DNA of 64,000 nucleotides, taken from contig CALMYJ010000004.1 of NCBI GenBank assembly GCA_937873715.1, positions 138,722-202,721 on the forward strand. Direction: 5' to 3'. The stretch comes from an uncultured Chitinophagaceae bacterium (GTDB lineage: Bacteria > Bacteroidota > Bacteroidia > Chitinophagales > Chitinophagaceae). This document shows, piece by piece, positions 1 to 64,000 of the stretch. The position numbers and the translations under genes are program-made. Under the pieces are notes generated by a model. That model was not told the DNA's origin, did no database searches, and saw only the letters and a list, made by a program, of their open reading frames with translations. Position 1 is the first letter of the stretch, and each line of letters begins with the position of its first letter.

Positions 1-389
1 ATACTATCTACATACTCCTGCATGCTGCCTTCGGGAAAGGTTACGGCTTCGCCTACCTTACAAAATGCCAGTAATGCCGCAAACTCATAATCTGTTTGAA
101 GTGATGTATCCGGGGCAGGTATAGTTGTAAAACCATTTAGCTGGCCTGCCAGCGAATGATATTCCCCCGGGTAGCCGCCGGCAATACATTCGTATGCAGC
201 GATGTTGGCATAGGCATAATTACGACTTGCAACAATAGGTGGAAACCCAACATGCTTTACCACTTCATTGAGTTCCTTTACTGTTTTGCAATAAGTGAAG
301 GCATCTTCAAAATATGTTTTTTGGGTAGCCGGGGTTGAGCAGCTAAACATTAATAGCAATACTACAGGCGTGGCAAGTAAATACCTCAT
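1..389 (-). CDS. Vanadium-dependent haloperoxidase / PAP2-type lipoprotein, N-terminal part (truncated by window edge)
   Basis: The reading frame starts at the ATG at 389 on the minus strand and runs off the left edge with no stop, so about 129 N-terminal residues are visible. The protein begins with a hydrophobic stretch ending in LLMFSC, a plausible lipobox, so it is probably a lipoprotein. The following PPIVASRNYAYANIAAYE and LAGQLNG segments resemble the N-terminal helical region of Bacteroidota vanadium-dependent haloperoxidase/PAP2 phosphatase-like proteins. The catalytic region would lie outside the window, so whether it is a haloperoxidase or a phosphatase cannot be told. The next gene upstream, acetyl-CoA synthetase, is on the same strand but 331 bp away, which suggests a separate transcript. 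Confidence 0.68.
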   Translation of the reverse strand, partial: MRYLLATPVVLLLMFSCSTPATQKTYFEDAFTYCKTVKELNEVVKHVGFPPIVASRNYAYANIAAYECIAGGYPGEYHSLAGQLNGFTTIPAPDTSLQTDYEFAALLAFCKVGEAVTFPEGSMQEYVDS

Positions 390-720
390 GTAAAGTAGTG
401 GTGTGTTTTAGAATACAATTGCTGCAATATATCGATACACAATTATGTAGCTAAGGCTAATCCTGCTTTTGGATACAATAGGGCATTATTAGCTGGCAAA
501 AAAGCGCCACAATTTTTTATCCAATATACTGGGGTCGGTGTTTAAGCATCTTAGTTGTTTCAAAGTGTATGGGATGCCTGCCAGCCGGTATAGTGTACAA
601 AGTAATTTGGCAGCAGGTTACAGTTATTTGTAATCCGGTAGTGCAAAAAGCAATCGTTAGCATGAGTAATGCTGCACTACAGGCATACCATGCTAATATA
701 CAAATTGAAGGCAGTGTAAT
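390..720. other. Intergenic region without a recognisable gene
   Basis: This 331-bp gap lies between the haloperoxidase-like gene and the end of the acetyl-CoA synthetase gene, both on the minus strand. It should hold the promoter of the haloperoxidase-like gene and the end of the acs transcript. I saw no convincing hairpin terminator, tRNA or conserved small ORF. The 60-100 residue open frames here are on the opposite strand or overlap acs and lack protein-like composition. Confidence 0.5.
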
Positions 721-2658
721 TTACATTCTGCCGGTTTTTATTTCATCTACTACGTTGGGATCAAGCAGGGTGCTGGTATCGCCAAGGTTGCCGGTTTCAC
801 CTTCTGCGATCTTTCTTAAGATGCGGCGCATGATTTTTCCGCTTCTTGTTTTGGGCAGGCCGGATACAAACTGAATTTTATCCGGTTTGGCAATCGGGCC
901 AATTACCCTTGTAACGGTTTGCAGAATATCTTTTCTTCGCATGTCTTCATCGCCATGATGGCCGCTGTAAATAACGTAGGCGTATATGCCCTGTCCTTTT
1001 ACATCATGCGGATAGCCTACCACGGCGCTTTCCACCACGCCGGCATGCATATTAATAGCGTTTTCCACTTCGGCTGTTCCAATACGGTGTCCGCTTACAT
1101 TTAACACATCATCTACACGGCCGGTAATGCGGTAAAAACCTTCATCATCTTTCAAGGCACCATCGCCGGTAAAATATAAATTTTCGTAAGTGGCAAAATA
1201 ATTGGTGCGGCAGCGTTCATGGTCGCCATAAGTTGTTCTTAAAATAGATGGCCAGGGGGCTTTAATGCACAGGTTGCCTTTTAATACTCCCTGTTCATCT
1301 TTTTGGGTTACTTCTTTCCCGTTTTCATCTACCAATACAGGTTGCACACCCGGTAGGGGTAATGTGGCCCAGCCTGGTTTGGCAGGAGTAATGCCGGCTA
1401 AATTAGAAATTAGTACACCGCCAGTTTCTGTTTGCCACCAGGTATCTACGATGGGGCATTGCTTTTTGCCGATATGCTCATCATACCAGTGCCAGGCTTC
1501 TTCGTTGATGGGCTCGCCTACGGTGCCGAGTATTTTTAAAGAGGATAAATCTTTGCCTTTTAACGGCTCTAAGCCAAAGCTCATCAAACTCCTGATTGCA
1601 GTTGGCGCCGTGTATAAAATATCCACTTTATGTTTATCCACTATATCCCAAAACCTGCCTGCATCGGGCCAGGTGGGTATGCCTTCAAACATCAGGGAAG
1701 TGGCACCGGCGCTCAATGGACCATATACGATATAACTGTGACCGGTTATCCAGCCGATATCTGCGGTGCAAAAATGTACCTGCCCCGGCTGGTATTGAAA
1801 TACGTTTACAAAAGTATAGTTGGTCCACACCATATAGCCGCCGCAGGTATGCACTACTCCTTTAGGCTTACCGGTGCTGCCCGAAGTGTATAAGATGAAT
1901 AAAGGGTCTTCGGCATCCATTGCTTCAGCATCAAATTTTACCACGCCGTCTTTTTCCACCTGCTGTTCGGCATATTCCATTTCATCTTCCCACCACAAAT
2001 CTCTGCCTTTTAGCATACTAACGGGGATACGTGTACGGGTATATACAATTACTTTTTTTATGGTTTTGTTGCCGATTAAGGCATCGTCGATTACCGCTTT
2101 AAGCGGAATATCTTTTGCACCCCGGTAGGCGCCATCGCAGGTAATAATAAATTCAGCCCCGGCATCTTCCAGCCGGTCGGCAATGCTTTGGGCACTAAAG
2201 CCGCCAAATATTACCGAATGTACAGCGCCTATCCTGGCACAGCCCAGCACGGCATAAGCCAGCTCGGGTATCATACCCATATAGATGCACACCCGGTCGC
2301 CTTTTTTTACGCCATTGTTTTTAAGCATTTGCGCCACCTGGCACACCCGTTTGTGCAGCCTGGCGTAGGTAACCACCCTCACCCTTTCTTCGGAGTTGTT
2401 GGGCTCCCAGATGATGGCAGGCTTATCGGCCATGGCGGGCAAATGCCTGTCGATACAGTTTTCGGTAATGTTAAGTTTGCCCCCGGCAAACCACTCTACT
2501 TTGGGTTCTTTAAAATTCCAATTCAGCACTTTATCCCATTTTTTTCTCCACTGAAAATTTTCAGCAATCTCTCCCCAAAAACCTTCCGGGTCTTCCACAC
2601 TTTTTTGATAAGCTTCTTTGTATTCTTTATACGATTTTATCTGATACTTGTACGACAT
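721..2658 (-). CDS. acs: Acetyl-coenzyme A synthetase
   Basis: A 645-residue AMP-forming acyl-CoA synthetase that activates acetate to acetyl-CoA through an acetyl-adenylate in the cytoplasm. The length matches bacterial Acs (about 650). The phosphate-binding loop YTSGSTGKPKG is at residues 257-267. The C-terminal PKTRSGKIMRR motif has Lys608 in the position of the acetylation-controlled catalytic lysine of enteric Acs. The N-terminal FWGEIAENFQW and VEWFAGGKLN segments are typical of Acs rather than of other acyl-CoA synthetases. The start at 2658 (MSYKYQI) leaves 84 bp to the divergent MHS transporter. That neighbour could be a carboxylate importer working with Acs, which is inference from position only. 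Confidence 0.95.
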   Translation of the reverse strand: MSYKYQIKSYKEYKEAYQKSVEDPEGFWGEIAENFQWRKKWDKVLNWNFKEPKVEWFAGGKLNITENCIDRHLPAMADKPAIIWEPNNSEERVRVVTYARLHKRVCQVAQMLKNNGVKKGDRVCIYMGMIPELAYAVLGCARIGAVHSVIFGGFSAQSIADRLEDAGAEFIITCDGAYRGAKDIPLKAVIDDALIGNKTIKKVIVYTRTRIPVSMLKGRDLWWEDEMEYAEQQVEKDGVVKFDAEAMDAEDPLFILYTSGSTGKPKGVVHTCGGYMVWTNYTFVNVFQYQPGQVHFCTADIGWITGHSYIVYGPLSAGATSLMFEGIPTWPDAGRFWDIVDKHKVDILYTAPTAIRSLMSFGLEPLKGKDLSSLKILGTVGEPINEEAWHWYDEHIGKKQCPIVDTWWQTETGGVLISNLAGITPAKPGWATLPLPGVQPVLVDENGKEVTQKDEQGVLKGNLCIKAPWPSILRTTYGDHERCRTNYFATYENLYFTGDGALKDDEGFYRITGRVDDVLNVSGHRIGTAEVENAINMHAGVVESAVVGYPHDVKGQGIYAYVIYSGHHGDEDMRRKDILQTVTRVIGPIAKPDKIQFVSGLPKTRSGKIMRRILRKIAEGETGNLGDTSTLLDPNVVDEIKTGRM

Positions 2659-2742
2659 AGCAATCTTGTTATTTCATTGCAGCCAAATTAATATATTTAT
2701 ATCAATTAAGTTTGGCAAACGATTGAGTTAATCAAAAGCAAT

Positions 2743-4302
2743 ATGACAAACACTTCCGGTAAAGGTATTGGTAAAGTTATTTTCTCTTCTTCCCTTGGTA
2801 CATTAATAGAGTGGTACGACTTCTACATTTTTGGTATGCTGGCCAAAACCATTTCGGCCGAATTTTTTCCGGAAGGCAACGATACGGCGGCATTGCTGAG
2901 TACGCTTGCCATTTTTGCCGCAGGCTTTATTGTGCGGCCTTTTGGAGCATTGGTGTTTGGAAGGCTGGGCGATTTGATTGGAAGAAAATCCACCTTCCTG
3001 CTTACCCTGGTGCTAATGGGTACTTCCACTTTTTTAATTGGGCTGGTGCCCGGTTACAAAAGCATTGGCATGGCTGCACCATTGCTGGTGTTATTGTTAA
3101 GACTGATACAGGGCCTTGCACTCGGTGGCGAGTATGGCGGTGCTGCCACTTATGTGGCCGAGCATGCACCGGCGGGCAGGCGGGGCTATTACACCAGTTG
3201 GATACAAACCACAGCCACACTGGGTTTATTTGTTGCCCTGGGGGTTATCATGGTGGTAAAAAGCAATATGAGTGATGCCGACTTTACAGCTGAATGGGGC
3301 GGCTGGCGCTGGCCTTTCTGGATTTCAATTTTACTGGTGGGTGTTTCTGTTTACATACGCTTGAAGATGAAAGAATCACCTTTGTTTTCAAAACTCAAAG
3401 CAGAAAATAAAACATCGGTAAATCCATTAAAAGAAAGTTTTGGGCACAGGGAAAATTTTAAAATGGTGCTGCTGGCTTTATTTGGTGCAGTGATGGGGCA
3501 GGGGGTTATCTGGTACACCGGGCAGTTTTATGCTCAGTCATTTTTAGAAAATACGGTGAAGATTGAGTTTATGCAAAACAGGGAAATACTGTTGTGGTCT
3601 ATTGCACTGGCCACGCCTTTTTTTGTAGTGTTTGGCTGGCTGAGCGATAAGGTGGGCCGAAAATGGATCATGCTCACAGGCATGTTGCTGGGGGTGCTGC
3701 TGTACAGGCCGATATTTGGAACCATGCTGAAAGATGCAGATGCTAAAGCATGGGTGCAGCAGGACAACATGGTTATAAGTGCTGATGCAACAACTATAAT
3801 CAAAACAGATACTTTGGCAAATGATAAGTTTATTGTTTTGGCTAATCACTATGCAATACGATGGGCAACAGCAGGCAATACTTTTTTTGTTGAAAACAGG
3901 GTGGATACAGTATTCCGGGGCAGGGATGTTTTTACAACTTCAATAAAAAGAGATACAAAGCCAATTTATGCCGACAAAGTTTTATCTCCTGCGCTCAAAT
4001 GGAAATTCATTTTCCTCATTTGGCTGATGATTGTTTTTGTAACGATGGTGTATGGCCCAATAGCGGCATTCCTGGTGGAATTGTTTCCCACTAAAATAAG
4101 GTATACCAGCATGAGCCTGCCTTATCATATCGGCAATGGTGTATTTGGCGGGCTGGTGCCATTTATTGCCACACTGCTTTCCACCACCTTTGTGCATGAT
4201 CCGCTGGTGGGGCTATGGTATCCAATAGGTGTGGCGGCATTGTGTTTTGTAATTGGTGCTTTGTATTTGAATAACCGGGTTGATAAAAATGTAAATGATT
4301 AA
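2743..4302 (+). CDS. MFS transporter, metabolite:H+ symporter (MHS/ProP-like) type with a large loop insertion
   Basis: A 519-residue major facilitator protein. The signature GRLGDLIGRK (73-82) in the loop between helices 2 and 3, the IEWYDFYIFG start of helix 1 (22-31) and ALGGEYGGAATYVAEHAP (126-143) place it in the metabolite:H+ symporter branch that includes ProP, ShiA and KgtP. The substrate cannot be read from sequence. Residues about 328-418 form a polar insertion of roughly 90 residues between two late membrane helices, where usual members have a short loop. A TAAGTTTG element at 2707-2714 could be the -7 box, but I saw no matching -33 box. The stop codon overlaps the start of a small membrane protein gene, so the two are probably co-translated. 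Confidence 0.88.
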   Translation: MTNTSGKGIGKVIFSSSLGTLIEWYDFYIFGMLAKTISAEFFPEGNDTAALLSTLAIFAAGFIVRPFGALVFGRLGDLIGRKSTFLLTLVLMGTSTFLIGLVPGYKSIGMAAPLLVLLLRLIQGLALGGEYGGAATYVAEHAPAGRRGYYTSWIQTTATLGLFVALGVIMVVKSNMSDADFTAEWGGWRWPFWISILLVGVSVYIRLKMKESPLFSKLKAENKTSVNPLKESFGHRENFKMVLLALFGAVMGQGVIWYTGQFYAQSFLENTVKIEFMQNREILLWSIALATPFFVVFGWLSDKVGRKWIMLTGMLLGVLLYRPIFGTMLKDADAKAWVQQDNMVISADATTIIKTDTLANDKFIVLANHYAIRWATAGNTFFVENRVDTVFRGRDVFTTSIKRDTKPIYADKVLSPALKWKFIFLIWLMIVFVTMVYGPIAAFLVELFPTKIRYTSMSLPYHIGNGVFGGLVPFIATLLSTTFVHDPLVGLWYPIGVAALCFVIGALYLNNRVDKNVND

Positions 4303-4546
4303 TATGAACCAGTTAAAAAAAATAATGGGTATTATTTGTATGCTGATAGCTCCCCTGGTAGTTTATTTTTTAATCAGTGGTGCGGTGCAAAATATAGGCG
4401 AAGGCACTAAGGATATTAATAAGCCGGTACCCTGGATTATCATCATCGCCATTTTTACACCAATAGCTGTTGGCTTTTTTATTTTTGGCTGGTATGCCTT
4501 TAAAGGCGAATACCGGCAGCTACCCGAAAGTTCGGATGAAATATGA
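4295..4546 (+). CDS. Small two-helix membrane protein coupled to the MHS transporter
   Basis: An 83-residue protein with two predicted transmembrane helices (about residues 10-32 and 46-68) and a short polar tail. The frame opens at 4295 and overlaps the transporter gene by 8 bp; a second in-frame ATG at 4304 lies just after the transporter stop, so either start gives nearly the same protein. The overlap implies translational coupling. I do not recognise a functional family. An accessory subunit or stabiliser of the transporter is a reasonable guess from position alone. Downstream, the yebC-like gene has its own promoter, so this gene probably ends the transporter transcript. Confidence 0.72.
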   Translation: MINMNQLKKIMGIICMLIAPLVVYFLISGAVQNIGEGTKDINKPVPWIIIIAIFTPIAVGFFIFGWYAFKGEYRQLPESSDEI

Positions 4547-4564
4547 GCGTACTACAGCCGCTAT

Positions 4565-4594
4565 TTTGCCCGGAACACATTTTCCTTACTTTTG
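4565..4594 (+). promoter_or_regulatory. Bacteroidota-type promoter for the YebC-family gene
   Basis: TTTG at 4565-4568 is followed after 18 bp by TACTTTTG at 4587-4594. This fits the -33/-7 pattern (TTTG, about 19 bp, TAnnTTTG) recognised by the primary sigma factor of Bacteroidota. It lies 57 bp before the ATG at 4652. Confidence 0.6.
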
Positions 4595-4651
4595 CGTCCT
4601 GCAAAACCAAATAACGTTATAACGATTATAACGGTTTAAACGATTTTAATT

Positions 4652-5362
4652 ATGGGAAGGATATTTGAAGTACGTAAAAGCACCATGTTTGCCCGGTGGG
4701 ACAGGATGGCCAAGCAATTTACCCGTATTGGTAAAGAAATTGCCATAGCAGTAAAAGCCGGTGGCCCCGACCCGGATAATAACCCTGCCCTGCGGCGCTG
4801 CTACCTCAATGCCAAAGCCGCCAATATGCCTAAAGACAGGGTGGAGGCTGCTATTAAAAGGGCAATGGGGAAAGACAAAACCGATTACGAGGAAATTGTG
4901 TACGAAGGGTATGCGCCGCACGGGGTAGCCGTAATGGTAGAAACAGCCACCGATAACCCTACCCGTACTGTGGCCAATGTGCGGATGCATTTTACCAAAG
5001 GCGGCGGCAGCCTGGGTACCAGCGGCAGTGTGGCTTTTTCGTTTAACCGCATGGGTGAGTTTAAAATAAAAAATAACGGGCAGAACCTGGAAGAACTTGA
5101 ACTTGAACTGATTGATTACGGCCTGGAAGAAATTGGCGAAGACAGTGAGGGCAATATCATCATCCGTACTTCTTTTACTGAGTTTGGCCACATGAGCAAG
5201 GCGCTGGAAGAAAAAAATATTGAAGTGATTAGCGCCGAGCCTACCCGGATACCTGCCAACACTGTTGAACTCGGCGAAGAGGCTGCACAGGATGTATTGA
5301 AGTTAGTAGACAGGCTGGAGCAGGATGATGATGTGCAAAAAGTGTATCATAACCTGAAATAG
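4652..5362 (+). CDS. YebC/PmpR family DNA-binding or translation-associated regulatory protein
   Basis: A 236-residue member of the YebC/PmpR (TACO1) family. Typical features are the basic N-terminus with [19 protein letters not shown] (residues 12-30), the [13 protein letters not shown] segment, [12 protein letters not shown], and a central [14 protein letters not shown] strand followed by [14 protein letters not shown]. Members have been described both as transcriptional regulators and as ribosome-associated factors that relieve stalling at proline stretches; the sequence does not tell which applies here. The length is usual for the family. A strong hairpin terminator follows, shared with the convergent MscS gene. 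Confidence 0.93.
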
Positions 5363-5387
5363 AGTTTATTCGTATCAACCATAACAT

Positions 5388-5420
5388 AAAGCCCCTCGAA
5401 AAAGGGGCTTTGTTGTTTTA
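5388..5420. terminator. Bidirectional hairpin terminator between yebC and mscS-like genes
   Basis: A perfect 9-bp stem AAAGCCCCT (5388-5396) / AGGGGCTTT (5403-5411) with a 6-base loop is followed by a T-rich stretch on the plus strand. The A-run at the left of the stem gives T residues on the other strand. It lies between two convergent genes, so it can serve both. Confidence 0.85.
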
Positions 5421-5499
5421 GTATACCCGGAGGCATTTTGGAGTGTATCATTTGGTTGCTGCAATTATTAATGATAGTACAACGGTGTTACCATTGCTT

Positions 5500-6552
5500 T
5501 TATATTGTCTTTTTGTCTTCTTCCGGCATATACACCGTACGTATGGGGAAGGGTATCACTATGCCCTCTTCATTAAACCTGCGGTGCAGGGCTTTTATAA
5601 AAGAAGAAGTGATTAGAAACTGGAAGCCAAATTCGGTAGCATTTAAAAACACCCTTACCGTTATACTGCTTTCGGCAAACAACACAAAGCGTACAAAAGG
5701 TTCAAAATCTTTGTTGGCACCTTCTTCGGTTTGCAGGATGGCTTTGGCCGTTTCGATGCACACCTGTTCAACATGCTCAAGGTTGCTGCTATAGCTTACC
5801 CCTACTTCAACAAAAAAGGTGATATGCCTGTCTTCGAGGTACATATTTTCTACCACTGAATCTGACATTTTACTGTTGGGCATGATGATTAGGTTGCCGG
5901 GTGCTGTTTTAATAACGGTATTGCGCCAGGTAATATCGGTTACAACACCCCGCTGCCCATTTTCAAGTTGTACCAGGTCGCCAATATTTAATTTGCCGGA
6001 GGCAATAATTTGTAAGCCGGAAAAAAGATTGGATAATGTGGGTTGCAGCGCCAGGGCTACGGCCAGGCCACCTACGCCAAATGCTGTAACTAACGGTGCT
6101 ATAGCCACGCCAAAATTGTGCAGGATAAGTATAAAGCCAATAACATACACGATAGCTTTAATAATGTTGCCGAGGATTGAGGTGGAGGGCAGTACACTAT
6201 CGTCTTGCTTGGAGCGTATTTCCAGCAGGCTTGCCAGTACTTTGGCGGTGATGGCCGTAAACGAAAAATAAAAGAACCCCTTAATTATCTTATAAAAAAG
6301 GGCTTCGTATTTTTTGCAAAAAGGCGACACTTCTATCAGTAAGGGCAAGGTATATAGTACTGCGGCAAGTATACACCAGCTTACAATCCATTTACCGGTA
6401 TTTTCAATAATAAGGTCATCGGCCTTCCACTTTGTTTTGTGTGTAAGCTTAAACAAAAAAGGGAAGAGAAATTTTTTAAACAGCCAGCCTGCAGTTATGG
6501 CAATACCAAAGGCAATTGCAATTTCTATTAATTGTGCGTTGGTAAGGTTCAC
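5500..6552 (-). CDS. Mechanosensitive ion channel family protein (MscS type)
   Basis: A 350-residue membrane protein. Hydrophobic helices occupy about the first 170 residues, ending in the glycine/alanine-rich pore helix GVGGLAVALALQPTLSNLFSG characteristic of MscS. A beta-rich MscS domain follows (LNIGDLVQLENGQRGVVTDITWRNTVI) and then a C-terminal alpha/beta domain. Such channels open under membrane tension and release solutes during osmotic downshock. It has more N-terminal helices than the three of E. coli MscS. The gene stands alone, convergent with yebC and divergent from the MBL hydrolase. Confidence 0.92.
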   Translation of the reverse strand: MNLTNAQLIEIAIAFGIAITAGWLFKKFLFPFLFKLTHKTKWKADDLIIENTGKWIVSWCILAAVLYTLPLLIEVSPFCKKYEALFYKIIKGFFYFSFTAITAKVLASLLEIRSKQDDSVLPSTSILGNIIKAIVYVIGFILILHNFGVAIAPLVTAFGVGGLAVALALQPTLSNLFSGLQIIASGKLNIGDLVQLENGQRGVVTDITWRNTVIKTAPGNLIIMPNSKMSDSVVENMYLEDRHITFFVEVGVSYSSNLEHVEQVCIETAKAILQTEEGANKDFEPFVRFVLFAESSITVRVFLNATEFGFQFLITSSFIKALHRRFNEEGIVIPFPIRTVYMPEEDKKTI

Positions 6553-6736
6553 GGTGTTCTTGTTTTTTTGAGGCGTAAAAATAAGCTAATTCGCAGCCTG
6601 CTAACTTGTAAACCTGTTAAGTTTTTTTCAATACAGTGCCGGCATTGTTTGGGTATATGTTGTGGGGCCGCAATAATTTACGGGGTTGCAGGTATACTGC
6701 AGTTTTAATCAAAGCAAATCAGTTTCTTTGTACTGT

Positions 6737-7489
6737 ATGAAAATCATTTACCTCAGTGAAGGAGCATTTACCGTAGATAAATCAAAACAATTTATTCCGT
6801 TTGATACCTCCACCGACAACCTGCAGCAGCGCAGCACCGGCAGCTTGTTGGTAGAGATACAACCTTTTTGCATTGTTACTGCCAATGATATAATTGTAAT
6901 TGATGCGGGGCTGGGTTTTAAAAATGCAGATGGCATTTTACAAATCCATCAAAACCTGCTGGATAACGGTATTAACCCGATGGAGGTAACCAAAGTACTG
7001 ATGAGCCATTTGCATAAAGATCATGCCGGTGGCATTGGCATGCTGGATGAAATGTTGCAACAGCGGTTTTTTAGTTTTCCCAACGCTACTTATTATGTAA
7101 ATAAGCAAGAGCTGGCTTTTGCTTTGGAAAACAGCACATCATCGTACAAAACAGCACAGTTTGGCATACTGGATGGCTCGGATAAAGTGGTATTAACCGG
7201 GGATAGCGGCATGATAGATAACTATATTGAATATACGCTAACCGGTGCCCACAGCCCTTACCACCAGGTGTTTTGGATAAGAGAAGCGGGGCAAACGATT
7301 TTTTTTGGCGGTGATGTGGCACCACAACTGCAGCAAATGAAAAGTCGCTTTATTGCCAAGTATGATTATGATGGCAAAAAATGTATGGAACTGCGGCAGC
7401 AATGGTGGCAGCAGGGCCAGGATGAAGGCTGGACTTTTTTATTTTATCATGATATTAAAAACCCTGTGGTGCATTTTGATGCAAAGTAG
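6737..7489 (+). CDS. MBL-fold metallo-hydrolase
   Basis: A 250-residue metallo-beta-lactamase fold hydrolase. The metal-binding signature HLHKDHAGG starts at residue 91, preceded by the strand IIVIDAGLG; later ligands are in TGAHSPYH and FGGDVAP. The start at 6737 (MKIIYLSEGAF) is preferred over an in-frame ATG 51 bp upstream because the family begins at this strand. The substrate is unknown. The last 35 bp overlap the convergent Spy-like gene. Confidence 0.85.
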   Translation: MKIIYLSEGAFTVDKSKQFIPFDTSTDNLQQRSTGSLLVEIQPFCIVTANDIIVIDAGLGFKNADGILQIHQNLLDNGINPMEVTKVLMSHLHKDHAGGIGMLDEMLQQRFFSFPNATYYVNKQELAFALENSTSSYKTAQFGILDGSDKVVLTGDSGMIDNYIEYTLTGAHSPYHQVFWIREAGQTIFFGGDVAPQLQQMKSRFIAKYDYDGKKCMELRQQWWQQGQDEGWTFLFYHDIKNPVVHFDAK

Positions 7490-7910
7490 CAGCACCCTGT
7501 TGCTGTATGGCCCGTTCCGGGCGGCCCTCCTGCATCCTGCGCTGGCGGATGGCTTTTATCAGCAGGCGCCTAAAGCGTACTTCAGCTACAAACATCCGGT
7601 TCATGCGTTCCTGCCCCACTACCTTTACAAAGCGCTCCCGGTAGCGCTTGCGTAAGTTCAGCACTCTTTCTTCTGTTTCAATAATGTCTTTATCGTCGCT
7701 TACGGCGGTTTTCATTTCTTTATAGTATTCGTTGTATACCGGCCAAAACTGTTGTGCTTCTTCCGGGGTAAGCTGCAGCTCTTTACTCAAAAAGGCAACC
7801 TTAAGTGCTTCAATATCCTGTTGTTTTTTGAGAGGTTGCATGGTTTCACTTTGTGCAAGCGAAAAAATTGCTGCCGATGTAAAACATAATATGAGGTATA
7901 TTTTTTTCAT
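7455..7910 (-). CDS. Secreted helical protein of the Spy/CpxP-like type in an ECF sigma operon
   Basis: A 151-residue protein with a signal peptide (cleavage likely after FSLA, residue 19) and a charged, helical mature part. The LQLTPEEAQQFWPVYNEYY segment resembles the LTP-Q motif regions of Spy/CpxP-type periplasmic proteins and of Bacteroidota sensor-of-RNA-polymerase proteins. It follows the putative anti-sigma gene by 13 bp and so is the third gene of a sigma-anti-sigma-effector operon. It may act as a periplasmic sensor or chaperone feeding into the anti-sigma factor; that role is inferred from family and position. The 3' end overlaps the convergent MBL gene by 35 bp. Confidence 0.8.
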   Translation of the reverse strand: MKKIYLILCFTSAAIFSLAQSETMQPLKKQQDIEALKVAFLSKELQLTPEEAQQFWPVYNEYYKEMKTAVSDDKDIIETEERVLNLRKRYRERFVKVVGQERMNRMFVAEVRFRRLLIKAIRQRRMQEGRPERAIQQQGAATLHQNAPQGF

Positions 7911-7923
7911 GGTTTAAGCTTAA

Positions 7924-8664
7924 TTAGTTAACGGCAGCATCATCAAATAGCTGCCTGAAAATATTATCGTTGAGCAACAGCTCATCCATACCGGGTAAAA
8001 CGCTTTCGTCGATATTATCTTCAAGTGCAGCCATATCTGCCTCGCTGCCATGCAGCAGCAGGTATTGGGCTACAGCATCAGAAGAAACATTTTTTAAAGC
8101 CTGTTCAAATTCAGCATCACTCATGCTGCGGCCTTTTTCAATAATAGGGTCGAGGGTTGCGATATTGTTAGCTGCAGGGTTTACCGGTATAGAAGCATAT
8201 TTGTATACACCCAGTGCCAGCAGGCCGGTAACAACGGCGGCTGCAGCATACCTAAACAGGGCTGGCCTTTTTTTAATGGGTATAATTTTGGCACCTGCCG
8301 TACCAGTTTGTTGCAATATGCTTTGTGGCAGTTGTTCAAAGTAGTTTTCGGGTACAGATTGCAAATTTTGTTTGGGTACAGCGGCCAGCAATGGCGACAA
8401 TTGCTGCAGTTCATCAGCAGTGCTTTGCTGAAGCTTTATCTTTTCGAGTATGTTGCTGGCAAGTTGATCAAAATAGCCAGGTGGCACAGTGGCGGCATTT
8501 TCAACCGTAATGGTGCTTTGGTTTTCGTTAATACCAGCCAGTACAGTTAAGGCAATACTTTCAAAATAACCTTCAGACACGGTAAATACGCTGGTTTTTG
8601 GCAGGGCTGCCAGCAGCGGACTTAACTGGGCCAGTTCAGTTTGTATGTCTGTATGTTGTTCCAT
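7924..8664 (-). CDS. Putative membrane anti-sigma factor with internal repeats
   Basis: A 246-residue protein with a long cytoplasmic N-terminal part, one transmembrane helix (about residues 138-156) and a periplasmic C-terminal part. It lies 33 bp downstream of an ECF sigma gene, the usual place of an anti-sigma factor. The N-terminal part contains related units at residues 11-44, 55-76 and 86-118 built on LxQLSPLLAAxPK and V-P-x-x-YF-x-x-L, which may be repeated sigma-binding segments. I see no zinc-binding HxxxCxxC anti-sigma motif, so the assignment rests on topology and context. Confidence 0.75.
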   Translation of the reverse strand: MEQHTDIQTELAQLSPLLAALPKTSVFTVSEGYFESIALTVLAGINENQSTITVENAATVPPGYFDQLASNILEKIKLQQSTADELQQLSPLLAAVPKQNLQSVPENYFEQLPQSILQQTGTAGAKIIPIKKRPALFRYAAAAVVTGLLALGVYKYASIPVNPAANNIATLDPIIEKGRSMSDAEFEQALKNVSSDAVAQYLLLHGSEADMAALEDNIDESVLPGMDELLLNDNIFRQLFDDAAVN

Positions 8665-8697
8665 TTGTTTTTATGACATGGTATAAGGATTACCGGT

Positions 8698-9252
8698 TTA
8701 ATGGTTCAGTATAAAATCTTCAATTTTTTTTACAGCATGATGGTAGCTGGCTTTCAGGGCACCTTCGCTGGTTTCCAGTATCCGGCTCATTTCCTGGTAA
8801 GGCATTTCATCATAATACCGGAGGTGAAACACGGCTCTTTGTTTTTCGGGCAATTGCTGAATAGCCAGTTGCAGTTTCCATTCAATTTTATTGCTGTCAA
8901 AATTTTTATCGGCCCTTAATTTATTTTCCAAAGGATTGTTTTCTTCACTCAGCGAAATGCTGGCTCTTTTTTTCCGCTGCTCCAAAAAGCTCAGGCTTTC
9001 GTTGGTGGCAATACGGTACAGCCAGGTGTATAGCTGGCTGTCCTCCCTGAAATTATCGAGCCCCTTCCATACTTTGATGAACATGTTTTGCAGTACATCA
9101 TTGGCGTCTTCATGGTCAACCACCATACGGCGGATATGCCAGTATAATTTTTCCTGGTATTTTTTTATCAATGCCGTAAATGCCCTCTCTTTGGTAGAGG
9201 GTTCCCTGAACTGTACAAGCAGTTCCTGGTCACTGTTGGGTTGGTTGGTCAT
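8698..9252 (-). CDS. ECF-type RNA polymerase sigma factor
   Basis: A 184-residue sigma-70 family protein of the extracytoplasmic-function class. Region 2 includes HEDANDVLQNMFIKVWKGLDNF and the LYTWLYRIATNESL -10-recognition segment. Region 4 includes LPEKQRAVFHLRYYDEMPYQEMSRILETSEGALKASYHHAVKKIE, a typical helix-turn-helix. It heads an operon with the anti-sigma-like and Spy-like genes. Target promoters cannot be predicted from this window. Confidence 0.94.
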   Translation of the reverse strand: MTNQPNSDQELLVQFREPSTKERAFTALIKKYQEKLYWHIRRMVVDHEDANDVLQNMFIKVWKGLDNFREDSQLYTWLYRIATNESLSFLEQRKKRASISLSEENNPLENKLRADKNFDSNKIEWKLQLAIQQLPEKQRAVFHLRYYDEMPYQEMSRILETSEGALKASYHHAVKKIEDFILNH

Positions 9253-9277
9253 ATTGATACAGCGGTAAAAATAAAAA

Positions 9278-9297
9278 AACCAATCATGTGATTGGTT
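9278..9297 (-). terminator. Hairpin terminator of the transketolase C-terminal subunit gene
   Basis: A perfect 9-bp stem, AACCAATCA/TGATTGGTT, with a 2-base centre. Read on the minus strand it is followed by a run of T residues. It lies between the stop of the minus-strand transketolase subunit (9335) and the start of the sigma gene (9252). Confidence 0.75.
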
Positions 9298-9334
9298 AGT
9301 ATAGCTAAAGTTTAAAATGTTAGTAAATTAAGTT

Positions 9335-10294
9335 TTAGGCATTTTTCCTTGCCAGCACTTTCTCTGCGGCCGCAATGATATCCGGGGCATCCATACCATA
9401 TTTTTTCAGTAGTTCGGCCGGTTTGCCGCTTTCGCCAAAAGTATCGTTGGTGCCGATAAACTCAATTGGAATGGGCAGGTTTTTGGCGGCTACTTGTGCA
9501 ATACTGTCGCCCAGGCCACCTATTATATTATGCTCCTCGCAGGTTACGGCGCATTTTGTTTTGCTGATAGAAGCAATAACGGCAGCCTCATCCAGCGGCT
9601 TAATGGTGTGTATGTTGATGACTTCTACACTGATGCCTTTTTCTTCCAGCAATATACCAGCTTCCACCGCTTTCCATACTAAATGTCCGCAGGCAAAGAT
9701 GGAAACATCAGCACCGTCGGATAATTTTTGGGCTTTACCCAGCACAAAGTCGCTTTCGCTGGTAAATATGGGCCAAACCGGGCGGCCAAAGCGCAGGTAC
9801 ACGGGGCCTTCCATTTTGGCAATTGCTTTGGTGGCAGCTTTGGTTTGGGCATAATCGGCGGGTACTACCACCGTCATGCCGGGCAGCATTTTCATCAGGC
9901 CGATATCTTCCAGTATCTGGTGGGTGGCGCCATCTTCGCCGAGGGTAACGCCGGCATGGCTGGCACATATTTTTACGTTTTTGCCGCTATAAGCCACCGA
10001 CTGGCGTATCTGGTCGTACACACGGCCCGTGCTAAAGTTGGCAAATGTGGTGGTAAAAGGTATTTTGCCGCCAATGGTAAGGCCGGCGGCTACGCCAATC
10101 ATATTTGCTTCGGCAATGCCGCATTGTATAAAGCGTTGGGGAAATTCTTTTATAAAGGCGTTGAGTTTCATAGAGCCCAGCAGGTCGGCAGTAAGTGCAA
10201 TAATGTTTTCGTTTTTACGGGCGGCCTCAAGAATGCCGTCGCCAAAGCCGCTACGGGTGTCTTTATTGCCGGTTACCTGGATGTTTTTCAGCAT
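9335..10294 (-). CDS. Transketolase, C-terminal subunit (split transketolase)
   Basis: A 319-residue protein holding the pyrimidine-binding and C-terminal domains of transketolase. Visible landmarks are FIQCGIAEANMIGVAAGL (the catalytic-glutamate region of thiamine enzymes), TFANFSTGRVYDQIRQSVAYSGKNVK, GATHQILEDIG and the C-terminal CEEHNIIGGLG. Alone it lacks the thiamine diphosphate-binding half, which is encoded separately at 31832-32668 on the other strand. The two subunits would assemble to transfer two-carbon units in the non-oxidative pentose phosphate pathway. A DXPS or pyruvate dehydrogenase beta subunit is less likely given the matching N-terminal partner. Confidence 0.9.
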   Translation of the reverse strand: MLKNIQVTGNKDTRSGFGDGILEAARKNENIIALTADLLGSMKLNAFIKEFPQRFIQCGIAEANMIGVAAGLTIGGKIPFTTTFANFSTGRVYDQIRQSVAYSGKNVKICASHAGVTLGEDGATHQILEDIGLMKMLPGMTVVVPADYAQTKAATKAIAKMEGPVYLRFGRPVWPIFTSESDFVLGKAQKLSDGADVSIFACGHLVWKAVEAGILLEEKGISVEVINIHTIKPLDEAAVIASISKTKCAVTCEEHNIIGGLGDSIAQVAAKNLPIPIEFIGTNDTFGESGKPAELLKKYGMDAPDIIAAAEKVLARKNA

Positions 10295-10356
10295 GGTAAG
10301 TGTGCTTTTATTTTTTGAGGCGCAAGATAAGCACTGCCGTTTAATATCGGCTGTAA

Positions 10357-11391
10357 TTATTCAAATAGTGCAGGGTTGTTTTTGATTTTAAGTTCCCATT
10401 TCCAGGCGGTATCCATCATATCGGTTAAGTTGTATTGCAGCGCCCAGCCCAGTTTGTTGCAGGCTTTTTCGTTGTTAGCATATATAGCTACCACATCGCC
10501 GGGGCGGCGGGGGCCAATTGCATAGTTGAGAGCTATGCCACTTACCTGTTCAAAAGCTTTTATTACTTCAAGCACCGTGTACCCGTTGCCACTGCCGAGG
10601 TTGAATATATCGCTGTTGCCGCTACATTTTTCCTGTAGTAAATAGTGCAGGGCAAGGGTATGGGCATGAGCAATATCGCAGATATGTATATAGTCTCGCA
10701 GGCAACTGCCATCCCTTGTGGGGTAATCGTTGCCGTGTACCTGCATGGCGGGCAATTTACCAATAGCCGTTTGGGTAATAGCGGGCACAAGGTTGGCTGG
10801 TTTGCCAACAGGCATTTCGCCAATTTGTATGGAGGGGTGTGCACCAACGGGATTGAAGTAGCGCAGCAATATGGCTTTTGCTGTATTGGCCTGTACGAAG
10901 TCGGTTACAATACGTTCGCCCATTTGCTTGGTGGCACCATAGGGTGATTCGGCTGCCTGCTGCGGCGTATCTTCTGTAACGGGTATGCTGGCCGGGTTGC
11001 CATATACAGTACAGGAAGATGAAAACACAAAATGAGGCACATTAAACTCAGCAGCACATTGTAAAATATTGATGAGGCTGTTAATATTATTACTATAGTA
11101 CAGCAGCGGTTGTTCTACCGATTCGCCAACAGCTTTGTAGGCCGCAAAATGTATGATGCCACTGATGTTTTTATTTTCTGCAAAAAGGGTTCTTGCAGCG
11201 GCAAGATTGCAGAGGTCGGTATTGTAATGTTTAATTTTTTTGCCGGTAATTTTTTCAGCACCTTTTAATATGGCGGGGTTGCTTCGGGCATTATTATCCA
11301 CACAGATAACATCAAATCCGTTTTCAATAAGATCTACAATGGTGTGAATACCGATATAGCCACAACCACCGGTTACAAGTATAGTATGCAT
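10357..11391 (-). CDS. galE: UDP-glucose 4-epimerase
   Basis: A 344-residue short-chain dehydrogenase family epimerase interconverting UDP-glucose and UDP-galactose. The NAD-binding motif GGCGYIG is at residues 8-14 with the chosen start, followed by HFAAYKAVGES, the SSSCTVYG segment and the catalytic YGATK. The C-terminal region DYIHICDIAHAH, NLGSGNGYTVLEVIKAFE and GPRRPGDV is diagnostic of GalE. The start at 11391 (MHTILVTGG) is chosen over one 18 bp upstream because GalE proteins begin right before the Rossmann strand. It lies upstream of the transketolase subunit on the same strand. Confidence 0.94.
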   Translation of the reverse strand: MHTILVTGGCGYIGIHTIVDLIENGFDVICVDNNARSNPAILKGAEKITGKKIKHYNTDLCNLAAARTLFAENKNISGIIHFAAYKAVGESVEQPLLYYSNNINSLINILQCAAEFNVPHFVFSSSCTVYGNPASIPVTEDTPQQAAESPYGATKQMGERIVTDFVQANTAKAILLRYFNPVGAHPSIQIGEMPVGKPANLVPAITQTAIGKLPAMQVHGNDYPTRDGSCLRDYIHICDIAHAHTLALHYLLQEKCSGNSDIFNLGSGNGYTVLEVIKAFEQVSGIALNYAIGPRRPGDVVAIYANNEKACNKLGWALQYNLTDMMDTAWKWELKIKNNPALFE

Positions 11392-11481
11392 GAAAGTAAA
11401 ATTGTACAAACAGGTTGATACAGCAAATGTAACCCTGTTGCCAGTTTTGTAACAAAAAAACTAACCGGATGCAGGCTTGTG

Positions 11482-12900
11482 TTATTTTAAAAAGAAAGAC
11501 ACAATCATATAGATAAGGCCAGCCAGCAGGGCACTAACAGGTATGGTTAAAATCCAGGCCCAGAGCAGGTTTACCGTTACACCCCAGCGTACAGCGCTAA
11601 GCCTTTTGGTGGCGCCTACACCAATAATGGAGCCGGTAATAGTGTGTGTGGTACTTACGGGTATACCCATTTGTTCGGTAACAAAAAGTGTAAAGGCGCC
11701 TGAGGTTTCGGCAGCCACCCCTTCCAGCGGTGTTACTTTGGTGATTTTGGTGCCCATGGTTTTTACAATCTTCCAGCCGCCGCTCATGGTACCCAGGCCA
11801 ATGGCTGTATAGCAGGCAAGCGGTACCCAGGTTAACTCTTTTAATACAGCTGATGAATCGGCATATACGCCGGTGCCATAGTAGGCAACATAGGCTGCGG
11901 CTATAATACCCATTACTTTTTGGGCATCGTTGCCGCCATGCCCCACGCTAAATGCTGCGGAGGAAAACAACTGTAGTTTTTTAAACATATTGGCAATGCG
12001 ATAGGCATTGGGTGTTTTTACTTTTTCAACATACAGGTAGGTTAAAATAAATACGGCAACCAGGCCGAATATTACATAGGTCTGTATGCTGTTATCAGCT
12101 TTATCCAGTGCTTTTGCAAGTTTGTGACTGTCGATATTGGGGTCAACTTCTGCTTTAATTTTTTCTGCCAGCTTTTCGCCGCCCAGTTTGTTAAAGGAAG
12201 AGAGTAAGGGGGTTACGGCATTGGCGGCATTAATGGCCTGCTGTAATTGTACTGTAGCGGCAGGGTTAGTTTTGGCTTCTTTTTCGAGTACATCTACATT
12301 ATAGTATTTGGCAACATTATTTTTCAGTTTATCCATCTGGTAAAACTGAAAGAGGAACCAGGTGCCGGCGGTGGCTAAAAGTATCAGGCCAATTTTAAGC
12401 CAGGTATTACGCATAATGGTAATTACGGTAATGAATATAGATACCACCATGCCAATGAGTGGAGCCAGGAAAATGAAGAAGAGTATTTTTAGGATATACT
12501 CCATTTCGAGAATGATATTGAAATTACCTACACCCTTTTTTACGAGTGCATGGGTTATTGCTGCTCCTGCAAAGCCACCAATAAGTGTATGAGAGGAGGA
12601 AGAAGGGATACCATACCACCAGGTAAGCAGGTTCCAGAAGATAGCAGCTATAAGGCCGGATAATATAACAGGTAGTGTAATAAATTCGGCATGTACTGTT
12701 TTGCCGATGGTGTTGGCTACAGCATGATCTTTAAAAATGAAAAATGCTACAAAGTTGAAAAATGCGGCCCATATTACAGCTTGTACCGGTGTTAATACCT
12801 TGGTGGATACGATGGTGGCAATAGAGTTGGCTGCATCATGAAACCCATTAATGTAATCGAAGAGGAGCGCCAGTATGATGATAACAATAAGCAGTGTCAT
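11482..12900 (-). CDS. Inorganic phosphate transporter, Pit family
   Basis: A 472-residue PiT-family symporter. It carries the two family signatures in inverted halves: FDYINGFHDAANSIATIVSTKVLTP near the N-terminus, and VGHGGNDAQKVMGIIAAAYVAYYG plus GIPVSTTHTITGSIIGVG in the C-terminal half. It moves phosphate with a cation across the inner membrane with low affinity. A hydrophilic stretch of about 80 residues sits between the halves. It lies 72 bp downstream of a DUF47 gene, the usual partner of Pit in bacteria. Confidence 0.94.
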   Translation of the reverse strand: MTLLIVIIILALLFDYINGFHDAANSIATIVSTKVLTPVQAVIWAAFFNFVAFFIFKDHAVANTIGKTVHAEFITLPVILSGLIAAIFWNLLTWWYGIPSSSSHTLIGGFAGAAITHALVKKGVGNFNIILEMEYILKILFFIFLAPLIGMVVSIFITVITIMRNTWLKIGLILLATAGTWFLFQFYQMDKLKNNVAKYYNVDVLEKEAKTNPAATVQLQQAINAANAVTPLLSSFNKLGGEKLAEKIKAEVDPNIDSHKLAKALDKADNSIQTYVIFGLVAVFILTYLYVEKVKTPNAYRIANMFKKLQLFSSAAFSVGHGGNDAQKVMGIIAAAYVAYYGTGVYADSSAVLKELTWVPLACYTAIGLGTMSGGWKIVKTMGTKITKVTPLEGVAAETSGAFTLFVTEQMGIPVSTTHTITGSIIGVGATKRLSAVRWGVTVNLLWAWILTIPVSALLAGLIYMIVSFFLK

Positions 12901-12972
12901 AATAATAGTATTGGCAAATCTGTTATTTCGGGTGGGCGCAATTTGGCAGATTATGCATGAACTGATTGTGTT

Positions 12973-13623
12973 TTAGGCGTATTTCACAATGATAGATTCT
13001 ATAACGTTGGCTGCATCTTCACATTTATCAGTAGCTATTTCGAGTACCTGGAAAATTTCTCTTTTTTTAATCACTTCTTTGGCATCGGTTTCTTCGGCAA
13101 AGAGGCGTTCAATGCTGGTGTCAAAAACGTCGTCGCCCTGGTTTTCGATACTGTTAATGGCTACTAGTGCATCTGTTATCTGCCGCATATTTTTCATATT
13201 CCTCAGTTCGGTAACGGCTTTATTTACCTGCACGCAGCCAATAGAAATTAATTCAGCCATTTTGCGAATCCCGGGGTCGTTGGGGTTTACCCGGTAAAAG
13301 TTAATTTTTTTGGCTGAGGCATAAATATAATCAGCAATATCATCCAGTGCAGATGCTAAATAATGTATGTCTTCCCGGTCGAAGGGTGTAATAAAGTTTT
13401 TGCCCAGTTCGGTGAAGATGTTATGGGTAAGGTCGTCGTTAACATGCTCCATATCTTCCAGGTCTTTTATAAGCTGGCCTCTTTTCTCAAAATCGGGTTC
13501 GTTAACGATTTGCTTGAGTTTTTCGCCCATTTTTACCAGTTCGCCAGATACGCTTTCAAATAATTGATAGAAAACCCTGTCCTTCGGTAAAAAAATTTTT
13601 AAAATGGAGTTGAGCCCGGCCAT
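12973..13623 (-). CDS. DUF47 family (PhoU-like) protein, Pit accessory
   Basis: A 216-residue all-helical protein of the DUF47/PhoU-like family. Motifs are LEDMEHVNDDLTHNI, TPFDREDIHYLASALDDIADYIY and ATDKCEDAANVIESIIVKYA, matching the duplicated metal-binding E/DxxxD helices of PhoU-like proteins. DUF47 genes nearly always precede pit genes and are thought to modulate the transporter; here the pair is in that order with a 72-bp gap. A TATTTTTG element on the minus strand (13640-13647) could be the -7 box, though a -33 box is not evident. Confidence 0.92.
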   Translation of the reverse strand: MAGLNSILKIFLPKDRVFYQLFESVSGELVKMGEKLKQIVNEPDFEKRGQLIKDLEDMEHVNDDLTHNIFTELGKNFITPFDREDIHYLASALDDIADYIYASAKKINFYRVNPNDPGIRKMAELISIGCVQVNKAVTELRNMKNMRQITDALVAINSIENQGDDVFDTSIERLFAEETDAKEVIKKREIFQVLEIATDKCEDAANVIESIIVKYA

Positions 13624-14041
13624 GTTTTGAGAATTTCGGCAAAAATAACTGTAATCAGGGGTATCCTGTTTGCCTTTCTATAATTAATAATTACATAACA
13701 TCGGCAAGCCAGAAAAAATGTGTAACTGAAGGCAGCGGTATAATTTCAGACGAAAAGGGCACCATATTTTTTTAATATTTCGGGGCGAAGGCAGGAATTT
13801 AAATAAACTGTTAATTTTTCTTTCAAATTTTGATGTAAACAAAGGATCTGTTGATTTTTTCTGATAATTCTCGATAAAATCTTCAAATTATTTTCATAAT
13901 TGTAAAAAATGTACTTAAAAGTGAAGAATTTGTACACATCATGCAGCGTGCCAAAATGGTTTTTTGTCTGCAACTTTATGTAAAGGATTGTTAAATCTTT
14001 TATATTTAGGCTTTATTATTCTTTCTAACCAAAACACAATT
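13624..14041. other. Long AT-rich intergenic region between divergent DUF47-pit and susCD operons
   Basis: This 418-bp gap separates divergent operons and should contain both promoters. It is strongly AT-rich. TATATTTA at 14001-14008 is a near match to the -7 element, placed for a susC transcript, but a good -33 box is missing. A 75-residue open frame on the minus strand (13746-13973) has low-complexity composition and no recognisable family, so I do not call it. I found no 11-bp repeats like those upstream of the gene at 20192, and no tRNA. Confidence 0.5.
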
Positions 14042-17000
14042 ATGAGAAAAATTGCAGTATTGCTATTAGCGATGTGTATCTTCTCGGGTACATCCACCTA
14101 CGCACAAAAAACTAAAGTAACAGGTAAAGTAACTGATGCCAGCACCGGTAAGCCGGTATTTGGTGCCACTGTACAGGGTAAAGGCGATGGTGCCAGTACC
14201 GTAACAGATGCAGATGGTACTTTTAGTATTGATTTACCAGCCAAAGTATCTACGCTATTGTTTAGCTCGGTTGGATACAAATCAGCAGAAATAAAGATTA
14301 CAGGAAGTAACCTGATGGTAACGCTTGCGCAGGGTGTTGATCAACTGCAAGAGGTAATTGTAACCGGCTTTGGTACCAAAATTAAAAGAGATGTTACCGG
14401 AAGTTTTTCAAGGGTAAAAGCCAAAGAAATAGAGAATATGCCCGTAGCCAGCGTTGATGCTGCCATACAGGGCAGGGCTGCTGGTGTAATGGTAAACAGC
14501 CAGTCTGGCAAACTTGGCCAGGCTGTTACAGTACGTATCCGCGGAAACTCCTCTATTAGCGCAAACAGCCAGCCGCTTTATGTGGTAGATGGTGTACCGG
14601 TTACCACCGAAAGTCAAAGCTCTTATGGTGGCGCCATGAATCCACTTACAGATATCAACCCTAACGATATTGAATCTATCGATGTGTTAAAAGACGCTTC
14701 TGCTGGCGCTATATTTGGTGCCCGTGCTGCAAATGGCGTAATACTTATTACCACCAAAAGGGGTAAAGTAGGTAAAACATCTATAAACTTCAGTTATCAA
14801 ACAGGTACTTCCAAAGAAACCAGGAGGGTAAAGTTTTTAAATGCGGAGCAATATTCAGAATTATTTCAGCGTGCCACTACCTGGTATGATAATCGCTTTG
14901 GTGTAGATCCGAATGATCCCGCCAGCGAAACCAGTTTTGCGAAAGACTGGATGGCTTACCACAGTTTTGATCAATGGCTGACCGACCCTACAAAAAGTTA
15001 CGACTGGCAGGACCAGGCTTTTCAAAAAGGCAGGTTTAACCAGGCTGATTTATCCCTGAGTGGAGGTAATGAAAAAACGAGGTTTTTTGGGTCATTACAA
15101 ATCCAGGATCAAACAGGTATTATGGTTGGAAACGATTTGAACCGTATTTCAAGTCGCATTAATGTTGACCATACCGCAAACAAGTGGTTAACAGTTGGTT
15201 TTACTACAGCTTTGGCCCGTACTATGAACCGCAGGCTGCCTGATGATAATGCTTTTTCCAATCCACTTCAATCAATTGCTTTTATGCCGGTAACACCGTT
15301 TACCGATCCTAATACAGGCTTGCCAACAGGCACACCTCCCGGTGATTTAAATGTTGGTTTGTATTATAACCCTCGTCTCACTGTGGATTATGCAAGGTTT
15401 AAGCAAGAGGTTTTTAGAAATTTAAGCAATGTATTTGCAACTGCTAAAATTACCGGAGGATTGAGTTATCATACCGAATTTGGTGCAGATATATTAAGCC
15501 AAAATGAAGAAGGCTTTTTCCAAAGCCAAACAAGGCGTAACCAAACCCGTGCTTTTCAGCCAACAGGTGTTGGTATTGGTATCAATCGTTCAGCATTTGT
15601 AATAAATTATAATACCAATAATTATTTTAATTACAACGAAACCTTTGGTGAGCATAATATAGATGCTACTTTAGGTATGAGTTACCAGTCGAGCCAGTCA
15701 AAATATAATTTTACTGAGGGTGTCGATTTCCCATCCGATTCTTACCAGAAAATTGCCAGTGCAGCCACCAAATCAAATGGTAGTTCCTCTGAAACTAACT
15801 TCCGTTTCCTGTCTTATTTTACCAGGGTAAACTATAAGTTTAAAGATAAATACCTTGCTACCCTTAGCGTAAGAAGGGATGCATCCTCACGTTTCGGTAA
15901 AAACTCAAGGTATGGTTACTTCCCCTCAGGCTCTTTAGGATGGGTATTATCTGAAGAAAACTTTTTTTCTCCAGTTAAAGCCGTTAGCTTCCTGAAAGTA
16001 AGAGCAAGTTATGGCAGGGTGGGTAATGCAGAAATAGGCAACTTCCCACAGTTAGGTTTATTTAGTGGTGATGCCGGTTATGCAGGTAATGCAGGTCAGC
16101 GTCCTACACAAATTGCTAACCCAAATTTACGCTGGGAAACCACCGATCAATTTGATGTAGGTCTTGACTTCGGGCTCTTTGGAAACAGGATTACCGGTGA
16201 ATTAGACTATTACGTTAAAAAAACATCCGGCCTGTTACTGAATGTGAATGTACCGGCAACTACTGGCTTTACAACCCAAACCAAAAATGTTGGTAAACTC
16301 GAAAACAAAGGGTTTGAATTAGTATTAAATACTCAAAACCTTATCGGTAAATTCAACTGGAATACTACTATTAACCTCGCCAACAACAGGGGCAAGGTAG
16401 TGGATATCCAGGGACAGATTATTGAAGGCGGTATCTCCAGTATGAACCGTGTTATGGAAGGGCAGCCTGTAGGTGTATTTTATACAGTAGAGTGGGCTGG
16501 TGTAAATCCTGAAAATGGTGACGCCCAGTTTTATACCAATACCGTAGGCCAGGACGGGCAACTGGTAAAAGATAAAGTGAACGGTGCCGGATACAATGCT
16601 GCTCAAAGAGTAGTAGTTGGTGATCCTAATCCCGATTATATTTTTGGGGTTACCAATAGCTTCTCTTATAAAGGCATCGACCTGTCGGTGTTCATCAATG
16701 GCGTTTGGGGCAACCAGTTGAATATTTATGGTATGGGTCGTTATTCCTCTGCCAACTTCAGGTTTGAGGATAACCAAACTGCTGACCAGATTAATGCCTG
16801 GACAACTCCCGGACAAATTACAGATATACCACAGGCACGCTGGTTATCAAACAATGGCGCACAGCTCAGCAGCCGTTATATTGTAAATGGATCTTACGCA
16901 AGAATCAGGACGGTAACATTAGGCTATACATTACCTGCCAAAATGCTTTCAAGACTAAAACTTGAAAGGGTAAGAATATATGCATCTGCTTTAAACCTGC

Positions 17001-17137
17001 ATACATTTACCAACTATCCTTACTGGGATCCTGAAGTAAATGCAGATTCATTTGACTCGAACATTGCAAAGGGCAACGATTTTTATACACCACCACAACC
17101 CCGAACAATACTTTTCGGTATCAACATCGGATTATAA
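14042..17137 (+). CDS. SusC/RagA-type TonB-linked outer membrane protein
   Basis: A 1031-residue outer-membrane importer. A signal peptide (MRKIAVLLLAMCIFSGTSTYA) is followed by a carboxypeptidase-regulatory-like domain (about 25-100, VTGKVTDASTGKPVFGATV), the SusC plug signature around LQEVIVTGFGTKIKRDVTGSFSRV, and PLYVVDGVPV, INPNDIESIDVLKDASAGAIFGARAANGVILITTKRG. The rest is a large TonB-dependent barrel. With SusD it would import a bulky substrate. The start is set at 14042 because the upstream frame extension from 13964 lacks a signal peptide. No glycoside hydrolase genes accompany the pair, so a polysaccharide substrate cannot be assumed; neighbouring phosphate transport genes leave a phosphorus-related substrate possible. 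Confidence 0.95.
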   Translation: MRKIAVLLLAMCIFSGTSTYAQKTKVTGKVTDASTGKPVFGATVQGKGDGASTVTDADGTFSIDLPAKVSTLLFSSVGYKSAEIKITGSNLMVTLAQGVDQLQEVIVTGFGTKIKRDVTGSFSRVKAKEIENMPVASVDAAIQGRAAGVMVNSQSGKLGQAVTVRIRGNSSISANSQPLYVVDGVPVTTESQSSYGGAMNPLTDINPNDIESIDVLKDASAGAIFGARAANGVILITTKRGKVGKTSINFSYQTGTSKETRRVKFLNAEQYSELFQRATTWYDNRFGVDPNDPASETSFAKDWMAYHSFDQWLTDPTKSYDWQDQAFQKGRFNQADLSLSGGNEKTRFFGSLQIQDQTGIMVGNDLNRISSRINVDHTANKWLTVGFTTALARTMNRRLPDDNAFSNPLQSIAFMPVTPFTDPNTGLPTGTPPGDLNVGLYYNPRLTVDYARFKQEVFRNLSNVFATAKITGGLSYHTEFGADILSQNEEGFFQSQTRRNQTRAFQPTGVGIGINRSAFVINYNTNNYFNYNETFGEHNIDATLGMSYQSSQSKYNFTEGVDFPSDSYQKIASAATKSNGSSSETNFRFLSYFTRVNYKFKDKYLATLSVRRDASSRFGKNSRYGYFPSGSLGWVLSEENFFSPVKAVSFLKVRASYGRVGNAEIGNFPQLGLFSGDAGYAGNAGQRPTQIANPNLRWETTDQFDVGLDFGLFGNRITGELDYYVKKTSGLLLNVNVPATTGFTTQTKNVGKLENKGFELVLNTQNLIGKFNWNTTINLANNRGKVVDIQGQIIEGGISSMNRVMEGQPVGVFYTVEWAGVNPENGDAQFYTNTVGQDGQLVKDKVNGAGYNAAQRVVVGDPNPDYIFGVTNSFSYKGIDLSVFINGVWGNQLNIYGMGRYSSANFRFEDNQTADQINAWTTPGQITDIPQARWLSNNGAQLSSRYIVNGSYARIRTVTLGYTLPAKMLSRLKLERVRIYASALNLHTFTNYPYWDPEVNADSFDSNIAKGNDFYTPPQPRTILFGINIGL

Positions 17138-17207
17138 TGTTTCATGCATTGCATCAACATTTTAAGTGGTTTAAAAAATAATTGTCCTTAATCAAAACAA
17201 AAAAATT

Positions 17208-18572
17208 ATGAAAAAATACATTTTAGCTTCACTACTACTTGCAGTGCTTACGGTAGGATGTGAAAAGAAATTAGACGTACTCCCTACGCAGAGTATCGAC
17301 CAGGAAAATGCGTTGTTAACAGAAGGTGATATTTTAGTAACCCTTGTGGGCTGTTATGATGGTATGCAGGGTGCTGCAACTTATGGTGGCGACATCATGG
17401 TACTCAATGAGTTGATTGGTAACTCAGATGATATACGCTTTACCGGTACATTCGCCGGCCTTTCCGATGCCTATCGTTTAGAAATGACTAACACCAACAC
17501 CTTTGCAAGAGATACATGGATTGGCGCTTACAACACCATTAACCGTTGTAACAATGTGCTGTCTGCTATCGACAGGATTACATCTTCCGCCACACTTAAG
17601 GCCAGGGTTGAAGGTGAAGCATTATTCATCCGCTCAACCATGTATTTTGAATTAGTGTGCTTGTTTGCAAAAACATGGGGTGATGGGGATAATGCCACCA
17701 ATCCGGGTGTTCCTCTTGTATTAACACCTACCGCAGGTGTAACCGATGCTGACTATAAGGCCCGCAGTTCTGTAGCAGAAGTATACAACCAGGTAAAAAC
17801 CGATTTAACCCGTGCTGAATCGCTATTGCCTGCTTCCAATGGTATTTTTGCTACTAAAAATGCTGCTTTGGCCATATTGTCGAGGGTGGCATTGATGCAG
17901 GGCGATTATGCTGCTGCAAGGGATTATGCTAATACTGTAATTGCTTCAGGCAGGCATACACTGGCTACTACTTTTGATGGAGCCTGGTTTACATTTATCA
18001 ATAACACGGGCAATAGCCCCTCGGAGTATGTATTTTCAATGAAAGTTACAGCCCAGGATGGTACCAATAGCTTGAATACCTATTTTGGTATTAATGCAGG
18101 TGCAGGAACCGCCGGCCGTGGAGATTGTAAAATACAAAATGCACATCTTGCAAAATATGAAGCTGGGGATGCAAGGGGTACTTATTTTACCGTTGTAGGT
18201 GGAAACAACTATACAAGGAAACATTTAGACAGGTATGGCAATGTGGCTGTAGTACGCTTAGCAGAGCTTTATTTAACCAGGGCCGAAGCCAATTTCAGGC
18301 TGGGTACAGAAGTAGGCGATACACCATTAAATGATGTTAACCGTATTCGTACCCGTTCTTCCCTAACTGGTTTGGGTACTGTTACGTTAGCAGATATTTT
18401 AAAAGAAAGATACCTGGAAACTGCATTCGAAGGCAACAGGCTTCATGATATTAAAAGAACCAGGGGTACACAATCTGGTACAGCATGGAATTCTCCTAAA
18501 TTAATACTGCCAATTCCTCAGCGTGAAATTGACGTGAATAAGAATTTGGTACAAAACGAAGGATATTTTTAG
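17208..18572 (+). CDS. SusD/RagB-type surface lipoprotein
   Basis: A 454-residue substrate-binding lipoprotein partner of SusC. The signal peptide ends in the lipobox LTVGC (Cys18). Helical tetratricopeptide-like SusD features include IGAYNTINRCNNVLSAI, EALFIRSTMYFELVCLFA, AALAILSRVALMQGDYAAARDYAN, RLAELYLTRAEANFRLG and the C-terminal ILKERYLETAFEGNRLHDIKR and ILPIPQREIDVNKNLVQN. It is 70 bp downstream of susC and followed by a strong terminator, so the operon has only these two genes. It would cap the SusC barrel on the cell surface. Confidence 0.94.
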   Translation: MKKYILASLLLAVLTVGCEKKLDVLPTQSIDQENALLTEGDILVTLVGCYDGMQGAATYGGDIMVLNELIGNSDDIRFTGTFAGLSDAYRLEMTNTNTFARDTWIGAYNTINRCNNVLSAIDRITSSATLKARVEGEALFIRSTMYFELVCLFAKTWGDGDNATNPGVPLVLTPTAGVTDADYKARSSVAEVYNQVKTDLTRAESLLPASNGIFATKNAALAILSRVALMQGDYAAARDYANTVIASGRHTLATTFDGAWFTFINNTGNSPSEYVFSMKVTAQDGTNSLNTYFGINAGAGTAGRGDCKIQNAHLAKYEAGDARGTYFTVVGGNNYTRKHLDRYGNVAVVRLAELYLTRAEANFRLGTEVGDTPLNDVNRIRTRSSLTGLGTVTLADILKERYLETAFEGNRLHDIKRTRGTQSGTAWNSPKLILPIPQREIDVNKNLVQNEGYF

Positions 18573-18601
18573 TGCATAAAATACCCTAAACTTTATACTA
18601 C

Positions 18602-18623
18602 AACCCAGCCAAAAGGCTGGGTT
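18602..18623 (+). terminator. Terminator of the susCD operon
   Basis: A perfect 9-bp stem AACCCAGCC (18602-18610) / GGCTGGGTT (18615-18623) with an AAAA loop, followed by a T-rich stretch. It lies 30 bp after the susD stop, so the following porin gene is transcribed separately. Confidence 0.85.
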
Positions 18624-18786
18624 GTTCATTTATAGCAGGTATATTTTACTTAAATCCTGCTCTTAAGAATGACAAACTCAATCGTCAGAAAATAACAGTT
18701 TATAAAACACTATAAATTACAATCGCCTAAACAGGGTTTATTCTCCAAATTTTGCATTACTTGCGGCTCAAATATTTGTTTTAAGC

Positions 18787-20091
18787 TTGAGGAAACTTTT
18801 TTTAATCTTTTTAATGCAGGCATGCTGCACCTGCCAAAGCCATGCCCAGTTTTTGATGGACCTGTTAGATACTACCAAAGAGGCCGGGAAGGGGCTGCTG
18901 GGGGTGTATCAAAAATTTGATCGGGTACGTATTGGGGGATATATACAGCCCCAGTTTCAACTGGCACAGTCGCAGGGTATCAAAAGCTATGAAGGGGTTG
19001 ATTTTGCAGCCAATGTCAATAACCGTTTTATGCTGCGGCGCAGCCGGATACGAATAGATTATCTGCACATGCAGGGCGAAGGCGAAGACCCGGGCGTGCA
19101 AATCGTATTTCAGTTTGATGCTAATGAACGACGCTTTACCCTCAGGGATGTTTGGGGCAGGGTGTTCGAAAATCATTTCAAATTATTTTCTTTAACTGCG
19201 GGCATGTTTGCCCGGCCTTTTGGGTTTGAAACCAACTTAAGCAGCAGCGACAGGGAAACCCCTGAAAGGGGTCGTATGAATCAAATCCTGATGCGTAGCG
19301 AAAGAGACCTGGGTGCTATGATAACCCTTGATGCCCGCAAGCAGGTTTCATTCCTCCGGCATATTAAAATAGATGCCGGTTTTTTTAACGGCCAGGGTAT
19401 TAATGCCGAAGGCGATTTTGATAACCGAAAAGATTTTATAGGACGCATTGCATTAAAGCCGCTGCAGCTTAATACCAAAATTACGCTTGCTGCAGGCACC
19501 TCTCTGCTGTATGGTGGGTTACTCCAAAATACCCGTTATGCTTTCAGCACGGTGGATCAGGATGGTTTTAAAAAAGTAATAACCGACTCTGCAGCCACCA
19601 ATAAAGGCAGGTACTCTCCACGCACTTATAAAGGGGCCGATGTACAGTTGAAAATTAACAACAGCAAAGGCGCAACTGAATTGCGGGCCGAATATATTTA
19701 CGGGGTACAAACCGGTACGGCTAATAATACCGAAACCCCGGTGGCACTTGTTAATGGCAGCGATGGTTTTTACCGGCGCAATTTTGCAGGGGCTTATTTT
19801 TATTTCCTGCAACATCTTTTTTCCAGCCAGCACCAGTTAGTATTAAAGTACGACTGGTATGACCCCAACACTAAAGTAAAAGACCGTGAAATTGGCGTAC
19901 CAGGCAGCAATTTTACAGCAGCCGATATTAAGTACAGCACTTTTAATATTGGCTATAATTATTATATACAGCCCCTGGTAAAACTTAGCCTCTTTTACGC
20001 CATCATAAAAAATGAAGCTACCCTGCTGGAGGGTTATGAAGCCGATTTAGCTGATAACGTGTTTACTGCAAGATTGCAGTTCAGGTTTTAG
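18787..20091 (+). CDS. Phosphate-selective (OprO/OprP-type) outer membrane porin
   Basis: A 434-residue predicted beta-barrel with a signal peptide. Features include RIGGYIQPQFQLAQSQG, NRFMLRRSRIRIDY, VQIVFQFDANERRFTLRDVWG and LTAGMFARPFGFETNLSSSDRETPERGRM, which resemble the phosphate-selective porin O/P family. A C-terminal aromatic residue (TARLQFRF) ends the barrel. The only start giving a signal peptide is TTG at 18787; the first ATG (18814) would remove most of it. The gene follows the susCD terminator and precedes, by 100 bp, a TonB receptor with Pho-box-like repeats. Anion or phosphate uptake is inferred from family and context. Confidence 0.85.
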   Translation: MRKLFLIFLMQACCTCQSHAQFLMDLLDTTKEAGKGLLGVYQKFDRVRIGGYIQPQFQLAQSQGIKSYEGVDFAANVNNRFMLRRSRIRIDYLHMQGEGEDPGVQIVFQFDANERRFTLRDVWGRVFENHFKLFSLTAGMFARPFGFETNLSSSDRETPERGRMNQILMRSERDLGAMITLDARKQVSFLRHIKIDAGFFNGQGINAEGDFDNRKDFIGRIALKPLQLNTKITLAAGTSLLYGGLLQNTRYAFSTVDQDGFKKVITDSAATNKGRYSPRTYKGADVQLKINNSKGATELRAEYIYGVQTGTANNTETPVALVNGSDGFYRRNFAGAYFYFLQHLFSSQHQLVLKYDWYDPNTKVKDREIGVPGSNFTAADIKYSTFNIGYNYYIQPLVKLSLFYAIIKNEATLLEGYEADLADNVFTARLQFRF

Positions 20092-20098
20092 GGTGCGC

Positions 20099-20161
20099 TT
20101 AACATTGCGGTAACATTGCCATAACATTTCGGTAATTAGGCATTTACATTTCCATAACATT
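20099..20161 (+). promoter_or_regulatory. Six tandem 11-bp-spaced TAACATT repeats: Pho-box-like operator
   Basis: TAACATT occurs at 20100, 20111, 20122 and 20155, TTACATT at 20144, and a degenerate TAATTAG at 20133: six units at exactly 11-bp spacing. Direct 7-bp repeats with 4-bp spacers are the established geometry of PhoB/PhoP binding sites. The last unit ends 7 bp before a near-consensus -7 element, TCTCTTTG (20169-20176), so the array occupies the -33 region, as activator sites do in Pho promoters. The downstream ATG is at 20192. Binding by a PhoB homologue is inferred. Confidence 0.75.
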
Positions 20162-20191
20162 GAAGGCATCTCTTTGCACAAAATTTAAGGC

Positions 20192-22999
20192 ATGAGATTG
20201 TTAAATGTTTTGTTACTGGCCGGGCTTGTTTTTTTGTCTGCTTCTTCATTCGCCCAGTCTGTTCAGTTATCTGGTAAAGTACTCAATTCACGCAATGAAC
20301 CGCTGCTTTCTGCCAGCATCACTATTACGCCTTCATCTAAAAAAGTGATTACCGATGCCGAAGGTAAATTTGTGGTAACACTCGAGCCTGGTACAAAATA
20401 TACATTCACCATAAGCCATGTTGGCTATGATGCCAAAACCATTACTGAAATACAGGCCACAAGAGGTCAGGATAATTACCTGGATGTGGTGCTGGAAGAG
20501 AGTTCAAAAAATAAACTAACGGAAGTAACTGTACGCTCTGCTCCACGTCGCCAGGAAAATACCAGTGCCCTGCTGGCTTTTCAAAAAGGCAATACGGCTT
20601 TATCCAGTGTACTGGCTGCCGATTTTATTCGTCGTACACCTGATAAAAATACCGGTGAGGTATTGCGCCGTGTAAGTGGCACATCAATACAGGATAATAA
20701 GTTTGTAATTGTAAGGGGCCTTGGCGACCGGTACAATTCTGCCTACATCAATGGCGCTCCTCTGCCAAGCAGCGAGCCGGATAAAAAAGCGTTTTCATTT
20801 GATGTTATCCCATCCGCACTAATCGATAATATCATCATCAATAAAACGGCCACGCCCGACCTCACCGGCGAATTTGCCGGAGGCCTTGTTCAAATACAAA
20901 CAAAAGATATACCCGTAAGCAGCCAGTTAATGATTGGGGCATCTGTAGGCTATAATACTCAAACGAGGTTTAGAGATTTTACCAGCAACGAACGTGGTGC
21001 CACTGATGCATTGGGCTTTGATGACCGCCGCTCACTACCAGCCGCTTATCCAACAAAATATCTTGACTATTCAAAACTGTCGGCTGCAGAAAAAGTGGCC
21101 GTTACACAATCTTTCAGGGATGATGTGTACAGGGAAGTGCAGTCGCAGGCCACTCCTATACAAACGTATAACCTCACCTGGGCCAATGTAGCCCGTAAAA
21201 ACAATGGCAGCCAGTTTGGTACAGTCATCGGCCTAACCTACAGGCACTCCAAATTGTTGTACAGTGCTACTAAAACACTTTACGAAAAGGGCGCAACCGG
21301 CCAGGCATTTTTTGATTATACCGATGAGCAGAATAAATACAATGTAAACTGGGGCGGTGTAGCCAACTTTGCATGGAGTTACAAAAAACATAAAATAGCT
21401 TTTAAAAATCTCTTCAACCAGTTATTTGAAGACAACTACTACACCCGTACCGGCATCAACACCGAAAACCTCCAGGATGTACAAATGCGTTCGTCGGTGC
21501 TCAACCAGCGCAGCCTGTATGCCTCACAGTTAGAAGGTACACACCAGGTAACCCGGAAGGATATCAAGCTTACCTGGAACCTCAACTACTCTATGAATCT
21601 TAAAAACCAACCAGATTTAAGGGTACAAACTTATGGTAAATCCATTGGCATCAACGAGCCTTTCCGTATCAACTTAAGGGGCAATAATACCAACCGCTTT
21701 ACCAGCAACCTTACAGATCATGCATTTGGTTATAATGTATCTGCTGCCGTGCCTTTTGAAATGGGCGGAAAAAAACAGTTGTTTAAAATTGGTGGTGCCG
21801 CAACAGCACGTATACGTGATTTTAAAGCATTCATCTTTGGTTTTACAGAGCCTAATAATGCAGCACTAAATTCACTGCCTTTCGACCAGATATTCCTGAG
21901 GCAGAATATGAATGAAAATGGCTTTATGATTTCTACTGATTTGCAAAATGCCCAGGATAAATATTATGGTGCTTCAGTACTTTCAGCAGGCTACCTGATG
22001 TTTGACAACAAACTTTCTGATAAAATCAGGTTAGTGTGGGGCTCAAGGTTCGAAAATTTTGAGCAGTTCATGAAATCAAACACACAGGGTACAGATAAGG
22101 CACAAATTGTAAATACCGACAAATTTGATGTACTGCCGTCAATGAACCTTACATTCAGCCCGGGTTCAAAAACGAATATCCGCCTCGGTGCATCCCGTAC
22201 TGTGGCAAGGCCCGAGTTTAGAGAAATAGCACCATTTACCTTCTTCGACTTTGAGCAAATAGCGTCTACCGCCGGTAACCCCGATTTAAAACGCAGCAGC
22301 ATACTAAATGCCGATATACGGTACGAGTGGTATCCTAAGGCTGGTGAGGTACTTTCTTTTGGAGCTTTTTATAAAAACTTTGCAGATCCTATCGAGTTGA
22401 GGCTTAATAGTGCCAGTGTGGCCACCAGGCGCCAATACCAGTTTCAGAATGCGGAAAAGGCAACACTGTTTGGTCTTGAGGCCGAATTCAGGAAAAATCT
22501 TTCTTTCCTTTCCGCTAATGCCGGCTGGTTAGAGAACCTGTATTTCAATGGTAATCTTTCCATGATTTTTTCAGAAGTAGCGCTGGGTAATGTAGATGTG
22601 GACGGCAATAAACTTCCCCCCACTACAAGGCCCCTGCAAGGCCAGTCGCCTTACCTGATTAATGCCGGCTTTCAGTATGACGGTAAAAAGGGTACCAACT
22701 TTTCTTTACTCTACAACAGGATAGGCGAACGCCTGGTACTGGTAGGTAATGATGACTTTGGTGATATTTACGAGGTACCCCGGCATTTGCTCGACTTCCA
22801 GGTAAGCCAAAAAGTACTGGATAAAAAAGGTGAGATACGCCTTACCGTTAGCGACATCTTTAACCAGCATGTAGCCGCATTCGAAAACAGGGATGATAAG
22901 CGTACTTACAATGCTGCAACCGATAAATATTTTACAAGGTATAAACCCGGTACAACCATTACCATAGGATTCAACTACAATTTCGATTTAAAAAAATAA
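20192..22999 (+). CDS. TonB-dependent outer membrane receptor with carboxypeptidase-like N-terminal domain
   Basis: A 935-residue receptor. A signal peptide (to SSFAQ) is followed by a carboxypeptidase-regulatory-like domain (about 24-105), a plug with RRVSGTSIQDNKFVIVRGLGDRYNSAYINGAPLPS and FAGGLVQIQTKDIP, and a beta-barrel ending in TITIGFNYNFDLKK. It is not of SusC type and has no SusD partner; the next gene encodes a beta-helix lipoprotein. The six 11-bp repeats immediately upstream suggest expression under phosphate limitation. The substrate is probably a phosphorus compound or metal phosphate, but this is inference. Confidence 0.93.
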   Translation: MRLLNVLLLAGLVFLSASSFAQSVQLSGKVLNSRNEPLLSASITITPSSKKVITDAEGKFVVTLEPGTKYTFTISHVGYDAKTITEIQATRGQDNYLDVVLEESSKNKLTEVTVRSAPRRQENTSALLAFQKGNTALSSVLAADFIRRTPDKNTGEVLRRVSGTSIQDNKFVIVRGLGDRYNSAYINGAPLPSSEPDKKAFSFDVIPSALIDNIIINKTATPDLTGEFAGGLVQIQTKDIPVSSQLMIGASVGYNTQTRFRDFTSNERGATDALGFDDRRSLPAAYPTKYLDYSKLSAAEKVAVTQSFRDDVYREVQSQATPIQTYNLTWANVARKNNGSQFGTVIGLTYRHSKLLYSATKTLYEKGATGQAFFDYTDEQNKYNVNWGGVANFAWSYKKHKIAFKNLFNQLFEDNYYTRTGINTENLQDVQMRSSVLNQRSLYASQLEGTHQVTRKDIKLTWNLNYSMNLKNQPDLRVQTYGKSIGINEPFRINLRGNNTNRFTSNLTDHAFGYNVSAAVPFEMGGKKQLFKIGGAATARIRDFKAFIFGFTEPNNAALNSLPFDQIFLRQNMNENGFMISTDLQNAQDKYYGASVLSAGYLMFDNKLSDKIRLVWGSRFENFEQFMKSNTQGTDKAQIVNTDKFDVLPSMNLTFSPGSKTNIRLGASRTVARPEFREIAPFTFFDFEQIASTAGNPDLKRSSILNADIRYEWYPKAGEVLSFGAFYKNFADPIELRLNSASVATRRQYQFQNAEKATLFGLEAEFRKNLSFLSANAGWLENLYFNGNLSMIFSEVALGNVDVDGNKLPPTTRPLQGQSPYLINAGFQYDGKKGTNFSLLYNRIGERLVLVGNDDFGDIYEVPRHLLDFQVSQKVLDKKGEIRLTVSDIFNQHVAAFENRDDKRTYNAATDKYFTRYKPGTTITIGFNYNFDLKK

Positions 23000-23048
23000 T
23001 TTCTTAAACAGTACAAAAATGAAACCAGTTCAAACAACAACACTTAAT

Positions 23049-24416
23049 ATGAAAAGGACATTAGCCCTGATGGCTGTAGTAGCGGCAACCTTTACCAGTT
23101 GCTTAAAGATTAACATCGATGATTCTGTAACCAACAATGGCGGCGCAGTAGGTACCGGTACACTTGAAGAGCGTATCATAGCCACCAAAATTATTACAGG
23201 TATTATTGATGAGGTAGTAGAACTGCCAAAAGCTAAATACATCCTCAAAGGTTATGTATATGTAAATAACAGGGCCACTATTCGTTTTGCAGCCGGCTCT
23301 GTAATTGTTAGCGATACTATTCAAAAAGGCGCACTGATTGTTGAAAGAAATTCGAGGCTGTATGCTGAAGGCACTGCTGCTGAACCTATCGTATTTACCT
23401 CTGGTAAACCAGCCGGGCAGCGTAAACCAGGCGACTGGGGTGGTATAGTACTGCTGGGCAGCGCACCTACCAACCGTAGTACAACACCAATTATTGAAGG
23501 TGGCATCAATAGTGAATATGGCGGAAGCCTTGCTGCTGATAACAGTGGTGTACTTAAATATGTGCGTATCGAATTTGCCGGTATTGCTGCCGACCCTAAC
23601 TCCGAAATTAACGGGCTTACCTGCGGTGGTGTTGGCAATGGTACCATTATCGAAAATGTACAGGTATCTTATGGTAACGATGACGCTTTTGAATTTTTTG
23701 GTGGTACTGTAAACTGTAAAAATATTATTGCTTACGCAACAGCCGATGATGATTTTGATTTCGACTTTGGCTATACCGGCCGTTTGCAATTTGGTATATC
23801 GCTCCGTGATCCGCTGTTTGTAGATCCAGGTGATGCAGGTAATGGTATCGAATGTGATAATGACGGTTCAGGTACTGTAGCTGCTCCAAGAACTAAACCC
23901 GAATTGAGCAACTTTACTTTCTGCGGACCTAACAATGCTGCCGGTACACTTGCTAACCATAATTTCAATACACGCTGGAGGCGTTCTACCCACTTCCTGC
24001 TGAATAACTCAATATTAATTGGTTATCAAAAAGGTGGCTTCCAACTGGAAAGCGATTCTACCGCACAGGCATATATCGATGGCCGCTCACGCTTCCGCCA
24101 CAACCTGGTGCATGCTGTAGTTGAGCCTTATAAATCTGGCTCTGCATTAATTACTGTTGCTGCTATGCAAACCAAGGCCGAAGGCGCCGACAGTTGCAAA
24201 ACTTATACAGATTATACTGCTATACAATTAGAAAATCCATTAAGCCTTAGCACTCCAAACTTTACACCAAAAGCAGGCAGCCCTGCATTGAATGGTGCCA
24301 GCTTTTTTGGTATGAATGCCTTCTTTAGCCGTGTTACATACATCGGTGCAGTGGGTGGTGCTACTAACTGGGTTAGCGGCTGGACAAGCTTTACACCACA
24401 AACAAACGTATACTAA
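23049..24416 (+). CDS. Beta-helix-like surface lipoprotein partner of the TonB receptor
   Basis: A 455-residue secreted protein with a lipoprotein signal (MKRTLALMAVVAATFTSC). The start at 23049 puts the lipobox at residue 18; an in-frame ATG at 23019 gives a less regular signal. The mature part has the PIVFTSGKPAG - GDWGGIVLLGSAP pattern and repeated short strands (VLKYVRIEFAG, TIIENVQVSYGNDDAFEFFGG, NCKNIIAYATADDDFDFDFGY) typical of right-handed parallel beta-helix proteins. The acidic DDDFDFDF stretch could bind calcium. It follows the TonB receptor by 49 bp and a strong terminator follows it, so the two form an operon. The function is unknown; a surface substrate-binding role like SusD is plausible. 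Confidence 0.85.
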   Translation: MKRTLALMAVVAATFTSCLKINIDDSVTNNGGAVGTGTLEERIIATKIITGIIDEVVELPKAKYILKGYVYVNNRATIRFAAGSVIVSDTIQKGALIVERNSRLYAEGTAAEPIVFTSGKPAGQRKPGDWGGIVLLGSAPTNRSTTPIIEGGINSEYGGSLAADNSGVLKYVRIEFAGIAADPNSEINGLTCGGVGNGTIIENVQVSYGNDDAFEFFGGTVNCKNIIAYATADDDFDFDFGYTGRLQFGISLRDPLFVDPGDAGNGIECDNDGSGTVAAPRTKPELSNFTFCGPNNAAGTLANHNFNTRWRRSTHFLLNNSILIGYQKGGFQLESDSTAQAYIDGRSRFRHNLVHAVVEPYKSGSALITVAAMQTKAEGADSCKTYTDYTAIQLENPLSLSTPNFTPKAGSPALNGASFFGMNAFFSRVTYIGAVGGATNWVSGWTSFTPQTNVY

Positions 24417-24447
24417 TTTATCTGGTACTGTTTTTATGAATAATTTT

Positions 24448-24476
24448 ACCGCCCGCTATTTAGCGGGCGGTTTTTA
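24448..24476 (+). terminator. Terminator of the TonB receptor operon
   Basis: An 11-bp perfect stem ACCGCCCGCTA (24448-24458) / TAGCGGGCGGT (24461-24471) with a 2-base loop, followed by TTTT. This is the strongest hairpin in the window, placed 31 bp after the beta-helix lipoprotein stop. Confidence 0.9.
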
Positions 24477-24489
24477 TAAATTAAAGTAA

Positions 24490-25020
24490 ATGAACAATAA
24501 GTTTTTAATACGCTGCGCCATAATGTTTGTGGGTATTTTTGTGTCGTGCAACAGCCATGATACAGCCGCAACAAAAAGCGATACCCATGTTACAGATACC
24601 CAGGCGCCTGCAGCAAAAGTACCGGTTACCACAGTTGAAATTGATACCCGGCTACAGCTTATCGACAGCCTCATTTTTGTATTTTACAAAGATCCTTACA
24701 GCAAAGATTCCCTGCGTTATTCCCGTTTTTATACGCAGTATAGTTCTACAGATAGCAGCCTGGTGCAGGCATTAATAGATAATACCATGCTGCCATTTGT
24801 TAAGCTTGAAAAGGTAAAGCCATGCCGTAATGAAGGAAAGCTGTGGTGTTATGGCGGGGGTAAAATTTTACAAACAATATACTTTTCTACCCTTGCACCA
24901 GCGTGCAGCCATATTTACCTGATTAAAGACGGCTTTTTTTATTATAGTCCTTTACAAGAAAGTTTGCTGCAAGTATTGAAAAAATTAAAACCACTATCTA
25001 AAGCGCCTGCTGCTGCATAA
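24490..25020 (+). CDS. Small lipoprotein of unknown function
   Basis: A 176-residue protein with a signal peptide ending in VGIFVSC (Cys20), a threonine/alanine-rich linker, and a compact domain from about residue 55. That domain contains four cysteines in its second half (KPCRNEG, LWCYGGG, APACSH), some perhaps in disulfides. I do not recognise a family. It lies right after the terminator of the TonB receptor operon and could be reached by read-through, or have its own promoter in the very short gap. It is convergent with the transglutaminase-like gene. Confidence 0.75.
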   Translation: MNNKFLIRCAIMFVGIFVSCNSHDTAATKSDTHVTDTQAPAAKVPVTTVEIDTRLQLIDSLIFVFYKDPYSKDSLRYSRFYTQYSSTDSSLVQALIDNTMLPFVKLEKVKPCRNEGKLWCYGGGKILQTIYFSTLAPACSHIYLIKDGFFYYSPLQESLLQVLKKLKPLSKAPAAA

Positions 25021-25037
25021 ATTGATTGCAGCAAATA

Positions 25038-26261
25038 CTATTTTTTTCCAGGTGTATACACATACACTATTTCATACGGCTTTTTTTTAAGTGCAGGGGG
25101 CATTTTGCCTATGGCTAAATCCTGTTTTTGAGGTGTGGGTTCACAAATCGTATAGGCTACACCGTCATGATAAATGGGTTTACCTACCGGTTTTTCAAAA
25201 TTTACGCCAATGCTTATATGATCGGGAAAAGAAAGCACAATCATAGGCAGGTTGTATATTTCTTTTACCAAAAAGAAAAACAGGGCCGCCCTGTCTTCGC
25301 AGTCGCTTTTGTCGTACAGTAATGTTTGCTCGGGTGAAAGCCTTTTTTCCTGGCCAAAATGCTGCACATCCGGTTCAAATAAAAATGCATACCGGGTAAA
25401 CCGCATCAAAAAATCCACACCCTGTTTCAGGTTCCTGCGGCTGGTTTCTTTTTTTAAAAGCGGAATAAGCGATTCGTAGGTTGGTTTGCTGAGTGGTATA
25501 TTAAAATACGAAGCATAATCAACTACCGGGTAATTGGTAAAAATATTTTTTATACTGGGGTTCAGTTTTATTTTAAAATTATACTCCGAGGCATAGTAAT
25601 TAAACTGTAGTTCTTTTTCAATATAATCTACAGTATTAAAATCGGGTAGTTGTGTAATCTTATAAGAGAAGGATTGTGAGCCCGGGGTAATCGCAGGCGT
25701 TACATCGGTAAACTGTTCATTCAAAAAATTTATTGGGGCATAATCGTGGTAATTGAGGCATACAAACTGCCTGCTGCCAACCGCATATACCGGCAGGTTA
25801 AATACATCTTCATCAGTATGTACATAAAACAGCAGTTTATTGTGGCTGTATTTTAAGGTTGCTGCATAACCAGATTTTGATAACAGCAGCCATTTGTACA
25901 CCGTATATCTTTCGTAATTATCCTGCTTGGGGGCAAACTGCTGCACCGTTTTACGTATCAGTTGGTAATACAGCCAGTCATCAAGCAACAGCGTTGCCTT
26001 GTATTGCAGCAAGGCCGACACTATAGGTTCGTAGCTCGCCGGGCTCAGCTCTTCAAAATATTGTTGTACTAAATCTTTACCCGAACTACTGTAAGTGTTG
26101 GTGAAAGTTAAAGGCAGCCGGGTGGAAATTTGTATACTATCTCCATAAAAGTCAAACAGCAGAACTGTACTTTTTTCCTGTGCTTTTATGTGGAGCGAAT
26201 GGCAGCATAAAATAGTCAGCAGGACAGCGGATTGTATTGTGTGTTTTAACTTCACCGGCAA
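25038..26261 (-). CDS. Secreted protein with a transglutaminase-like domain
   Basis: A 407-residue protein with a signal peptide (MPVKLKHTIQSAVLLTILCCHSLHIKA). The C-terminal region carries a transglutaminase/protease-like triad: a cysteine in DKSDCEDRAALFFFLV, a histidine in SFPDHISIGVNF, and an acidic residue in YTICEPTPQ. The N-terminal half is beta-rich with no family I recognise. Related Bacteroidota proteins are secreted and may act as peptidases or crosslinking enzymes; the substrate is unknown. The gene is 77 bp downstream of the Ldh-type dehydrogenase on the same strand. Confidence 0.8.
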   Translation of the reverse strand: MPVKLKHTIQSAVLLTILCCHSLHIKAQEKSTVLLFDFYGDSIQISTRLPLTFTNTYSSSGKDLVQQYFEELSPASYEPIVSALLQYKATLLLDDWLYYQLIRKTVQQFAPKQDNYERYTVYKWLLLSKSGYAATLKYSHNKLLFYVHTDEDVFNLPVYAVGSRQFVCLNYHDYAPINFLNEQFTDVTPAITPGSQSFSYKITQLPDFNTVDYIEKELQFNYYASEYNFKIKLNPSIKNIFTNYPVVDYASYFNIPLSKPTYESLIPLLKKETSRRNLKQGVDFLMRFTRYAFLFEPDVQHFGQEKRLSPEQTLLYDKSDCEDRAALFFFLVKEIYNLPMIVLSFPDHISIGVNFEKPVGKPIYHDGVAYTICEPTPQKQDLAIGKMPPALKKKPYEIVYVYTPGKK

Positions 26262-26338
26262 ACATGCTTAGTAAAGTTAAAAGAATTAATGTAAAATTAA
26301 TATTGAAACTTGCATGCCATAAAAAACTTAACACACGA

Positions 26339-27415
26339 TTATAAGCCAATAGCAAAACTGTCCGACAGTTTTTTTAAGTCTTCCACTACCGGCGGCAACA
26401 GTGTGATGCCATGCTGTAAACAGTAATATTCACTTTCTCTTTCAGGAGCGCCGGGGATAATTACTTTTTCAAAACCATCAGCTACCGCAGCGCTGCTAAA
26501 GCGTTGTATCCAGGCATCCATGTTCTCTTTAAAAACCTCAGCGGGCCTGAAGGCATCGATACGCATGGCACCAAAAAAATGCCCGATACCTTCACCCGGC
26601 ATATTTTCGGGCATGGGCAGGTATGCCGGAAAGGGCGGCACCCAGGGCCCATAGTTGGCACCGCTTAGCATTGCAGAAAAAACATCAACGATAGCACCTA
26701 GCATATAACCTTTGTGGCTGCCATGCTCTTTATCGCCGCCAAGCGGTAATAAGGAGCCACCCTTTTTCAACTCGTTGGCATCGGTGGATGGCTGGCCATC
26801 TTTATCCTGAACCCAGCCGGGCGGGGCATCCATATTTTTGCGCTGTAAAATTTCCAGTTTGCCGTTGGCAGCAGTAGTGGTGGCAAAGTCGGCTACAAAT
26901 GGTGCTTTATTTCCGGCAGGTATGGCTACAGCAATAGGATTGGTGCCCAGTAGCCGCTCCTTTGAAAAAGTAGGCGCTACTGTAGCAGAGGCATTCGTCA
27001 TAGCAATACCAATCATATCATGCTGCAGGGCCATCATAGCATGATAACCGGCTATGCCAAAATGATTACTGTTTTTTACACTCACCCATCCGGTACCGGC
27101 AAGCCTTGCTTTTTCTATCGCTACCTGCATGGCTGCCGGGGCTGCTACCAGGCCCAGCGCTTTATCAGCGTCGATGGTTGCTGTAGATGGAGTTTCGTGT
27201 ATAATTTTAATAGCCGGTGTTGTATTTATCCTGCCGGCCTGCCACAGCCGGATGTAACCACTCAGCCGGGCAATGCCGTGGCTGTCTACCCCACGCAGGT
27301 CGGCCGATAGCAGCACTTTGGCGGCAAGCTGAGCATCAGTATTGCTGCAGCCGGCTTTTAAAAAAATTTGCTCGGTAAAGTTGAGCAGGCGGCTGTACGA
27401 AAATGTTGTGTTCAT
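26339..27415 (-). CDS. Ldh/malate dehydrogenase family oxidoreductase (MdH/YlbC type)
   Basis: A 358-residue NAD(P)-dependent dehydrogenase of the malate/L-sulfolactate/ureidoglycolate dehydrogenase family, unrelated to classical LDH. Features are DLRGVDSHGIARLSGYI near residue 35, VSVKNSNHFGIAGYHAMMAL, MTNASATVAPTFSKERLLGTNPIAVAIPAG and GGDKEHGSHKGYMLGAIVDVFSAMLSGANYG. The exact 2-hydroxyacid substrate cannot be set from sequence. A terminator for the upstream amn gene lies between the two, so this gene is probably transcribed separately. Confidence 0.9.
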   Translation of the reverse strand: MNTTFSYSRLLNFTEQIFLKAGCSNTDAQLAAKVLLSADLRGVDSHGIARLSGYIRLWQAGRINTTPAIKIIHETPSTATIDADKALGLVAAPAAMQVAIEKARLAGTGWVSVKNSNHFGIAGYHAMMALQHDMIGIAMTNASATVAPTFSKERLLGTNPIAVAIPAGNKAPFVADFATTTAANGKLEILQRKNMDAPPGWVQDKDGQPSTDANELKKGGSLLPLGGDKEHGSHKGYMLGAIVDVFSAMLSGANYGPWVPPFPAYLPMPENMPGEGIGHFFGAMRIDAFRPAEVFKENMDAWIQRFSSAAVADGFEKVIIPGAPERESEYYCLQHGITLLPPVVEDLKKLSDSFAIGL

Positions 27416-27432
27416 TCCTGTATGCTATTCCT

Positions 27433-27465
27433 ATAAAAAAAATGCTGGCAAAATTATTTGCCAGC
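27433..27465 (-). terminator. Terminator of the AMP nucleosidase gene
   Basis: A perfect 9-bp stem GCTGGCAAA (27444-27452) / TTTGCCAGC (27457-27465) with a 4-base loop. Read on the minus strand it is followed by a run of eight T. It lies 22 bp beyond the amn stop. Confidence 0.88.
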
Positions 27466-27487
27466 CAAAGTAAAAGAATATTAATGG

Positions 27488-28258
27488 CTAAAATTTCAAA
27501 TGCCTTACGGTAAGCCCGTTGTTAATGAGTTGCTTTAATGAGTCGATACCTACTTTTAAATGCCTGTCTACAAACTGGGAGGTTACTTTTTTATCGCTGG
27601 CTTCAGTTTTTACCCCTTCTGGTATCATGGGGCTATCGCTTACAAGCAATAAAGCACCGGTAGGTATCTTGTTGTAAAAACCAACGGTAAAAATGGTGGC
27701 GGTTTCCATATCAATAGCGTATGCCCTTACCCGTTGGAGGTATTCTTTAAACGCTTCATCATGCTCCCACACCCTGCGGTTGGTGGTATATACGGTGCCG
27801 GTCCAGTAATCGCAGGCATAATCACGGATGGTGGTAGAGATGGCTTTTTGCAACATAAAAGAGGGGAGGGCCGGCACTTCGGCAGGGAAGTAGTCGTTAC
27901 TGGTACCTTCGCCCCTGATAGCGGCAATCGGTAAAATAAGATCGCCTATTTTATTGCGTTTTTTTAAGCCGCCGCATTTGCCTAAAAATAATACCGCTTT
28001 GGGCTCAATAGCACTCAGTAAATCCATAATTGTGGCCGCACCCGGGCTGCCCATACCAAAATTAATGATAGTGATATTATCGGCGGTGGCACACTGCATA
28101 GGTCGGTCTTTGCCAATTACTTTCACTTTATTCCATTTGGCAAACATGTCTACATAATTCGAAAAATTGGTAAGCAGTATATACTCTCCAAAGTTGCCGA
28201 GGCTTTCGCCGGTATACCGGGGAAGCCAGTTGTTTACGATTTCTTCTTTTGTCTTCAT
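27488..28258 (-). CDS. amn: AMP nucleosidase
   Basis: A 256-residue nucleoside phosphorylase-fold enzyme that hydrolyses AMP to adenine and ribose 5-phosphate. Visible features are NITIINFGMGSPGAATIMDLL, the FLGKCGGLKKRNKIGDLILPIAAIRGEG loop, RRVWEHDEAF and the substrate-binding AIDMETATIFTVGF, with VSDSP near the end. It lacks the extra N-terminal domain of the 484-residue E. coli Amn and matches the short form common in Bacteroidota. It is divergent from the HsdR_N-domain gene. Confidence 0.9.
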   Translation of the reverse strand: MKTKEEIVNNWLPRYTGESLGNFGEYILLTNFSNYVDMFAKWNKVKVIGKDRPMQCATADNITIINFGMGSPGAATIMDLLSAIEPKAVLFLGKCGGLKKRNKIGDLILPIAAIRGEGTSNDYFPAEVPALPSFMLQKAISTTIRDYACDYWTGTVYTTNRRVWEHDEAFKEYLQRVRAYAIDMETATIFTVGFYNKIPTGALLLVSDSPMIPEGVKTEASDKKVTSQFVDRHLKVGIDSLKQLINNGLTVRHLKF

Positions 28259-28368
28259 GTGTATGTTTCTTTTTTGTTACTTCTCTTTTAATTGTTTATT
28301 TATGCTTAACTGTAGTAGCTACTGCAAAAAGTGTTAACGCTAAAAGTACAATTATTTTTTTTAACGGT

Positions 28369-28803
28369 ATGATTAAGATTGAGTATCCACTGTACGAACC
28401 TAAAATAAAGGTTGATGCCGGCAGGGAGTTCATTTTTGATAGTACCCGAAAAAAATGGGTAGTGCTTAGCCCGGAAGAATGGGTGCGGCAAAATTTTTTG
28501 CAATACCTTATCCGGGTAAAAAATTATCCTGCAGCTTTAATTGCGGTAGAAAAAGAAATAGAAACAGCCGGTGTAAAAAAGCGTTTTGATATTGTGGTAT
28601 ACAGCAACACACACCAACCCTTTATGATTGTGGAATGTAAAGAAATGAATGTGGCCCTCACGGATCTGGTGCTAACGCAGGCTTTGCAATATAATTCGGT
28701 GATACAGGCGCCCTACCTGGTAATTACCAATGGCAGCCACTGTTATGGATTTTTTTGTGGCGATAATTCGCTGAAAGAAATTACTTCGTTACCAGCGTGG
28801 TAA
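28369..28803 (+). CDS. Stand-alone HsdR N-terminal-like (PD-(D/E)xK nuclease fold) protein
   Basis: A 144-residue protein resembling the type I restriction enzyme R subunit N-terminal domain (PF13588 type) without helicase. The start at 28369 (MIKIEYPLYEPKIK) gives the family length; the frame upstream is a hydrophobic, unlikely extension. KKRFDIVVYSNTHQPFMIVECKEMN carries the Asp and ExK of a PD-(D/E)xK core, and LTDLVLTQALQYNSVIQAPYLVITNG follows. No HsdM or HsdS gene is nearby. Solo copies are common in Bacteroidota and their role is unclear. The last 61 bp overlap the convergent hydroxylase gene. Confidence 0.83.
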   Translation: MIKIEYPLYEPKIKVDAGREFIFDSTRKKWVVLSPEEWVRQNFLQYLIRVKNYPAALIAVEKEIETAGVKKRFDIVVYSNTHQPFMIVECKEMNVALTDLVLTQALQYNSVIQAPYLVITNGSHCYGFFCGDNSLKEITSLPAW

Positions 28804-29738
28804 TCAGCAACTGCACTGTTGCTGGCTGCTGCAATTTCATGGCGCAACTCTTTGGCCGTTTTGCTGCTGCCATCGTGGCTCCAGCCGGGAGGCATAAAAA
28901 GGTATTTTAATTTTACCCAAAGCGATCTGCTTTTCTTTAAATCCCGGCCTATGCTTTCCCATTCATGAAAAATAACTTTTACCGGGTGGTGTGGCTGTTC
29001 CAGGGGTTTGGTAAGGCCGTAACGCAGCGGTTCTTCCGGCAGTTCCTGCTGAAAAGTACCAAACAGCTTATCCCAGATGATAAGGCACATCCCCATATTT
29101 TTATCTAAGTAAATAATGTTGCTGCCATGGTGTACCCTGTGGTGCGACGGGCTTACAAATACCGCTTCGAACCAGGCAGGCATCGACTTGATATACTGCG
29201 TATGCACCAATATGCCATATACCTGTGTTATGGAATACATGAAAACAATATCTGCCGGCCTGAAGCCGATAAGCGCTAACGGGATAAAATATACGAAGCG
29301 GTACAGGGGTTGAAATACGGAAGAACGAAAACCAGTGGTAAGGTTAAACTCTTCGGAAGAGTGGTGGGTAACATGCACTGCCCAAAAAAGGCGGCAGTAA
29401 TGGTCTACCCGGTGTTCAACATAAAAAGCAAGGTCTTCAGCAATAAACAGCAGCAGCCAGTATGCTATGGCATGCTGGCCAAAATCAAAAATGTGAAAAC
29501 TGTAAAACCATTCGAGAATGATAAACAGGTACACCGAACGAAAAAGCATATCTATACCGCCATTGAGTGCACACAGGTACACGTTGGTGAGGGTTTCCTT
29601 TACCGAGTAAAATTTTTTGAACTGAAAATGACTGAATAATATTTCTGCACCAATCACCGCAATATACAGTGGCGTGGAAATGGCTATAAGCGTATTTTCA
29701 TTCAATTGCAAAGGCATGGCTACTGGTATTGCGGGCAA
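28743..29738 (-). CDS. Sterol desaturase / fatty acid hydroxylase family membrane protein
   Basis: A 331-residue di-iron membrane oxygenase. The histidine boxes are HRVDH (109-113), HVTHH (122-126) and SHHRVHH (198-204), with HTQY near 179, embedded among four or more hydrophobic helices. Such enzymes hydroxylate or desaturate lipid chains. A start at the internal ATG at 29717 is also possible. It begins 16 bp after the frr stop on the same strand and so is likely co-transcribed with frr. The 3' end overlaps the convergent nuclease-like gene. Confidence 0.9.
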   Translation of the reverse strand: MPAIPVAMPLQLNENTLIAISTPLYIAVIGAEILFSHFQFKKFYSVKETLTNVYLCALNGGIDMLFRSVYLFIILEWFYSFHIFDFGQHAIAYWLLLFIAEDLAFYVEHRVDHYCRLFWAVHVTHHSSEEFNLTTGFRSSVFQPLYRFVYFIPLALIGFRPADIVFMYSITQVYGILVHTQYIKSMPAWFEAVFVSPSHHRVHHGSNIIYLDKNMGMCLIIWDKLFGTFQQELPEEPLRYGLTKPLEQPHHPVKVIFHEWESIGRDLKKSRSLWVKLKYLFMPPGWSHDGSSKTAKELRHEIAAASNSAVADYHAGNEVISFSELSPQKNP

Positions 29739-29754
29739 AAGCGGTATAATAAAC

Positions 29755-30318
29755 TTATACCGACATAATTTCTTTTTCTTTTGCCTGCAGGTGTTTATCT
29801 ACAAGGGCAATATATTTATTGGTAACATCCTGTATTTCGGCTTCAGCTCCTTTAGCAGCATCTTCACTAAGCCCGTCCTTTTGTAATTTTTTTACCTGCT
29901 CAATAGCATCCCGGCGTATGTTCCTTATAGAAACTTTGGCAGCTTCACCTTCGGCATTGCATCTTTTTACCAGTTCTTTACGGCGTTCTTCGGTAAGGGG
30001 GGGCAAAAACAGCCGGATACTATTTCCGTCATTTTGGGGCGTAATGCCAATATTGCCAGCCAGTATAGCTTTTTCAATGGGCTGAAGCATATTTTTTTCC
30101 CAGGGCTGAATGGATATTGTACGGGCATCCAGCACCGTTATATTGGCCACCTGGTTAATGGGGGTGGGTGCGCCATAATAATCTGCCACCAGCCCGTCGA
30201 GCATGGTGGGGTTCGCTTTGCCAGCCCTAATTTTTACCAATTCCGTTTCTAAATGTGTAATGGCTTTTTTCATGGAGCTTTCGCTATCCATTTGTACTAA
30301 TTCTAATTCTTCTGTCAT
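29755..30318 (-). CDS. frr: Ribosome recycling factor
   Basis: A 187-residue protein with the two-domain RRF pattern. The helical part has MKKAITHLETELVKIRAGKANPTMLDGLVADYYGAPTPINQVANITV. The rest includes IQPWEKNMLQPIEKAIL, IGITPQNDGNSIRLFLPPLTEERRKELVK and SIRNIRRDAIEQVKKLQKDG. Together with EF-G it splits the post-termination ribosome. The length is as expected (about 185). A TAGTTTTG -7-like element on the minus strand lies at 30341-30348. Confidence 0.97.
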   Translation of the reverse strand: MTEELELVQMDSESSMKKAITHLETELVKIRAGKANPTMLDGLVADYYGAPTPINQVANITVLDARTISIQPWEKNMLQPIEKAILAGNIGITPQNDGNSIRLFLPPLTEERRKELVKRCNAEGEAAKVSIRNIRRDAIEQVKKLQKDGLSEDAAKGAEAEIQDVTNKYIALVDKHLQAKEKEIMSV

Positions 30319-30421
30319 AGCTATATAATTGAGGATGGCGCAAAACTAAAGAAAAGAACAACAGGCAGCGCACCGCCCGGTAAGCAATGGCCTGATTTGT
30401 TATTAAAGCAATGGAGAAAAC

Positions 30422-31549
30422 TTATTCGGCCTCCACTACTTCGGGGGAAAAACTGATAATTTTGCGGGGCTTAATGATAGAGCCTTCGGCTGATGCAGTG
30501 GTGTTTTTAACGGCATTTTTAACCCTTGCCCTATTGTAAAAAATAATGCCAAAAAGCGAAAGGGCAGTTAATACTAATATGCCAATAACCGGGGTAGTGC
30601 CCAGGTTGCGCAGGGCAAGTGCTAAAAGTATCATACCGATATTGGCTGATACACACAGGATGGTAACCACACGGTGGCTAAAGCCAATATCAAGGAGGAA
30701 ATGGTGTACATGGTTGCGGTCGCCGCTAAAAGGAGAGCGCCTGTTAAGGATACGCAGGCCAAAAACCCGGAGCGTATCAAATAATGGCACAATTAATATT
30801 GCTACACCAATAGCAGGGGCTGCTTCTAAAGGTAAATTGGTACCCTGGGTGCCCGCCATATTGATAAAACGGATGACAAGGATAGAGTTAACCAGCCCAA
30901 TAAGCAGCGAGCCGGTATCGCCCATGAAAATTTTGGCAGGCGACATATTATAAATTAAAAACCCTACAAGGCTGCCGCTGAGCGACAGTGCAATAACCGC
31001 ATAAGACAACTGGCCGATGTAATAAAAATAAGCACCAAATACCAGGGAAGTAAGCAGCCCGAGGCTGCCGGCAAGACCATCAACGCCATCTATGAGGTTA
31101 AATGAGTTGATGATGACAATCACGGTAAAAAGGGTAAATACAATACTCGTCATTTCGCCCAGCTTATCAATACCCAGGAAGCCATGCATATCATTAATTT
31201 GTACGCCGCCAAATTTTATGATGATGCCTGCTGCAATCAACTGGCCAACAAATTTTTTGGCAGGCGAAAGAATAAGGATATCATCTTTAATACCAAGAAA
31301 GAAAATAACAATTGCGGCAGCAGCATAATACTGCAGCAGCGGATTGCCCGATGGGGCACCAATTAATGTAGAAAGTATAAAACCTGCAAAAATGCCAAGG
31401 CCACCAAGCGTAGGGATAACCATTTTGTGCACTTTGCGCTCATCGGGTTCATCAAAAAGCTTTTTCTCCCTGGAAACCTGTATGATGATAGGAATTGCGA
31501 AAAACGTAATCAGGAATGCCAAAACACCGCTAAGAATGATATTCTCCAT
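30422..31549 (-). CDS. MraY/WecA-like undecaprenyl-phosphate sugar-1-phosphate transferase
   Basis: A 375-residue polytopic membrane enzyme of glycosyltransferase family 4 (WecA/TagO branch). Key motifs are PTLGGLGIFAGF, LGIKDDILILSPAKKFVGQL (aspartate pair), NSFNLIDGVDGLAGSLG, PAKIFMGDTGSLLIG and the basic GDRNHVHHFLLDIGFSH loop typical of WecA-type enzymes. It would load a sugar 1-phosphate, such as GlcNAc-1-P, onto undecaprenyl phosphate to start an envelope polysaccharide or O-antigen. MraY itself is less likely because the loop motif matches WecA and no mur genes are near. Confidence 0.9.
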   Translation of the reverse strand: MENIILSGVLAFLITFFAIPIIIQVSREKKLFDEPDERKVHKMVIPTLGGLGIFAGFILSTLIGAPSGNPLLQYYAAAAIVIFFLGIKDDILILSPAKKFVGQLIAAGIIIKFGGVQINDMHGFLGIDKLGEMTSIVFTLFTVIVIINSFNLIDGVDGLAGSLGLLTSLVFGAYFYYIGQLSYAVIALSLSGSLVGFLIYNMSPAKIFMGDTGSLLIGLVNSILVIRFINMAGTQGTNLPLEAAPAIGVAILIVPLFDTLRVFGLRILNRRSPFSGDRNHVHHFLLDIGFSHRVVTILCVSANIGMILLALALRNLGTTPVIGILVLTALSLFGIIFYNRARVKNAVKNTTASAEGSIIKPRKIISFSPEVVEAE

Positions 31550-31781
31550 GCCAGGGGTTTGAAGTCGTTTATAGTATCACAAAAATAAAATTCGTTTTTC
31601 CCGGAAAAAATACAAAAACACCTGGATTAGTTTAGTGCAGTATAGTTTCGATAAATCCTTGTATAAAAGCGTTTTGGAAAAGCAGAATTTTGTTTTTATG
31701 GTTTAAACAATGCGTTTAAAACTTAATAACGCAATTTATAAATTCTTATTACAAAAAACTACTACAAAGGCATTTTTTTAC

Positions 31782-31812
31782 TTTGAAGATGTAGTGAATT
31801 AAAGTAGGTTTG
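31782..31812 (+). promoter_or_regulatory. Consensus Bacteroidota promoter of the transketolase N-terminal subunit gene
   Basis: TTTG at 31782-31785 and TAGGTTTG at 31805-31812 are separated by exactly 19 bp, a full match to the -33/-7 consensus TTTG-N19-TAnnTTTG. The ATG follows at 31832, leaving a leader of about 15 bases. Confidence 0.75.
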
Positions 31813-31831
31813 CAATCCAAAAATCAAAATA

Positions 31832-32668
31832 ATGACTGACTTAAAGCAGGTAGCCAGCCAGGTGCGGCGTGATATTGTAAGAATGGTGCATGGCTGCCAA
31901 AGTGGGCACCCGGGTGGTTCGCTGGGCTGTACCGAGTATTTAACAGCGCTTTATTTTAAAATAATGAAACACAACCCATCATTCAGTATGGATGCTGCAG
32001 GTGAGGATGTGTTTTTTGTGAGTAACGGGCATATTTCTCCCGTTTTTTACAGTGTGCTGGCCCGCAGCGGCTATTTCCCGGTAAGTGAACTGGCTACTTT
32101 TCGCCGTATCAACAGCAGGCTGCAGGGGCATCCCACCACACATGAGCACCTGCCGGGTGTACGTGTTGCCAGTGGTTCGCTGGGCCAGGGCCTTAGCGTT
32201 GCCTGCGGTGCGGCATTAGCCAAAAAGTATAATAATGACAACAGCATTGTTTATTCCCTGCATGGCGATGGAGAGTTAAATGAAGGACAAAACTGGGAGG
32301 CAATCCTGTTTGCCGCCCACCACAAAATAGATAACCTGATTGCTACGGTTGACTGGAACGGACAGCAAATTGACGGCCCCACAGATAAAGTAATGAGTCT
32401 GGGCGACCTTGCCGCCAAATTTGAAGCTTTTGGCTGGCAGGTTGTTCACCTGCCCAACGGTAATGATATGGATGAGGTGGTGAGCACCATCGAACAGGCC
32501 AAAACCTATGTTGGCAAGGGCAAACCTATCGTTATTTTGATGAAAACGGCAATGGGCAGCGGGGTAGATTTTATGGAAGGCAGCCACGAATGGCATGGCA
32601 TTGCGCCCAATGATGAGCAACTGCAAAAAGCACTGGCACAATTGCCCGAAACCCTGGGGGATTATTAA
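31832..32668 (+). CDS. Transketolase, N-terminal subunit (split transketolase)
   Basis: A 278-residue protein that is the thiamine diphosphate-binding half of transketolase. Features are GHPGGSLGCTEYLTALYF, DVFFVSNGHISPVFYSVLARSGYF, GHPTTHEHLPGVRVASGSLGQGLSVACGAAL, and the ThDP motif HGDGELNEGQNWEAILFAAHHKIDNLIATVDWN. C-terminal HEWHGIAPNDEQL ends the half. The complementary C-terminal subunit is at 9335-10294 on the opposite strand, about 21.5 kb away, so the two are transcribed independently. It stops 2 bp from the end of the convergent lipoprotein gene. Confidence 0.93.
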   Translation: MTDLKQVASQVRRDIVRMVHGCQSGHPGGSLGCTEYLTALYFKIMKHNPSFSMDAAGEDVFFVSNGHISPVFYSVLARSGYFPVSELATFRRINSRLQGHPTTHEHLPGVRVASGSLGQGLSVACGAALAKKYNNDNSIVYSLHGDGELNEGQNWEAILFAAHHKIDNLIATVDWNGQQIDGPTDKVMSLGDLAAKFEAFGWQVVHLPNGNDMDEVVSTIEQAKTYVGKGKPIVILMKTAMGSGVDFMEGSHEWHGIAPNDEQLQKALAQLPETLGDY

Positions 32669-32670
32669 GC

Positions 32671-33423
32671 CTAATTGTAAGCTATTGCCGTAAGTTTTAT
32701 TCCAAAACCTTTATAGCTGTTTTGTACGCCTGGGTTAGCGCCCTGGTATTCCCAGTGTAAAAAATCTTTATACACTAGTCCTACGCCTTTAGCATATTTT
32801 TCAATGCTGTAAGTTCTTTCGGCAAAGGCCGTACCGGGTATGGCGGGGTCGCCCAGTACATCATCTCTTTGTAACACAGTTATGCTGTTGTCGAAGCTTA
32901 ATGTGCCTAAGCTTAGGGGCTGGCTAACATCGGTGTAGATATAATCCCAGTCGCTCATAAAATCGCTGGTAAAATCATAGCTGGGATAAGGGTTATCGGG
33001 AAGATAACTATTGCCTTTCCACGAAAAATTTTCTTTGATAGGTGCCGCCAGGCTGATAAACTTGAGGTTATTATCAGAAAATTCGTAGGTAAGTTCTTTA
33101 TTAAACACCTGGAAGCTGTTGTCTATCCCCCAGGCATTGGCCGGGGTTTTTCTTATTTCCCGGGTAATTAAAAAACCGTCGTGGCCTGCACCATCCTTAA
33201 CAGTACCGGCCACGGTATACTTTACCTGATAGGTAATAGTAGTATCCCTGGTGCCAAAAGGCATATACACAAATGAATCGAGCTGGTAAATGATGTATTT
33301 GCCCACTTCAAGCGGTACATAATCGCTGAGGGGCGCTGTTTGAAAATTTTCTGTTTGTTTTTTGCAGGCGCTGAACAACAGTATCAACACTCCGGCTGCC
33401 GCAAGTATCAGTTTTTTACTCAT
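32671..33423 (-). CDS. Hypothetical lipoprotein
   Basis: A 250-residue protein with a lipoprotein signal ending in LLFSAC (Cys20). The mature part is beta-rich with many aromatic residues (VPLEVGKYIIYQLDSFVYMPFGTRDTTITYQVKYTV) and ends YKGFGIKLTAIAYN. It resembles uncharacterised Bacteroidota lipoproteins that carry a repeated YxVDS-like sheet; I recognise no functional domain. It lies 50 bp downstream of mnmA on the same strand, though any functional link is doubtful. Confidence 0.82.
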   Translation of the reverse strand: MSKKLILAAAGVLILLFSACKKQTENFQTAPLSDYVPLEVGKYIIYQLDSFVYMPFGTRDTTITYQVKYTVAGTVKDGAGHDGFLITREIRKTPANAWGIDNSFQVFNKELTYEFSDNNLKFISLAAPIKENFSWKGNSYLPDNPYPSYDFTSDFMSDWDYIYTDVSQPLSLGTLSFDNSITVLQRDDVLGDPAIPGTAFAERTYSIEKYAKGVGLVYKDFLHWEYQGANPGVQNSYKGFGIKLTAIAYN

Positions 33424-33473
33424 AATTTCTTTGTGTTACTTCTTTAGAGCCCTAATGGGCCGTAAAGGCTGCA

Positions 33474-34586
33474 TTATGCTATTGCTTCGGGCCGTTGAAT
33501 AATGCCACCGCCAATTACATCATCCCCTTCATAAAACACCGCACTCTGCCCCGGGGCTATGCCTTTTACTTTTTCGTAAAAACGTACTTTAACGCCGCTT
33601 TCGTATGTGTGCAGGTTGCTGAGCGCCCCTTTATCCTTATAACGGATTTTGGTTACCGCCTCCATACCATCCGTAATGCCGTCGTATTTTATCCAGTTGA
33701 TTTTGGCTACTTTCATTTCACTGCCCTTCAGGTCTTCCTCATCGCCAAGTACCACGGTGTTGGTGCCGGGGTCGATATGGGTTACAAAAGCCGGTTTGCC
33801 CAGGGCAATATCCAAACCCTTACGCTGGCCAACGGTATAAAAAGGATAACCCTTATGCTGCCCCAGTATCCTGCCCTCCTTATCTACAAAATTGCCTCCG
33901 GCTACCTGGGCTTCAAGTCCTTCGACTTTTCGTTTTAAAAACCCCCGGTAATCATTATCGGGCACAAAACATATTTCGTAACTCTCGTTTTTCTTTGCCA
34001 GTTCGGGGTAACCAAAATCATGGGCCATCTGGCGGATGTCTTTTTTATGATAAGTGCCCAGCGGCAGCAGGGTGCGGCTCAGCAAATCCTGTTGCAGGCC
34101 CCACAGCACATAGCTCTGGTCTTTGGTATCATCAATACCCTTGCGGATAAAATACCGGCCATTGCTGTGCTGGTGAATTTGGGCATAGTGGCCGGTGGCA
34201 ATAAAATCGCAGCCGAGGGCATCTGCCCTTTTGAGCAAAGCCCGCCATTTAATATGCGTATTGCACATTACGCAGGGGTTGGGGGTGCGGCCGGCCAGGT
34301 ACTCTTCCACAAAATTTTCGATTACAAAATCGCCAAACTCTTCCCGTATATCCAGTATAAAATGCGGAAAGCCATGCTGTACGGCTGCCATACGGGCATC
34401 GTTGAAGCTATCGAGGTTGCAGCAGCCGGTTTCTTTTTTGCCCGATACACCCACGCTTGTGGCATAATCCCATGTTTTCATGGTAATGCCTACCACTTCG
34501 TAGCCTTCGTGGTGCAGCATGAGGGCAGCTACGGTACTGTCGATACCGCCGCTCATGGCCATCAATACTTTTCCTTTTGTACTCAT
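33474..34586 (-). CDS. mnmA: tRNA-specific 2-thiouridylase
   Basis: A 370-residue enzyme making 2-thiouridine at wobble U34 of Glu, Gln and Lys tRNAs. It has the ATP pyrophosphatase loop MSGGIDSTVAA (about residues 10-20), the catalytic NPCVMCN cysteine, DQSYVLWGL, the second cysteine in SYEICFVPD, and the C-terminal barrel FYTVGQRKGLDIALGKPAFV. The length is typical. It receives sulfur from a cysteine desulfurase relay not encoded here. It is divergent from the Crp-type regulator. Confidence 0.96.
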   Translation of the reverse strand: MSTKGKVLMAMSGGIDSTVAALMLHHEGYEVVGITMKTWDYATSVGVSGKKETGCCNLDSFNDARMAAVQHGFPHFILDIREEFGDFVIENFVEEYLAGRTPNPCVMCNTHIKWRALLKRADALGCDFIATGHYAQIHQHSNGRYFIRKGIDDTKDQSYVLWGLQQDLLSRTLLPLGTYHKKDIRQMAHDFGYPELAKKNESYEICFVPDNDYRGFLKRKVEGLEAQVAGGNFVDKEGRILGQHKGYPFYTVGQRKGLDIALGKPAFVTHIDPGTNTVVLGDEEDLKGSEMKVAKINWIKYDGITDGMEAVTKIRYKDKGALSNLHTYESGVKVRFYEKVKGIAPGQSAVFYEGDDVIGGGIIQRPEAIA

Positions 34587-34686
34587 GTCATTTTCTCCGG
34601 CGGCAAAGATACTACAAACCGGTAAGCTAAGCCGGAGCCCATCTGCCTGGGGATGTCTAAAGTAGTTTACCCACTATCTTTACGGT

Positions 34687-35310
34687 ATGACTACTTTGGA
34701 TGCCATTACCGAATTTAAAACTTCGCCGGAATTAAGGGAAAAACTATACGAATACAGTATGGTAAAAAATTACCGGGAGGGAGATGTGATACTGAATGAA
34801 AATGCCAATATCCGGGCCATACCTATTGTTACCAGCGGCAGCATCAGGGTAATACGTACCGATGAGGATGGCCGGGAAATTTTGCTGTATTACATTAAAG
34901 CCGGCGAAAGCTGTATTATGAGTTTTTTGGGTGGCCTGCACCACGAAACCAGTAAGGTAAAGGCCGAAGTGGAGGAAGATGCTGAAATACTTTTTTTACC
35001 CATTGATAAAGTTACCCTGTTTATAAAAGAATACCCAGAATGGCTGGACTATATTTTTAAACTATACCATAAGCGCTTTGAAGAATTGCTTGAAGTAATT
35101 AATGCCGTTGCTTTTAAAAAAGTGGATGAACGCCTGCTGCTGCTGCTCAAGAAAAAAACTGAACTCACCGGCAGTAAAGCCATAACGGTTACGCATGAAC
35201 AACTGGCCAACGAACTGGGTACGGCAAGGGTAGTGGTATCGAGGCTGCTGAAGCAACTGGAAGATAGCAAAGCCGTAGTGCTGGGGCGTAATAAAATTAC
35301 CCTTGTGTAA
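34687..35310 (+). CDS. Crp/Fnr family transcriptional regulator of the sulfur island
   Basis: A 207-residue regulator with a cyclic-nucleotide-binding-like beta domain (about 10-125), a dimerisation helix and a winged helix-turn-helix (TVTHEQLANELGTARVVVSRLLKQLED, about 168-195). It has only one cysteine, Cys76 in GESCIMS, so it lacks the iron-sulfur ligands of FNR; the residues that bind cAMP in CRP are not evident. It stands 56 bp upstream of tauE and a ten-gene same-strand sulfur cluster, which it probably controls. Persulfide sensing through Cys76 is speculative. Confidence 0.88.
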   Translation: MTTLDAITEFKTSPELREKLYEYSMVKNYREGDVILNENANIRAIPIVTSGSIRVIRTDEDGREILLYYIKAGESCIMSFLGGLHHETSKVKAEVEEDAEILFLPIDKVTLFIKEYPEWLDYIFKLYHKRFEELLEVINAVAFKKVDERLLLLLKKKTELTGSKAITVTHEQLANELGTARVVVSRLLKQLEDSKAVVLGRNKITLV

Positions 35311-35366
35311 CCATTGTTACCAATAACCATTTAATCCTGCCTGAATTTTACACTTCAAATTTCAGT

Positions 35367-36164
35367 ATGGAATACATCGGTTATTTTTTTGCAATACTTA
35401 TTGGCGTATCGCTTGGCCTTATTGGCGGCGGCGGCAGCATACTTACCGTACCGGTGCTGGTGTATATTTTTCATTTAGATGCTGCTGCAGCTACGGTATA
35501 TTCCTTATTTATTGTTGGGCTAACCAGTGCCGTTGGTTCCGTTAATTATTTAAAACGTGGGCTGGTACACCTCAGGGCCGCAATGGTATTTGGTATCCCT
35601 TCGGTTGCCGGCGTGTTTATAGCCCGGCTGCTTATTGTACCCAACATTCCCGAACATATTTTCAGCATAGGGCAGTTTGTGGTAACCCGGCATATTTTGC
35701 TGATGCTGTTGTTTGCCGTACTGATGGTTGGTGCCTCTTACAACATGATTAAAAAGCAAAAGGCAGCACCAGCCTTTAATAAAGAACTGTGCTGCAAAAA
35801 TTATGTAATGACCATTTTACAGGGTTTGCTTATTGGTATCATTACCGGCATGGTGGGTGCAGGCGGCGGGTTTATGATTATACCTGCCCTGCTATTTGTA
35901 TTACACCTGCCCATGAAAAAAGCTATCGGCACTTCATTGCTCATTATTGCCCTTAATTCGTTATTGGGTTTTGCCGGTTCGGTGGGGCATGTGGCTGTAC
36001 AATGGCCTTTTATTTTAACCATAGCGGCTTTTGCCATTGCCGGTATTTTTATCGGCAACAGGCTTTCGAAAAAAATTGACGGCGCAAAACTGAAACCAAT
36101 ATTTGGCTGGTTTGTTTTAATCATGGGTGTTTATATCATACTGAAAGAAACCGTATTTAAATGA
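35367..36164 (+). CDS. TauE/SafE family sulfite or organosulfur exporter
   Basis: A 265-residue polytopic membrane protein of the TauE/SafE family (about seven or eight helices). It shows the duplicated glycine motifs GVSLGLIGGGGSILTVPVLVYIF (N-terminal half) and GIITGMVGAGGGFMIIPALLFVLHLPMKKAIGTSLLIIALNSLLGF (second half). Family members export sulfite, sulfoacetate or thiosulfate. A tauE gene next to a cstB-like gene occurs also in the staphylococcal cst operon for sulfide detoxification. It is the first structural gene after the Crp regulator. Confidence 0.92.
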   Translation: MEYIGYFFAILIGVSLGLIGGGGSILTVPVLVYIFHLDAAAATVYSLFIVGLTSAVGSVNYLKRGLVHLRAAMVFGIPSVAGVFIARLLIVPNIPEHIFSIGQFVVTRHILLMLLFAVLMVGASYNMIKKQKAAPAFNKELCCKNYVMTILQGLLIGIITGMVGAGGGFMIIPALLFVLHLPMKKAIGTSLLIIALNSLLGFAGSVGHVAVQWPFILTIAAFAIAGIFIGNRLSKKIDGAKLKPIFGWFVLIMGVYIILKETVFK

Positions 36165-36188
36165 TAAGTATCAGTTGCCTGTGTAACA

Positions 36189-36225
36189 AAAGTTGCTGTA
36201 CAGGCACAAATGAAAATGCAACTTT
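36189..36225. promoter_or_regulatory. Spaced inverted repeat between tauE and the persulfide dioxygenase gene
   Basis: AAAGTTGC (36189-36196) and GCAACTTT (36218-36225) are perfect 8-bp inverted arms with a 21-bp spacer, in the 86-bp gap between tauE and the next gene. It could be an operator or an RNA hairpin tuning expression inside the operon, or chance. No T-run follows, so it is not a typical terminator. Confidence 0.35.
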
Positions 36226-36250
36226 ACAATCTCAATACATAAAATAATTA

Positions 36251-37669
36251 ATGATGGAGGTAGAACAAATTTATACCGGATGCCTGGCACAGGGGGCTTA
36301 CTATATTACCAGCAATGGCGAAGCCGCAATTATCGACCCCCTGCGTGAGGTGCAGCCTTATTTAGACAGGCTTAAAAAAGATAATGTACAACTGAAGTAC
36401 ATTTTTGAAACCCACTTTCATGCCGACTTTGTGAGCGGCCATGTGGACCTGGGTAAAAAAACAGGAGCCCCCATTGTATATGGCCCTAATGCTGCCTGTG
36501 AGTTTGACTGTATTTCGGCAAAAGATGGCGACATATTTGAATTGGGTAATGTAAAAATTAAGGTGCTGCATACCCCCGGACATACCATGGAAAGCACCAG
36601 TTATTTACTCATAGATGAAGAGGGAAAAGAACATGCTGTATTTACCGGCGACACTTTATTTATTGGTGATGTGGGCCGGCCCGACCTGGCGCAAAAAGCA
36701 GCAAATATGACGCAGGAACAACTGGCAGCAACATTATACCATTCTTTACGAAACAAAATAATGACGCTGCCTGATGAGGTAATTGTGTATCCCGGTCATG
36801 GTGCTGGCAGCGCCTGTGGTAAAAACATGAGTAAAGAAACCGTATCCACCATCGGTACACAAAAGCAACTCAACTACGCCTTAAGGGCCAGCATGACAGA
36901 AGCTGAATTTGTAAAAGAAGTTACCGACGGCCTGTTGCCCCCGCCCGGCTATTTTGGTATGAATGTGGCGATGAACAAAAAAGGCTACGAAAGTTTTGAG
37001 CAGGTACTCAACCAGGGTATGCAGGCTTTAAGTGCCGATGAATTTGAAGCAGCCGCCGAAGAAACTGATGCCCTTATACTCGACACCCGAAAAGACAGCG
37101 ACTTTGCAAAAGGCTTTATACCGCAATCCATCAATATTGGCCTGGGTGGCGATTTTGCCCCCTGGGTAGGTGCGTTGATTGTGGATGTAAAACATCCCAT
37201 ACTGCTTGTTACCGAGCCGGGCAAAGAAGAGGAAGCCGTAACACGGCTTAGCAGGGTAGGCTTTGATAATGTATTGGGCCACCTTAAAGGCGGCTTTACT
37301 ACCTGGCTGGCTTCAGGCAAAGAAGTGGATATTGTAAACCGGGTTACGGCAGCAGCATTTGCACAACAAATAAGTAATACAGAGCAGGATATTATAGATG
37401 TACGCAAAGAAACCGAATATGCCGCCGAGCATGTGGATGGCGCATACAGCAAACCGTTAGCCTACATTAATGAATGGATTAAAGATATTCATCCTGGCAA
37501 ACATTTTTTCCTGCACTGTGCCGGTGGCTACCGTAGTATGATGGCGGCTTCTATTTTACAGGCAAGGGGATTTAGAAATTTTACAGAAGTGGAAGGCGGC
37601 TTTAATGCTATCGCCAAAACCGATGTGCCCGTAACTGATTTTGTATGCCAGAGTAAAATCATGAAATGA
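36251..37669 (+). CDS. CstB-like persulfide dioxygenase fused to two rhodanese domains
   Basis: A 472-residue three-domain protein. The metallo-beta-lactamase domain (1 to about 245) has the ETHE1-type iron site THFHADFVSGH (54-64), PGHTMESTSYLL and GDTLFIGDVGRPDL. The first rhodanese-like domain (about 260-355) has LVTEPGKEE where the active-site cysteine loop should be, so it is probably non-catalytic. The second (about 370-472) has an intact loop HCAGGYRS with Cys423. This order matches CstB of Staphylococcus aureus, which oxidises persulfide sulfur and yields thiosulfate. Tight ATGA overlap with the following rhodanese gene implies co-translation. The ATG at 36251 is used; the ATG at 36254 is equally possible. 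Confidence 0.92.
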   Translation: MMEVEQIYTGCLAQGAYYITSNGEAAIIDPLREVQPYLDRLKKDNVQLKYIFETHFHADFVSGHVDLGKKTGAPIVYGPNAACEFDCISAKDGDIFELGNVKIKVLHTPGHTMESTSYLLIDEEGKEHAVFTGDTLFIGDVGRPDLAQKAANMTQEQLAATLYHSLRNKIMTLPDEVIVYPGHGAGSACGKNMSKETVSTIGTQKQLNYALRASMTEAEFVKEVTDGLLPPPGYFGMNVAMNKKGYESFEQVLNQGMQALSADEFEAAAEETDALILDTRKDSDFAKGFIPQSINIGLGGDFAPWVGALIVDVKHPILLVTEPGKEEEAVTRLSRVGFDNVLGHLKGGFTTWLASGKEVDIVNRVTAAAFAQQISNTEQDIIDVRKETEYAAEHVDGAYSKPLAYINEWIKDIHPGKHFFLHCAGGYRSMMAASILQARGFRNFTEVEGGFNAIAKTDVPVTDFVCQSKIMK

Positions 37670-37989
37670 GTATGATGCATATTTTTAAACAACTATTTAA
37701 TAGCACTGGCAACAATGCATTGAAAGCAGCGATAAATGATGGGGCTTTGTTGGTGGATGTGCGTTCTGCCGGTGAATTTGATACCGGCCATATTGAAGGC
37801 TCATTAAATATACCGCTCGACCAGCTCAGTTTTCAGCTTCACCGGCTTCAAAAAGATAAAACCATAGTAGTGTATTGTCGCAGCGGCAACCGCAGCAAAG
37901 CCGCAAAAGCCATACTGCTGCAAAAAGGATTTATCAATGTAGTGGATGGCGGCAGTATCAACAATGTGTATCAATTATTAACCGCATAA
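37666..37989 (+). CDS. Single-domain rhodanese sulfurtransferase
   Basis: A 107-residue rhodanese domain. LLVDVRSAGEFDTGHIEGSLNIPLDQL is the family's N-terminal half, and the active-site loop VVYCRSGNRS carries Cys71. A short GlpE/PspE-like length indicates a cytoplasmic sulfur-transfer enzyme. The start overlaps the stop of the CstB-like gene in an ATGA arrangement; an alternative ATG is at 37672. It would hand persulfide sulfur to or from the upstream dioxygenase. Confidence 0.92.
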   Translation: MSMMHIFKQLFNSTGNNALKAAINDGALLVDVRSAGEFDTGHIEGSLNIPLDQLSFQLHRLQKDKTIVVYCRSGNRSKAAKAILLQKGFINVVDGGSINNVYQLLTA

Positions 37990-37998
37990 TTTTTTGTT

Positions 37999-38205
37999 AT
38001 GAAAAAAAACATGGGTGCTGCCGACAGGATGCTACGGCTGCTGGTGGCCGCAATACTGGCCGGCTTATATTTTACCAGTACCATTACCGGTACTTTAGGT
38101 ATGGTGCTGCTGGTTATTGCTGCTGTATTTGTATTAACCAGTTTGGTAAGTTTTTGCCCGCTATATACCCTGCTGGGCATTAATACCTGTAAGGTTAAAA
38201 AATAA
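37999..38205 (+). CDS. YgaP-like inner membrane protein (DUF2892)
   Basis: A 68-residue protein with two transmembrane helices, starting KKNMGAADRMLRLLVAA and ending FCPLYTLLGINTCKVKK. This matches the DUF2892 domain, which is fused to rhodanese in E. coli YgaP and often separate next to rhodanese genes elsewhere. The CPLYxxLGxxTC pair of cysteines is conserved in the family. It lies 9 bp after the rhodanese gene and may anchor or pass sulfur species at the membrane. Confidence 0.88.
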   Translation: MKKNMGAADRMLRLLVAAILAGLYFTSTITGTLGMVLLVIAAVFVLTSLVSFCPLYTLLGINTCKVKK

Positions 38206-38219
38206 ATTTTGCTACCCCT

Positions 38220-38441
38220 GTGAAACAAAAAATATTGTACGGCTGGACGGTTATAAGACTATTAAGGTTAGCCGCTGGTACAGCCATAGCTATACAAGGC
38301 ATTCAGGTAGCCGACTGGCTGTTAATAAGTGTGGGTATGCTGCTGGCTGTACTGGCATTGCTCAACACTGCCTGTTGTACCAAAGGTACCTGCAGCTATA
38401 CTTACACAAAAAAACAAGCGCAAAAAACCAACAAATACTGA
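38220..38441 (+). CDS. Small membrane protein with C-terminal CTKGTC motif
   Basis: A 73-residue protein with two hydrophobic helices (about 14-30 and 31-48), then NTACCTKGTCSYTYTKK. It starts with GTG at 38220, 14 bp after the DUF2892 gene. The NTACC and CTKGTC cysteines lie just after the second helix. The hydrophobic part resembles DUF2892-like small membrane proteins, but I do not recognise the family. The CTxGTC hexapeptide recurs in the next gene, suggesting a shared cysteine or metal/sulfur-relay role; that is inference. Confidence 0.78.
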   Translation: MKQKILYGWTVIRLLRLAAGTAIAIQGIQVADWLLISVGMLLAVLALLNTACCTKGTCSYTYTKKQAQKTNKY

Positions 38442-38443
38442 AT

Positions 38444-38653
38444 ATGAAGCGGTGGATTAAAACCAATAAAATAATGATTGCAGGCGCAGCTATTGGCGCA
38501 GCATTAGGTTTGCTGTACTGGAAATTTGTAGGCTGCACTTCAGGTACCTGCATGATAACATCAAGGCCGTTAAACAGTGCGTTATACGGCGCTTTAATTG
38601 GCGGCTTTTTATTGCCTTCTCTTTTTGATAAAACTAAAAAAACAGAACAATGA
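38444..38653 (+). CDS. Small membrane protein with CTSGTC motif (DUF6132-like)
   Basis: A 69-residue protein with two hydrophobic helices and, between them, GCTSGTCMITSRPLNSALYGALIGG. It begins 2 bp after the previous stop; the start at 38444 is preferred over an upstream ATG (38375) that overlaps that gene. The architecture resembles what I recall as DUF6132, of unknown function. Its last codons overlap the thioredoxin start in an ATGA arrangement, so it is embedded in the sulfur operon. Confidence 0.8.
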   Translation: MKRWIKTNKIMIAGAAIGAALGLLYWKFVGCTSGTCMITSRPLNSALYGALIGGFLLPSLFDKTKKTEQ

Positions 38654-38943
38654 CATTTGCCGAAATCATACAGGCAGATAAGCCCGTACTGGTAGATTTT
38701 TTTGCCGAATGGTGCGGCCCCTGCAAAATGATGGCACCAGTATTAAAGCAGGTAAAAGATGAAGTGCAGGAGCAGGCCACCATCATAAAAATTGATATCG
38801 ACAAAAATCCGCAAACTGCAGCAGCTTACCAGGTGAATGCCGTACCTACTTTAATTATGTTTAAAAACGGGCAGGTACTCTGGCGCCAAAGCGGACTGGT
38901 ATCCAAAGCTGAGCTGGTAAAAAAAATAAAAGAACACTATTAA
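38650..38943 (+). CDS. Thioredoxin family protein
   Basis: A 97-residue thioredoxin with FAEWCGPCKMMAPVLKQV; the redox pair is Cys22/Cys25. The cis-proline region is AVPTLIMFKNGQ. It is slightly shorter than E. coli TrxA (109) at the N-terminus. The start overlaps the previous stop (ATGA at 38650-38653). In this operon it probably reduces persulfides or the rhodanese cysteines rather than acting as the general thioredoxin. Confidence 0.93.
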   Translation: MTFAEIIQADKPVLVDFFAEWCGPCKMMAPVLKQVKDEVQEQATIIKIDIDKNPQTAAAYQVNAVPTLIMFKNGQVLWRQSGLVSKAELVKKIKEHY

Positions 38944-38987
38944 ACAATCCGGGATTCACCGGCTAACATCCAAATAGCATAACAAGA

Positions 38988-39551
38988 ATGAAAGAAATTT
39001 TATCCCAACCCTGGCCCTGGTATGTATCCGGCCCATTGATTGGATTAACTGTTCCGTTGTTGCTGATACTGGGCAACAAATCTTTTGGCATCAGCTCTTC
39101 CCTGCGGCATGTATGCGCCGCCTGTGCACCGGCCAATATTCCATTTTTTCAATACAACTGGAAAAAAGAAGCCTGGAACCTGTTTTTTGCCGCAGGCATT
39201 ATTGCTGGTGGTTTCATTACTGCCCGCTTTTTGGCTAATCCCAACCCCGTAGCAGTACATCCGCAACTGGCAGCCGAGCTTGCCGGGTATGGTATAACCA
39301 ATTACAACGGTTTGGTACCACAGGAACTATTCAACTGGCAAAGCCTATTATCGGTAAAGGGTGTGGTGATGATGATAGGCGGTGGTTTTTTAGTAGGCTT
39401 TGGCACCCGCTATGCCGGTGGCTGTACCAGCGGTCATGCAATAATGGGATTATCCACTTTACAATGGCCCTCCTTAGTAGCCACCTGTTGTTTTATGGCC
39501 GGTGGTTTTATTATGGCCAACCTTATTTTACCTTTTATTCTTTCGCTTTAA
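38988..39551 (+). CDS. YeeE/YedE (TsuA-like) membrane protein, first half-size subunit
   Basis: A 187-residue membrane protein with about four or five helices. The signature [18 protein letters not shown] is the conserved cysteine motif of YeeE/YedE transporters, shown in TsuA to take up thiosulfate. [13 protein letters not shown] adds further cysteines. It represents about half of a full-size YeeE and is followed 10 bp later by a second half-size member. Together they likely form the complete permease that moves thiosulfate or a related sulfur anion. Confidence 0.9.
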
Positions 39552-39561
39552 TGTATTACAA

Positions 39562-40077
39562 ATGAAAACAACAGCAACAAAAGAATTGGTTGAAACCAAT
39601 ACAGACTTTGAAGTACGGTCGTTAGATACCCTTTGTATAAACGAAAGCCGGTTGGAGCATAAATGGTACCACAACATAAAATACCTTGTAGTGGGTATGG
39701 CTTTTGGAATTGTATTGGTAAAAGCTGAAGTAATAAGCTGGTTCAGGATACAGGAAATGTTCAGGCTGCAAAGCTTTCACATGTATGGTGTAATTGGCAG
39801 TGCGGTAGTGGTTGGTATGCTTTCGATATGGCTGATTAAAAAGTTTAAGCTAAAAACAATCTATGGTGAACCGATAGAATTTCATCCTAAAAAATTCAAT
39901 AAAGGGCAGGTGTATGGTGGACTGTTGTTTGGTTTTGGCTGGGCCATTACCGGCGCCTGCCCGGGGCCGTTGTATGCACAAATAGGCACAGGCGCCACCG
40001 TTATTGCGGTTACCTTGTTATCTGCCATTGCAGGTACCTGGGTGTATGGAAGGCTGAGGGAAAAGTTGCCGCATTAA
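39562..40077 (+). CDS. YeeE/YedE-like membrane protein, second half-size subunit
   Basis: A 171-residue protein with a polar N-terminal segment of about 30 residues, then several hydrophobic helices and the conserved GFGWAITGACPGPLYAQIGTG motif, the second cysteine motif of YeeE/YedE. The start at 39562 (MKTTATKELVET) is chosen because upstream ATGs overlap the preceding gene. It is the last gene of the sulfur operon and ends 3 bp from the convergent PKD protein gene, with no visible terminator between. Confidence 0.9.
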   Translation: MKTTATKELVETNTDFEVRSLDTLCINESRLEHKWYHNIKYLVVGMAFGIVLVKAEVISWFRIQEMFRLQSFHMYGVIGSAVVVGMLSIWLIKKFKLKTIYGEPIEFHPKKFNKGQVYGGLLFGFGWAITGACPGPLYAQIGTGATVIAVTLLSAIAGTWVYGRLREKLPH

Positions 40078-40080
40078 TAC

Positions 40081-42690
40081 TTAATACAATATGGTAAGGT
40101 TCCCGTTGATGATAAGATTTGCACCCGATTCTACAATTATCTTTGCACCATCTTCAATAGTTTGTGGCGTATTGATGATACAATTACCCAAAATAATTAC
40201 TACAGACCCCAGCGGCAGAGGGTTGGGCGGCAGTTTGTTACCCAGCCATTTATTTTCATCCGTCCAGTTGCCGTTGCCAATGTATTTATATTCTATTTGT
40301 TCTACATTAAAATTAAAACCAACATTGAATCCAACACTTTCGCCGTTACCCATGCCATAGGCTATTGCCGTAAACAATGAATCTGCCTGCAGGGTCTGTA
40401 TTTCGCCTGTTGGTACTTTTAACCGGGCATAGTAATAGTTTGAATCTCCGGGATGCGGTATAAATGCATTGGTTACAGCTATCGGCCCACTGTTGTTGTA
40501 AGGCAGATTAGAATAGCTGCTGCTACCGGTATCAACCATATTTGAATTGTTTAGCCTGAAACTGGCAACTGCTGTTTTGTGGAGTACTACATTGATAAAA
40601 CTTGCTGAAAGGGGTTGTGTAATCGTATTTTTAAAATTGGGCGAATACACGGTAACGTTATTAACGGCATATTTTAACGGACTTAAATTGATCATCTCAG
40701 GATCGCCATAAGGGCTATTTCCAGATGCAACACCGGGGCAACCCGGCGTTACTATATACTGTGTTACCATAATCCGCTTATCGCTTTCTATCAATAACGG
40801 TTTATTGCTTTCAATTTGATAATAACTGTTTTGTATCAAAGCTGTAGTTACTGGTAACCCGTTTACCTTAACTATGGTGCTGGCATCGTTTACGGTAATG
40901 CGATAAATGCCATATTCCATTGATTTGGTAGGCGTGGTGAGGTATCGGGTACCCCAGGCAATTTTTGGAAACATTTGTTGTATCAGGTTATCGGAGCCGG
41001 TTGCATTATTACAGCCATTTGTATTTAAGAGTACCCTGCCATTGCCACTGAATACTGCTATTTTTTTTGAAGGGTTTATTGTTCTGATTTTTGTTCCAGA
41101 CAGATCAAGACCTTTTGCCGCAGATATTGGCCCTTGTACCATACCCATTGCATTGAATACCTGCCCACGGTGCAGCATGATGGTTTGAGCAACACCTGCC
41201 GGGTACAAGATATTCGCAGTAGTGTGGTCTACAGTAAATAAAGTTGCTGTACTTGAATCGATGATCGGTGCCGTAGGTATAAATTCAATTGCAGTACTGT
41301 CTTCTTCTGCAACAATAAAAAAGAATGAATTGGGCAGCCTGGTATTAGATTCGCCACCCCAGGCCTGTATGGTATAGGCATTACCCCAAACATTTACCGG
41401 CAGTAATAATGTGGCTCCGGCTGTATTGGTAGTGCTGTAAATGTGTTGCCAAATAGCTACCGGCTGCGTACTGGTAATATGAATACCCCTGGGCGAAATA
41501 CCGGTAAAGTACAATCGACTGTCAGCCAGGTTCAACCGGTTTAAAAAATCGGTTGAATCACCCCTGGGAAAACGGGTAATTTCTATAACACTATCGGCTG
41601 GCACTTCTATCTTCCACGGAAAACCGGCATTTGCCTGCAACTCTGGTGAAAGCGCAGGCATATCTACAAAAACTGTAGAGGCGGTTGCACCACCTGCTAT
41701 GTATAAAGACATGTGGGCTGAACCTGCGCTCTGTGGGTTCTGCCGCATATACTCCATAAATCCAAAGCCAGTCCAAAATTCGGTTCCCATATTTGACTTT
41801 CCCAATGCCGGGTTGCTTATTATTAATGGGGTTACATGCACTATCCTGCTTACAGTATCTGATACACAACCATAATTTGATACAACACTGTGTTTTACGA
41901 TATAACTGCCATAGGTGTTGTAAGTATGCGATGGATTTGCGGTAGCGGCAGTAGTACCATCTCCAAAATCCCAAAACCACTGTGCAGGATTTCCAACACC
42001 ACCTGTTGCTACCGATGTAAATTGTACCTGCCTGTTTTCCTGGTTTATCGCATATTTAAAGTTGCTGTTTACTTTAGGCGGAATGGTAATAAACTTGATA
42101 GCTGTATCCCGTATTGTACAAAAAGATGCTCTTGTAATTAGCCTTACCCGGTAGGTGCCGGGCCTGCTATAATTCCATACCACTACACTATCGGACGCTT
42201 CAACAGCATTAGTGTTACTAAAATTCCATTGCACAATGGGTGTGCCTACTATATTCCCCGGCAAATTGGCATTGAAGGATACTCTATACGGGGTGCTGCA
42301 ATTTGTACTTACTGTATAGGTAAAGGAGTCGGCCTCAAAGGGGTTATGCCTTACGGCTACCGGTACAGTGATGGTGGTACTGCATCCATTTTTTAAAAAA
42401 ACGGTAAGGCTTACAATATAATTGCCGCCGGTGCTGTAGGTATGGGTATGTGCTGCTTTAAAATTGCCGGCAAAAAAACTGTCGGATGTTTGATCGCCAT
42501 AATCCCATACCTGTTTCAGGAGCGTTGAGTCATCGGGCGCAGACTGGTAGTAATTAAATTCCAAATCTGTTATAGGAGTTGCTGTACCGGCACAGGTATT
42601 TTGTTGTACCAAAATATTTGCAGGGCATTGGGCAGTTGATAACAATGGCAGTGTACACTTTAGGCAAAGCAAAAGCAGCATTTTTTTCAT
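40081..42690 (-). CDS. Large secreted PKD / IgGFc-binding-like adhesin-type protein
   Basis: An 869-residue secreted protein. The signal peptide (MKKMLLLLCLKCTLPLLSTA) is followed by beta-sandwich PKD-like domains: VWDYGDQTSDSFF at about 65, and WFWDFGDGTTAATANPSHTYNTYGSYIVKHSV at about 240-270. From about 300, NMGTEFWTGFGFMEYMRQ starts a region like the IgGFc-binding N-terminal domain seen in bacterial adhesins. The C-terminus (GNGNWTDENKWLGNKLPPNPLP) is a separate beta-rich module. I see no typical type IX sorting domain at the end. Surface adhesion is likely but unproven. A terminator for icd lies upstream, so this gene is transcribed separately. Confidence 0.82.
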   Translation of the reverse strand: MKKMLLLLCLKCTLPLLSTAQCPANILVQQNTCAGTATPITDLEFNYYQSAPDDSTLLKQVWDYGDQTSDSFFAGNFKAAHTHTYSTGGNYIVSLTVFLKNGCSTTITVPVAVRHNPFEADSFTYTVSTNCSTPYRVSFNANLPGNIVGTPIVQWNFSNTNAVEASDSVVVWNYSRPGTYRVRLITRASFCTIRDTAIKFITIPPKVNSNFKYAINQENRQVQFTSVATGGVGNPAQWFWDFGDGTTAATANPSHTYNTYGSYIVKHSVVSNYGCVSDTVSRIVHVTPLIISNPALGKSNMGTEFWTGFGFMEYMRQNPQSAGSAHMSLYIAGGATASTVFVDMPALSPELQANAGFPWKIEVPADSVIEITRFPRGDSTDFLNRLNLADSRLYFTGISPRGIHITSTQPVAIWQHIYSTTNTAGATLLLPVNVWGNAYTIQAWGGESNTRLPNSFFFIVAEEDSTAIEFIPTAPIIDSSTATLFTVDHTTANILYPAGVAQTIMLHRGQVFNAMGMVQGPISAAKGLDLSGTKIRTINPSKKIAVFSGNGRVLLNTNGCNNATGSDNLIQQMFPKIAWGTRYLTTPTKSMEYGIYRITVNDASTIVKVNGLPVTTALIQNSYYQIESNKPLLIESDKRIMVTQYIVTPGCPGVASGNSPYGDPEMINLSPLKYAVNNVTVYSPNFKNTITQPLSASFINVVLHKTAVASFRLNNSNMVDTGSSSYSNLPYNNSGPIAVTNAFIPHPGDSNYYYARLKVPTGEIQTLQADSLFTAIAYGMGNGESVGFNVGFNFNVEQIEYKYIGNGNWTDENKWLGNKLPPNPLPLGSVVIILGNCIINTPQTIEDGAKIIVESGANLIINGNLTILY

Positions 42691-42761
42691 GGCCGAAAAT
42701 TATAATATTTACCTTGCCGAATGAATTATTTTATCGCAAACGATTGCACAGCCCGTACTAA

Positions 42762-42791
42762 TAAAAAAGGGCAACATTCCTGCTGCCCTTT
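42762..42791 (-). terminator. Terminator of the type II isocitrate dehydrogenase gene
   Basis: The perfect 8-bp stem AAAGGGCA (42766-42773) / TGCCCTTT (42784-42791) is followed on the minus strand by TTTTTTAT. It lies 20 bp beyond the icd stop. Confidence 0.82.
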
Positions 42792-42811
42792 GCGTAAATA
42801 CTTTTATAGAG

Positions 42812-44044
42812 TTACATCCCCATCTTCTTCTTCAAATTTGCATCAATAGCATCCAAAAATTCTTCGGTATATAAATAATGTTCGCCGTGGCTTACTTTAT
42901 TACCGTGGATACATACTGCCAGGTCTTTGGTCATTTTGCCGCTCTCCACCGTTTCGATACAAACCGCTTCCAGTGCATTGCAAAAATCAATCAGCGGCTG
43001 GTTGCCGTCTAATTTACCCCGGAAAGCAAGGCCCCTCGTCCAGGCAAAGATGGAGGCAATTGGGTTGGTAGAAGTTGGTTTGCCTTTTTGATGGTCACGG
43101 TAGTGGCGGGTAACGGTACCGTGTGCTGCTTCTGCTTCCATGGTTTTACCATCAGGGGTAACCAGTACCGAAGTCATTAAACCTAAAGAGCCAAAGCCCT
43201 GTGCCACTGTATCGCTCTGTACATCGCCATCATAATTTTTGCAGGCCCATACAAAGTTGCCGTTCCATTTTAAAGCGCTGGCCACCATATCATCAATCAG
43301 CCTGTGCTCGTATACAATGCCGGCAGCATCAAACTGTGCTTTAAATTCATTTTGATACACTTCTTCAAAAATATCTTTAAAGCGGCCATCGTATTTTTTA
43401 AGAATGGTATTTTTTGTAGAAAGGTATAAAGGCCATTTTTTGCTGAGTGCCATATTAAAACAGCTTCTTGCAAAACCATAAATACTCTCATCGGTATTGT
43501 ACATGGTTAACGCCACACCATCGCCTTTGTAGTTGTACACTTCAAAAGTTTGAGGTTCGCCGCCACCTTCGGGTGTAAAGGTCATAGTGAGCTTGCCCTT
43601 GCCTTTAATAACGGTATCGGTTGCCCGGTATTGGTCGCCAAAAGCATGACGGCCCACGATGATAGGCGCATCCCAGTTGGTAACGAGGCGTGGGATATTT
43701 TTAATTACTATTGGCTCACGAAAAACGGTACCATCCAAAATATTACGGATAGTGCCGTTGGGGCTCTTCCACATTTGCTTCAGGTTAAATTCTGTAACCC
43801 TGGCCTCATCCGGTGTAATGGTGGCGCATTTAATACCCACACCATATTGCTTAATGGCATTGGCAGAGTCGATGGTTACCTGGTCGTTGGTCTGGTCACG
43901 GTATTCCACACCCAGGTCGTAATATTTAATATCCACTTCCACGTAAGGGAGTATCAGTTTGTCTTTAATAAACTTCCAGATAATCCTGGTCATCTCATCA
44001 CCGTCTAATTCCACAACGGGATTTGCTACTTTAATTTTGCTCAT
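42812..44044 (-). CDS. NADP-dependent isocitrate dehydrogenase, eukaryote-like (type II)
   Basis: A 410-residue enzyme that oxidatively decarboxylates isocitrate to 2-oxoglutarate. [66 protein letters not shown], and [26 protein letters not shown] followed by [16 protein letters not shown] place it in the dimeric eukaryote-like NADP subfamily, not the E. coli type. A second isocitrate dehydrogenase of E. coli type lies 650 bp upstream on the same strand, beyond an S23 gene cassette. A TACATTTG -7-like element is at 44074-44081; its expected -33 position falls inside the left repeat array of the cassette. Confidence 0.95.
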
Positions 44045-44073
44045 AATTCAACATTTATTTTTTTTAAGGTGGA

Positions 44074-44081
44074 CAAATGTA
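44074..44081 (-). promoter_or_regulatory. Candidate -7 element of the type II icd promoter
   Basis: CAAATGTA on the plus strand reads TACATTTG on the minus strand, a full match to TAnnTTTG, 30 bp upstream of the icd ATG. The -33 position 19 bp further upstream (44101-44104) lies within the heptamer array and does not read TTTG. Confidence 0.45.
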
Positions 44082-44094
44082 CAATATTCAGCAG

Positions 44095-44136
44095 ATACTG
44101 GATGCTGGATGCTGGGTACTGGATACTGGATGCTGG
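44095..44136 (+). repeat. Left heptamer array of the S23 cassette
   Basis: Six tandem 7-bp units of the form (A/G)T(A/G)CTGG: ATACTGG, ATGCTGG, ATGCTGG, GTACTGG, ATACTGG, ATGCTGG. They are the reverse complement of the units in the right array (44592-44689), so the two arrays are inverted repeats around the S23 gene. The array ends 41 bp from the gene's stop codon. Confidence 0.9.
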
Positions 44137-44177
44137 ATATATTTTGAGGTATTTGGAGAAAGCTACCTGTTTGATTG

Positions 44178-44549
44178 TCAAAATTCATTGTGCGAACGTT
44201 CAACTGCCTGTATAAAATTGTTGATTTTTTTTCCAAGCGTATCAATTTTTATATGCAGGCATTTATACAGTGCTTCGTCGGTTATAGACTTTGTTTCAAA
44301 AAGTGTTTCAAGATGGTCGATTGTTTCATCATTTGATGATAATGCATAAATGAGAAATTTTATATAGTCCGCCTTATAACGCCTCCTGCCATAACCCTCC
44401 ACAATACAACTCTTAGCCGATTTACTTGACCTCCTGATTTGCTGTGCTTCTTCAAATTGCTCAAACTTTGGAAGATTAAGCGTCATCGCATGTATTTCAA
44501 TCACCACCTCCCTGGCCAGCTTCCATATTTCAAGATTCCTGTAACTCAT
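44178..44549 (-). CDS. Four-helix bundle protein (S23 / 23S rRNA intervening-sequence family)
   Basis: A 123-residue all-helical protein of the S23/IVP family (PF05635 type), related in fold to the accessory protein Avd of diversity-generating retroelements. Marks are [83 protein letters not shown]. The start at 44549 (MSYRNLEIW) is chosen because the upstream extension runs into heptamer repeats. The protein was first found in intervening sequences of 23S rRNA genes; its role outside them is unknown. Here it lies between two isocitrate dehydrogenase genes, enclosed by inverted 7-bp repeat arrays. Confidence 0.92.
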
Positions 44550-44591
44550 TTTTAAATATAGATAAAAGGATTTCCAAATTGGAAACAGGCG

Positions 44592-44689
44592 CCAGTATCC
44601 AGCAACCAGTATCCAGCAACCAGTATCCAGCAACCAGTATCCAGCAACCAGTATCCAGCAACCAGTATCCAGCCTCCAGTATCCAGCCT
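44592..44689 (+). repeat. Right heptamer array of the S23 cassette
   Basis: Fourteen tandem 7-bp units, CCAGTAT alternating with CCAGCAA and, at the end, CCAGCCT. The first unit is 42 bp upstream of the S23 start and the last ends 5 bp before the end of the neighbouring isocitrate dehydrogenase gene (44695). It is inverted relative to the left array. The regular 14-bp alternation points to recent expansion. Confidence 0.92.
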
Positions 44690-44694
44690 CCCCC

Positions 44695-46005
44695 TTACAA
44701 GCTACTGCTCTTCTTCAGCATCACATAGGCCGTTATCACACCCATATTACTGATGATTTCCTCGCCAAATTCGCTTGTTTTAAGCAGTGTGGCGCCATGC
44801 ATCAGGTTATAAAAGTCAATAGTTACTCTTTTGCGCATAATAGTAGCCTGCAGGGCATCGGTAATTAATTCGGCCGCTTCCTTCCAGCCAATATATTCCA
44901 ATAACATACAGCCGCTCAGTATGACAGATGATGGATTCATACTGTCGGTACCGGCAAATTTTGGTGCTGTGCCATGGGTGGCTTCAAATACGGCATAGCC
45001 CGTTTTGTAATTGATATTAGCGCCGGGTGCTATACCAATACCCCCCACTTCGGCAGCCAGTGCATCAGAGATATAATCGCCATTAAGGTTGAGTGTCGCT
45101 ACCACCGAGTAATCTTTAGGTGCAATCAAAATTTGTTGTAAAAAATTATCCGCAATTACATCTTTCACCAGCAGTTTGCCTTCATGCAGGGCCTGGCGCT
45201 GTACTTCGTTGGCATGTGCTTCGCCATGCGTTTTTTTCAATTCATCCCATTCATCCCAGGTAAAGGTTTTATCACCATATTCCTGCCGGGCCACTTCGTA
45301 GCCCCATTGCTTAAAACCACCTTCGGTGTATTTCATAATATTGCCCTTGTGCACCAGCGATACGGAGGGCAGCCGGTTTTCCAAAGCATAATCAATGGCG
45401 GCACGTACCAGCCTTTTGGTACCTTCTGCCGAAACCGGTTTTACGCCATAGCTGCTGTTACCCGGGAAACGGATATTTTTTACCCCCATTTCCTCTATCA
45501 GAAATTGTTCAAATTTTTGTGCTTCGGGTGTACCGGCTTTCCACTCAATACCGGCATAAATATCTTCGGTGTTTTCTCTAAAAATAACCATATCCACATC
45601 CTGCGGATGTACCACTGGCGAAGGCACCCCTTTAAACCATTTTACAGGACGTACACAGGCATACAAGTCCAAATCCTGCCGCATAGCCACATTCAGGGAG
45701 CGAATGCCGCCGCCAATAGGTGTGGTAAGCGGCCCTTTGATAGATACGATATAGTCTTTTGCAATTTGCAGGGTTTCGGCCGGCAGCCATTCGCCGGTAA
45801 GTTTAAAAGCTTTTTCGCCGGCCAGCATTTCTTTCCACTCAATACTACGGGTACCATTGTACGCTTTTTCCACACCGGTATCAAATACTTTTTGAGCCAC
45901 CTGCCATATTTCGGGGCCAATACCGTCGCCCTCAATAAAAGGTATAACAGGATTATCGGGCACATTAAGTTTGCCATCGCTGCCCATTGTAATTTTTGAT
46001 GCCAT
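44695..46005 (-). CDS. icd: Isocitrate dehydrogenase, E. coli-like (type I)
   Basis: A 436-residue enzyme of the bacterial homodimeric isocitrate dehydrogenase subfamily. [50 protein letters not shown] (Ser103, matching the regulatory Ser113 of E. coli), [19 protein letters not shown] and [20 protein letters not shown] are characteristic. Of the residues contacting the 2'-phosphate of NADP in E. coli, the Lys344 equivalent is kept. Those equivalent to Tyr391 and Arg395 appear replaced by Ile and Asn (VTIDFYNLM), so coenzyme preference is uncertain. It is not related closely to the neighbouring type II enzyme. Confidence 0.94.
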
Positions 46006-46049
46006 TGCAGAAATTTTTTTGAGTGTGAAAAAAGTTTTTGTGATGTATG

Positions 46050-46080
46050 CAAATGTAAGCGCTGCATATCGTATAATAAA
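46050..46080 (-). promoter_or_regulatory. Promoter of the type I isocitrate dehydrogenase gene
   Basis: On the minus strand, TTTA (46077-46080) and TACATTTG (46050-46057) are separated by 19 bp, one mismatch from TTTG-N19-TAnnTTTG. It lies 45 bp upstream of the ATG at 46005. Confidence 0.5.
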
Positions 46081-46105
46081 AATGCCTCCTTGAGGGAAGC
46101 ATTTT
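46078..46105 (-). terminator. Terminator after the carboxypeptidase-like lipoprotein gene
   Basis: AAAATGC (46079-46085) pairs with GCATTTT near 46099-46105, with partial pairing of TCC/GGA inside. Read on the minus strand the stem is followed by a T-rich stretch. It overlaps the outer part of the promoter of the downstream icd gene. Confidence 0.65.
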
Positions 46106-46129
46106 CGTTATCAGGACAAATATACACTT

Positions 46130-47932
46130 CTATCGTCTTTTTACCCTAAAGCTGCAGGCAACTACATACGGGGTATTGGCTGGTGGCGCACCGGTTAATG
46201 TGCCGGAAAAATTACCGGCAATATATTCGCTAACGGCACCAAACTCGGTGATATGAACATCAATAGGTGTTAATATACTGGTGCTATCCCTTATTTCGGA
46301 TGTATTAAACCGTACCAGGTTTTGTAAAACGCCTACACCAATACCGGAGCCAGAAAAAATGATTGTTGCACCATTATTATTTTGATTGGTGCTGCCATAA
46401 GCACTAATGTATTGCATGGTTGCCGTGCCCTCATGCCGCAGGATAATAGTTGGCGGTGTAAGTGCGTAAGCATTTCCATTTATAGTAAAATTAATGTACT
46501 CCTCAATAGTAATTCCGCAGGCAGCAATGGTGCCAACGGGGTTGTTGCCGTTGTTTACCATAATATTCATCACATTACTTTGTACCTGTGCTGCATTATC
46601 TACCGCCAGCAGGTTAACAGGTACGCCGCCGCCATCGCATACCAATATCTTAAGGCTGAAACTGCCGTCTGTTTTTACTTCGGTTTTATAATAGTTGTAG
46701 CCAATTAAAGCTACTACATAGCCATCGGTAACGGGGGTATTATTACAATTCATAACAGTACCAGTAACTACTGCTGAAAAATTGTCGGAAATTGTAATTA
46801 TACCCAGCGAAAAATCGGCTGTTGTTGTGCTTACAGTAAGTCGATATGCCGGACCTCCAAGACAATTTTTACTAGTAAACACCTCAAAAGTTAAATTGGT
46901 ATTTGCGGGCACACGGCCACTTACAAAGCCATTATTATCCGTAAAGCCATGTGCTCCGGTATAAGAACCGGTGTCATACTTAACAACGATATGTGCATTG
47001 GGTATGGGCTGGCCATTGGCATCCTGTATGGTTACATCAAACTTAACCGAGGCCTGCAGGGGTATATCGCAATTCCAGTATGAAAAATGGCTAACATCTC
47101 CTTTGTAGGTATTGCCGTTTTTTACCGCACTCCCTTCTTCTTTCCAAAGGCCCAGGGCTTCATCAAAATACCAGAGGGGTATAGTGGCAGGTGCTTTACC
47201 CAGCAAGGCTGTTGGCAATGGAAATTCCAATAAGGCTTTTTTGCCGGGTGCCACCTGCAGGGGTTGTCCGCCATTACCTATAAGTTCCACCGCAGCCATG
47301 CCATAAGTTTCCAGCAGTTTTAATGCGCCATCAGTATTAAGGCCCCGCAGGTCGCCGGGCATGGTTTGGTACAGGTCTTCTGCAACCGGGTTAAGCCATT
47401 GCAGCGCTATATTAACCGGGCCACTGTAGGCGGCGCCGCCTGATGCCGTCATCACAGCATCTGCCGGCAGGCTTACCTTCATGCCAGTAGCCAGGCTTAC
47501 TGTACCGCCAGTGGCCGCATCTACAGTGCCTGCAATGGTTTTGGGTAATAATTTTATCCGGCAAAAATTGGCTTTACCTTCAATGGCACTATAGGTTTTA
47601 ATGGCATTGAAATAGCCCGGCTTTTTAACTTTCACCACTGCTGCATTTTTCACCACCGAAACATTTTTTATTTCAAAAAAGCCAAACTTATCTGTAGTGG
47701 TTGTGCTGCTGCCAAATTTTACATCGGCATCTTTTACGGGCATATTATTTTCATCTGTTACAAAACCGGATATTGAAGAAGGGATACGGCTGCTTAAATC
47801 CGGCAATTCGGCTGTGGGTATAAACCCTTCTGAACTTAATTCTTTTTGACAGGAAAAAAATACAGCAGCAATCAATAGTGGAAAGAACAGTCTTACCAAA
47901 GGTTTGATTTTCAAACTAAGACGCTTGTTCAT
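46130..47932 (-). CDS. Secreted lipoprotein with carboxypeptidase-regulatory-like domains
   Basis: A 600-residue protein with a lipoprotein signal ending FFSC (about residue 28). A carboxypeptidase-regulatory-like domain follows (SISGFVTDENNMPVKDADVKFGSSTTTTDKFGFFEIKNV, about 53-95). A middle region has VSLATGMKVSLPADAVMTASGGAAYSGPVNIALQWLNP, which resembles a ZU5/GAIN-like sandwich. Two further domains begin near VKFDVTIQDANGQPIPNAHIVVKYDTGSYTG and VVTGTVMNCNNTPVTDGYVVALIG. No enzymatic motif is visible; a surface-binding or structural role is likely. Its own terminator separates it from icd. Confidence 0.82.
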   Translation of the reverse strand: MNKRLSLKIKPLVRLFFPLLIAAVFFSCQKELSSEGFIPTAELPDLSSRIPSSISGFVTDENNMPVKDADVKFGSSTTTTDKFGFFEIKNVSVVKNAAVVKVKKPGYFNAIKTYSAIEGKANFCRIKLLPKTIAGTVDAATGGTVSLATGMKVSLPADAVMTASGGAAYSGPVNIALQWLNPVAEDLYQTMPGDLRGLNTDGALKLLETYGMAAVELIGNGGQPLQVAPGKKALLEFPLPTALLGKAPATIPLWYFDEALGLWKEEGSAVKNGNTYKGDVSHFSYWNCDIPLQASVKFDVTIQDANGQPIPNAHIVVKYDTGSYTGAHGFTDNNGFVSGRVPANTNLTFEVFTSKNCLGGPAYRLTVSTTTADFSLGIITISDNFSAVVTGTVMNCNNTPVTDGYVVALIGYNYYKTEVKTDGSFSLKILVCDGGGVPVNLLAVDNAAQVQSNVMNIMVNNGNNPVGTIAACGITIEEYINFTINGNAYALTPPTIILRHEGTATMQYISAYGSTNQNNNGATIIFSGSGIGVGVLQNLVRFNTSEIRDSTSILTPIDVHITEFGAVSEYIAGNFSGTLTGAPPANTPYVVACSFRVKRR

Positions 47933-48014
47933 GTTGGTAGTATTTGTTTTAAAGGTGCAGGGTTAGGCCTGGAAGAGCCGGTCATCGGCAATTTTGTTGC
48001 ACCGGTAAAAAAAA

Positions 48015-48470
48015 TTAACCAAAATCAATACTGCAGTTTATCCATTCATCATCAAACCTTACCCCGTCGAACTTTTTATAAAAGTTGATGGCCGGCTCAT
48101 TCCAGTTAAGCACCTGCCAGGTAATGCCGCATAAATTTTTTGCTTTAGCCACGGCTATTAATTTTTCCAGCAACAGCCTGCCCAGGCCCTGTCCACGCAT
48201 TTTTTCGGTTACCACAATATCTTCTAAATACATGCGCTGCCCTTTCCAGGTGGAGTAGCGTATGTAGTACAGGGCAAAACCCTCCACCCTGCCATCGGCT
48301 TCGGCTACATAGGCCCACCATACCGGGTTGGGCCCAAAGCCGCTTTGTTCAAAATGCTCAAAATCAACGGTAACTTCATGTGGTGCTTTTTCATACTGGG
48401 CCAGTTCTTTAATCAGCTCCATCATTCGGGGGCAATCGGCTGCTGTGGCTTTCCTGATTGTAATATCCAT
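48015..48470 (-). CDS. GNAT family N-acetyltransferase
   Basis: A 151-residue acetyltransferase. ITIRKATAADCPRMMELIKELAQYEKAPHEV opens the fold, GFALYYIRYSTWKGQRMYLEDIVVTEKMRGQGLGRLLLEKLIAVAK carries the acetyl-CoA-binding RGQGLG loop (about 103-108), and the C-terminal part has WQVLNWNEPAINFYKKFDGVRFDDEW. The pattern resembles diamine (spermidine/spermine) N-acetyltransferases, but the substrate is not certain. It lies 82 bp upstream of the lipoprotein gene on the same strand and diverges from thyA. Confidence 0.92.
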   Translation of the reverse strand: MDITIRKATAADCPRMMELIKELAQYEKAPHEVTVDFEHFEQSGFGPNPVWWAYVAEADGRVEGFALYYIRYSTWKGQRMYLEDIVVTEKMRGQGLGRLLLEKLIAVAKAKNLCGITWQVLNWNEPAINFYKKFDGVRFDDEWINCSIDFG

Positions 48471-48552
48471 ACTTCAATTATTTGCCTAAATATCGGCATT
48501 GCCTGAATAACTTTTAGTATTTGGCTTTTTAGTTTTACTGTACTTTGCAGCC

Positions 48553-49362
48553 ATGCAGCAATACCTTAATTTACTACAGCACATTCTTGATACGGGTACA
48601 GATAAAGCCGACCGCACCGGCACCGGCACCCGGAGTGTATTTGGTTACCAGATGCGATTTAACCTAAGCGAAGGATTCCCGCTGGTTACCACCAAAAAGT
48701 GTCATTTAAAAAGTATTATTTACGAACTGCTCTGGTTTTTAAATGGCGATACCAATATCAAATACCTTAACGATAATAAGGTTTCTATCTGGGATGAATG
48801 GGCCGATGAAGATGGTAACCTTGGGCCCGTGTATGGCAAGCAATGGCGCAGTTGGGCAGGTGCCGATGGTGTGGAAATTGACCAGGTAAAAGATGTTATC
48901 AATCAGCTCAAAAATAACCCCGACAGCCGCCGTATCATCATCAGCGCCTGGAATGTGGCAGATTTGCCAAAGATGAAACTTATGCCCTGTCATTGCCTGT
49001 TCCAGTTTTATACAGCGCCTTCGGCCAATGGAAAACGAAAGCTAAGCTGCCAGTTGTACCAGCGCAGTGCCGATGTGTTTTTAGGCGTGCCATTTAACAT
49101 TGCTTCTTATGCCTTACTCACCATGATGATAGCGCAGGTATGTGATATGGAGTTGGGCGATTTTGTATGGACAGGTGGCGACACACATTTGTACAGCAAT
49201 CATTTTGAGCAGGCTCAATTGCAACTTACCCGTACCCCTTATCCCCTGCCTCAAATGAAAATTAACCCTGCCGTAAAAAATATCTTCGACTTTAATTTCG
49301 AAGATTTTGAACTCCTGAATTACGAGTGCCACCCGGCAATTAAAGCACCTGTAGCGGTATAG
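48553..49362 (+). CDS. thyA: Thymidylate synthase
   Basis: A 269-residue enzyme methylating dUMP to dTMP with methylene-tetrahydrofolate. [17 protein letters not shown], the catalytic Cys146 in [34 protein letters not shown] and [14 protein letters not shown] are diagnostic. The length matches E. coli ThyA (264). TTTG at 48520 and TACTTTG at 48541 may be its promoter, with slightly short spacing. folA, which regenerates its cofactor, lies 1.6 kb downstream with an ATPase gene between them. Confidence 0.97.
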
Positions 49363-49372
49363 CGTTTAAAAT

Positions 49373-49512
49373 ATTACCAGCGGAATCGTATAAAGAAGCA
49401 TAGATTCCGCTGATATTTTTCTGGCCGGCCTACTCCTTCTTTCTTCCTGCTTTGCTAAAAAGAAAAAATTATTACCAGCGGAATCTATATATATTTGTAC
49501 ACTTTCCGCTGG
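49373..49512. repeat. Pair of palindromic repeats upstream of the AAA ATPase gene
   Basis: The 15-bp sequence ATTACCAGCGGAATC occurs exactly at 49373-49387 and 49471-49485. Each copy is followed by an inverted core: GATTCCGCTG at 49403-49412 and TTCCGCTGG at 49504-49512. This gives two inverted repeats with arms of 10 and 9 bp. The second encloses TATATTTG (49490-49497), a full match to the -7 promoter box. The arrangement suggests an operator overlapping the promoter of the ATPase gene, or the end of an inserted element. Confidence 0.7.
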
Positions 49513-49527
49513 AAATAAATATAACAG

Positions 49528-50946
49528 ATGAATACTGTAATTATAGGAAGGGAGCAGGAGCAGGCGATGCTTGCTGAGATGGAAGCCGCTGTTGCCACCG
49601 ATATGCTGGCCATAACCGGCAGGCGGAGGGTGGGCAAAACCTGGCTGGTAAAAACTTATTTTGAAGGCCGTATGCATTTTGAATTTAGCGGTGTGCTTAA
49701 CGCAGGCAATGAAGCACAACTGCAAAGTTTTACCATAGCGCTCTCAAAATACAGCGGTAAAAAAATTAAAACCCGGCCCACTAACTGGATGGAGGCATTT
49801 GAACTGCTTGCTACCCATCTTGAAAAAATAAAGCGCTCCAAAAAACTGCTGGTATTTATTGACGAACTGCCCTGGCTGGATAACCACAAATCAGGTTTTT
49901 TAGCCGGGCTGGAATGGTTTTGGAACAGTTGGGCTTATGGCCGAAACATACTCTTTATCATCTGTGGCTCCGCCACATCCTGGATGCAAAGCAAAATCAT
50001 TAACAACCGCGGCGGCCTGCACAACCGTGTTACCAAACGCATGCACCTGCAACCTTTTAACCTTACGGAAACCGAAGCATTCCTGCGGCATAAAGGTATT
50101 ACGCTGTCACGCTATGATATAGTGCAGTTGTACATGGCGCTGGGCGGCATACCGCATTACCTTAAAGAAATAAAAAAGGGGCAGAGCGCCGCACAAAACA
50201 TCAACAGGATATGCTTTGAAAAAAACGGCTTGCTGGTAAATGAATTCGATAATTTGTATCATGCTTTGTTTACCGATGCCCGCCAGCACATTAGCATTAT
50301 ACAGGCGCTTGCATCAAAGCACAAAGGTTTGTCAAGAGCCGAAATATTAAAAGTCACCCAACTAAAAGACGGCGGCACATTCAGCAAATTGCTGCAAGAA
50401 CTGGAACAAAGCAATTTTATCAGTGTAAGCTATCCTTACGGCAAAGTAAAAAAGGAAGCCTTGTACAGGCTGGTGGATGAATTCTCACTTTTTTACCTTC
50501 GTTTTATACATAAAAAGAAAAACATCAACTGGCAGCAACTGAGTGCTTCACCGGCTTATAAAACCTGGAGCGGTTATGCTTTTGAAAATATTTGTTTTAA
50601 ACATATCAATAAAATAAAAGCAGCGCTGGGTATCAGGGCAGTATATACAGAGCAATCCAGTTTTTATTACAAAGGAAGTACCCATGAGCCCGGTACACAG
50701 ATAGATTTGCTGATTGACCGCAACGATAATGTGATAAACATTTGTGAAGTGAAATTTTATGACAGGCCTTTTAGCCTTGATAAAAAATATGCTGACGACC
50801 TGCGTAATACCATGCGTATTTTTAAAGAGAGGAGCAAAACCAAAAAGTCTTTGTTTCTTACATTTATAACCAGCTTTGGGCTGGCGCCAAACATACACAG
50901 CATTGGTTATGTGCAGCAGGAACTTACTATGGAAAGTTTATTTTAA
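49528..50946 (+). CDS. AAA family ATP-binding protein with C-terminal DUF234/nuclease-like domain
   Basis: A 472-residue ATPase. The Walker A loop is GRRRVGKT (31-38), Walker B is LLVFIDELPWLD (about 108-118) and a sensor-like ICGSATSWM follows. A winged-helix region (LSRAEILKVTQLKDGGTFSKLLQELEQSNFIS) leads to a C-terminal DUF234-type domain with TQIDLLIDRNDNVINICEVKFYDRPF, whose Asp and ExK resemble a PD-(D/E)xK nuclease core. Such ATPases are scattered in Bacteroidota and archaea; their function is unknown. The gene separates thyA from folA and has palindromic repeats upstream, which hints at insertion. Confidence 0.9.
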   Translation: MNTVIIGREQEQAMLAEMEAAVATDMLAITGRRRVGKTWLVKTYFEGRMHFEFSGVLNAGNEAQLQSFTIALSKYSGKKIKTRPTNWMEAFELLATHLEKIKRSKKLLVFIDELPWLDNHKSGFLAGLEWFWNSWAYGRNILFIICGSATSWMQSKIINNRGGLHNRVTKRMHLQPFNLTETEAFLRHKGITLSRYDIVQLYMALGGIPHYLKEIKKGQSAAQNINRICFEKNGLLVNEFDNLYHALFTDARQHISIIQALASKHKGLSRAEILKVTQLKDGGTFSKLLQELEQSNFISVSYPYGKVKKEALYRLVDEFSLFYLRFIHKKKNINWQQLSASPAYKTWSGYAFENICFKHINKIKAALGIRAVYTEQSSFYYKGSTHEPGTQIDLLIDRNDNVINICEVKFYDRPFSLDKKYADDLRNTMRIFKERSKTKKSLFLTFITSFGLAPNIHSIGYVQQELTMESLF

Positions 50947-50982
50947 AAGCATGATGTTATCAATACCTAATACTATTTCAAT

Positions 50983-51474
50983 ATGAAACTGTCACTTATA
51001 GTAGCCGCCGCAGAAAATAATGCTATTGGCAAAAACAACCAGTTGCTCTGGCATTTACCCAACGATTTAAAATTTTTTAAAAACACCACCTGGGGCATGG
51101 CTGTTATAATGGGCCGCAAAACATTTGAATCGGTAGGCAAGCCATTACCCGGCCGCATGAATATTGTAATTACCCGGCAGGCCGGCTGGCTGGCCGAAGG
51201 CGTTACCAGTGCCACATCGCTGAAGGATGCCCTGCACAAGGCCGAAGCAGCCAGCTTTAAACAGGCATTTATAATTGGTGGTGGCGAAATTTATAAAGAA
51301 GCATTTCACCAGGCCGAGTACATTTACCTAACCCGTGTGCATACTAATATTAATGGCGATACTTTTTTTCCTACTATACATGATACAGAGTGGGAACTGG
51401 TTACAAACGATGATTTTGAAGCCGATGAAAAACACCAGTACGCCTATTCCTTCCAGCTATGGAAACATCAATAA
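50983..51474 (+). CDS. folA: Dihydrofolate reductase
   Basis: A 163-residue enzyme reducing dihydrofolate to tetrahydrofolate with NADPH. LSLIVAAAENNAIGKNNQLLWHLPNDLKFFKNTTWG holds the substrate-site acidic and tryptophan residues, VIMGRKTFESVGKPLPGRMNIVITR the NADPH site, and IIGGGEIYKEAF the conserved GGG turn. The length is normal. It lies 36 bp after the ATPase gene and probably shares its transcript. The methyltransferase gene follows on the same strand. Confidence 0.97.
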   Translation: MKLSLIVAAAENNAIGKNNQLLWHLPNDLKFFKNTTWGMAVIMGRKTFESVGKPLPGRMNIVITRQAGWLAEGVTSATSLKDALHKAEAASFKQAFIIGGGEIYKEAFHQAEYIYLTRVHTNINGDTFFPTIHDTEWELVTNDDFEADEKHQYAYSFQLWKHQ

Positions 51475-51529
51475 GCAGGCACTGATACAGTTTTGGGTTT
51501 TCTATTTTTCATCTTTTATTCTTCACCAC

Positions 51530-52327
51530 TTGTACAGCAAATTTTTATTAGCCCAAAAGTATTTAAGCTATTACATCAACGCCAGTAATGGCAAAGGGCA
51601 TGGTGTACACTCTCCTTTTGTTTTTGATTTTATTACAAAAGTGCTCCAGGATAAAAATGAATATGAGCATTATGCCCTTATAGAAAAGCTGCGGCAACAA
51701 TTATTACGGGATAATACCATTTTAGAAATTGAAGATTTTGGGGCAGGCTCTGCTGTGATGAAATCAAACAGGCGACAGGTAAAAGCTATTGCTGCTTCAT
51801 CTTTAAAGCCTAAAAGGTTTGCGCAACTCTTATACAGGATGGTACAGTATTACAAGCCGGCCACCATACTTGAACTGGGAACATCGCTGGGTATTACCAG
51901 CAGCTACCTGGCACGGGGCAATCAGCATGCAACGGTATATACCTGTGAAGGTGCTGCAGCAATTGCAGCAGTGGCGCAAAAAAATTTCGACACCCTGCAA
52001 ATAAAAAATATCAGCGTTATACAAGGCGATTTTGCAAAAACACTGCAGCCATTACTGCAACAGGCAGGTAAAGTGGATTTTGCTTTTATTGACGGCAACC
52101 ATCGTAAACAACCAACACTCGATTATTTTACGCAATTGCTCCAATACTCCAATCCATCCACCATACTCATCTTTGATGATATACACTGGAGTGCCGATAT
52201 GGAAGCTGCATGGGCCATTATACAGCAACACCCTGCTGTTACGCTTACCATCGATCTTTTTTTTATTGGTATCGTTTTACTGCATCCCGATTTTAAAGTA
52301 AAGCAGCATTTTGCCATCCGGTTTTAA
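51530..52327 (+). CDS. Class I SAM-dependent methyltransferase
   Basis: A protein of about 265 residues. The SAM-binding motif I is ATILELGTSLGITSSYLA, with VYTCEGAAAIAAVAQKNF, KNISVIQGDF and DFAFIDGNHRKQPTLDYF following; the pattern resembles O-methyltransferase type 3. The frame is open back into folA, with ATGs only inside that gene. The TTG at 51530, just before YSKFLLAQKYLSYYINASNGKGHGVHSPFVFDFI, is the likely start because this segment begins the conserved part. The methyl acceptor is unknown. Confidence 0.8.
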   Translation: MYSKFLLAQKYLSYYINASNGKGHGVHSPFVFDFITKVLQDKNEYEHYALIEKLRQQLLRDNTILEIEDFGAGSAVMKSNRRQVKAIAASSLKPKRFAQLLYRMVQYYKPATILELGTSLGITSSYLARGNQHATVYTCEGAAAIAAVAQKNFDTLQIKNISVIQGDFAKTLQPLLQQAGKVDFAFIDGNHRKQPTLDYFTQLLQYSNPSTILIFDDIHWSADMEAAWAIIQQHPAVTLTIDLFFIGIVLLHPDFKVKQHFAIRF

Positions 52328-52447
52328 GCATAGGGTAAATATGCAGCCGGTAAATAGCCTTAACTGTTTATACATAGCCAGCCGCTCCTGTACTTATGCT
52401 CCTGTGTACAAAAACATTATTTACTTTACACTACATAAATACGCTGC

Positions 52448-54346
52448 ATGAAAAAATTACTCCTGGTTTGCTTTTGCTGTATAGCAGCAACTGCAGTGGC
52501 ACAACAAAAAAAACTGGCTATTATTCCTGAACCTGTATTGCTGCAGCAAAAAGCCGGCAGCTATACCTTACCGCAAAAGCTGGTGCTGGTTACAGCAAAT
52601 GGTACAGAAGCCAGGAACGTGGCAGTTTACCTGCAAAAAAAATTACAAACAGCCACCGGCCGAACTATCAGCGTTACGCATAAAAAGCAGGCTGCTGCTA
52701 TTAGTTTTTCGCTTCTTACAAAAAACGATGCCAGCATTGGTAAAGAAGGGTATCATCTTTCTGTAAAACCAACCGGCATACAAATAACCGCTAATGCAGC
52801 CGCAGGGCTATTTTATGGGGTACAATCCCTGCTTCAGTTATTCCCTCCTGCAATTGAAAGCAACAGGGCAGTACAGCAAAAATGGGTAATACCCTGTGTG
52901 GAAATAACCGATTACCCACGCTTTGGATGGCGTGGGCTAATGCTCGACGTTAGCCGGCATTTTTTTACTAAAGATGAAGTGAAACAGTTTATTGATGAAA
53001 TGGCCCGTTACAAATTCAACCTGTTTCACTGGCACCTGGTAGATGATGAAGGCTGGCGTGTTGAAATAAAAAGCCTGCCCCGGCTTACTGAAGTGGGCGC
53101 CTGGAATGTAAAACGGGTGGGGCACTTTGGTAATTTTAATCCTATCCGGGATGACGAACCCCGTACTTACGGGGGGTATTATACACAAGAAGATATAAAA
53201 GAAGTGGTGCAGTATGCCACGGAGCGTTTTGTACATGTGCTGCCCGAAATTGATATGCCCGGGCATAGCCTTGCTGCTGTAGTTGCTTATCCTGAATTAT
53301 CCTGCACAGCTGAAGCCAATACCTACAAAGTGCGTTCTGGCGAAGAGATTGTAGACTGGAGCGGTCCGGGATTTAAAGCACTCATTGATAATACCATTTG
53401 CCCGGCTAATGAAAATGTATACCCTTTTATTGATAAGCTCATGACAGAGCTGGCAGCATTGTTTCCTTTTGAGTATATCCATGTGGGTGGCGATGAATGT
53501 GCAAAAAATTTCTGGGAAAAAAGCGATGCCATTAAAGCACTGATGCAAAAAGAAAATTTAAAAACAATGGAGCAAGTGCAGGGTTATTTTGAAAACCGGG
53601 TTGAAAAAATTGTAAACAGCAAAGGCAAAAAAATGATTGGCTGGGATGAAATACTGGAAGGTGGCGTATCGCCAACAGCAGCTATCATGAGCTGGCGGGG
53701 TACAAAGGGCGGTATTGAAGCTTCTAATAAAGGGCACGAAGTGGTGATGTGCCCAACAGATTATGCTTACTTAGATTATATGCAGAGCGATGCTATTATG
53801 GAACCCAAAGTATATGCCTCCCTGCGGTTGAATAAAACCTACTCATACGAGCCAATATCCGAAGGTATCAATGAAAAAAAGGTAAAAGGCCTGCAGGGTA
53901 ATTTGTGGACGGAGCAGGTGTATAACTTCAGGCAGGTGCAGTATATGATATGGCCCCGTGCCTTTGCCATTAGTGAAACTGCCTGGAGCCCGGCACACCA
54001 AAAAGACTGGACAAATTTTGTACAAAAAGTGGAAACACATTTTAAACGCTTTGATAGGGCTGAAATTAAATATGCCCCATCTATGTACGACCCCGTATTT
54101 AATGTACGCAAAAATGAAAAAGGTGAACTGGTGGTGAGCCTGGCCACAGAAATTGAAGGGTTGGATATTTATTACAGCTTCGACAATTCATACCCGGATT
54201 GTTTTTACCCAAAATACAGCGGCCCTGTAATTGTACCCGAAGATGCTGCGTTGATGAGGGTGATTACTTATCGTGGTAAAACCCCGGCCGGCCGCATCAA
54301 TAATATGCCTGTGGCAGAATTGAAAAAAAGGGCGGAGAAAAAGTGA
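52448..54346 (+). CDS. Beta-N-acetylhexosaminidase, glycoside hydrolase family 20
   Basis: A 632-residue secreted enzyme. The signal peptide (to TAVAQ) is followed by the GH20b domain (about 25-155) and the catalytic barrel (about 158-500), opening with YPRFGWRGLMLDVSRHFF. The catalytic Asp349-Glu350 pair lies in HVGGDECAKNFW, and NLFHWHLVDDEGWR and EIDMPGHSLAA are further barrel motifs. A C-terminal beta domain (about 545-620) follows, as in other Bacteroidota members. It removes terminal GlcNAc or GalNAc from chitin oligomers or glycans, probably in the periplasm or at the surface. It stands alone and is convergent with the lipase gene. Confidence 0.95.
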   Translation: MKKLLLVCFCCIAATAVAQQKKLAIIPEPVLLQQKAGSYTLPQKLVLVTANGTEARNVAVYLQKKLQTATGRTISVTHKKQAAAISFSLLTKNDASIGKEGYHLSVKPTGIQITANAAAGLFYGVQSLLQLFPPAIESNRAVQQKWVIPCVEITDYPRFGWRGLMLDVSRHFFTKDEVKQFIDEMARYKFNLFHWHLVDDEGWRVEIKSLPRLTEVGAWNVKRVGHFGNFNPIRDDEPRTYGGYYTQEDIKEVVQYATERFVHVLPEIDMPGHSLAAVVAYPELSCTAEANTYKVRSGEEIVDWSGPGFKALIDNTICPANENVYPFIDKLMTELAALFPFEYIHVGGDECAKNFWEKSDAIKALMQKENLKTMEQVQGYFENRVEKIVNSKGKKMIGWDEILEGGVSPTAAIMSWRGTKGGIEASNKGHEVVMCPTDYAYLDYMQSDAIMEPKVYASLRLNKTYSYEPISEGINEKKVKGLQGNLWTEQVYNFRQVQYMIWPRAFAISETAWSPAHQKDWTNFVQKVETHFKRFDRAEIKYAPSMYDPVFNVRKNEKGELVVSLATEIEGLDIYYSFDNSYPDCFYPKYSGPVIVPEDAALMRVITYRGKTPAGRINNMPVAELKKRAEKK

Positions 54347-54357
54347 TTATGCTTCCC

Positions 54358-55440
54358 TCACTGCAACTTATCTAACAAATACAAATAAGGCAGGTGCAGG
54401 TGGTGTACAAATGGCGTGTTGGGGTTGTCAGGATATTTTGAATAATACGTTTCATCTGCCTGCAGGGCAATATGGTTGCCGGTTCTAACGTAGTTCATGT
54501 TCTCGGCATACTGCGGTGGTTCAAAGCCCGGCACTGCTTTTTTAATCATACCGCCTACTCTTTTACCCAAATTTTTACAATAGTATTGCATCGCTTTGCG
54601 GGGCTTGCGTTCCAATTTATTATACACCCATTTTAATACAAGGCTTTTAGGGAAGCCCATTTTTTTAATCACCTTTTTGGCATTCACAAATGGGTTGGTA
54701 GCGTTAAAATCTTTTAAGGTTTGTAATGAAAAAGGCGTTTCGGGCACCCAATCGGCACTGTTCACCACATTATACGCAAAGCCATTTTGTGTGATAGCTT
54801 CATAATCGTAAGCAAAGTACAGATTGCCGGGTTTTGGTGCAGCGCTGCAATAGGTTTTAAAGCGGATGTCTTTAGGCAATGCCCCATCTGTTTGCAAATG
54901 GTGTAGGTAGGCAGTAAGTAAATACGCAATTGCTCCGCCCTGGCTATGCCCTATGATAAAAAAATCTTTTACCCCTGTTGTGTACAGCGAATCTATTTTA
55001 GGCAGCATGTCTTTGCTGAGGTAAGCCAGACACAACAGCCAGCCCACATGCACAGTTGCCCGTGGGTTATGGGCCAGTTTGTATCTAAAAGTATACTCCT
55101 TATTTACGGTTAATTTGCCATTGGCAGGTACCATTGCCGCATAAAAATTAGCCAGCCAGCTTATCTCTTTTGCTGTAGTACCCCTGATGCTGATAGCAGC
55201 CACCTTGTGCTTATCTTCCCACAAATCCCAAAGGTTATCCAAGCCCATTGGCGCTGATTGATACAGCATGGTAAAGCGTTCGGGTGCAGGCAGGGTATCA
55301 TAATAACTGGGATTAGCAGTAGTTCTTGCCGATACGGCCATCAGTTCCCTGTACTCAGCTTTATCAAAACCGGGCTGTAATGACTGTGCAGTGGTATGAT
55401 AAGCCATTGCTGCAAGAGCAATAATTAAAATGCATTTCAT
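54358..55440 (-). CDS. Secreted lipase, class 3 type alpha/beta hydrolase
   Basis: A 360-residue protein with a signal peptide (to HTTAQ). KVAAISIRGTTAKEISWLANFYA is the oxyanion-hole region of class 3 lipases, and the nucleophile elbow FFIIGHSQGGAIAYLLTAYL places the catalytic Ser at residue 166. FKTYCSAAPKPGNLYFAYDYE and VVNSADWVPETPF supply the likely aspartate, and the histidine would be in the C-terminal VRTGNHIAL. It is followed in the genome by outer-membrane phospholipase A, 50 bp upstream on the same strand, suggesting a joint role in lipid turnover. Confidence 0.88.
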   Translation of the reverse strand: MKCILIIALAAMAYHTTAQSLQPGFDKAEYRELMAVSARTTANPSYYDTLPAPERFTMLYQSAPMGLDNLWDLWEDKHKVAAISIRGTTAKEISWLANFYAAMVPANGKLTVNKEYTFRYKLAHNPRATVHVGWLLCLAYLSKDMLPKIDSLYTTGVKDFFIIGHSQGGAIAYLLTAYLHHLQTDGALPKDIRFKTYCSAAPKPGNLYFAYDYEAITQNGFAYNVVNSADWVPETPFSLQTLKDFNATNPFVNAKKVIKKMGFPKSLVLKWVYNKLERKPRKAMQYYCKNLGKRVGGMIKKAVPGFEPPQYAENMNYVRTGNHIALQADETYYSKYPDNPNTPFVHHLHLPYLYLLDKLQ

Positions 55441-55490
55441 CAGTGGTAGTTTTAGTACTGTTTAAAATAAGCTGTTCGTTACCGTTAGTG

Positions 55491-56390
55491 TTACCAGTCT
55501 ACCAGCGATACACAGATGCCTATGGTAGTTTGCCGGTGATTATAATCCTGTAATGTTTCGCCATAACCATTAAAAAACTGCAGTTGCATCCTGAAGTTAT
55601 TCACCACCGGAAAAACCCAGTTGGCCTGTATGCTGCCCCTGCCCCCGTTTTTAAATTTAAGGGAGTGAGTGCCAACTGCTGAAAACTGGTGCCGCCCCAT
55701 ATTGTATACTACTACGGTTTCCATCCTGCCTACATAATCAGCAATAAGGGGGTTTTCATCTTCCTCATCATGCAGCCTCAACCAGGGACGAAGCATTACC
55801 TGCCAGTTTTTCTTTTCAAAGCCGGCATGTAATACTATTCTGTTCCAGCTTCGGGACAATGGCAGTGTACGTCCGTTGCTTTGATGATTGAGCGTTATAC
55901 CCAACATACGGCCATCCAGCCCAAATACTTTATACTTTGTGGCAAAGTTTAAAATCACTTCCGGCTCATAATTCAATTCCCTGAATGGCCTTGATAGCGC
56001 TTTGTTATATACCTGCCAGTGTGCCTTTTGGGTATAAGCCACCCAAATATCACCATGCCCCCAAAACAGGTTACGGGTAATTTTTGTTTTAAAGCTGAAC
56101 TGGAACCTGGCTTCGTAATGATTAAAATTTACTTTAAAGGGCAGGGAATAAGCCGGGTTTTCACTTTGAGGCTGCACATTGGGGTTGTTGCTGTACCTGC
56201 CTGCCGTAACAAAAACAGGTTTGTAAGGCGTAACCAAAAAAAGGCCTTTATGGTGTTCCTCATCCAACTCCCAGCGCTGTACCAGCGTACTGCTTTTTTT
56301 AATAAATCCAGAATCCCTGATATGCTGTGCATTTGCCGGCTGTAACAGTAATGTACACCCGAAAAACAGTAATAATGGTAACTTCGTCAT
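55491..56390 (-). CDS. Outer membrane phospholipase A (OMPLA family)
   Basis: A 299-residue beta-barrel enzyme with a signal peptide (to PANAQ). The catalytic segment LNHQSNGR...LSRSWNR gives His169, Ser171 and Asn183; the Ser-to-Asn spacing of 12 is the same as Ser144/Asn156 of E. coli OMPLA. YKPVFVTAGRYSNNPN and FQFSFKTKITRNLFWGHGDIWVAYTQKAHWQVYN are the typical early strands. It hydrolyses phospholipids that reach the outer leaflet. The lipase gene follows 50 bp downstream and the META-domain gene lies 34 bp upstream on the same strand. Confidence 0.93.
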   Translation of the reverse strand: MTKLPLLLFFGCTLLLQPANAQHIRDSGFIKKSSTLVQRWELDEEHHKGLFLVTPYKPVFVTAGRYSNNPNVQPQSENPAYSLPFKVNFNHYEARFQFSFKTKITRNLFWGHGDIWVAYTQKAHWQVYNKALSRPFRELNYEPEVILNFATKYKVFGLDGRMLGITLNHQSNGRTLPLSRSWNRIVLHAGFEKKNWQVMLRPWLRLHDEEDENPLIADYVGRMETVVVYNMGRHQFSAVGTHSLKFKNGGRGSIQANWVFPVVNNFRMQLQFFNGYGETLQDYNHRQTTIGICVSLVDW

Positions 56391-56424
56391 CCCGCTAAAA
56401 GTATCATTTAATTGAGATGGCTAA

Positions 56425-57225
56425 CTAATTGCTTTTTTCAAACTTCAATACCGGCACCTCACCCATATTCATGGTAAGTGTGTTGCCCTCAATACGATAC
56501 GAGGTAATGGTTTTTAGTGTTTTAAAATAAACCGGTTCTCCATTGCCCTCGCAGGCCATCATGGTAGAGAGGGCATCGCCAAAGCTGATAGTGCTGCCCA
56601 CAACAGTTACTTTGGCACTATAGCCGTTGCAGCCGCCGTTTCCGTGGGCCTGGGCTTCCGGGAAATCGAAAATGATGGTTGGCTTTTTATTGGGGAATAA
56701 ACCCTCAAAAGCAATTTTTGGCCCGGAGATATAGGTAAGCTGCCAGGTGCCGTTTAACTGCATCTCTTCTTTGCTCAAAGGTTTGCGTGCTGCAAGTTTT
56801 GCCAACACCACATCTCCATTTTTGAGTAGCAATTCGTTGCTGTCGGCCTGCCAGCTTGTAGCTTTTTTTAGGGCACTGGCCAGTTTGGTTTCGATAGCCG
56901 ATGCTGTATTATCAAGGCAGGCCATACGGGTGATGGCCGTGGAGCCAAACTGTATAGCATTGTCTTTGCCTAAAGTATAAGTGCCGGTAATACGGTTGCA
57001 ACCTGTGTTGCCGCTTACCCTGCCTCCTTCCTCTTGTGTAAACTCAAGCATGGCTTTAGAGGCTGATGGCACTTTTTCGCCATTTATTTCAGTAAGCTTC
57101 CAAAGGTTTTTAAACAGGACATCACTATCCGCTGTTGCAGCAGTGGTAGTTTTTTTGGTGTTGGAGCAGTTGCTGTACATAACTAAGCAAAATATAACTG
57201 TGGAGAATAAGCGTATTTTTTTCAT
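56425..57225 (-). CDS. Lipoprotein with two META domains
   Basis: A 266-residue protein. A signal with a cysteine in VMYSNC (residue 20) suggests a lipoprotein, although Asn at -1 is unusual. Two META (HslJ-like) domains follow. The first (about 38-145) has LWKLTEINGEKVPSASKAMLEF, GNTGCNRITGTYTL and ITRMACLD. The second (about 157-262) has GTWQLTYISGPKIAFEGLFPNKKPTIIFDF, GNGGCNGYSAKV and LSTMMACEG. META proteins in other bacteria are linked to stress or antibiotic resistance; the molecular role is unknown. Confidence 0.9.
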   Translation of the reverse strand: MKKIRLFSTVIFCLVMYSNCSNTKKTTTAATADSDVLFKNLWKLTEINGEKVPSASKAMLEFTQEEGGRVSGNTGCNRITGTYTLGKDNAIQFGSTAITRMACLDNTASAIETKLASALKKATSWQADSNELLLKNGDVVLAKLAARKPLSKEEMQLNGTWQLTYISGPKIAFEGLFPNKKPTIIFDFPEAQAHGNGGCNGYSAKVTVVGSTISFGDALSTMMACEGNGEPVYFKTLKTITSYRIEGNTLTMNMGEVPVLKFEKSN

Positions 57226-57427
57226 ATTAATAGTTTTGGTGTTGATGATACATACAGGATGGTTACACAGGATAGTTTGTTAAATAACCTTAAAACTAAT
57301 GGCACTTAGTGAAGGGTACAAACCGTGTATGGCATTTCGCAGGTATTATTAAACTAATATAAACAATGGCTTTGTAAAACTGTTTGCAGGGGCCAATATT
57401 ATTTACAGATATTTGCCCGAAAAATTG

Positions 57428-58810
57428 GTGCAGTTTCCTCCAGCTTTTATACCATCTATTCAAAATTGCCCGGGCTTTGATCGGGTAACTTTTGAAAATG
57501 CACATCAAACTCCCGAGCCGGTTACATCTATCCGGCTCAACAGGAGCAAGCTTATAGCTGCTGTATTACCTGTGGCAAACGAGTTACCTGTTTCCGGCAA
57601 TGTACCCTGGTGCTCATCGGGCTATTACCTGGAGGAACGTCCTTCTTTTACACTCGATCCCAGCTTTCATGCCGGGGCTTATTATGTGCAGGAAGCCAGC
57701 AGTATGTTTTTAGAGCAGGCCCTTTGGCAAACGGTTGACCTTACGGCACCGCTTAAAGTATTAGACCTTTGTGCCGCCCCCGGTGGTAAATCAACGCTGA
57801 TACAATCTCTTATCAGCAAACAAAGTGTGCTTGTAGCCAACGAAGTCATCAAAACAAGGGTTGCTGTGCTTGCAGAAAACATCACCAAATGGGGTGCTGC
57901 CAATGTGGTGGTAACCAATAATGATGCAAAAGATTTTCAGCACCTGGGCGCCTTTTTTGATGTAATAGTGGTAGATGCACCTTGCAGTGGCAGCGGCCTC
58001 TTTAGAAAAGACCCTGCTGCAGTAAATGAATGGAGTGAAAAAAATGTAGCGCTGTGCAGCGGCCGCCAGCAAAGAATTTTGACTGATGTGCTGCCTGCTT
58101 TAAAACCCGGCGGTATTTTAATTTACGCTACCTGTTCGTATAGCGAAGAAGAAAATGAAGCCATTGCAGACTGGTTATGCGATTGTTTTGCTTTACAGAG
58201 CCAGCGGCTGCAGCCGGATGAGCACTGGGGCATTGTGGAATCTATTTCAAAAAAGCATAAAGCTTACGGCTACCGGTTTTATCCTGGCAAAGTAAAAGGC
58301 GAAGGTTTTTTTATTACTGCATTTACCAATATTGCAGCACCCGAACCTATTTTTAAAAACACATCACCTAAAAAGAAAGCGGAAAAATTAAGCGCTGCAG
58401 AACTGGCAACTATTACAGCTTACCTGCAAGCGCCTGCAATACTCCGGTATTACAGGCAGCAGGAAGATATACTGGCACTCCCTTTAGAACTGGCTGACGC
58501 ATTACCGTTATTACAGCAAAGTTTATACATACGAAAAGCTGGCATAAAACTTGGCACCATTATTCGCAATGAGCTTATACCACATCACGAACTTGCAGTG
58601 AGCACCATTATCAGCAAAAACTTACCTGCGCTGGATGTGGATAAGGATACAGCATTGCAATACCTGCGGAGGCAGGATGTAGATTTAATACCGGGTATAA
58701 AAGGCTGGGCTTTGCTGCAATACCAGGGCTTTTCGTTAGGCTGGATAAAATTTTTACACAATCGTGTGAATAATTATTACCCTAAAGAATGGCGCATCCT
58801 TAACAGGTAA
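57428..58810 (+). CDS. RsmF/NOP2-type RNA m5C methyltransferase
   Basis: A protein of about 460 residues. LDLCAAPGGKSTLIQSLI is the SAM site of NOL1/NOP2/Sun enzymes; VVDAPCSGSGLFRKDP and IYATCSYSEEENEAIADW carry the two motif cysteines (PCSGSG and TCS). The C-terminal half resembles the RsmF family, which methylates C1407 of 16S rRNA, including a PUA-like end (IKGWALLQYQGFSLGWIKFLHNRVNNYYPKEWRI). The start is uncertain: GTG at 57428 matches where family members begin (QFPPAFI), TTG at 57425 or 57413 is also possible, and no suitable ATG exists. Non-ATG starts fit either way. Confidence 0.9.
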   Translation: MQFPPAFIPSIQNCPGFDRVTFENAHQTPEPVTSIRLNRSKLIAAVLPVANELPVSGNVPWCSSGYYLEERPSFTLDPSFHAGAYYVQEASSMFLEQALWQTVDLTAPLKVLDLCAAPGGKSTLIQSLISKQSVLVANEVIKTRVAVLAENITKWGAANVVVTNNDAKDFQHLGAFFDVIVVDAPCSGSGLFRKDPAAVNEWSEKNVALCSGRQQRILTDVLPALKPGGILIYATCSYSEEENEAIADWLCDCFALQSQRLQPDEHWGIVESISKKHKAYGYRFYPGKVKGEGFFITAFTNIAAPEPIFKNTSPKKKAEKLSAAELATITAYLQAPAILRYYRQQEDILALPLELADALPLLQQSLYIRKAGIKLGTIIRNELIPHHELAVSTIISKNLPALDVDKDTALQYLRRQDVDLIPGIKGWALLQYQGFSLGWIKFLHNRVNNYYPKEWRILNR

Positions 58811-58864
58811 CCGCACTGCCTGCCAATTAATTTCTGCATCTTTGCCCTGCAAAAAATTTTCAGC

Positions 58865-59896
58865 ATGAAGCATACTCTGATACTGGCGATGTGTTTGCCA
58901 TTTATAGCGGCAGCACAATCAAAACCGCTGATGATAGAAGGCACCGCACCGGATTTTTATATTACGCATACCGTGGCGCCTAAAGAAAATTATTACAGCA
59001 TTGGGCGTTTGTATAATATCAGTCCTAAAGAAATAGCCCCTTTTAACAACCTTCAGTTAGATAAAGGCCTCAACCTGAATCAAACGATTAAAGTACCGCT
59101 TACGGAGGGCAACTTTGTGCAAAGCAGTGCTGCAGAACCGGATGAAGCCTTGGTACCCGTATATTATACCGTAAAAGAAAAAGAGGGCCTGTACCGCATT
59201 AGCACCAACTTTAATAAAGTGCCTATTGAAACCCTCAAGTTTTGGAATAATATACAGGGCGATGCAGTTGGTAATGGCACCAAACTGGTGGTGGGTTACC
59301 TTAAAGTAAAAAAAGAACTTTCGCCACTGGCTGCCACAGCAAAACCCGTTGCCACAGCACCTATAGTAACTACTACACCGGTGAAGCCCCCAGCCACTGT
59401 GGAAACGAAGAAGGAAACAGCGCCGGTTGCCCGGCCAACTGATACCGAAAAAACTGCTGAGGCTGTAGTTCAAAAAAAACCTGAGCCTCCCGTACCGGTA
59501 AAACCGGTGCAAAAAGAAGAACCGGTAAAAGAAACACCGGTGGTGCAAAACAACAACATAGGCGGTGCCCCAAAAAATAGTGGCGGTTATTTTAAACCGG
59601 AATACGAAAAGCAATCAAAAAACGGCGGCAGGGAGTCTGGTACGGCTGGTGTATTTAAAAGCACCAGCGGCTGGCAGGATGGGCGCTATTACTGTCTTTT
59701 TAACGGTGCTCCTTCACGGAGTTTTGTAAAAATTACCAATACCGTAACCGGCAAAAGCGTTTATGCCAAAGTGTTAGATGCTATACCCGATATCAGCCAG
59801 AACAGCGGTTTACTCATTTTGTTAAGTAATGCCGCTGCCGCCGAACTGGGCGCCGCAGACAGCAGGTTTGACTGTACAGTACAGTATTCAAAATAA
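58865..59896 (+). CDS. LysM protein with proline-rich linker and RlpA-like C-terminal domain
   Basis: A 343-residue secreted protein. After the signal peptide (to FIAAAQ) two LysM-like repeats follow: HTVAPKENYYSIGRLYNISPKEIAPFNNL (about 36-80) and YTVKEKEGLYRISTNFNKVPIETLKFWNNI (about 98-145). A linker rich in Pro, Lys, Thr and Val runs to about 255. The C-terminal SGTAGVFKSTSGWQDGRYYCLFNGAPSRSFVKITNTVTGKSVYAKVLDAIPD resembles a double-psi beta-barrel of RlpA type. It probably binds peptidoglycan and may act in cell separation, but no catalytic residue is established. The gene is followed by a strong terminator. Confidence 0.86.
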   Translation: MKHTLILAMCLPFIAAAQSKPLMIEGTAPDFYITHTVAPKENYYSIGRLYNISPKEIAPFNNLQLDKGLNLNQTIKVPLTEGNFVQSSAAEPDEALVPVYYTVKEKEGLYRISTNFNKVPIETLKFWNNIQGDAVGNGTKLVVGYLKVKKELSPLAATAKPVATAPIVTTTPVKPPATVETKKETAPVARPTDTEKTAEAVVQKKPEPPVPVKPVQKEEPVKETPVVQNNNIGGAPKNSGGYFKPEYEKQSKNGGRESGTAGVFKSTSGWQDGRYYCLFNGAPSRSFVKITNTVTGKSVYAKVLDAIPDISQNSGLLILLSNAAAAELGAADSRFDCTVQYSK

Positions 59897-59902
59897 AGCA
59901 TC

Positions 59903-59937
59903 AAAAAGCCGGGCTGTATTAAATGCCCGGCTTTTTT
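59903..59937 (+). terminator. Terminator of the LysM protein gene
   Basis: A 12-bp stem AAAAAGCCGGGC (59903-59914) / GCCCGGCTTTTT (59925-59936) with a 10-base loop and a T-run. The A-rich left arm lets it also stop the convergent gene on the minus strand. Confidence 0.92.
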
Positions 59938-59956
59938 GATAGAATTGTAAACCGCC

Positions 59957-60556
59957 TTACTGAATCAGTTTTGCGATTTCCTGTATAGGAAAACTGTTGG
60001 CGGCGGCAAGTACCTGGCTTTCGGTAAGTCCGCTGCTGGTAATACTCATTAATGCGTTGTTAAAAGGGATTTGTAACGTGTAATTGATGCTCCCATTTTC
60101 ATTTGCTCCCTGTTTTTCCAGCCGTGCTTTGTATCCCTGCACTTTTACTACTTTGGTATTTTCATCCCTCATCATACCCCCCAGCAGGGAAGAGTTCAAA
60201 AAGGTATTGAGTGTGCCAATCATCGGCGAATTATTGATGATTTCCACTTCGAGCTGGCTGCGTATGCCATAGCTACGGTGTATAGTGGCGCCAATAAAAC
60301 CTGCATTGACGGTTACTTTATCATCTTTGCTGTTGGATGCCAGGCTATCCAGTTTTTGGGGCATCAGCTTTAGCACTTCTTTGCCAATTACAATATCCAG
60401 TTCCTGCAATGCCTGCTGCAGGGCAAAATGTGCTTCTTCCAGTTTACCGGCATTGTAAGATTTTTTTGCAGTGCTGAGTTGTGTTTTAAAATCGCCCTGT
60501 GCCATGGTGCTGGTTGTGCCGGCAATCAACAACAGGAGTATACTTAATCGTTTCAT
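59957..60556 (-). CDS. Secreted hypothetical protein, paralogue of the gene at 60580
   Basis: A 199-residue protein with a signal peptide (to TSTMAQ). It shares the mature pattern of its neighbour: a helix with KLEEAHFALQQALQELDIVIGKEVLKLMP, then a beta-rich domain with VTVNAGFIGATIHRSYGIRSQLEVEIINNSPM, KVQGYKARLEKQ and a final VLAAANSFPIQEIAKLIQ. I recognise no described family. The two genes are 23 bp apart and probably co-transcribed, which points to a tandem duplication with divergence. The function is unknown. Confidence 0.8.
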   Translation of the reverse strand: MKRLSILLLLIAGTTSTMAQGDFKTQLSTAKKSYNAGKLEEAHFALQQALQELDIVIGKEVLKLMPQKLDSLASNSKDDKVTVNAGFIGATIHRSYGIRSQLEVEIINNSPMIGTLNTFLNSSLLGGMMRDENTKVVKVQGYKARLEKQGANENGSINYTLQIPFNNALMSITSSGLTESQVLAAANSFPIQEIAKLIQ

Positions 60557-60579
60557 GAATTAGTTTTTAAATGTTTTTA

Positions 60580-61368
60580 TTATTGTTCGCCAAGGCTTTT
60601 TTTAATGCCATCAATATCAAAGGCGTTGGCAGCCGCCATTACTTCATTTTCGTCGTTAAAGTTGATACATTCCCACACCATTATCGACGACTGGCCTAAG
60701 GGTACCATCAGGGTATAGCCTTTGCTGTCGCTGTATTCAATAATGGCTTTGTGGCCTTTTACCTTTGTTTGCTTCATGTTCTGGTTTTCGGCATTGGCCT
60801 GCACACCATAGGCGTTATTAAAATACGCATACGCCACACCGGCATACAGGGCGTTGTTGCCGATGGTAACGGTAAGCTGTTTATCTTTTTTATCGGTATA
60901 CACCCGCTGTATGGTCATATTGTTCCATCCCCATTGGGCGCTGTACACTTTATCCTGTGCCGTATCTTTTTGCATTGCAGCAACGGGGTTGGGTAGTTTT
61001 TTTAAAATTTCACGGCCCAGTTGTATTTCTACCCCTACCAGTGCCTGCTGTATGGAGTAACGGGCATCACTGTATTTTGCGGCGGCATGTGCTGTTTCTG
61101 CATCAGTCATTTGCTGGTTTACATCCGGCGGGGTAGTGTTTTTTAAACCGCCGCCACCTTTATTGGTTGGTTTTCCCTGGTAATTGTTATCCTGCTCGTT
61201 ACTATTGCTGTTATTTGTATTGTTATTGTTATTGCTGCCGCTTCCGGGGTCAATTTTTTTGTTAACGGCATCCTGTGCTTTTTCTTTCAGTTTTTTTAAA
61301 AATTGAGCCTGGGTGCCTGTGGCCCCTACAATGCTGCATAGTGCCAGCAGCATTACTGTTTTTTTCAT
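60580..61368 (-). CDS. Secreted hypothetical protein with Asn-rich linker, paralogue of the gene at 59957
   Basis: A 262-residue protein with a signal peptide (to ATGTQA), a charged segment, an asparagine-rich linker (about 45-65), and a domain like that of its neighbour. The shared marks are KYSDARYSIQQALVGVEIQLGREILKKLP, VTIGNNALYAGVAYAYFNN, KVKGHKAIIEYSD and the terminal VMAAANAFDIDGIKKSLGEQ. It precedes the shorter paralogue by 23 bp on the same strand. No enzymatic motif is visible and I do not recognise the family. Confidence 0.8.
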   Translation of the reverse strand: MKKTVMLLALCSIVGATGTQAQFLKKLKEKAQDAVNKKIDPGSGSNNNNNTNNSNSNEQDNNYQGKPTNKGGGGLKNTTPPDVNQQMTDAETAHAAAKYSDARYSIQQALVGVEIQLGREILKKLPNPVAAMQKDTAQDKVYSAQWGWNNMTIQRVYTDKKDKQLTVTIGNNALYAGVAYAYFNNAYGVQANAENQNMKQTKVKGHKAIIEYSDSKGYTLMVPLGQSSIMVWECINFNDENEVMAAANAFDIDGIKKSLGEQ

Positions 61369-61484
61369 GACAAATAAATTTGGGTTTACAAAATAATGAT
61401 ATGGCTTCCCGTTAGTGGCTATTTGGATTCAATGTTGGGAAAGATAATATTTTTTACCAGCAAATACTATGAGGTTTATATAAA

Positions 61485-61514
61485 CTTAACCCCTCCTTTT
61501 ACAGAGGGGTTAAG
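61485..61514 (-). terminator. Terminator of the glutamate dehydrogenase gene
   Basis: A perfect 11-bp stem CTTAACCCCTC (61485-61495) / GAGGGGTTAAG (61504-61514) with an 8-base loop. On the minus strand TTTATAT follows. It lies 20 bp beyond the gdh stop. Confidence 0.83.
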
Positions 61515-61534
61515 CACATGATGTATAGCAAATT

Positions 61535-62956
61535 TTATGGAAAAATGCCCAGTTCCACGTAGCTGGTAGCCACTTTATTAATGGCCGATACGTAGGCTGC
61601 TGTACGCATATCAGGTATGTCGGGATTGCTTTTCCATACATCCATGATTTCTCTTGTAGCGGTAATCATGGTTTCTTCGAGGCCGCTATGTACCAGGTCC
61701 TGCTCTTCGGGCCCGTGCAATATCAGGTTTTTTGATCTTTCATTAACCAGCTTGCCGGTGAGTGCTTCTATTTGACCCAGTATATGGCTGTTGAGGTTTT
61801 CTGCAAAGCGTTTTTCCAGGCGGCCATAGCGTACGTGGCTCAGGTTTTTAAGCCATTCAAAATAACTAACCGTTACACCACCTGCGTTCAGGTACATATC
61901 GGGTACCACTAGTACATCTTTATTTATAAAAATTTCATCTGCTTCAGGTGTACAGGGGCCATTGGCTGCTTCACCAATAATTTTAGCTTTTACCCTTGGG
62001 GCATTTTCGCTGTTGATTACATTTTCTAAGGCTGCCGGTATCAGTATATCACATTCCAACTCGAGGGCAGCACTATTGCTGGCCAGGTTGTTTGCCCCGG
62101 GAAAGTTGAGGATAGATTTTGTGGCTTTGCGGTGGTTAAATACTTCTTCTTCGTGCAGGCCTGCCGGGTTGTGAATAGCACCTTCGTATTCAGCAAACGC
62201 AATTATTTTGGCACCATTTTCCCTAAAGTATTTGGCGGTGTGGTAACCAACGTTGCCCAACCCCTGTATTACTACTGTTTTTCCCTGTATGCCGGTATGC
62301 AGGCCAAGTTTTTTCATTACATCGGGCATGCTGCATACTTCACGGATGCCATAAAATACACCCAGCCCGGTAGCTTCCTTACGGCCACGTACGCCACCCT
62401 GTGTAACGGGCTTACCGGTAACACAGCCTGCTGCATCAATTTCGCCCGGGCGCAGGGATTGGTAGGTATCCACTATCCAGGCCATTTCTCTTTCTCCAGT
62501 GCCATAATCGGGTGCCGGCACATCAATACCGGGGCCAATAAAATTTTTCTTTACCAGTTCTGAGGTGTAACGACGGGTTATTTTTTCCAGTTCGTATGGG
62601 GATAAGCTGCGGGGACTTATTTTAATACCACCCTTAGCACCCCCAAAGGGCACATTTACAATAGCGCATTTAAAAGTCATCAATGCTGCAAGGGCCATTA
62701 CTTCATCCTGGTTCACTTCCTTACTGAAACGGATACCTCCTTTACAGGGTGTTTTATGCTGGCTGTGTTGCACCCTGTAGGCTTCTATTACTTCAATACG
62801 GCCGTCATCCATTTTTACCGGGAACCGCATTTGATATACACTGTTGCAAATTTTTATTTGCTCCAGTATGCCCGGATCCCATTTGGTAAATTTTGCGGCT
62901 TTATCAAAGCTTTGTTCCACGCTGTGAAAAAAACTGTACGGTTGTTGTGCTGACAT
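61535..62956 (-). CDS. Glutamate dehydrogenase (Glu/Leu/Phe/Val dehydrogenase family)
   Basis: A 473-residue oxidoreductase interconverting glutamate and 2-oxoglutarate plus ammonia. GGIRFSKEVNQDEVMALAALMTFKCAIVNVPFGGAKGGI holds the catalytic lysines, VPAPDYGTGEREMAWIVDTY and GKPVTQGGVRGRKEATGLGVFYGI the substrate and hinge regions, and TVVIQGLGNVGYHTAKYF the dinucleotide fold. The start at 62956 (MSAQQPYSF) is preferred because a consensus promoter at 62978-63008 would lie inside the longer frame that begins at 63007. It is an alternative to glutamine synthetase-GOGAT for ammonia assimilation or serves glutamate breakdown. Confidence 0.95.
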   Translation of the reverse strand: MSAQQPYSFFHSVEQSFDKAAKFTKWDPGILEQIKICNSVYQMRFPVKMDDGRIEVIEAYRVQHSQHKTPCKGGIRFSKEVNQDEVMALAALMTFKCAIVNVPFGGAKGGIKISPRSLSPYELEKITRRYTSELVKKNFIGPGIDVPAPDYGTGEREMAWIVDTYQSLRPGEIDAAGCVTGKPVTQGGVRGRKEATGLGVFYGIREVCSMPDVMKKLGLHTGIQGKTVVIQGLGNVGYHTAKYFRENGAKIIAFAEYEGAIHNPAGLHEEEVFNHRKATKSILNFPGANNLASNSAALELECDILIPAALENVINSENAPRVKAKIIGEAANGPCTPEADEIFINKDVLVVPDMYLNAGGVTVSYFEWLKNLSHVRYGRLEKRFAENLNSHILGQIEALTGKLVNERSKNLILHGPEEQDLVHSGLEETMITATREIMDVWKSNPDIPDMRTAAYVSAINKVATSYVELGIFP

Positions 62957-62977
62957 GGTAGTGTTGTTTAATTTTTG

Positions 62978-63008
62978 CAATCGTATATAATATGCAGCAA
63001 CTGGCAAA
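62978..63008 (-). promoter_or_regulatory. Promoter of the glutamate dehydrogenase gene
   Basis: On the minus strand, TTTG (63005-63008) and TACGATTG (62978-62985) are 19 bp apart, one mismatch from the Bacteroidota consensus. It lies 22 bp upstream of the ATG at 62956 and so supports that start. Confidence 0.6.
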
Positions 63009-63118
63009 TTGCTGTGTAGTGCAGTGAATCTGGTATATGAACAATACTGCTATTGGCACAGGTTGCATTACTGTTTCAAAACAAAAAGTTTTTATGCAGC
63101 AACAGTATTGTTGTTTAA

Positions 63119-63340
63119 CTATTGTTCCTGTTTTTCTATTTCCGATAGCTTCCTGTCTATCCGCCAAACATAAAAAAACAGGCCGGCAAGTATGGTAAGG
63201 CAAACCGCCACCACAATATATATTTTACCATTGCTCCGCATGGTATCGGCCATCTCCACATCGGTTTGCTGTGCAAATAAAGAAGTTGTAAGGCAGAGCA
63301 TCAGTAAAAAAACTGTTATTATTTTACTACTTGTTTTCAT
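63119..63340 (-). CDS. CcmD family protein (cytochrome c maturation)
   Basis: A 73-residue protein with a signal-like N-terminal helix (MKTSSKIITVFLLMLCLTTSLFAQ), a short periplasmic stretch, and one transmembrane helix (GKIYIVVAVCLTILAGLFFYVW, about 38-60) ending in IDRKLSEIEKQEQ. This matches the CcmD-like proteins of Bacteroidota. The start at 63340 is preferred over an upstream in-frame ATG that overlaps the ccmC gene. It follows ccmC-like by about 5 bp, so the two are co-transcribed and act together in haem handling for cytochrome c assembly. Confidence 0.87.
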   Translation of the reverse strand: MKTSSKIITVFLLMLCLTTSLFAQQTDVEMADTMRSNGKIYIVVAVCLTILAGLFFYVWRIDRKLSEIEKQEQ

Positions 63341-63345
63341 CCTGC

Positions 63346-64000
63346 TTAATTTTTGTGTGTGGTATGCAGCAGCGGTTTGTCTGTAATTAGTTGTGTCCTT
63401 ATACGCAGGGTGGCTATCCAAACACCCAGTAAAGTCCATCCCAGTACTGCCGGGTAAAATACCATCCTCAGCCTGCTGTCGATGTCTTTAAAGTTGAGAG
63501 CCGGGTTACCGCCCTGGCCGCCCTTACCGCCCGGGTGCAGGCTGCCTTCTACAATCCTGGGGATAATAAACATGGTTACAAAAAGCATCACATAAGCAAA
63601 TATGCTATACACGGCGCTGGTTTTTGCCCGTTTGTCTATATCGGTAAATGAGCCCCTTAATACAAAGTACGCCCCATAAATCAGCAGGCCAATGGCGGCA
63701 AATATCAGCTTGGGTTCCCGTATTACACCACTAAGGCTTTGTCCCTGGTCGGCCACCCAGGTAACCGATACCCAGATAAAACCAGTGATGTAGCCGAGAA
63801 TACCAAACAGGCATCCGGCTGATGCAAAGTGGCGGGCAAAAATATCATCCCTTAAATCGAACCGGCGCAGGTACCTGATGCTGTAAAAAAAACTAATGCT
63901 GAAAAGTATAGTCATGGCAAACCACATGGCCACATGAAAGTAAAGATTGCGTATGGTTTCGTTCAAAATAGGCAGGCGGGGTACATCCAGCAAAAAACCA
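63346..64000 (-). CDS. CcmC/CcsA-type cytochrome c assembly protein (5' end outside the window)
   Basis: At least 217 residues of a polytopic membrane protein of the CcmC/CcsA haem-transporting family. RLPILNETIRNLYFHVAMWFAM is the conserved early region with a histidine, and AAIGLLIYGAYFVLRGSF, YSIFAYVMLFVTMFIIPRIVEGSLHPGG follow, the latter with a second conserved histidine. The frame continues to the right edge without a stop, and family members have another helix before this point, so the start lies outside. The tryptophan-rich haem motif (usually WGxxWxWD) appears changed to TWVADQG followed by an insertion. The ccmD-like gene is immediately downstream. Confidence 0.85.
   Translation of the reverse strand, partial: GFLLDVPRLPILNETIRNLYFHVAMWFAMTILFSISFFYSIRYLRRFDLRDDIFARHFASAGCLFGILGYITGFIWVSVTWVADQGQSLSGVIREPKLIFAAIGLLIYGAYFVLRGSFTDIDKRAKTSAVYSIFAYVMLFVTMFIIPRIVEGSLHPGGKGGQGGNPALNFKDIDSRLRMVFYPAVLGWTLLGVWIATLRIRTQLITDKPLLHTTHKN

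Follow-up and report, generated by a model that had tools for sequence, protein, structure and literature searches.

A candidate multi-unit Pho box of Bacteroidota type upstream of a TonB-dependent receptor operon

The receptor locus and its repeat array

The window (the whole 64-kb stretch of DNA analysed here) contains a gene for a TonB-dependent receptor, which is preceded by short direct repeats and followed by a lipoprotein gene. The nearest named relatives point to a Chitinophagaceae-type genome. The features of this region are given below.

11482..13623, minus strand: DUF47/PhoU_div gene and PHO4-family phosphate transporter gene (PF01865, PF01384)
18787..20091, plus strand: porin O/P-type gene (PF07396), directly upstream of the array
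20100..20161, plus strand: six-unit direct-repeat array (candidate Pho box), 7-bp units with 4-bp spacers, read directly
20169..20176, plus strand: -7-like promoter box TCTCTTTG, matching TAnnTTTG at 5 of its 6 fixed bases
20192..22999, plus strand: TonB-dependent receptor, 935 aa (PF13715 CarboxypepD_reg, PF07715 Plug, PF14905 OMP_b-brl_3)
23019..24416, plus strand: lipoprotein with a predicted beta-helix fold, 465 aa, directly after the receptor
24490..25020, plus strand: small putative lipoprotein, 176 aa; 8 named loci have a homologue downstream of the lipoprotein

A sequence-only reading of this DNA described six TAACATT repeats with an exact 11-bp period. The plus strand carries TAACATT at 20100, 20111, 20122, and 20155, and TTACATT at 20144. 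The remaining unit, TAATTAG at 20133, is degenerate and lies in the same register as the TWACATT units. The array therefore has one 11-bp register shared by five good units and a weak one; the exact period holds for all of them, while the count of six TAACATT units was slightly generous. The spacers inside the array partly resemble one another (GCGG, GCCA, TCGG). Seven base pairs separate the end of the last unit (20161) from the -7-like box, and the position which that reading assigned to the array before a near-consensus box is confirmed. TAnnTTTG is the -7 consensus of Bacteroidota (PMC7366714).

The best NCBIfam match of the receptor is TIGR01782, below the cut-off of that family. A homologue of the lipoprotein is kept beside the receptor in nearly all named loci. 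The lipoprotein has no Pfam match, and a sequence search with its family matched no solved structure. Its AlphaFold model (pLDDT 89.9) has a strand-rich fold, which we read as a predicted beta-helix, and weakly resembles pectate lyases, Pel9A among them (best E = 2e-3, TM 0.43). The 176-aa putative lipoprotein, likewise without a Pfam match, is possibly encoded by the last gene of the unit. The PHO4-family transporter and DUF47/PhoU_div genes lie ~6 to 9 kb upstream of the receptor region. Between these transporter genes and the porin gene there is also a SusC/SusD pair (13964-18572); since no 11-bp array precedes the pair, its link to phosphate is only positional.

Conservation of the period and promoter geometry

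In the window, the two-unit pattern with at most one mismatch had three matches, every one of them within the array, against an expectation of 0.45; 1 of 100 shuffles reached three. The perfect three-unit pattern occurred once in the whole 3.86-Mb genome, at the array. Furthermore, a profile made of 31 arrays, all from other genera, returned the array as its top genome-wide match (E = 3e-6; runner-up, E = 1.8). A site before a diacylglycerol kinase gene (C3:47499) was indistinguishable from chance (profile E = 1.8).

Conservation was assessed in a named set of 80 loci, mostly from Chitinophagaceae and Sphingobacteriaceae, with 76 scorable receptor-family genes. With a plain consensus instead of a matrix (score of at least 17 of 21, up to 220 bp upstream), three-unit 11-bp arrays were found upstream of 66 of the 76, a count of loci that share descent and are not independent events. 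The control periods (8-10 and 12-14) gave 1 to 5; the relaxed consensus is identical when reversed. Among relatives of the genome, 25 of 26 receptor orthologues had an 11-bp array above the 99% shuffle level (other periods, 0 to 2). In a phylum-wide sample, including families outside the class, the count was 28/29 (other periods, 0 to 3); the training data of the unit matrix came from the named set together with the window and a single relative, so that this sample lay outside the training. The fitted unit is [G/C]NTAA[C/T]ATT, and the testable consensus is GNTAACATT at an 11-bp period. Many Chitinophagaceae orthologues have five or six in-register units with weak middle units, like the window; across relatives, the number of units varies and the middle units are often weak.

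The distance between the array and the promoter is also conserved. In the window, the proximal unit and the -7 box start 14 bp apart (20155 and 20169). When all offsets from 3 to 24 bp were allowed, the best-scoring unit started either 14 bp (38 promoters) or 3 bp (24 promoters) ahead of the -7 box in 62 of the 64 named promoters that could be scored, and the same two offsets accounted for 11/11 scorable promoters of the phylum sample; the rule covers scorable promoters, as 16 named and 18 phylum promoters gave no scorable box-array pair. The two offsets differ by one 11-bp step. The repeat units of the window occupy the site expected for the -33 TTTG. In relatives, porin arrays lie 16 bp from the -7 box, and non-receptor matches are mixed in register; therefore, the fixed geometry is claimed for receptor promoters only. 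A fixed offset is what an activator touching RNA polymerase would need, and the geometry suggests such a contact. We lean towards a phylum-wide Pho box in which GNTAACATT recurs every 11 bp, the proximal unit lies 14 (or 3) bp before TAnnTTTG and replaces the missing -33 element, and promoter strength is perhaps tuned by the gain or loss of whole units, 11 bp at a time.

Phosphate genes, the candidate regulator, and alternative explanations

The matrix trained on receptor promoters found 11-bp arrays upstream of 22 of 28 plcP orthologues (other periods, 0 to 2). In marine bacteria, plcP is expressed under phosphorus starvation and often lies beside a glycosyltransferase gene, and its deletion in one marine bacterium showed that lipid remodelling depends on it (PMC4796936). 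A two-unit TTAACAATTTRATAATA-like element precedes 28/29 phoB orthologues at a nearly constant distance, against a background of 3%. Of 248 genomes of the phylum, only 6 contain the exact element TTAACAATTTRATAATA; thus, for phoB, the claim extends to close relatives only, and the looser receptor-promoter array alone looks phylum-wide. In the present genome, the sole other perfect two-unit match lies between the phoB-phoR-like pair and the plcP-like metallophosphoesterase/glycosyltransferase genes (L047:2610-6437). The receptor array is the only strong array of this genome; its plcP and phoB sites are two-unit and weaker.

In 59 genomes of the genus, there were 108 three-unit matches, compared with 33 for the reversed control pattern. 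Genes following these matches include those for the receptor, porin O/P, PlcP, PAP2, a PstS-like protein, and a second type of receptor. Since PAP2, PstS-like, and second-receptor genes became classes only on inspection of the matches, the independent classes are plcP, porin, phoB, and lipoprotein. None of the 18 unshared control matches checked lay upstream of these gene classes. About one-third of the array matches have no assigned phosphate-type gene downstream, and chance matches are therefore among them. A PstS search over 60 genomes turned up just two close relatives, which makes pst unusable for such a test. The enrichment upstream of phosphate genes that the sequence-only reading had proposed as a check was thus found, mostly in related genomes, for the receptor family, plcP, phoB, porin O/P, PAP2, and a PstS-like gene.

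The genome also has a phoB-phoR-like system that itself carries a site. This pair begins at G000:C4:228609 (L047:2610-4438; C4:228.6-230.4 kb), and the receptor gene lies at C4:158.9 kb. The best matches of both proteins are of PhoB/PhoR type, yet they fall under the curated cut-offs (PhoB-like protein, 226 bits versus 296 bits for TIGR02154). The two-unit element upstream of the phoB-like gene matches at 14 of 16 bases. Most likely, these genes encode the cognate pair of the array.

PhoB/PhoP Pho boxes are direct 7-bp units with an 11-bp period near promoters of phosphate genes. The array resembles those of E. coli PhoB, Bacillus PhoP, and cyanobacteria in its 7-bp units and 4-bp spacers, its 11-bp period (kept in the orthologues), its place near promoters of phosphate genes, and its occurrence alongside a likely cognate phoBR system. 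In contrast to the E. coli Pho box with its TGTCA core, the units here read TAACATT (consensus GNTAACATT) and lack TGTCA. They also differ from known Pho boxes in number, with up to six or seven in-register units, and in their register with a TAnnTTTG -7 box, where the known sites have a sigma-70 -10 box.

The Pho box as a kind is known, and a core for the PhoP of the Bacteroidota member Riemerella anatipestifer, TTTAACA, is published (PMC9603813); it has TAACA in common with the unit described here. This PhoP binds DNA upstream of phoPR, the operon that encodes it (PMC9603813). The available text of that report describes neither an array nor a promoter geometry of the kind found here. The suggestion that the present motif could define that of Bacteroidota is therefore partly pre-empted. 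Our literature search found no Bacteroidota consensus giving both period and promoter geometry, though papers beyond that search may contain one.

A closer parallel in gene content comes from the PUSIV/phoBR cluster of Flavobacterium johnsoniae (Fjoh_0541-0549), where a receptor gene is followed by that of a beta-helix-type lipoprotein near an OprP gene (PMC8115612). On phosphate depletion, the receptor and the lipoprotein rose by log2 8.0 and 9.9, respectively, and the OprP gene did not rise (PMC8115612). Our locus likewise has a PF07715/PF13715/PF14905 receptor and a beta-helix-type lipoprotein near a porin O/P gene, a likeness of domain make-up. In contrast to F. johnsoniae, phoBR is not in the same cluster here and lies ~68 kb off, beside plcP and a glycosyltransferase gene. 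The main text of the F. johnsoniae paper mentions no motif (PMC8115612). No array lies upstream of the porin O/P gene of the window, although several relatives have one before theirs; an array before the receptor and none before the porin agrees with the OprP gene of F. johnsoniae not rising.

Several other explanations of the array were weighed. Slippage can generate short tandem units, and the partly alike spacers are what a slipped or accidental repeat without function might leave. Yet orthologues throughout the phylum, with protein identities of 30-40%, kept the period while their spacers diverged, and the fixed distance to the -7 box also speaks against a functionless repeat. The chance expectation is far below the observed matches; a chance repeat is ruled out by the window shuffles, the genome-wide pattern and profile searches, and the conservation, and we give a functionless origin hardly any credence. 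Repression, in which a bound regulator blocks the promoter, could be read from the many Sphingobacteriaceae orthologues in which the last unit, at offset 3, shares bases with the -7 box. In the window, on the other hand, the units sit upstream of this box, at the expected -33 position, and the similar F. johnsoniae genes rise on phosphate depletion (PMC8115612), which makes repression very improbable.

It might also be argued that the array binds another regulator of the OmpR family, responding for example to redox state, metals, or envelope stress, and that phosphate genes make up just one part of what it controls. Direct repeats of ~11 bp are general in this family, and the six Trans_reg_C proteins of the genome include other candidates. 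For the R. anatipestifer PhoP, one motif, compared with that of ArcA, was reported from 583 peaks, along with many non-phosphate targets (PMC9603813, as far as the available text goes). Against this stand the element before the phoB gene itself in 28/29 relatives and the repeatedly phosphate-linked targets of the array. We consider another regulator unlikely, although less so than repression.

The array is thus, with high probability, a multi-unit Pho box that acts as a phosphate-starvation switch of the receptor operon. The claim of a Bacteroidota-type Pho box is supported by the conserved period, the arrays shared with plcP and phoB, and the fixed -7 offset, all of which are read from the DNA. 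At low phosphate, a PhoR-type kinase would phosphorylate a PhoB-type regulator of the OmpR family, which would bind the 11-bp repeats head to tail. From the proximal unit, which starts 14 bp ahead of the -7 box, the regulator would stand in for a -33 element and recruit RNA polymerase, switching on the receptor and the beta-helix lipoprotein. Both proteins probably aid the uptake or release of phosphorus compounds at the outer membrane; organic phosphorus as their substrate is no more than a guess.

In soil, plants, and water, Bacteroidota play an important part in scavenging organic phosphorus, and the literature searched says little on DNA recognition by their phosphate regulator. A consensus with period and geometry could allow phosphate regulons, including receptor/lipoprotein pairs, to be predicted from sequence across the phylum. 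It also opens a route to understanding how promoters that lack a clear -33 box are activated.

Further array-associated genes in related genomes

The second receptor type (~1100 aa) has strong three-unit arrays, some with 0 mismatches, at L163, L195, L196, L197, L199, L203, L207, and L230; the two proteins scanned contain OMP_b-brl_4, PF25183. It is a likely further member of the regulon. In one genus relative, a perfect three-unit array lies immediately upstream of a Sulfatase/phosphodiesterase-family gene (L209:1577-3970), a candidate phosphate-regulated esterase. Array-like sites also occur 137-148 bp before 215-aa genes starting MGLNS or MGLKS (L083, L084, L097). These are probably the DUF47/PhoU_div gene neighbouring the receptor, and it is possible that the DUF47-PiT operon is under array regulation.

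In Pedobacter and relatives, a TAACATAATSATAATATTAATTTAAC-type array is found ~66 bp before the gene of a small lysine-rich protein of ~100 aa beginning MKKNKSKSKNHSASKK (L133, L137, L138, L139, L147, L148, L151, L156). Several genus relatives carry a conserved tgtgatttaaatgtgcatag followed by a three-unit array 3' of the lipoprotein gene (L182, L184, L193, L217, L222, L175), which points at a terminator-like hairpin of the lipoprotein operon. A gene starting MKWV apparently begins across from this array, which is inverted relative to it.
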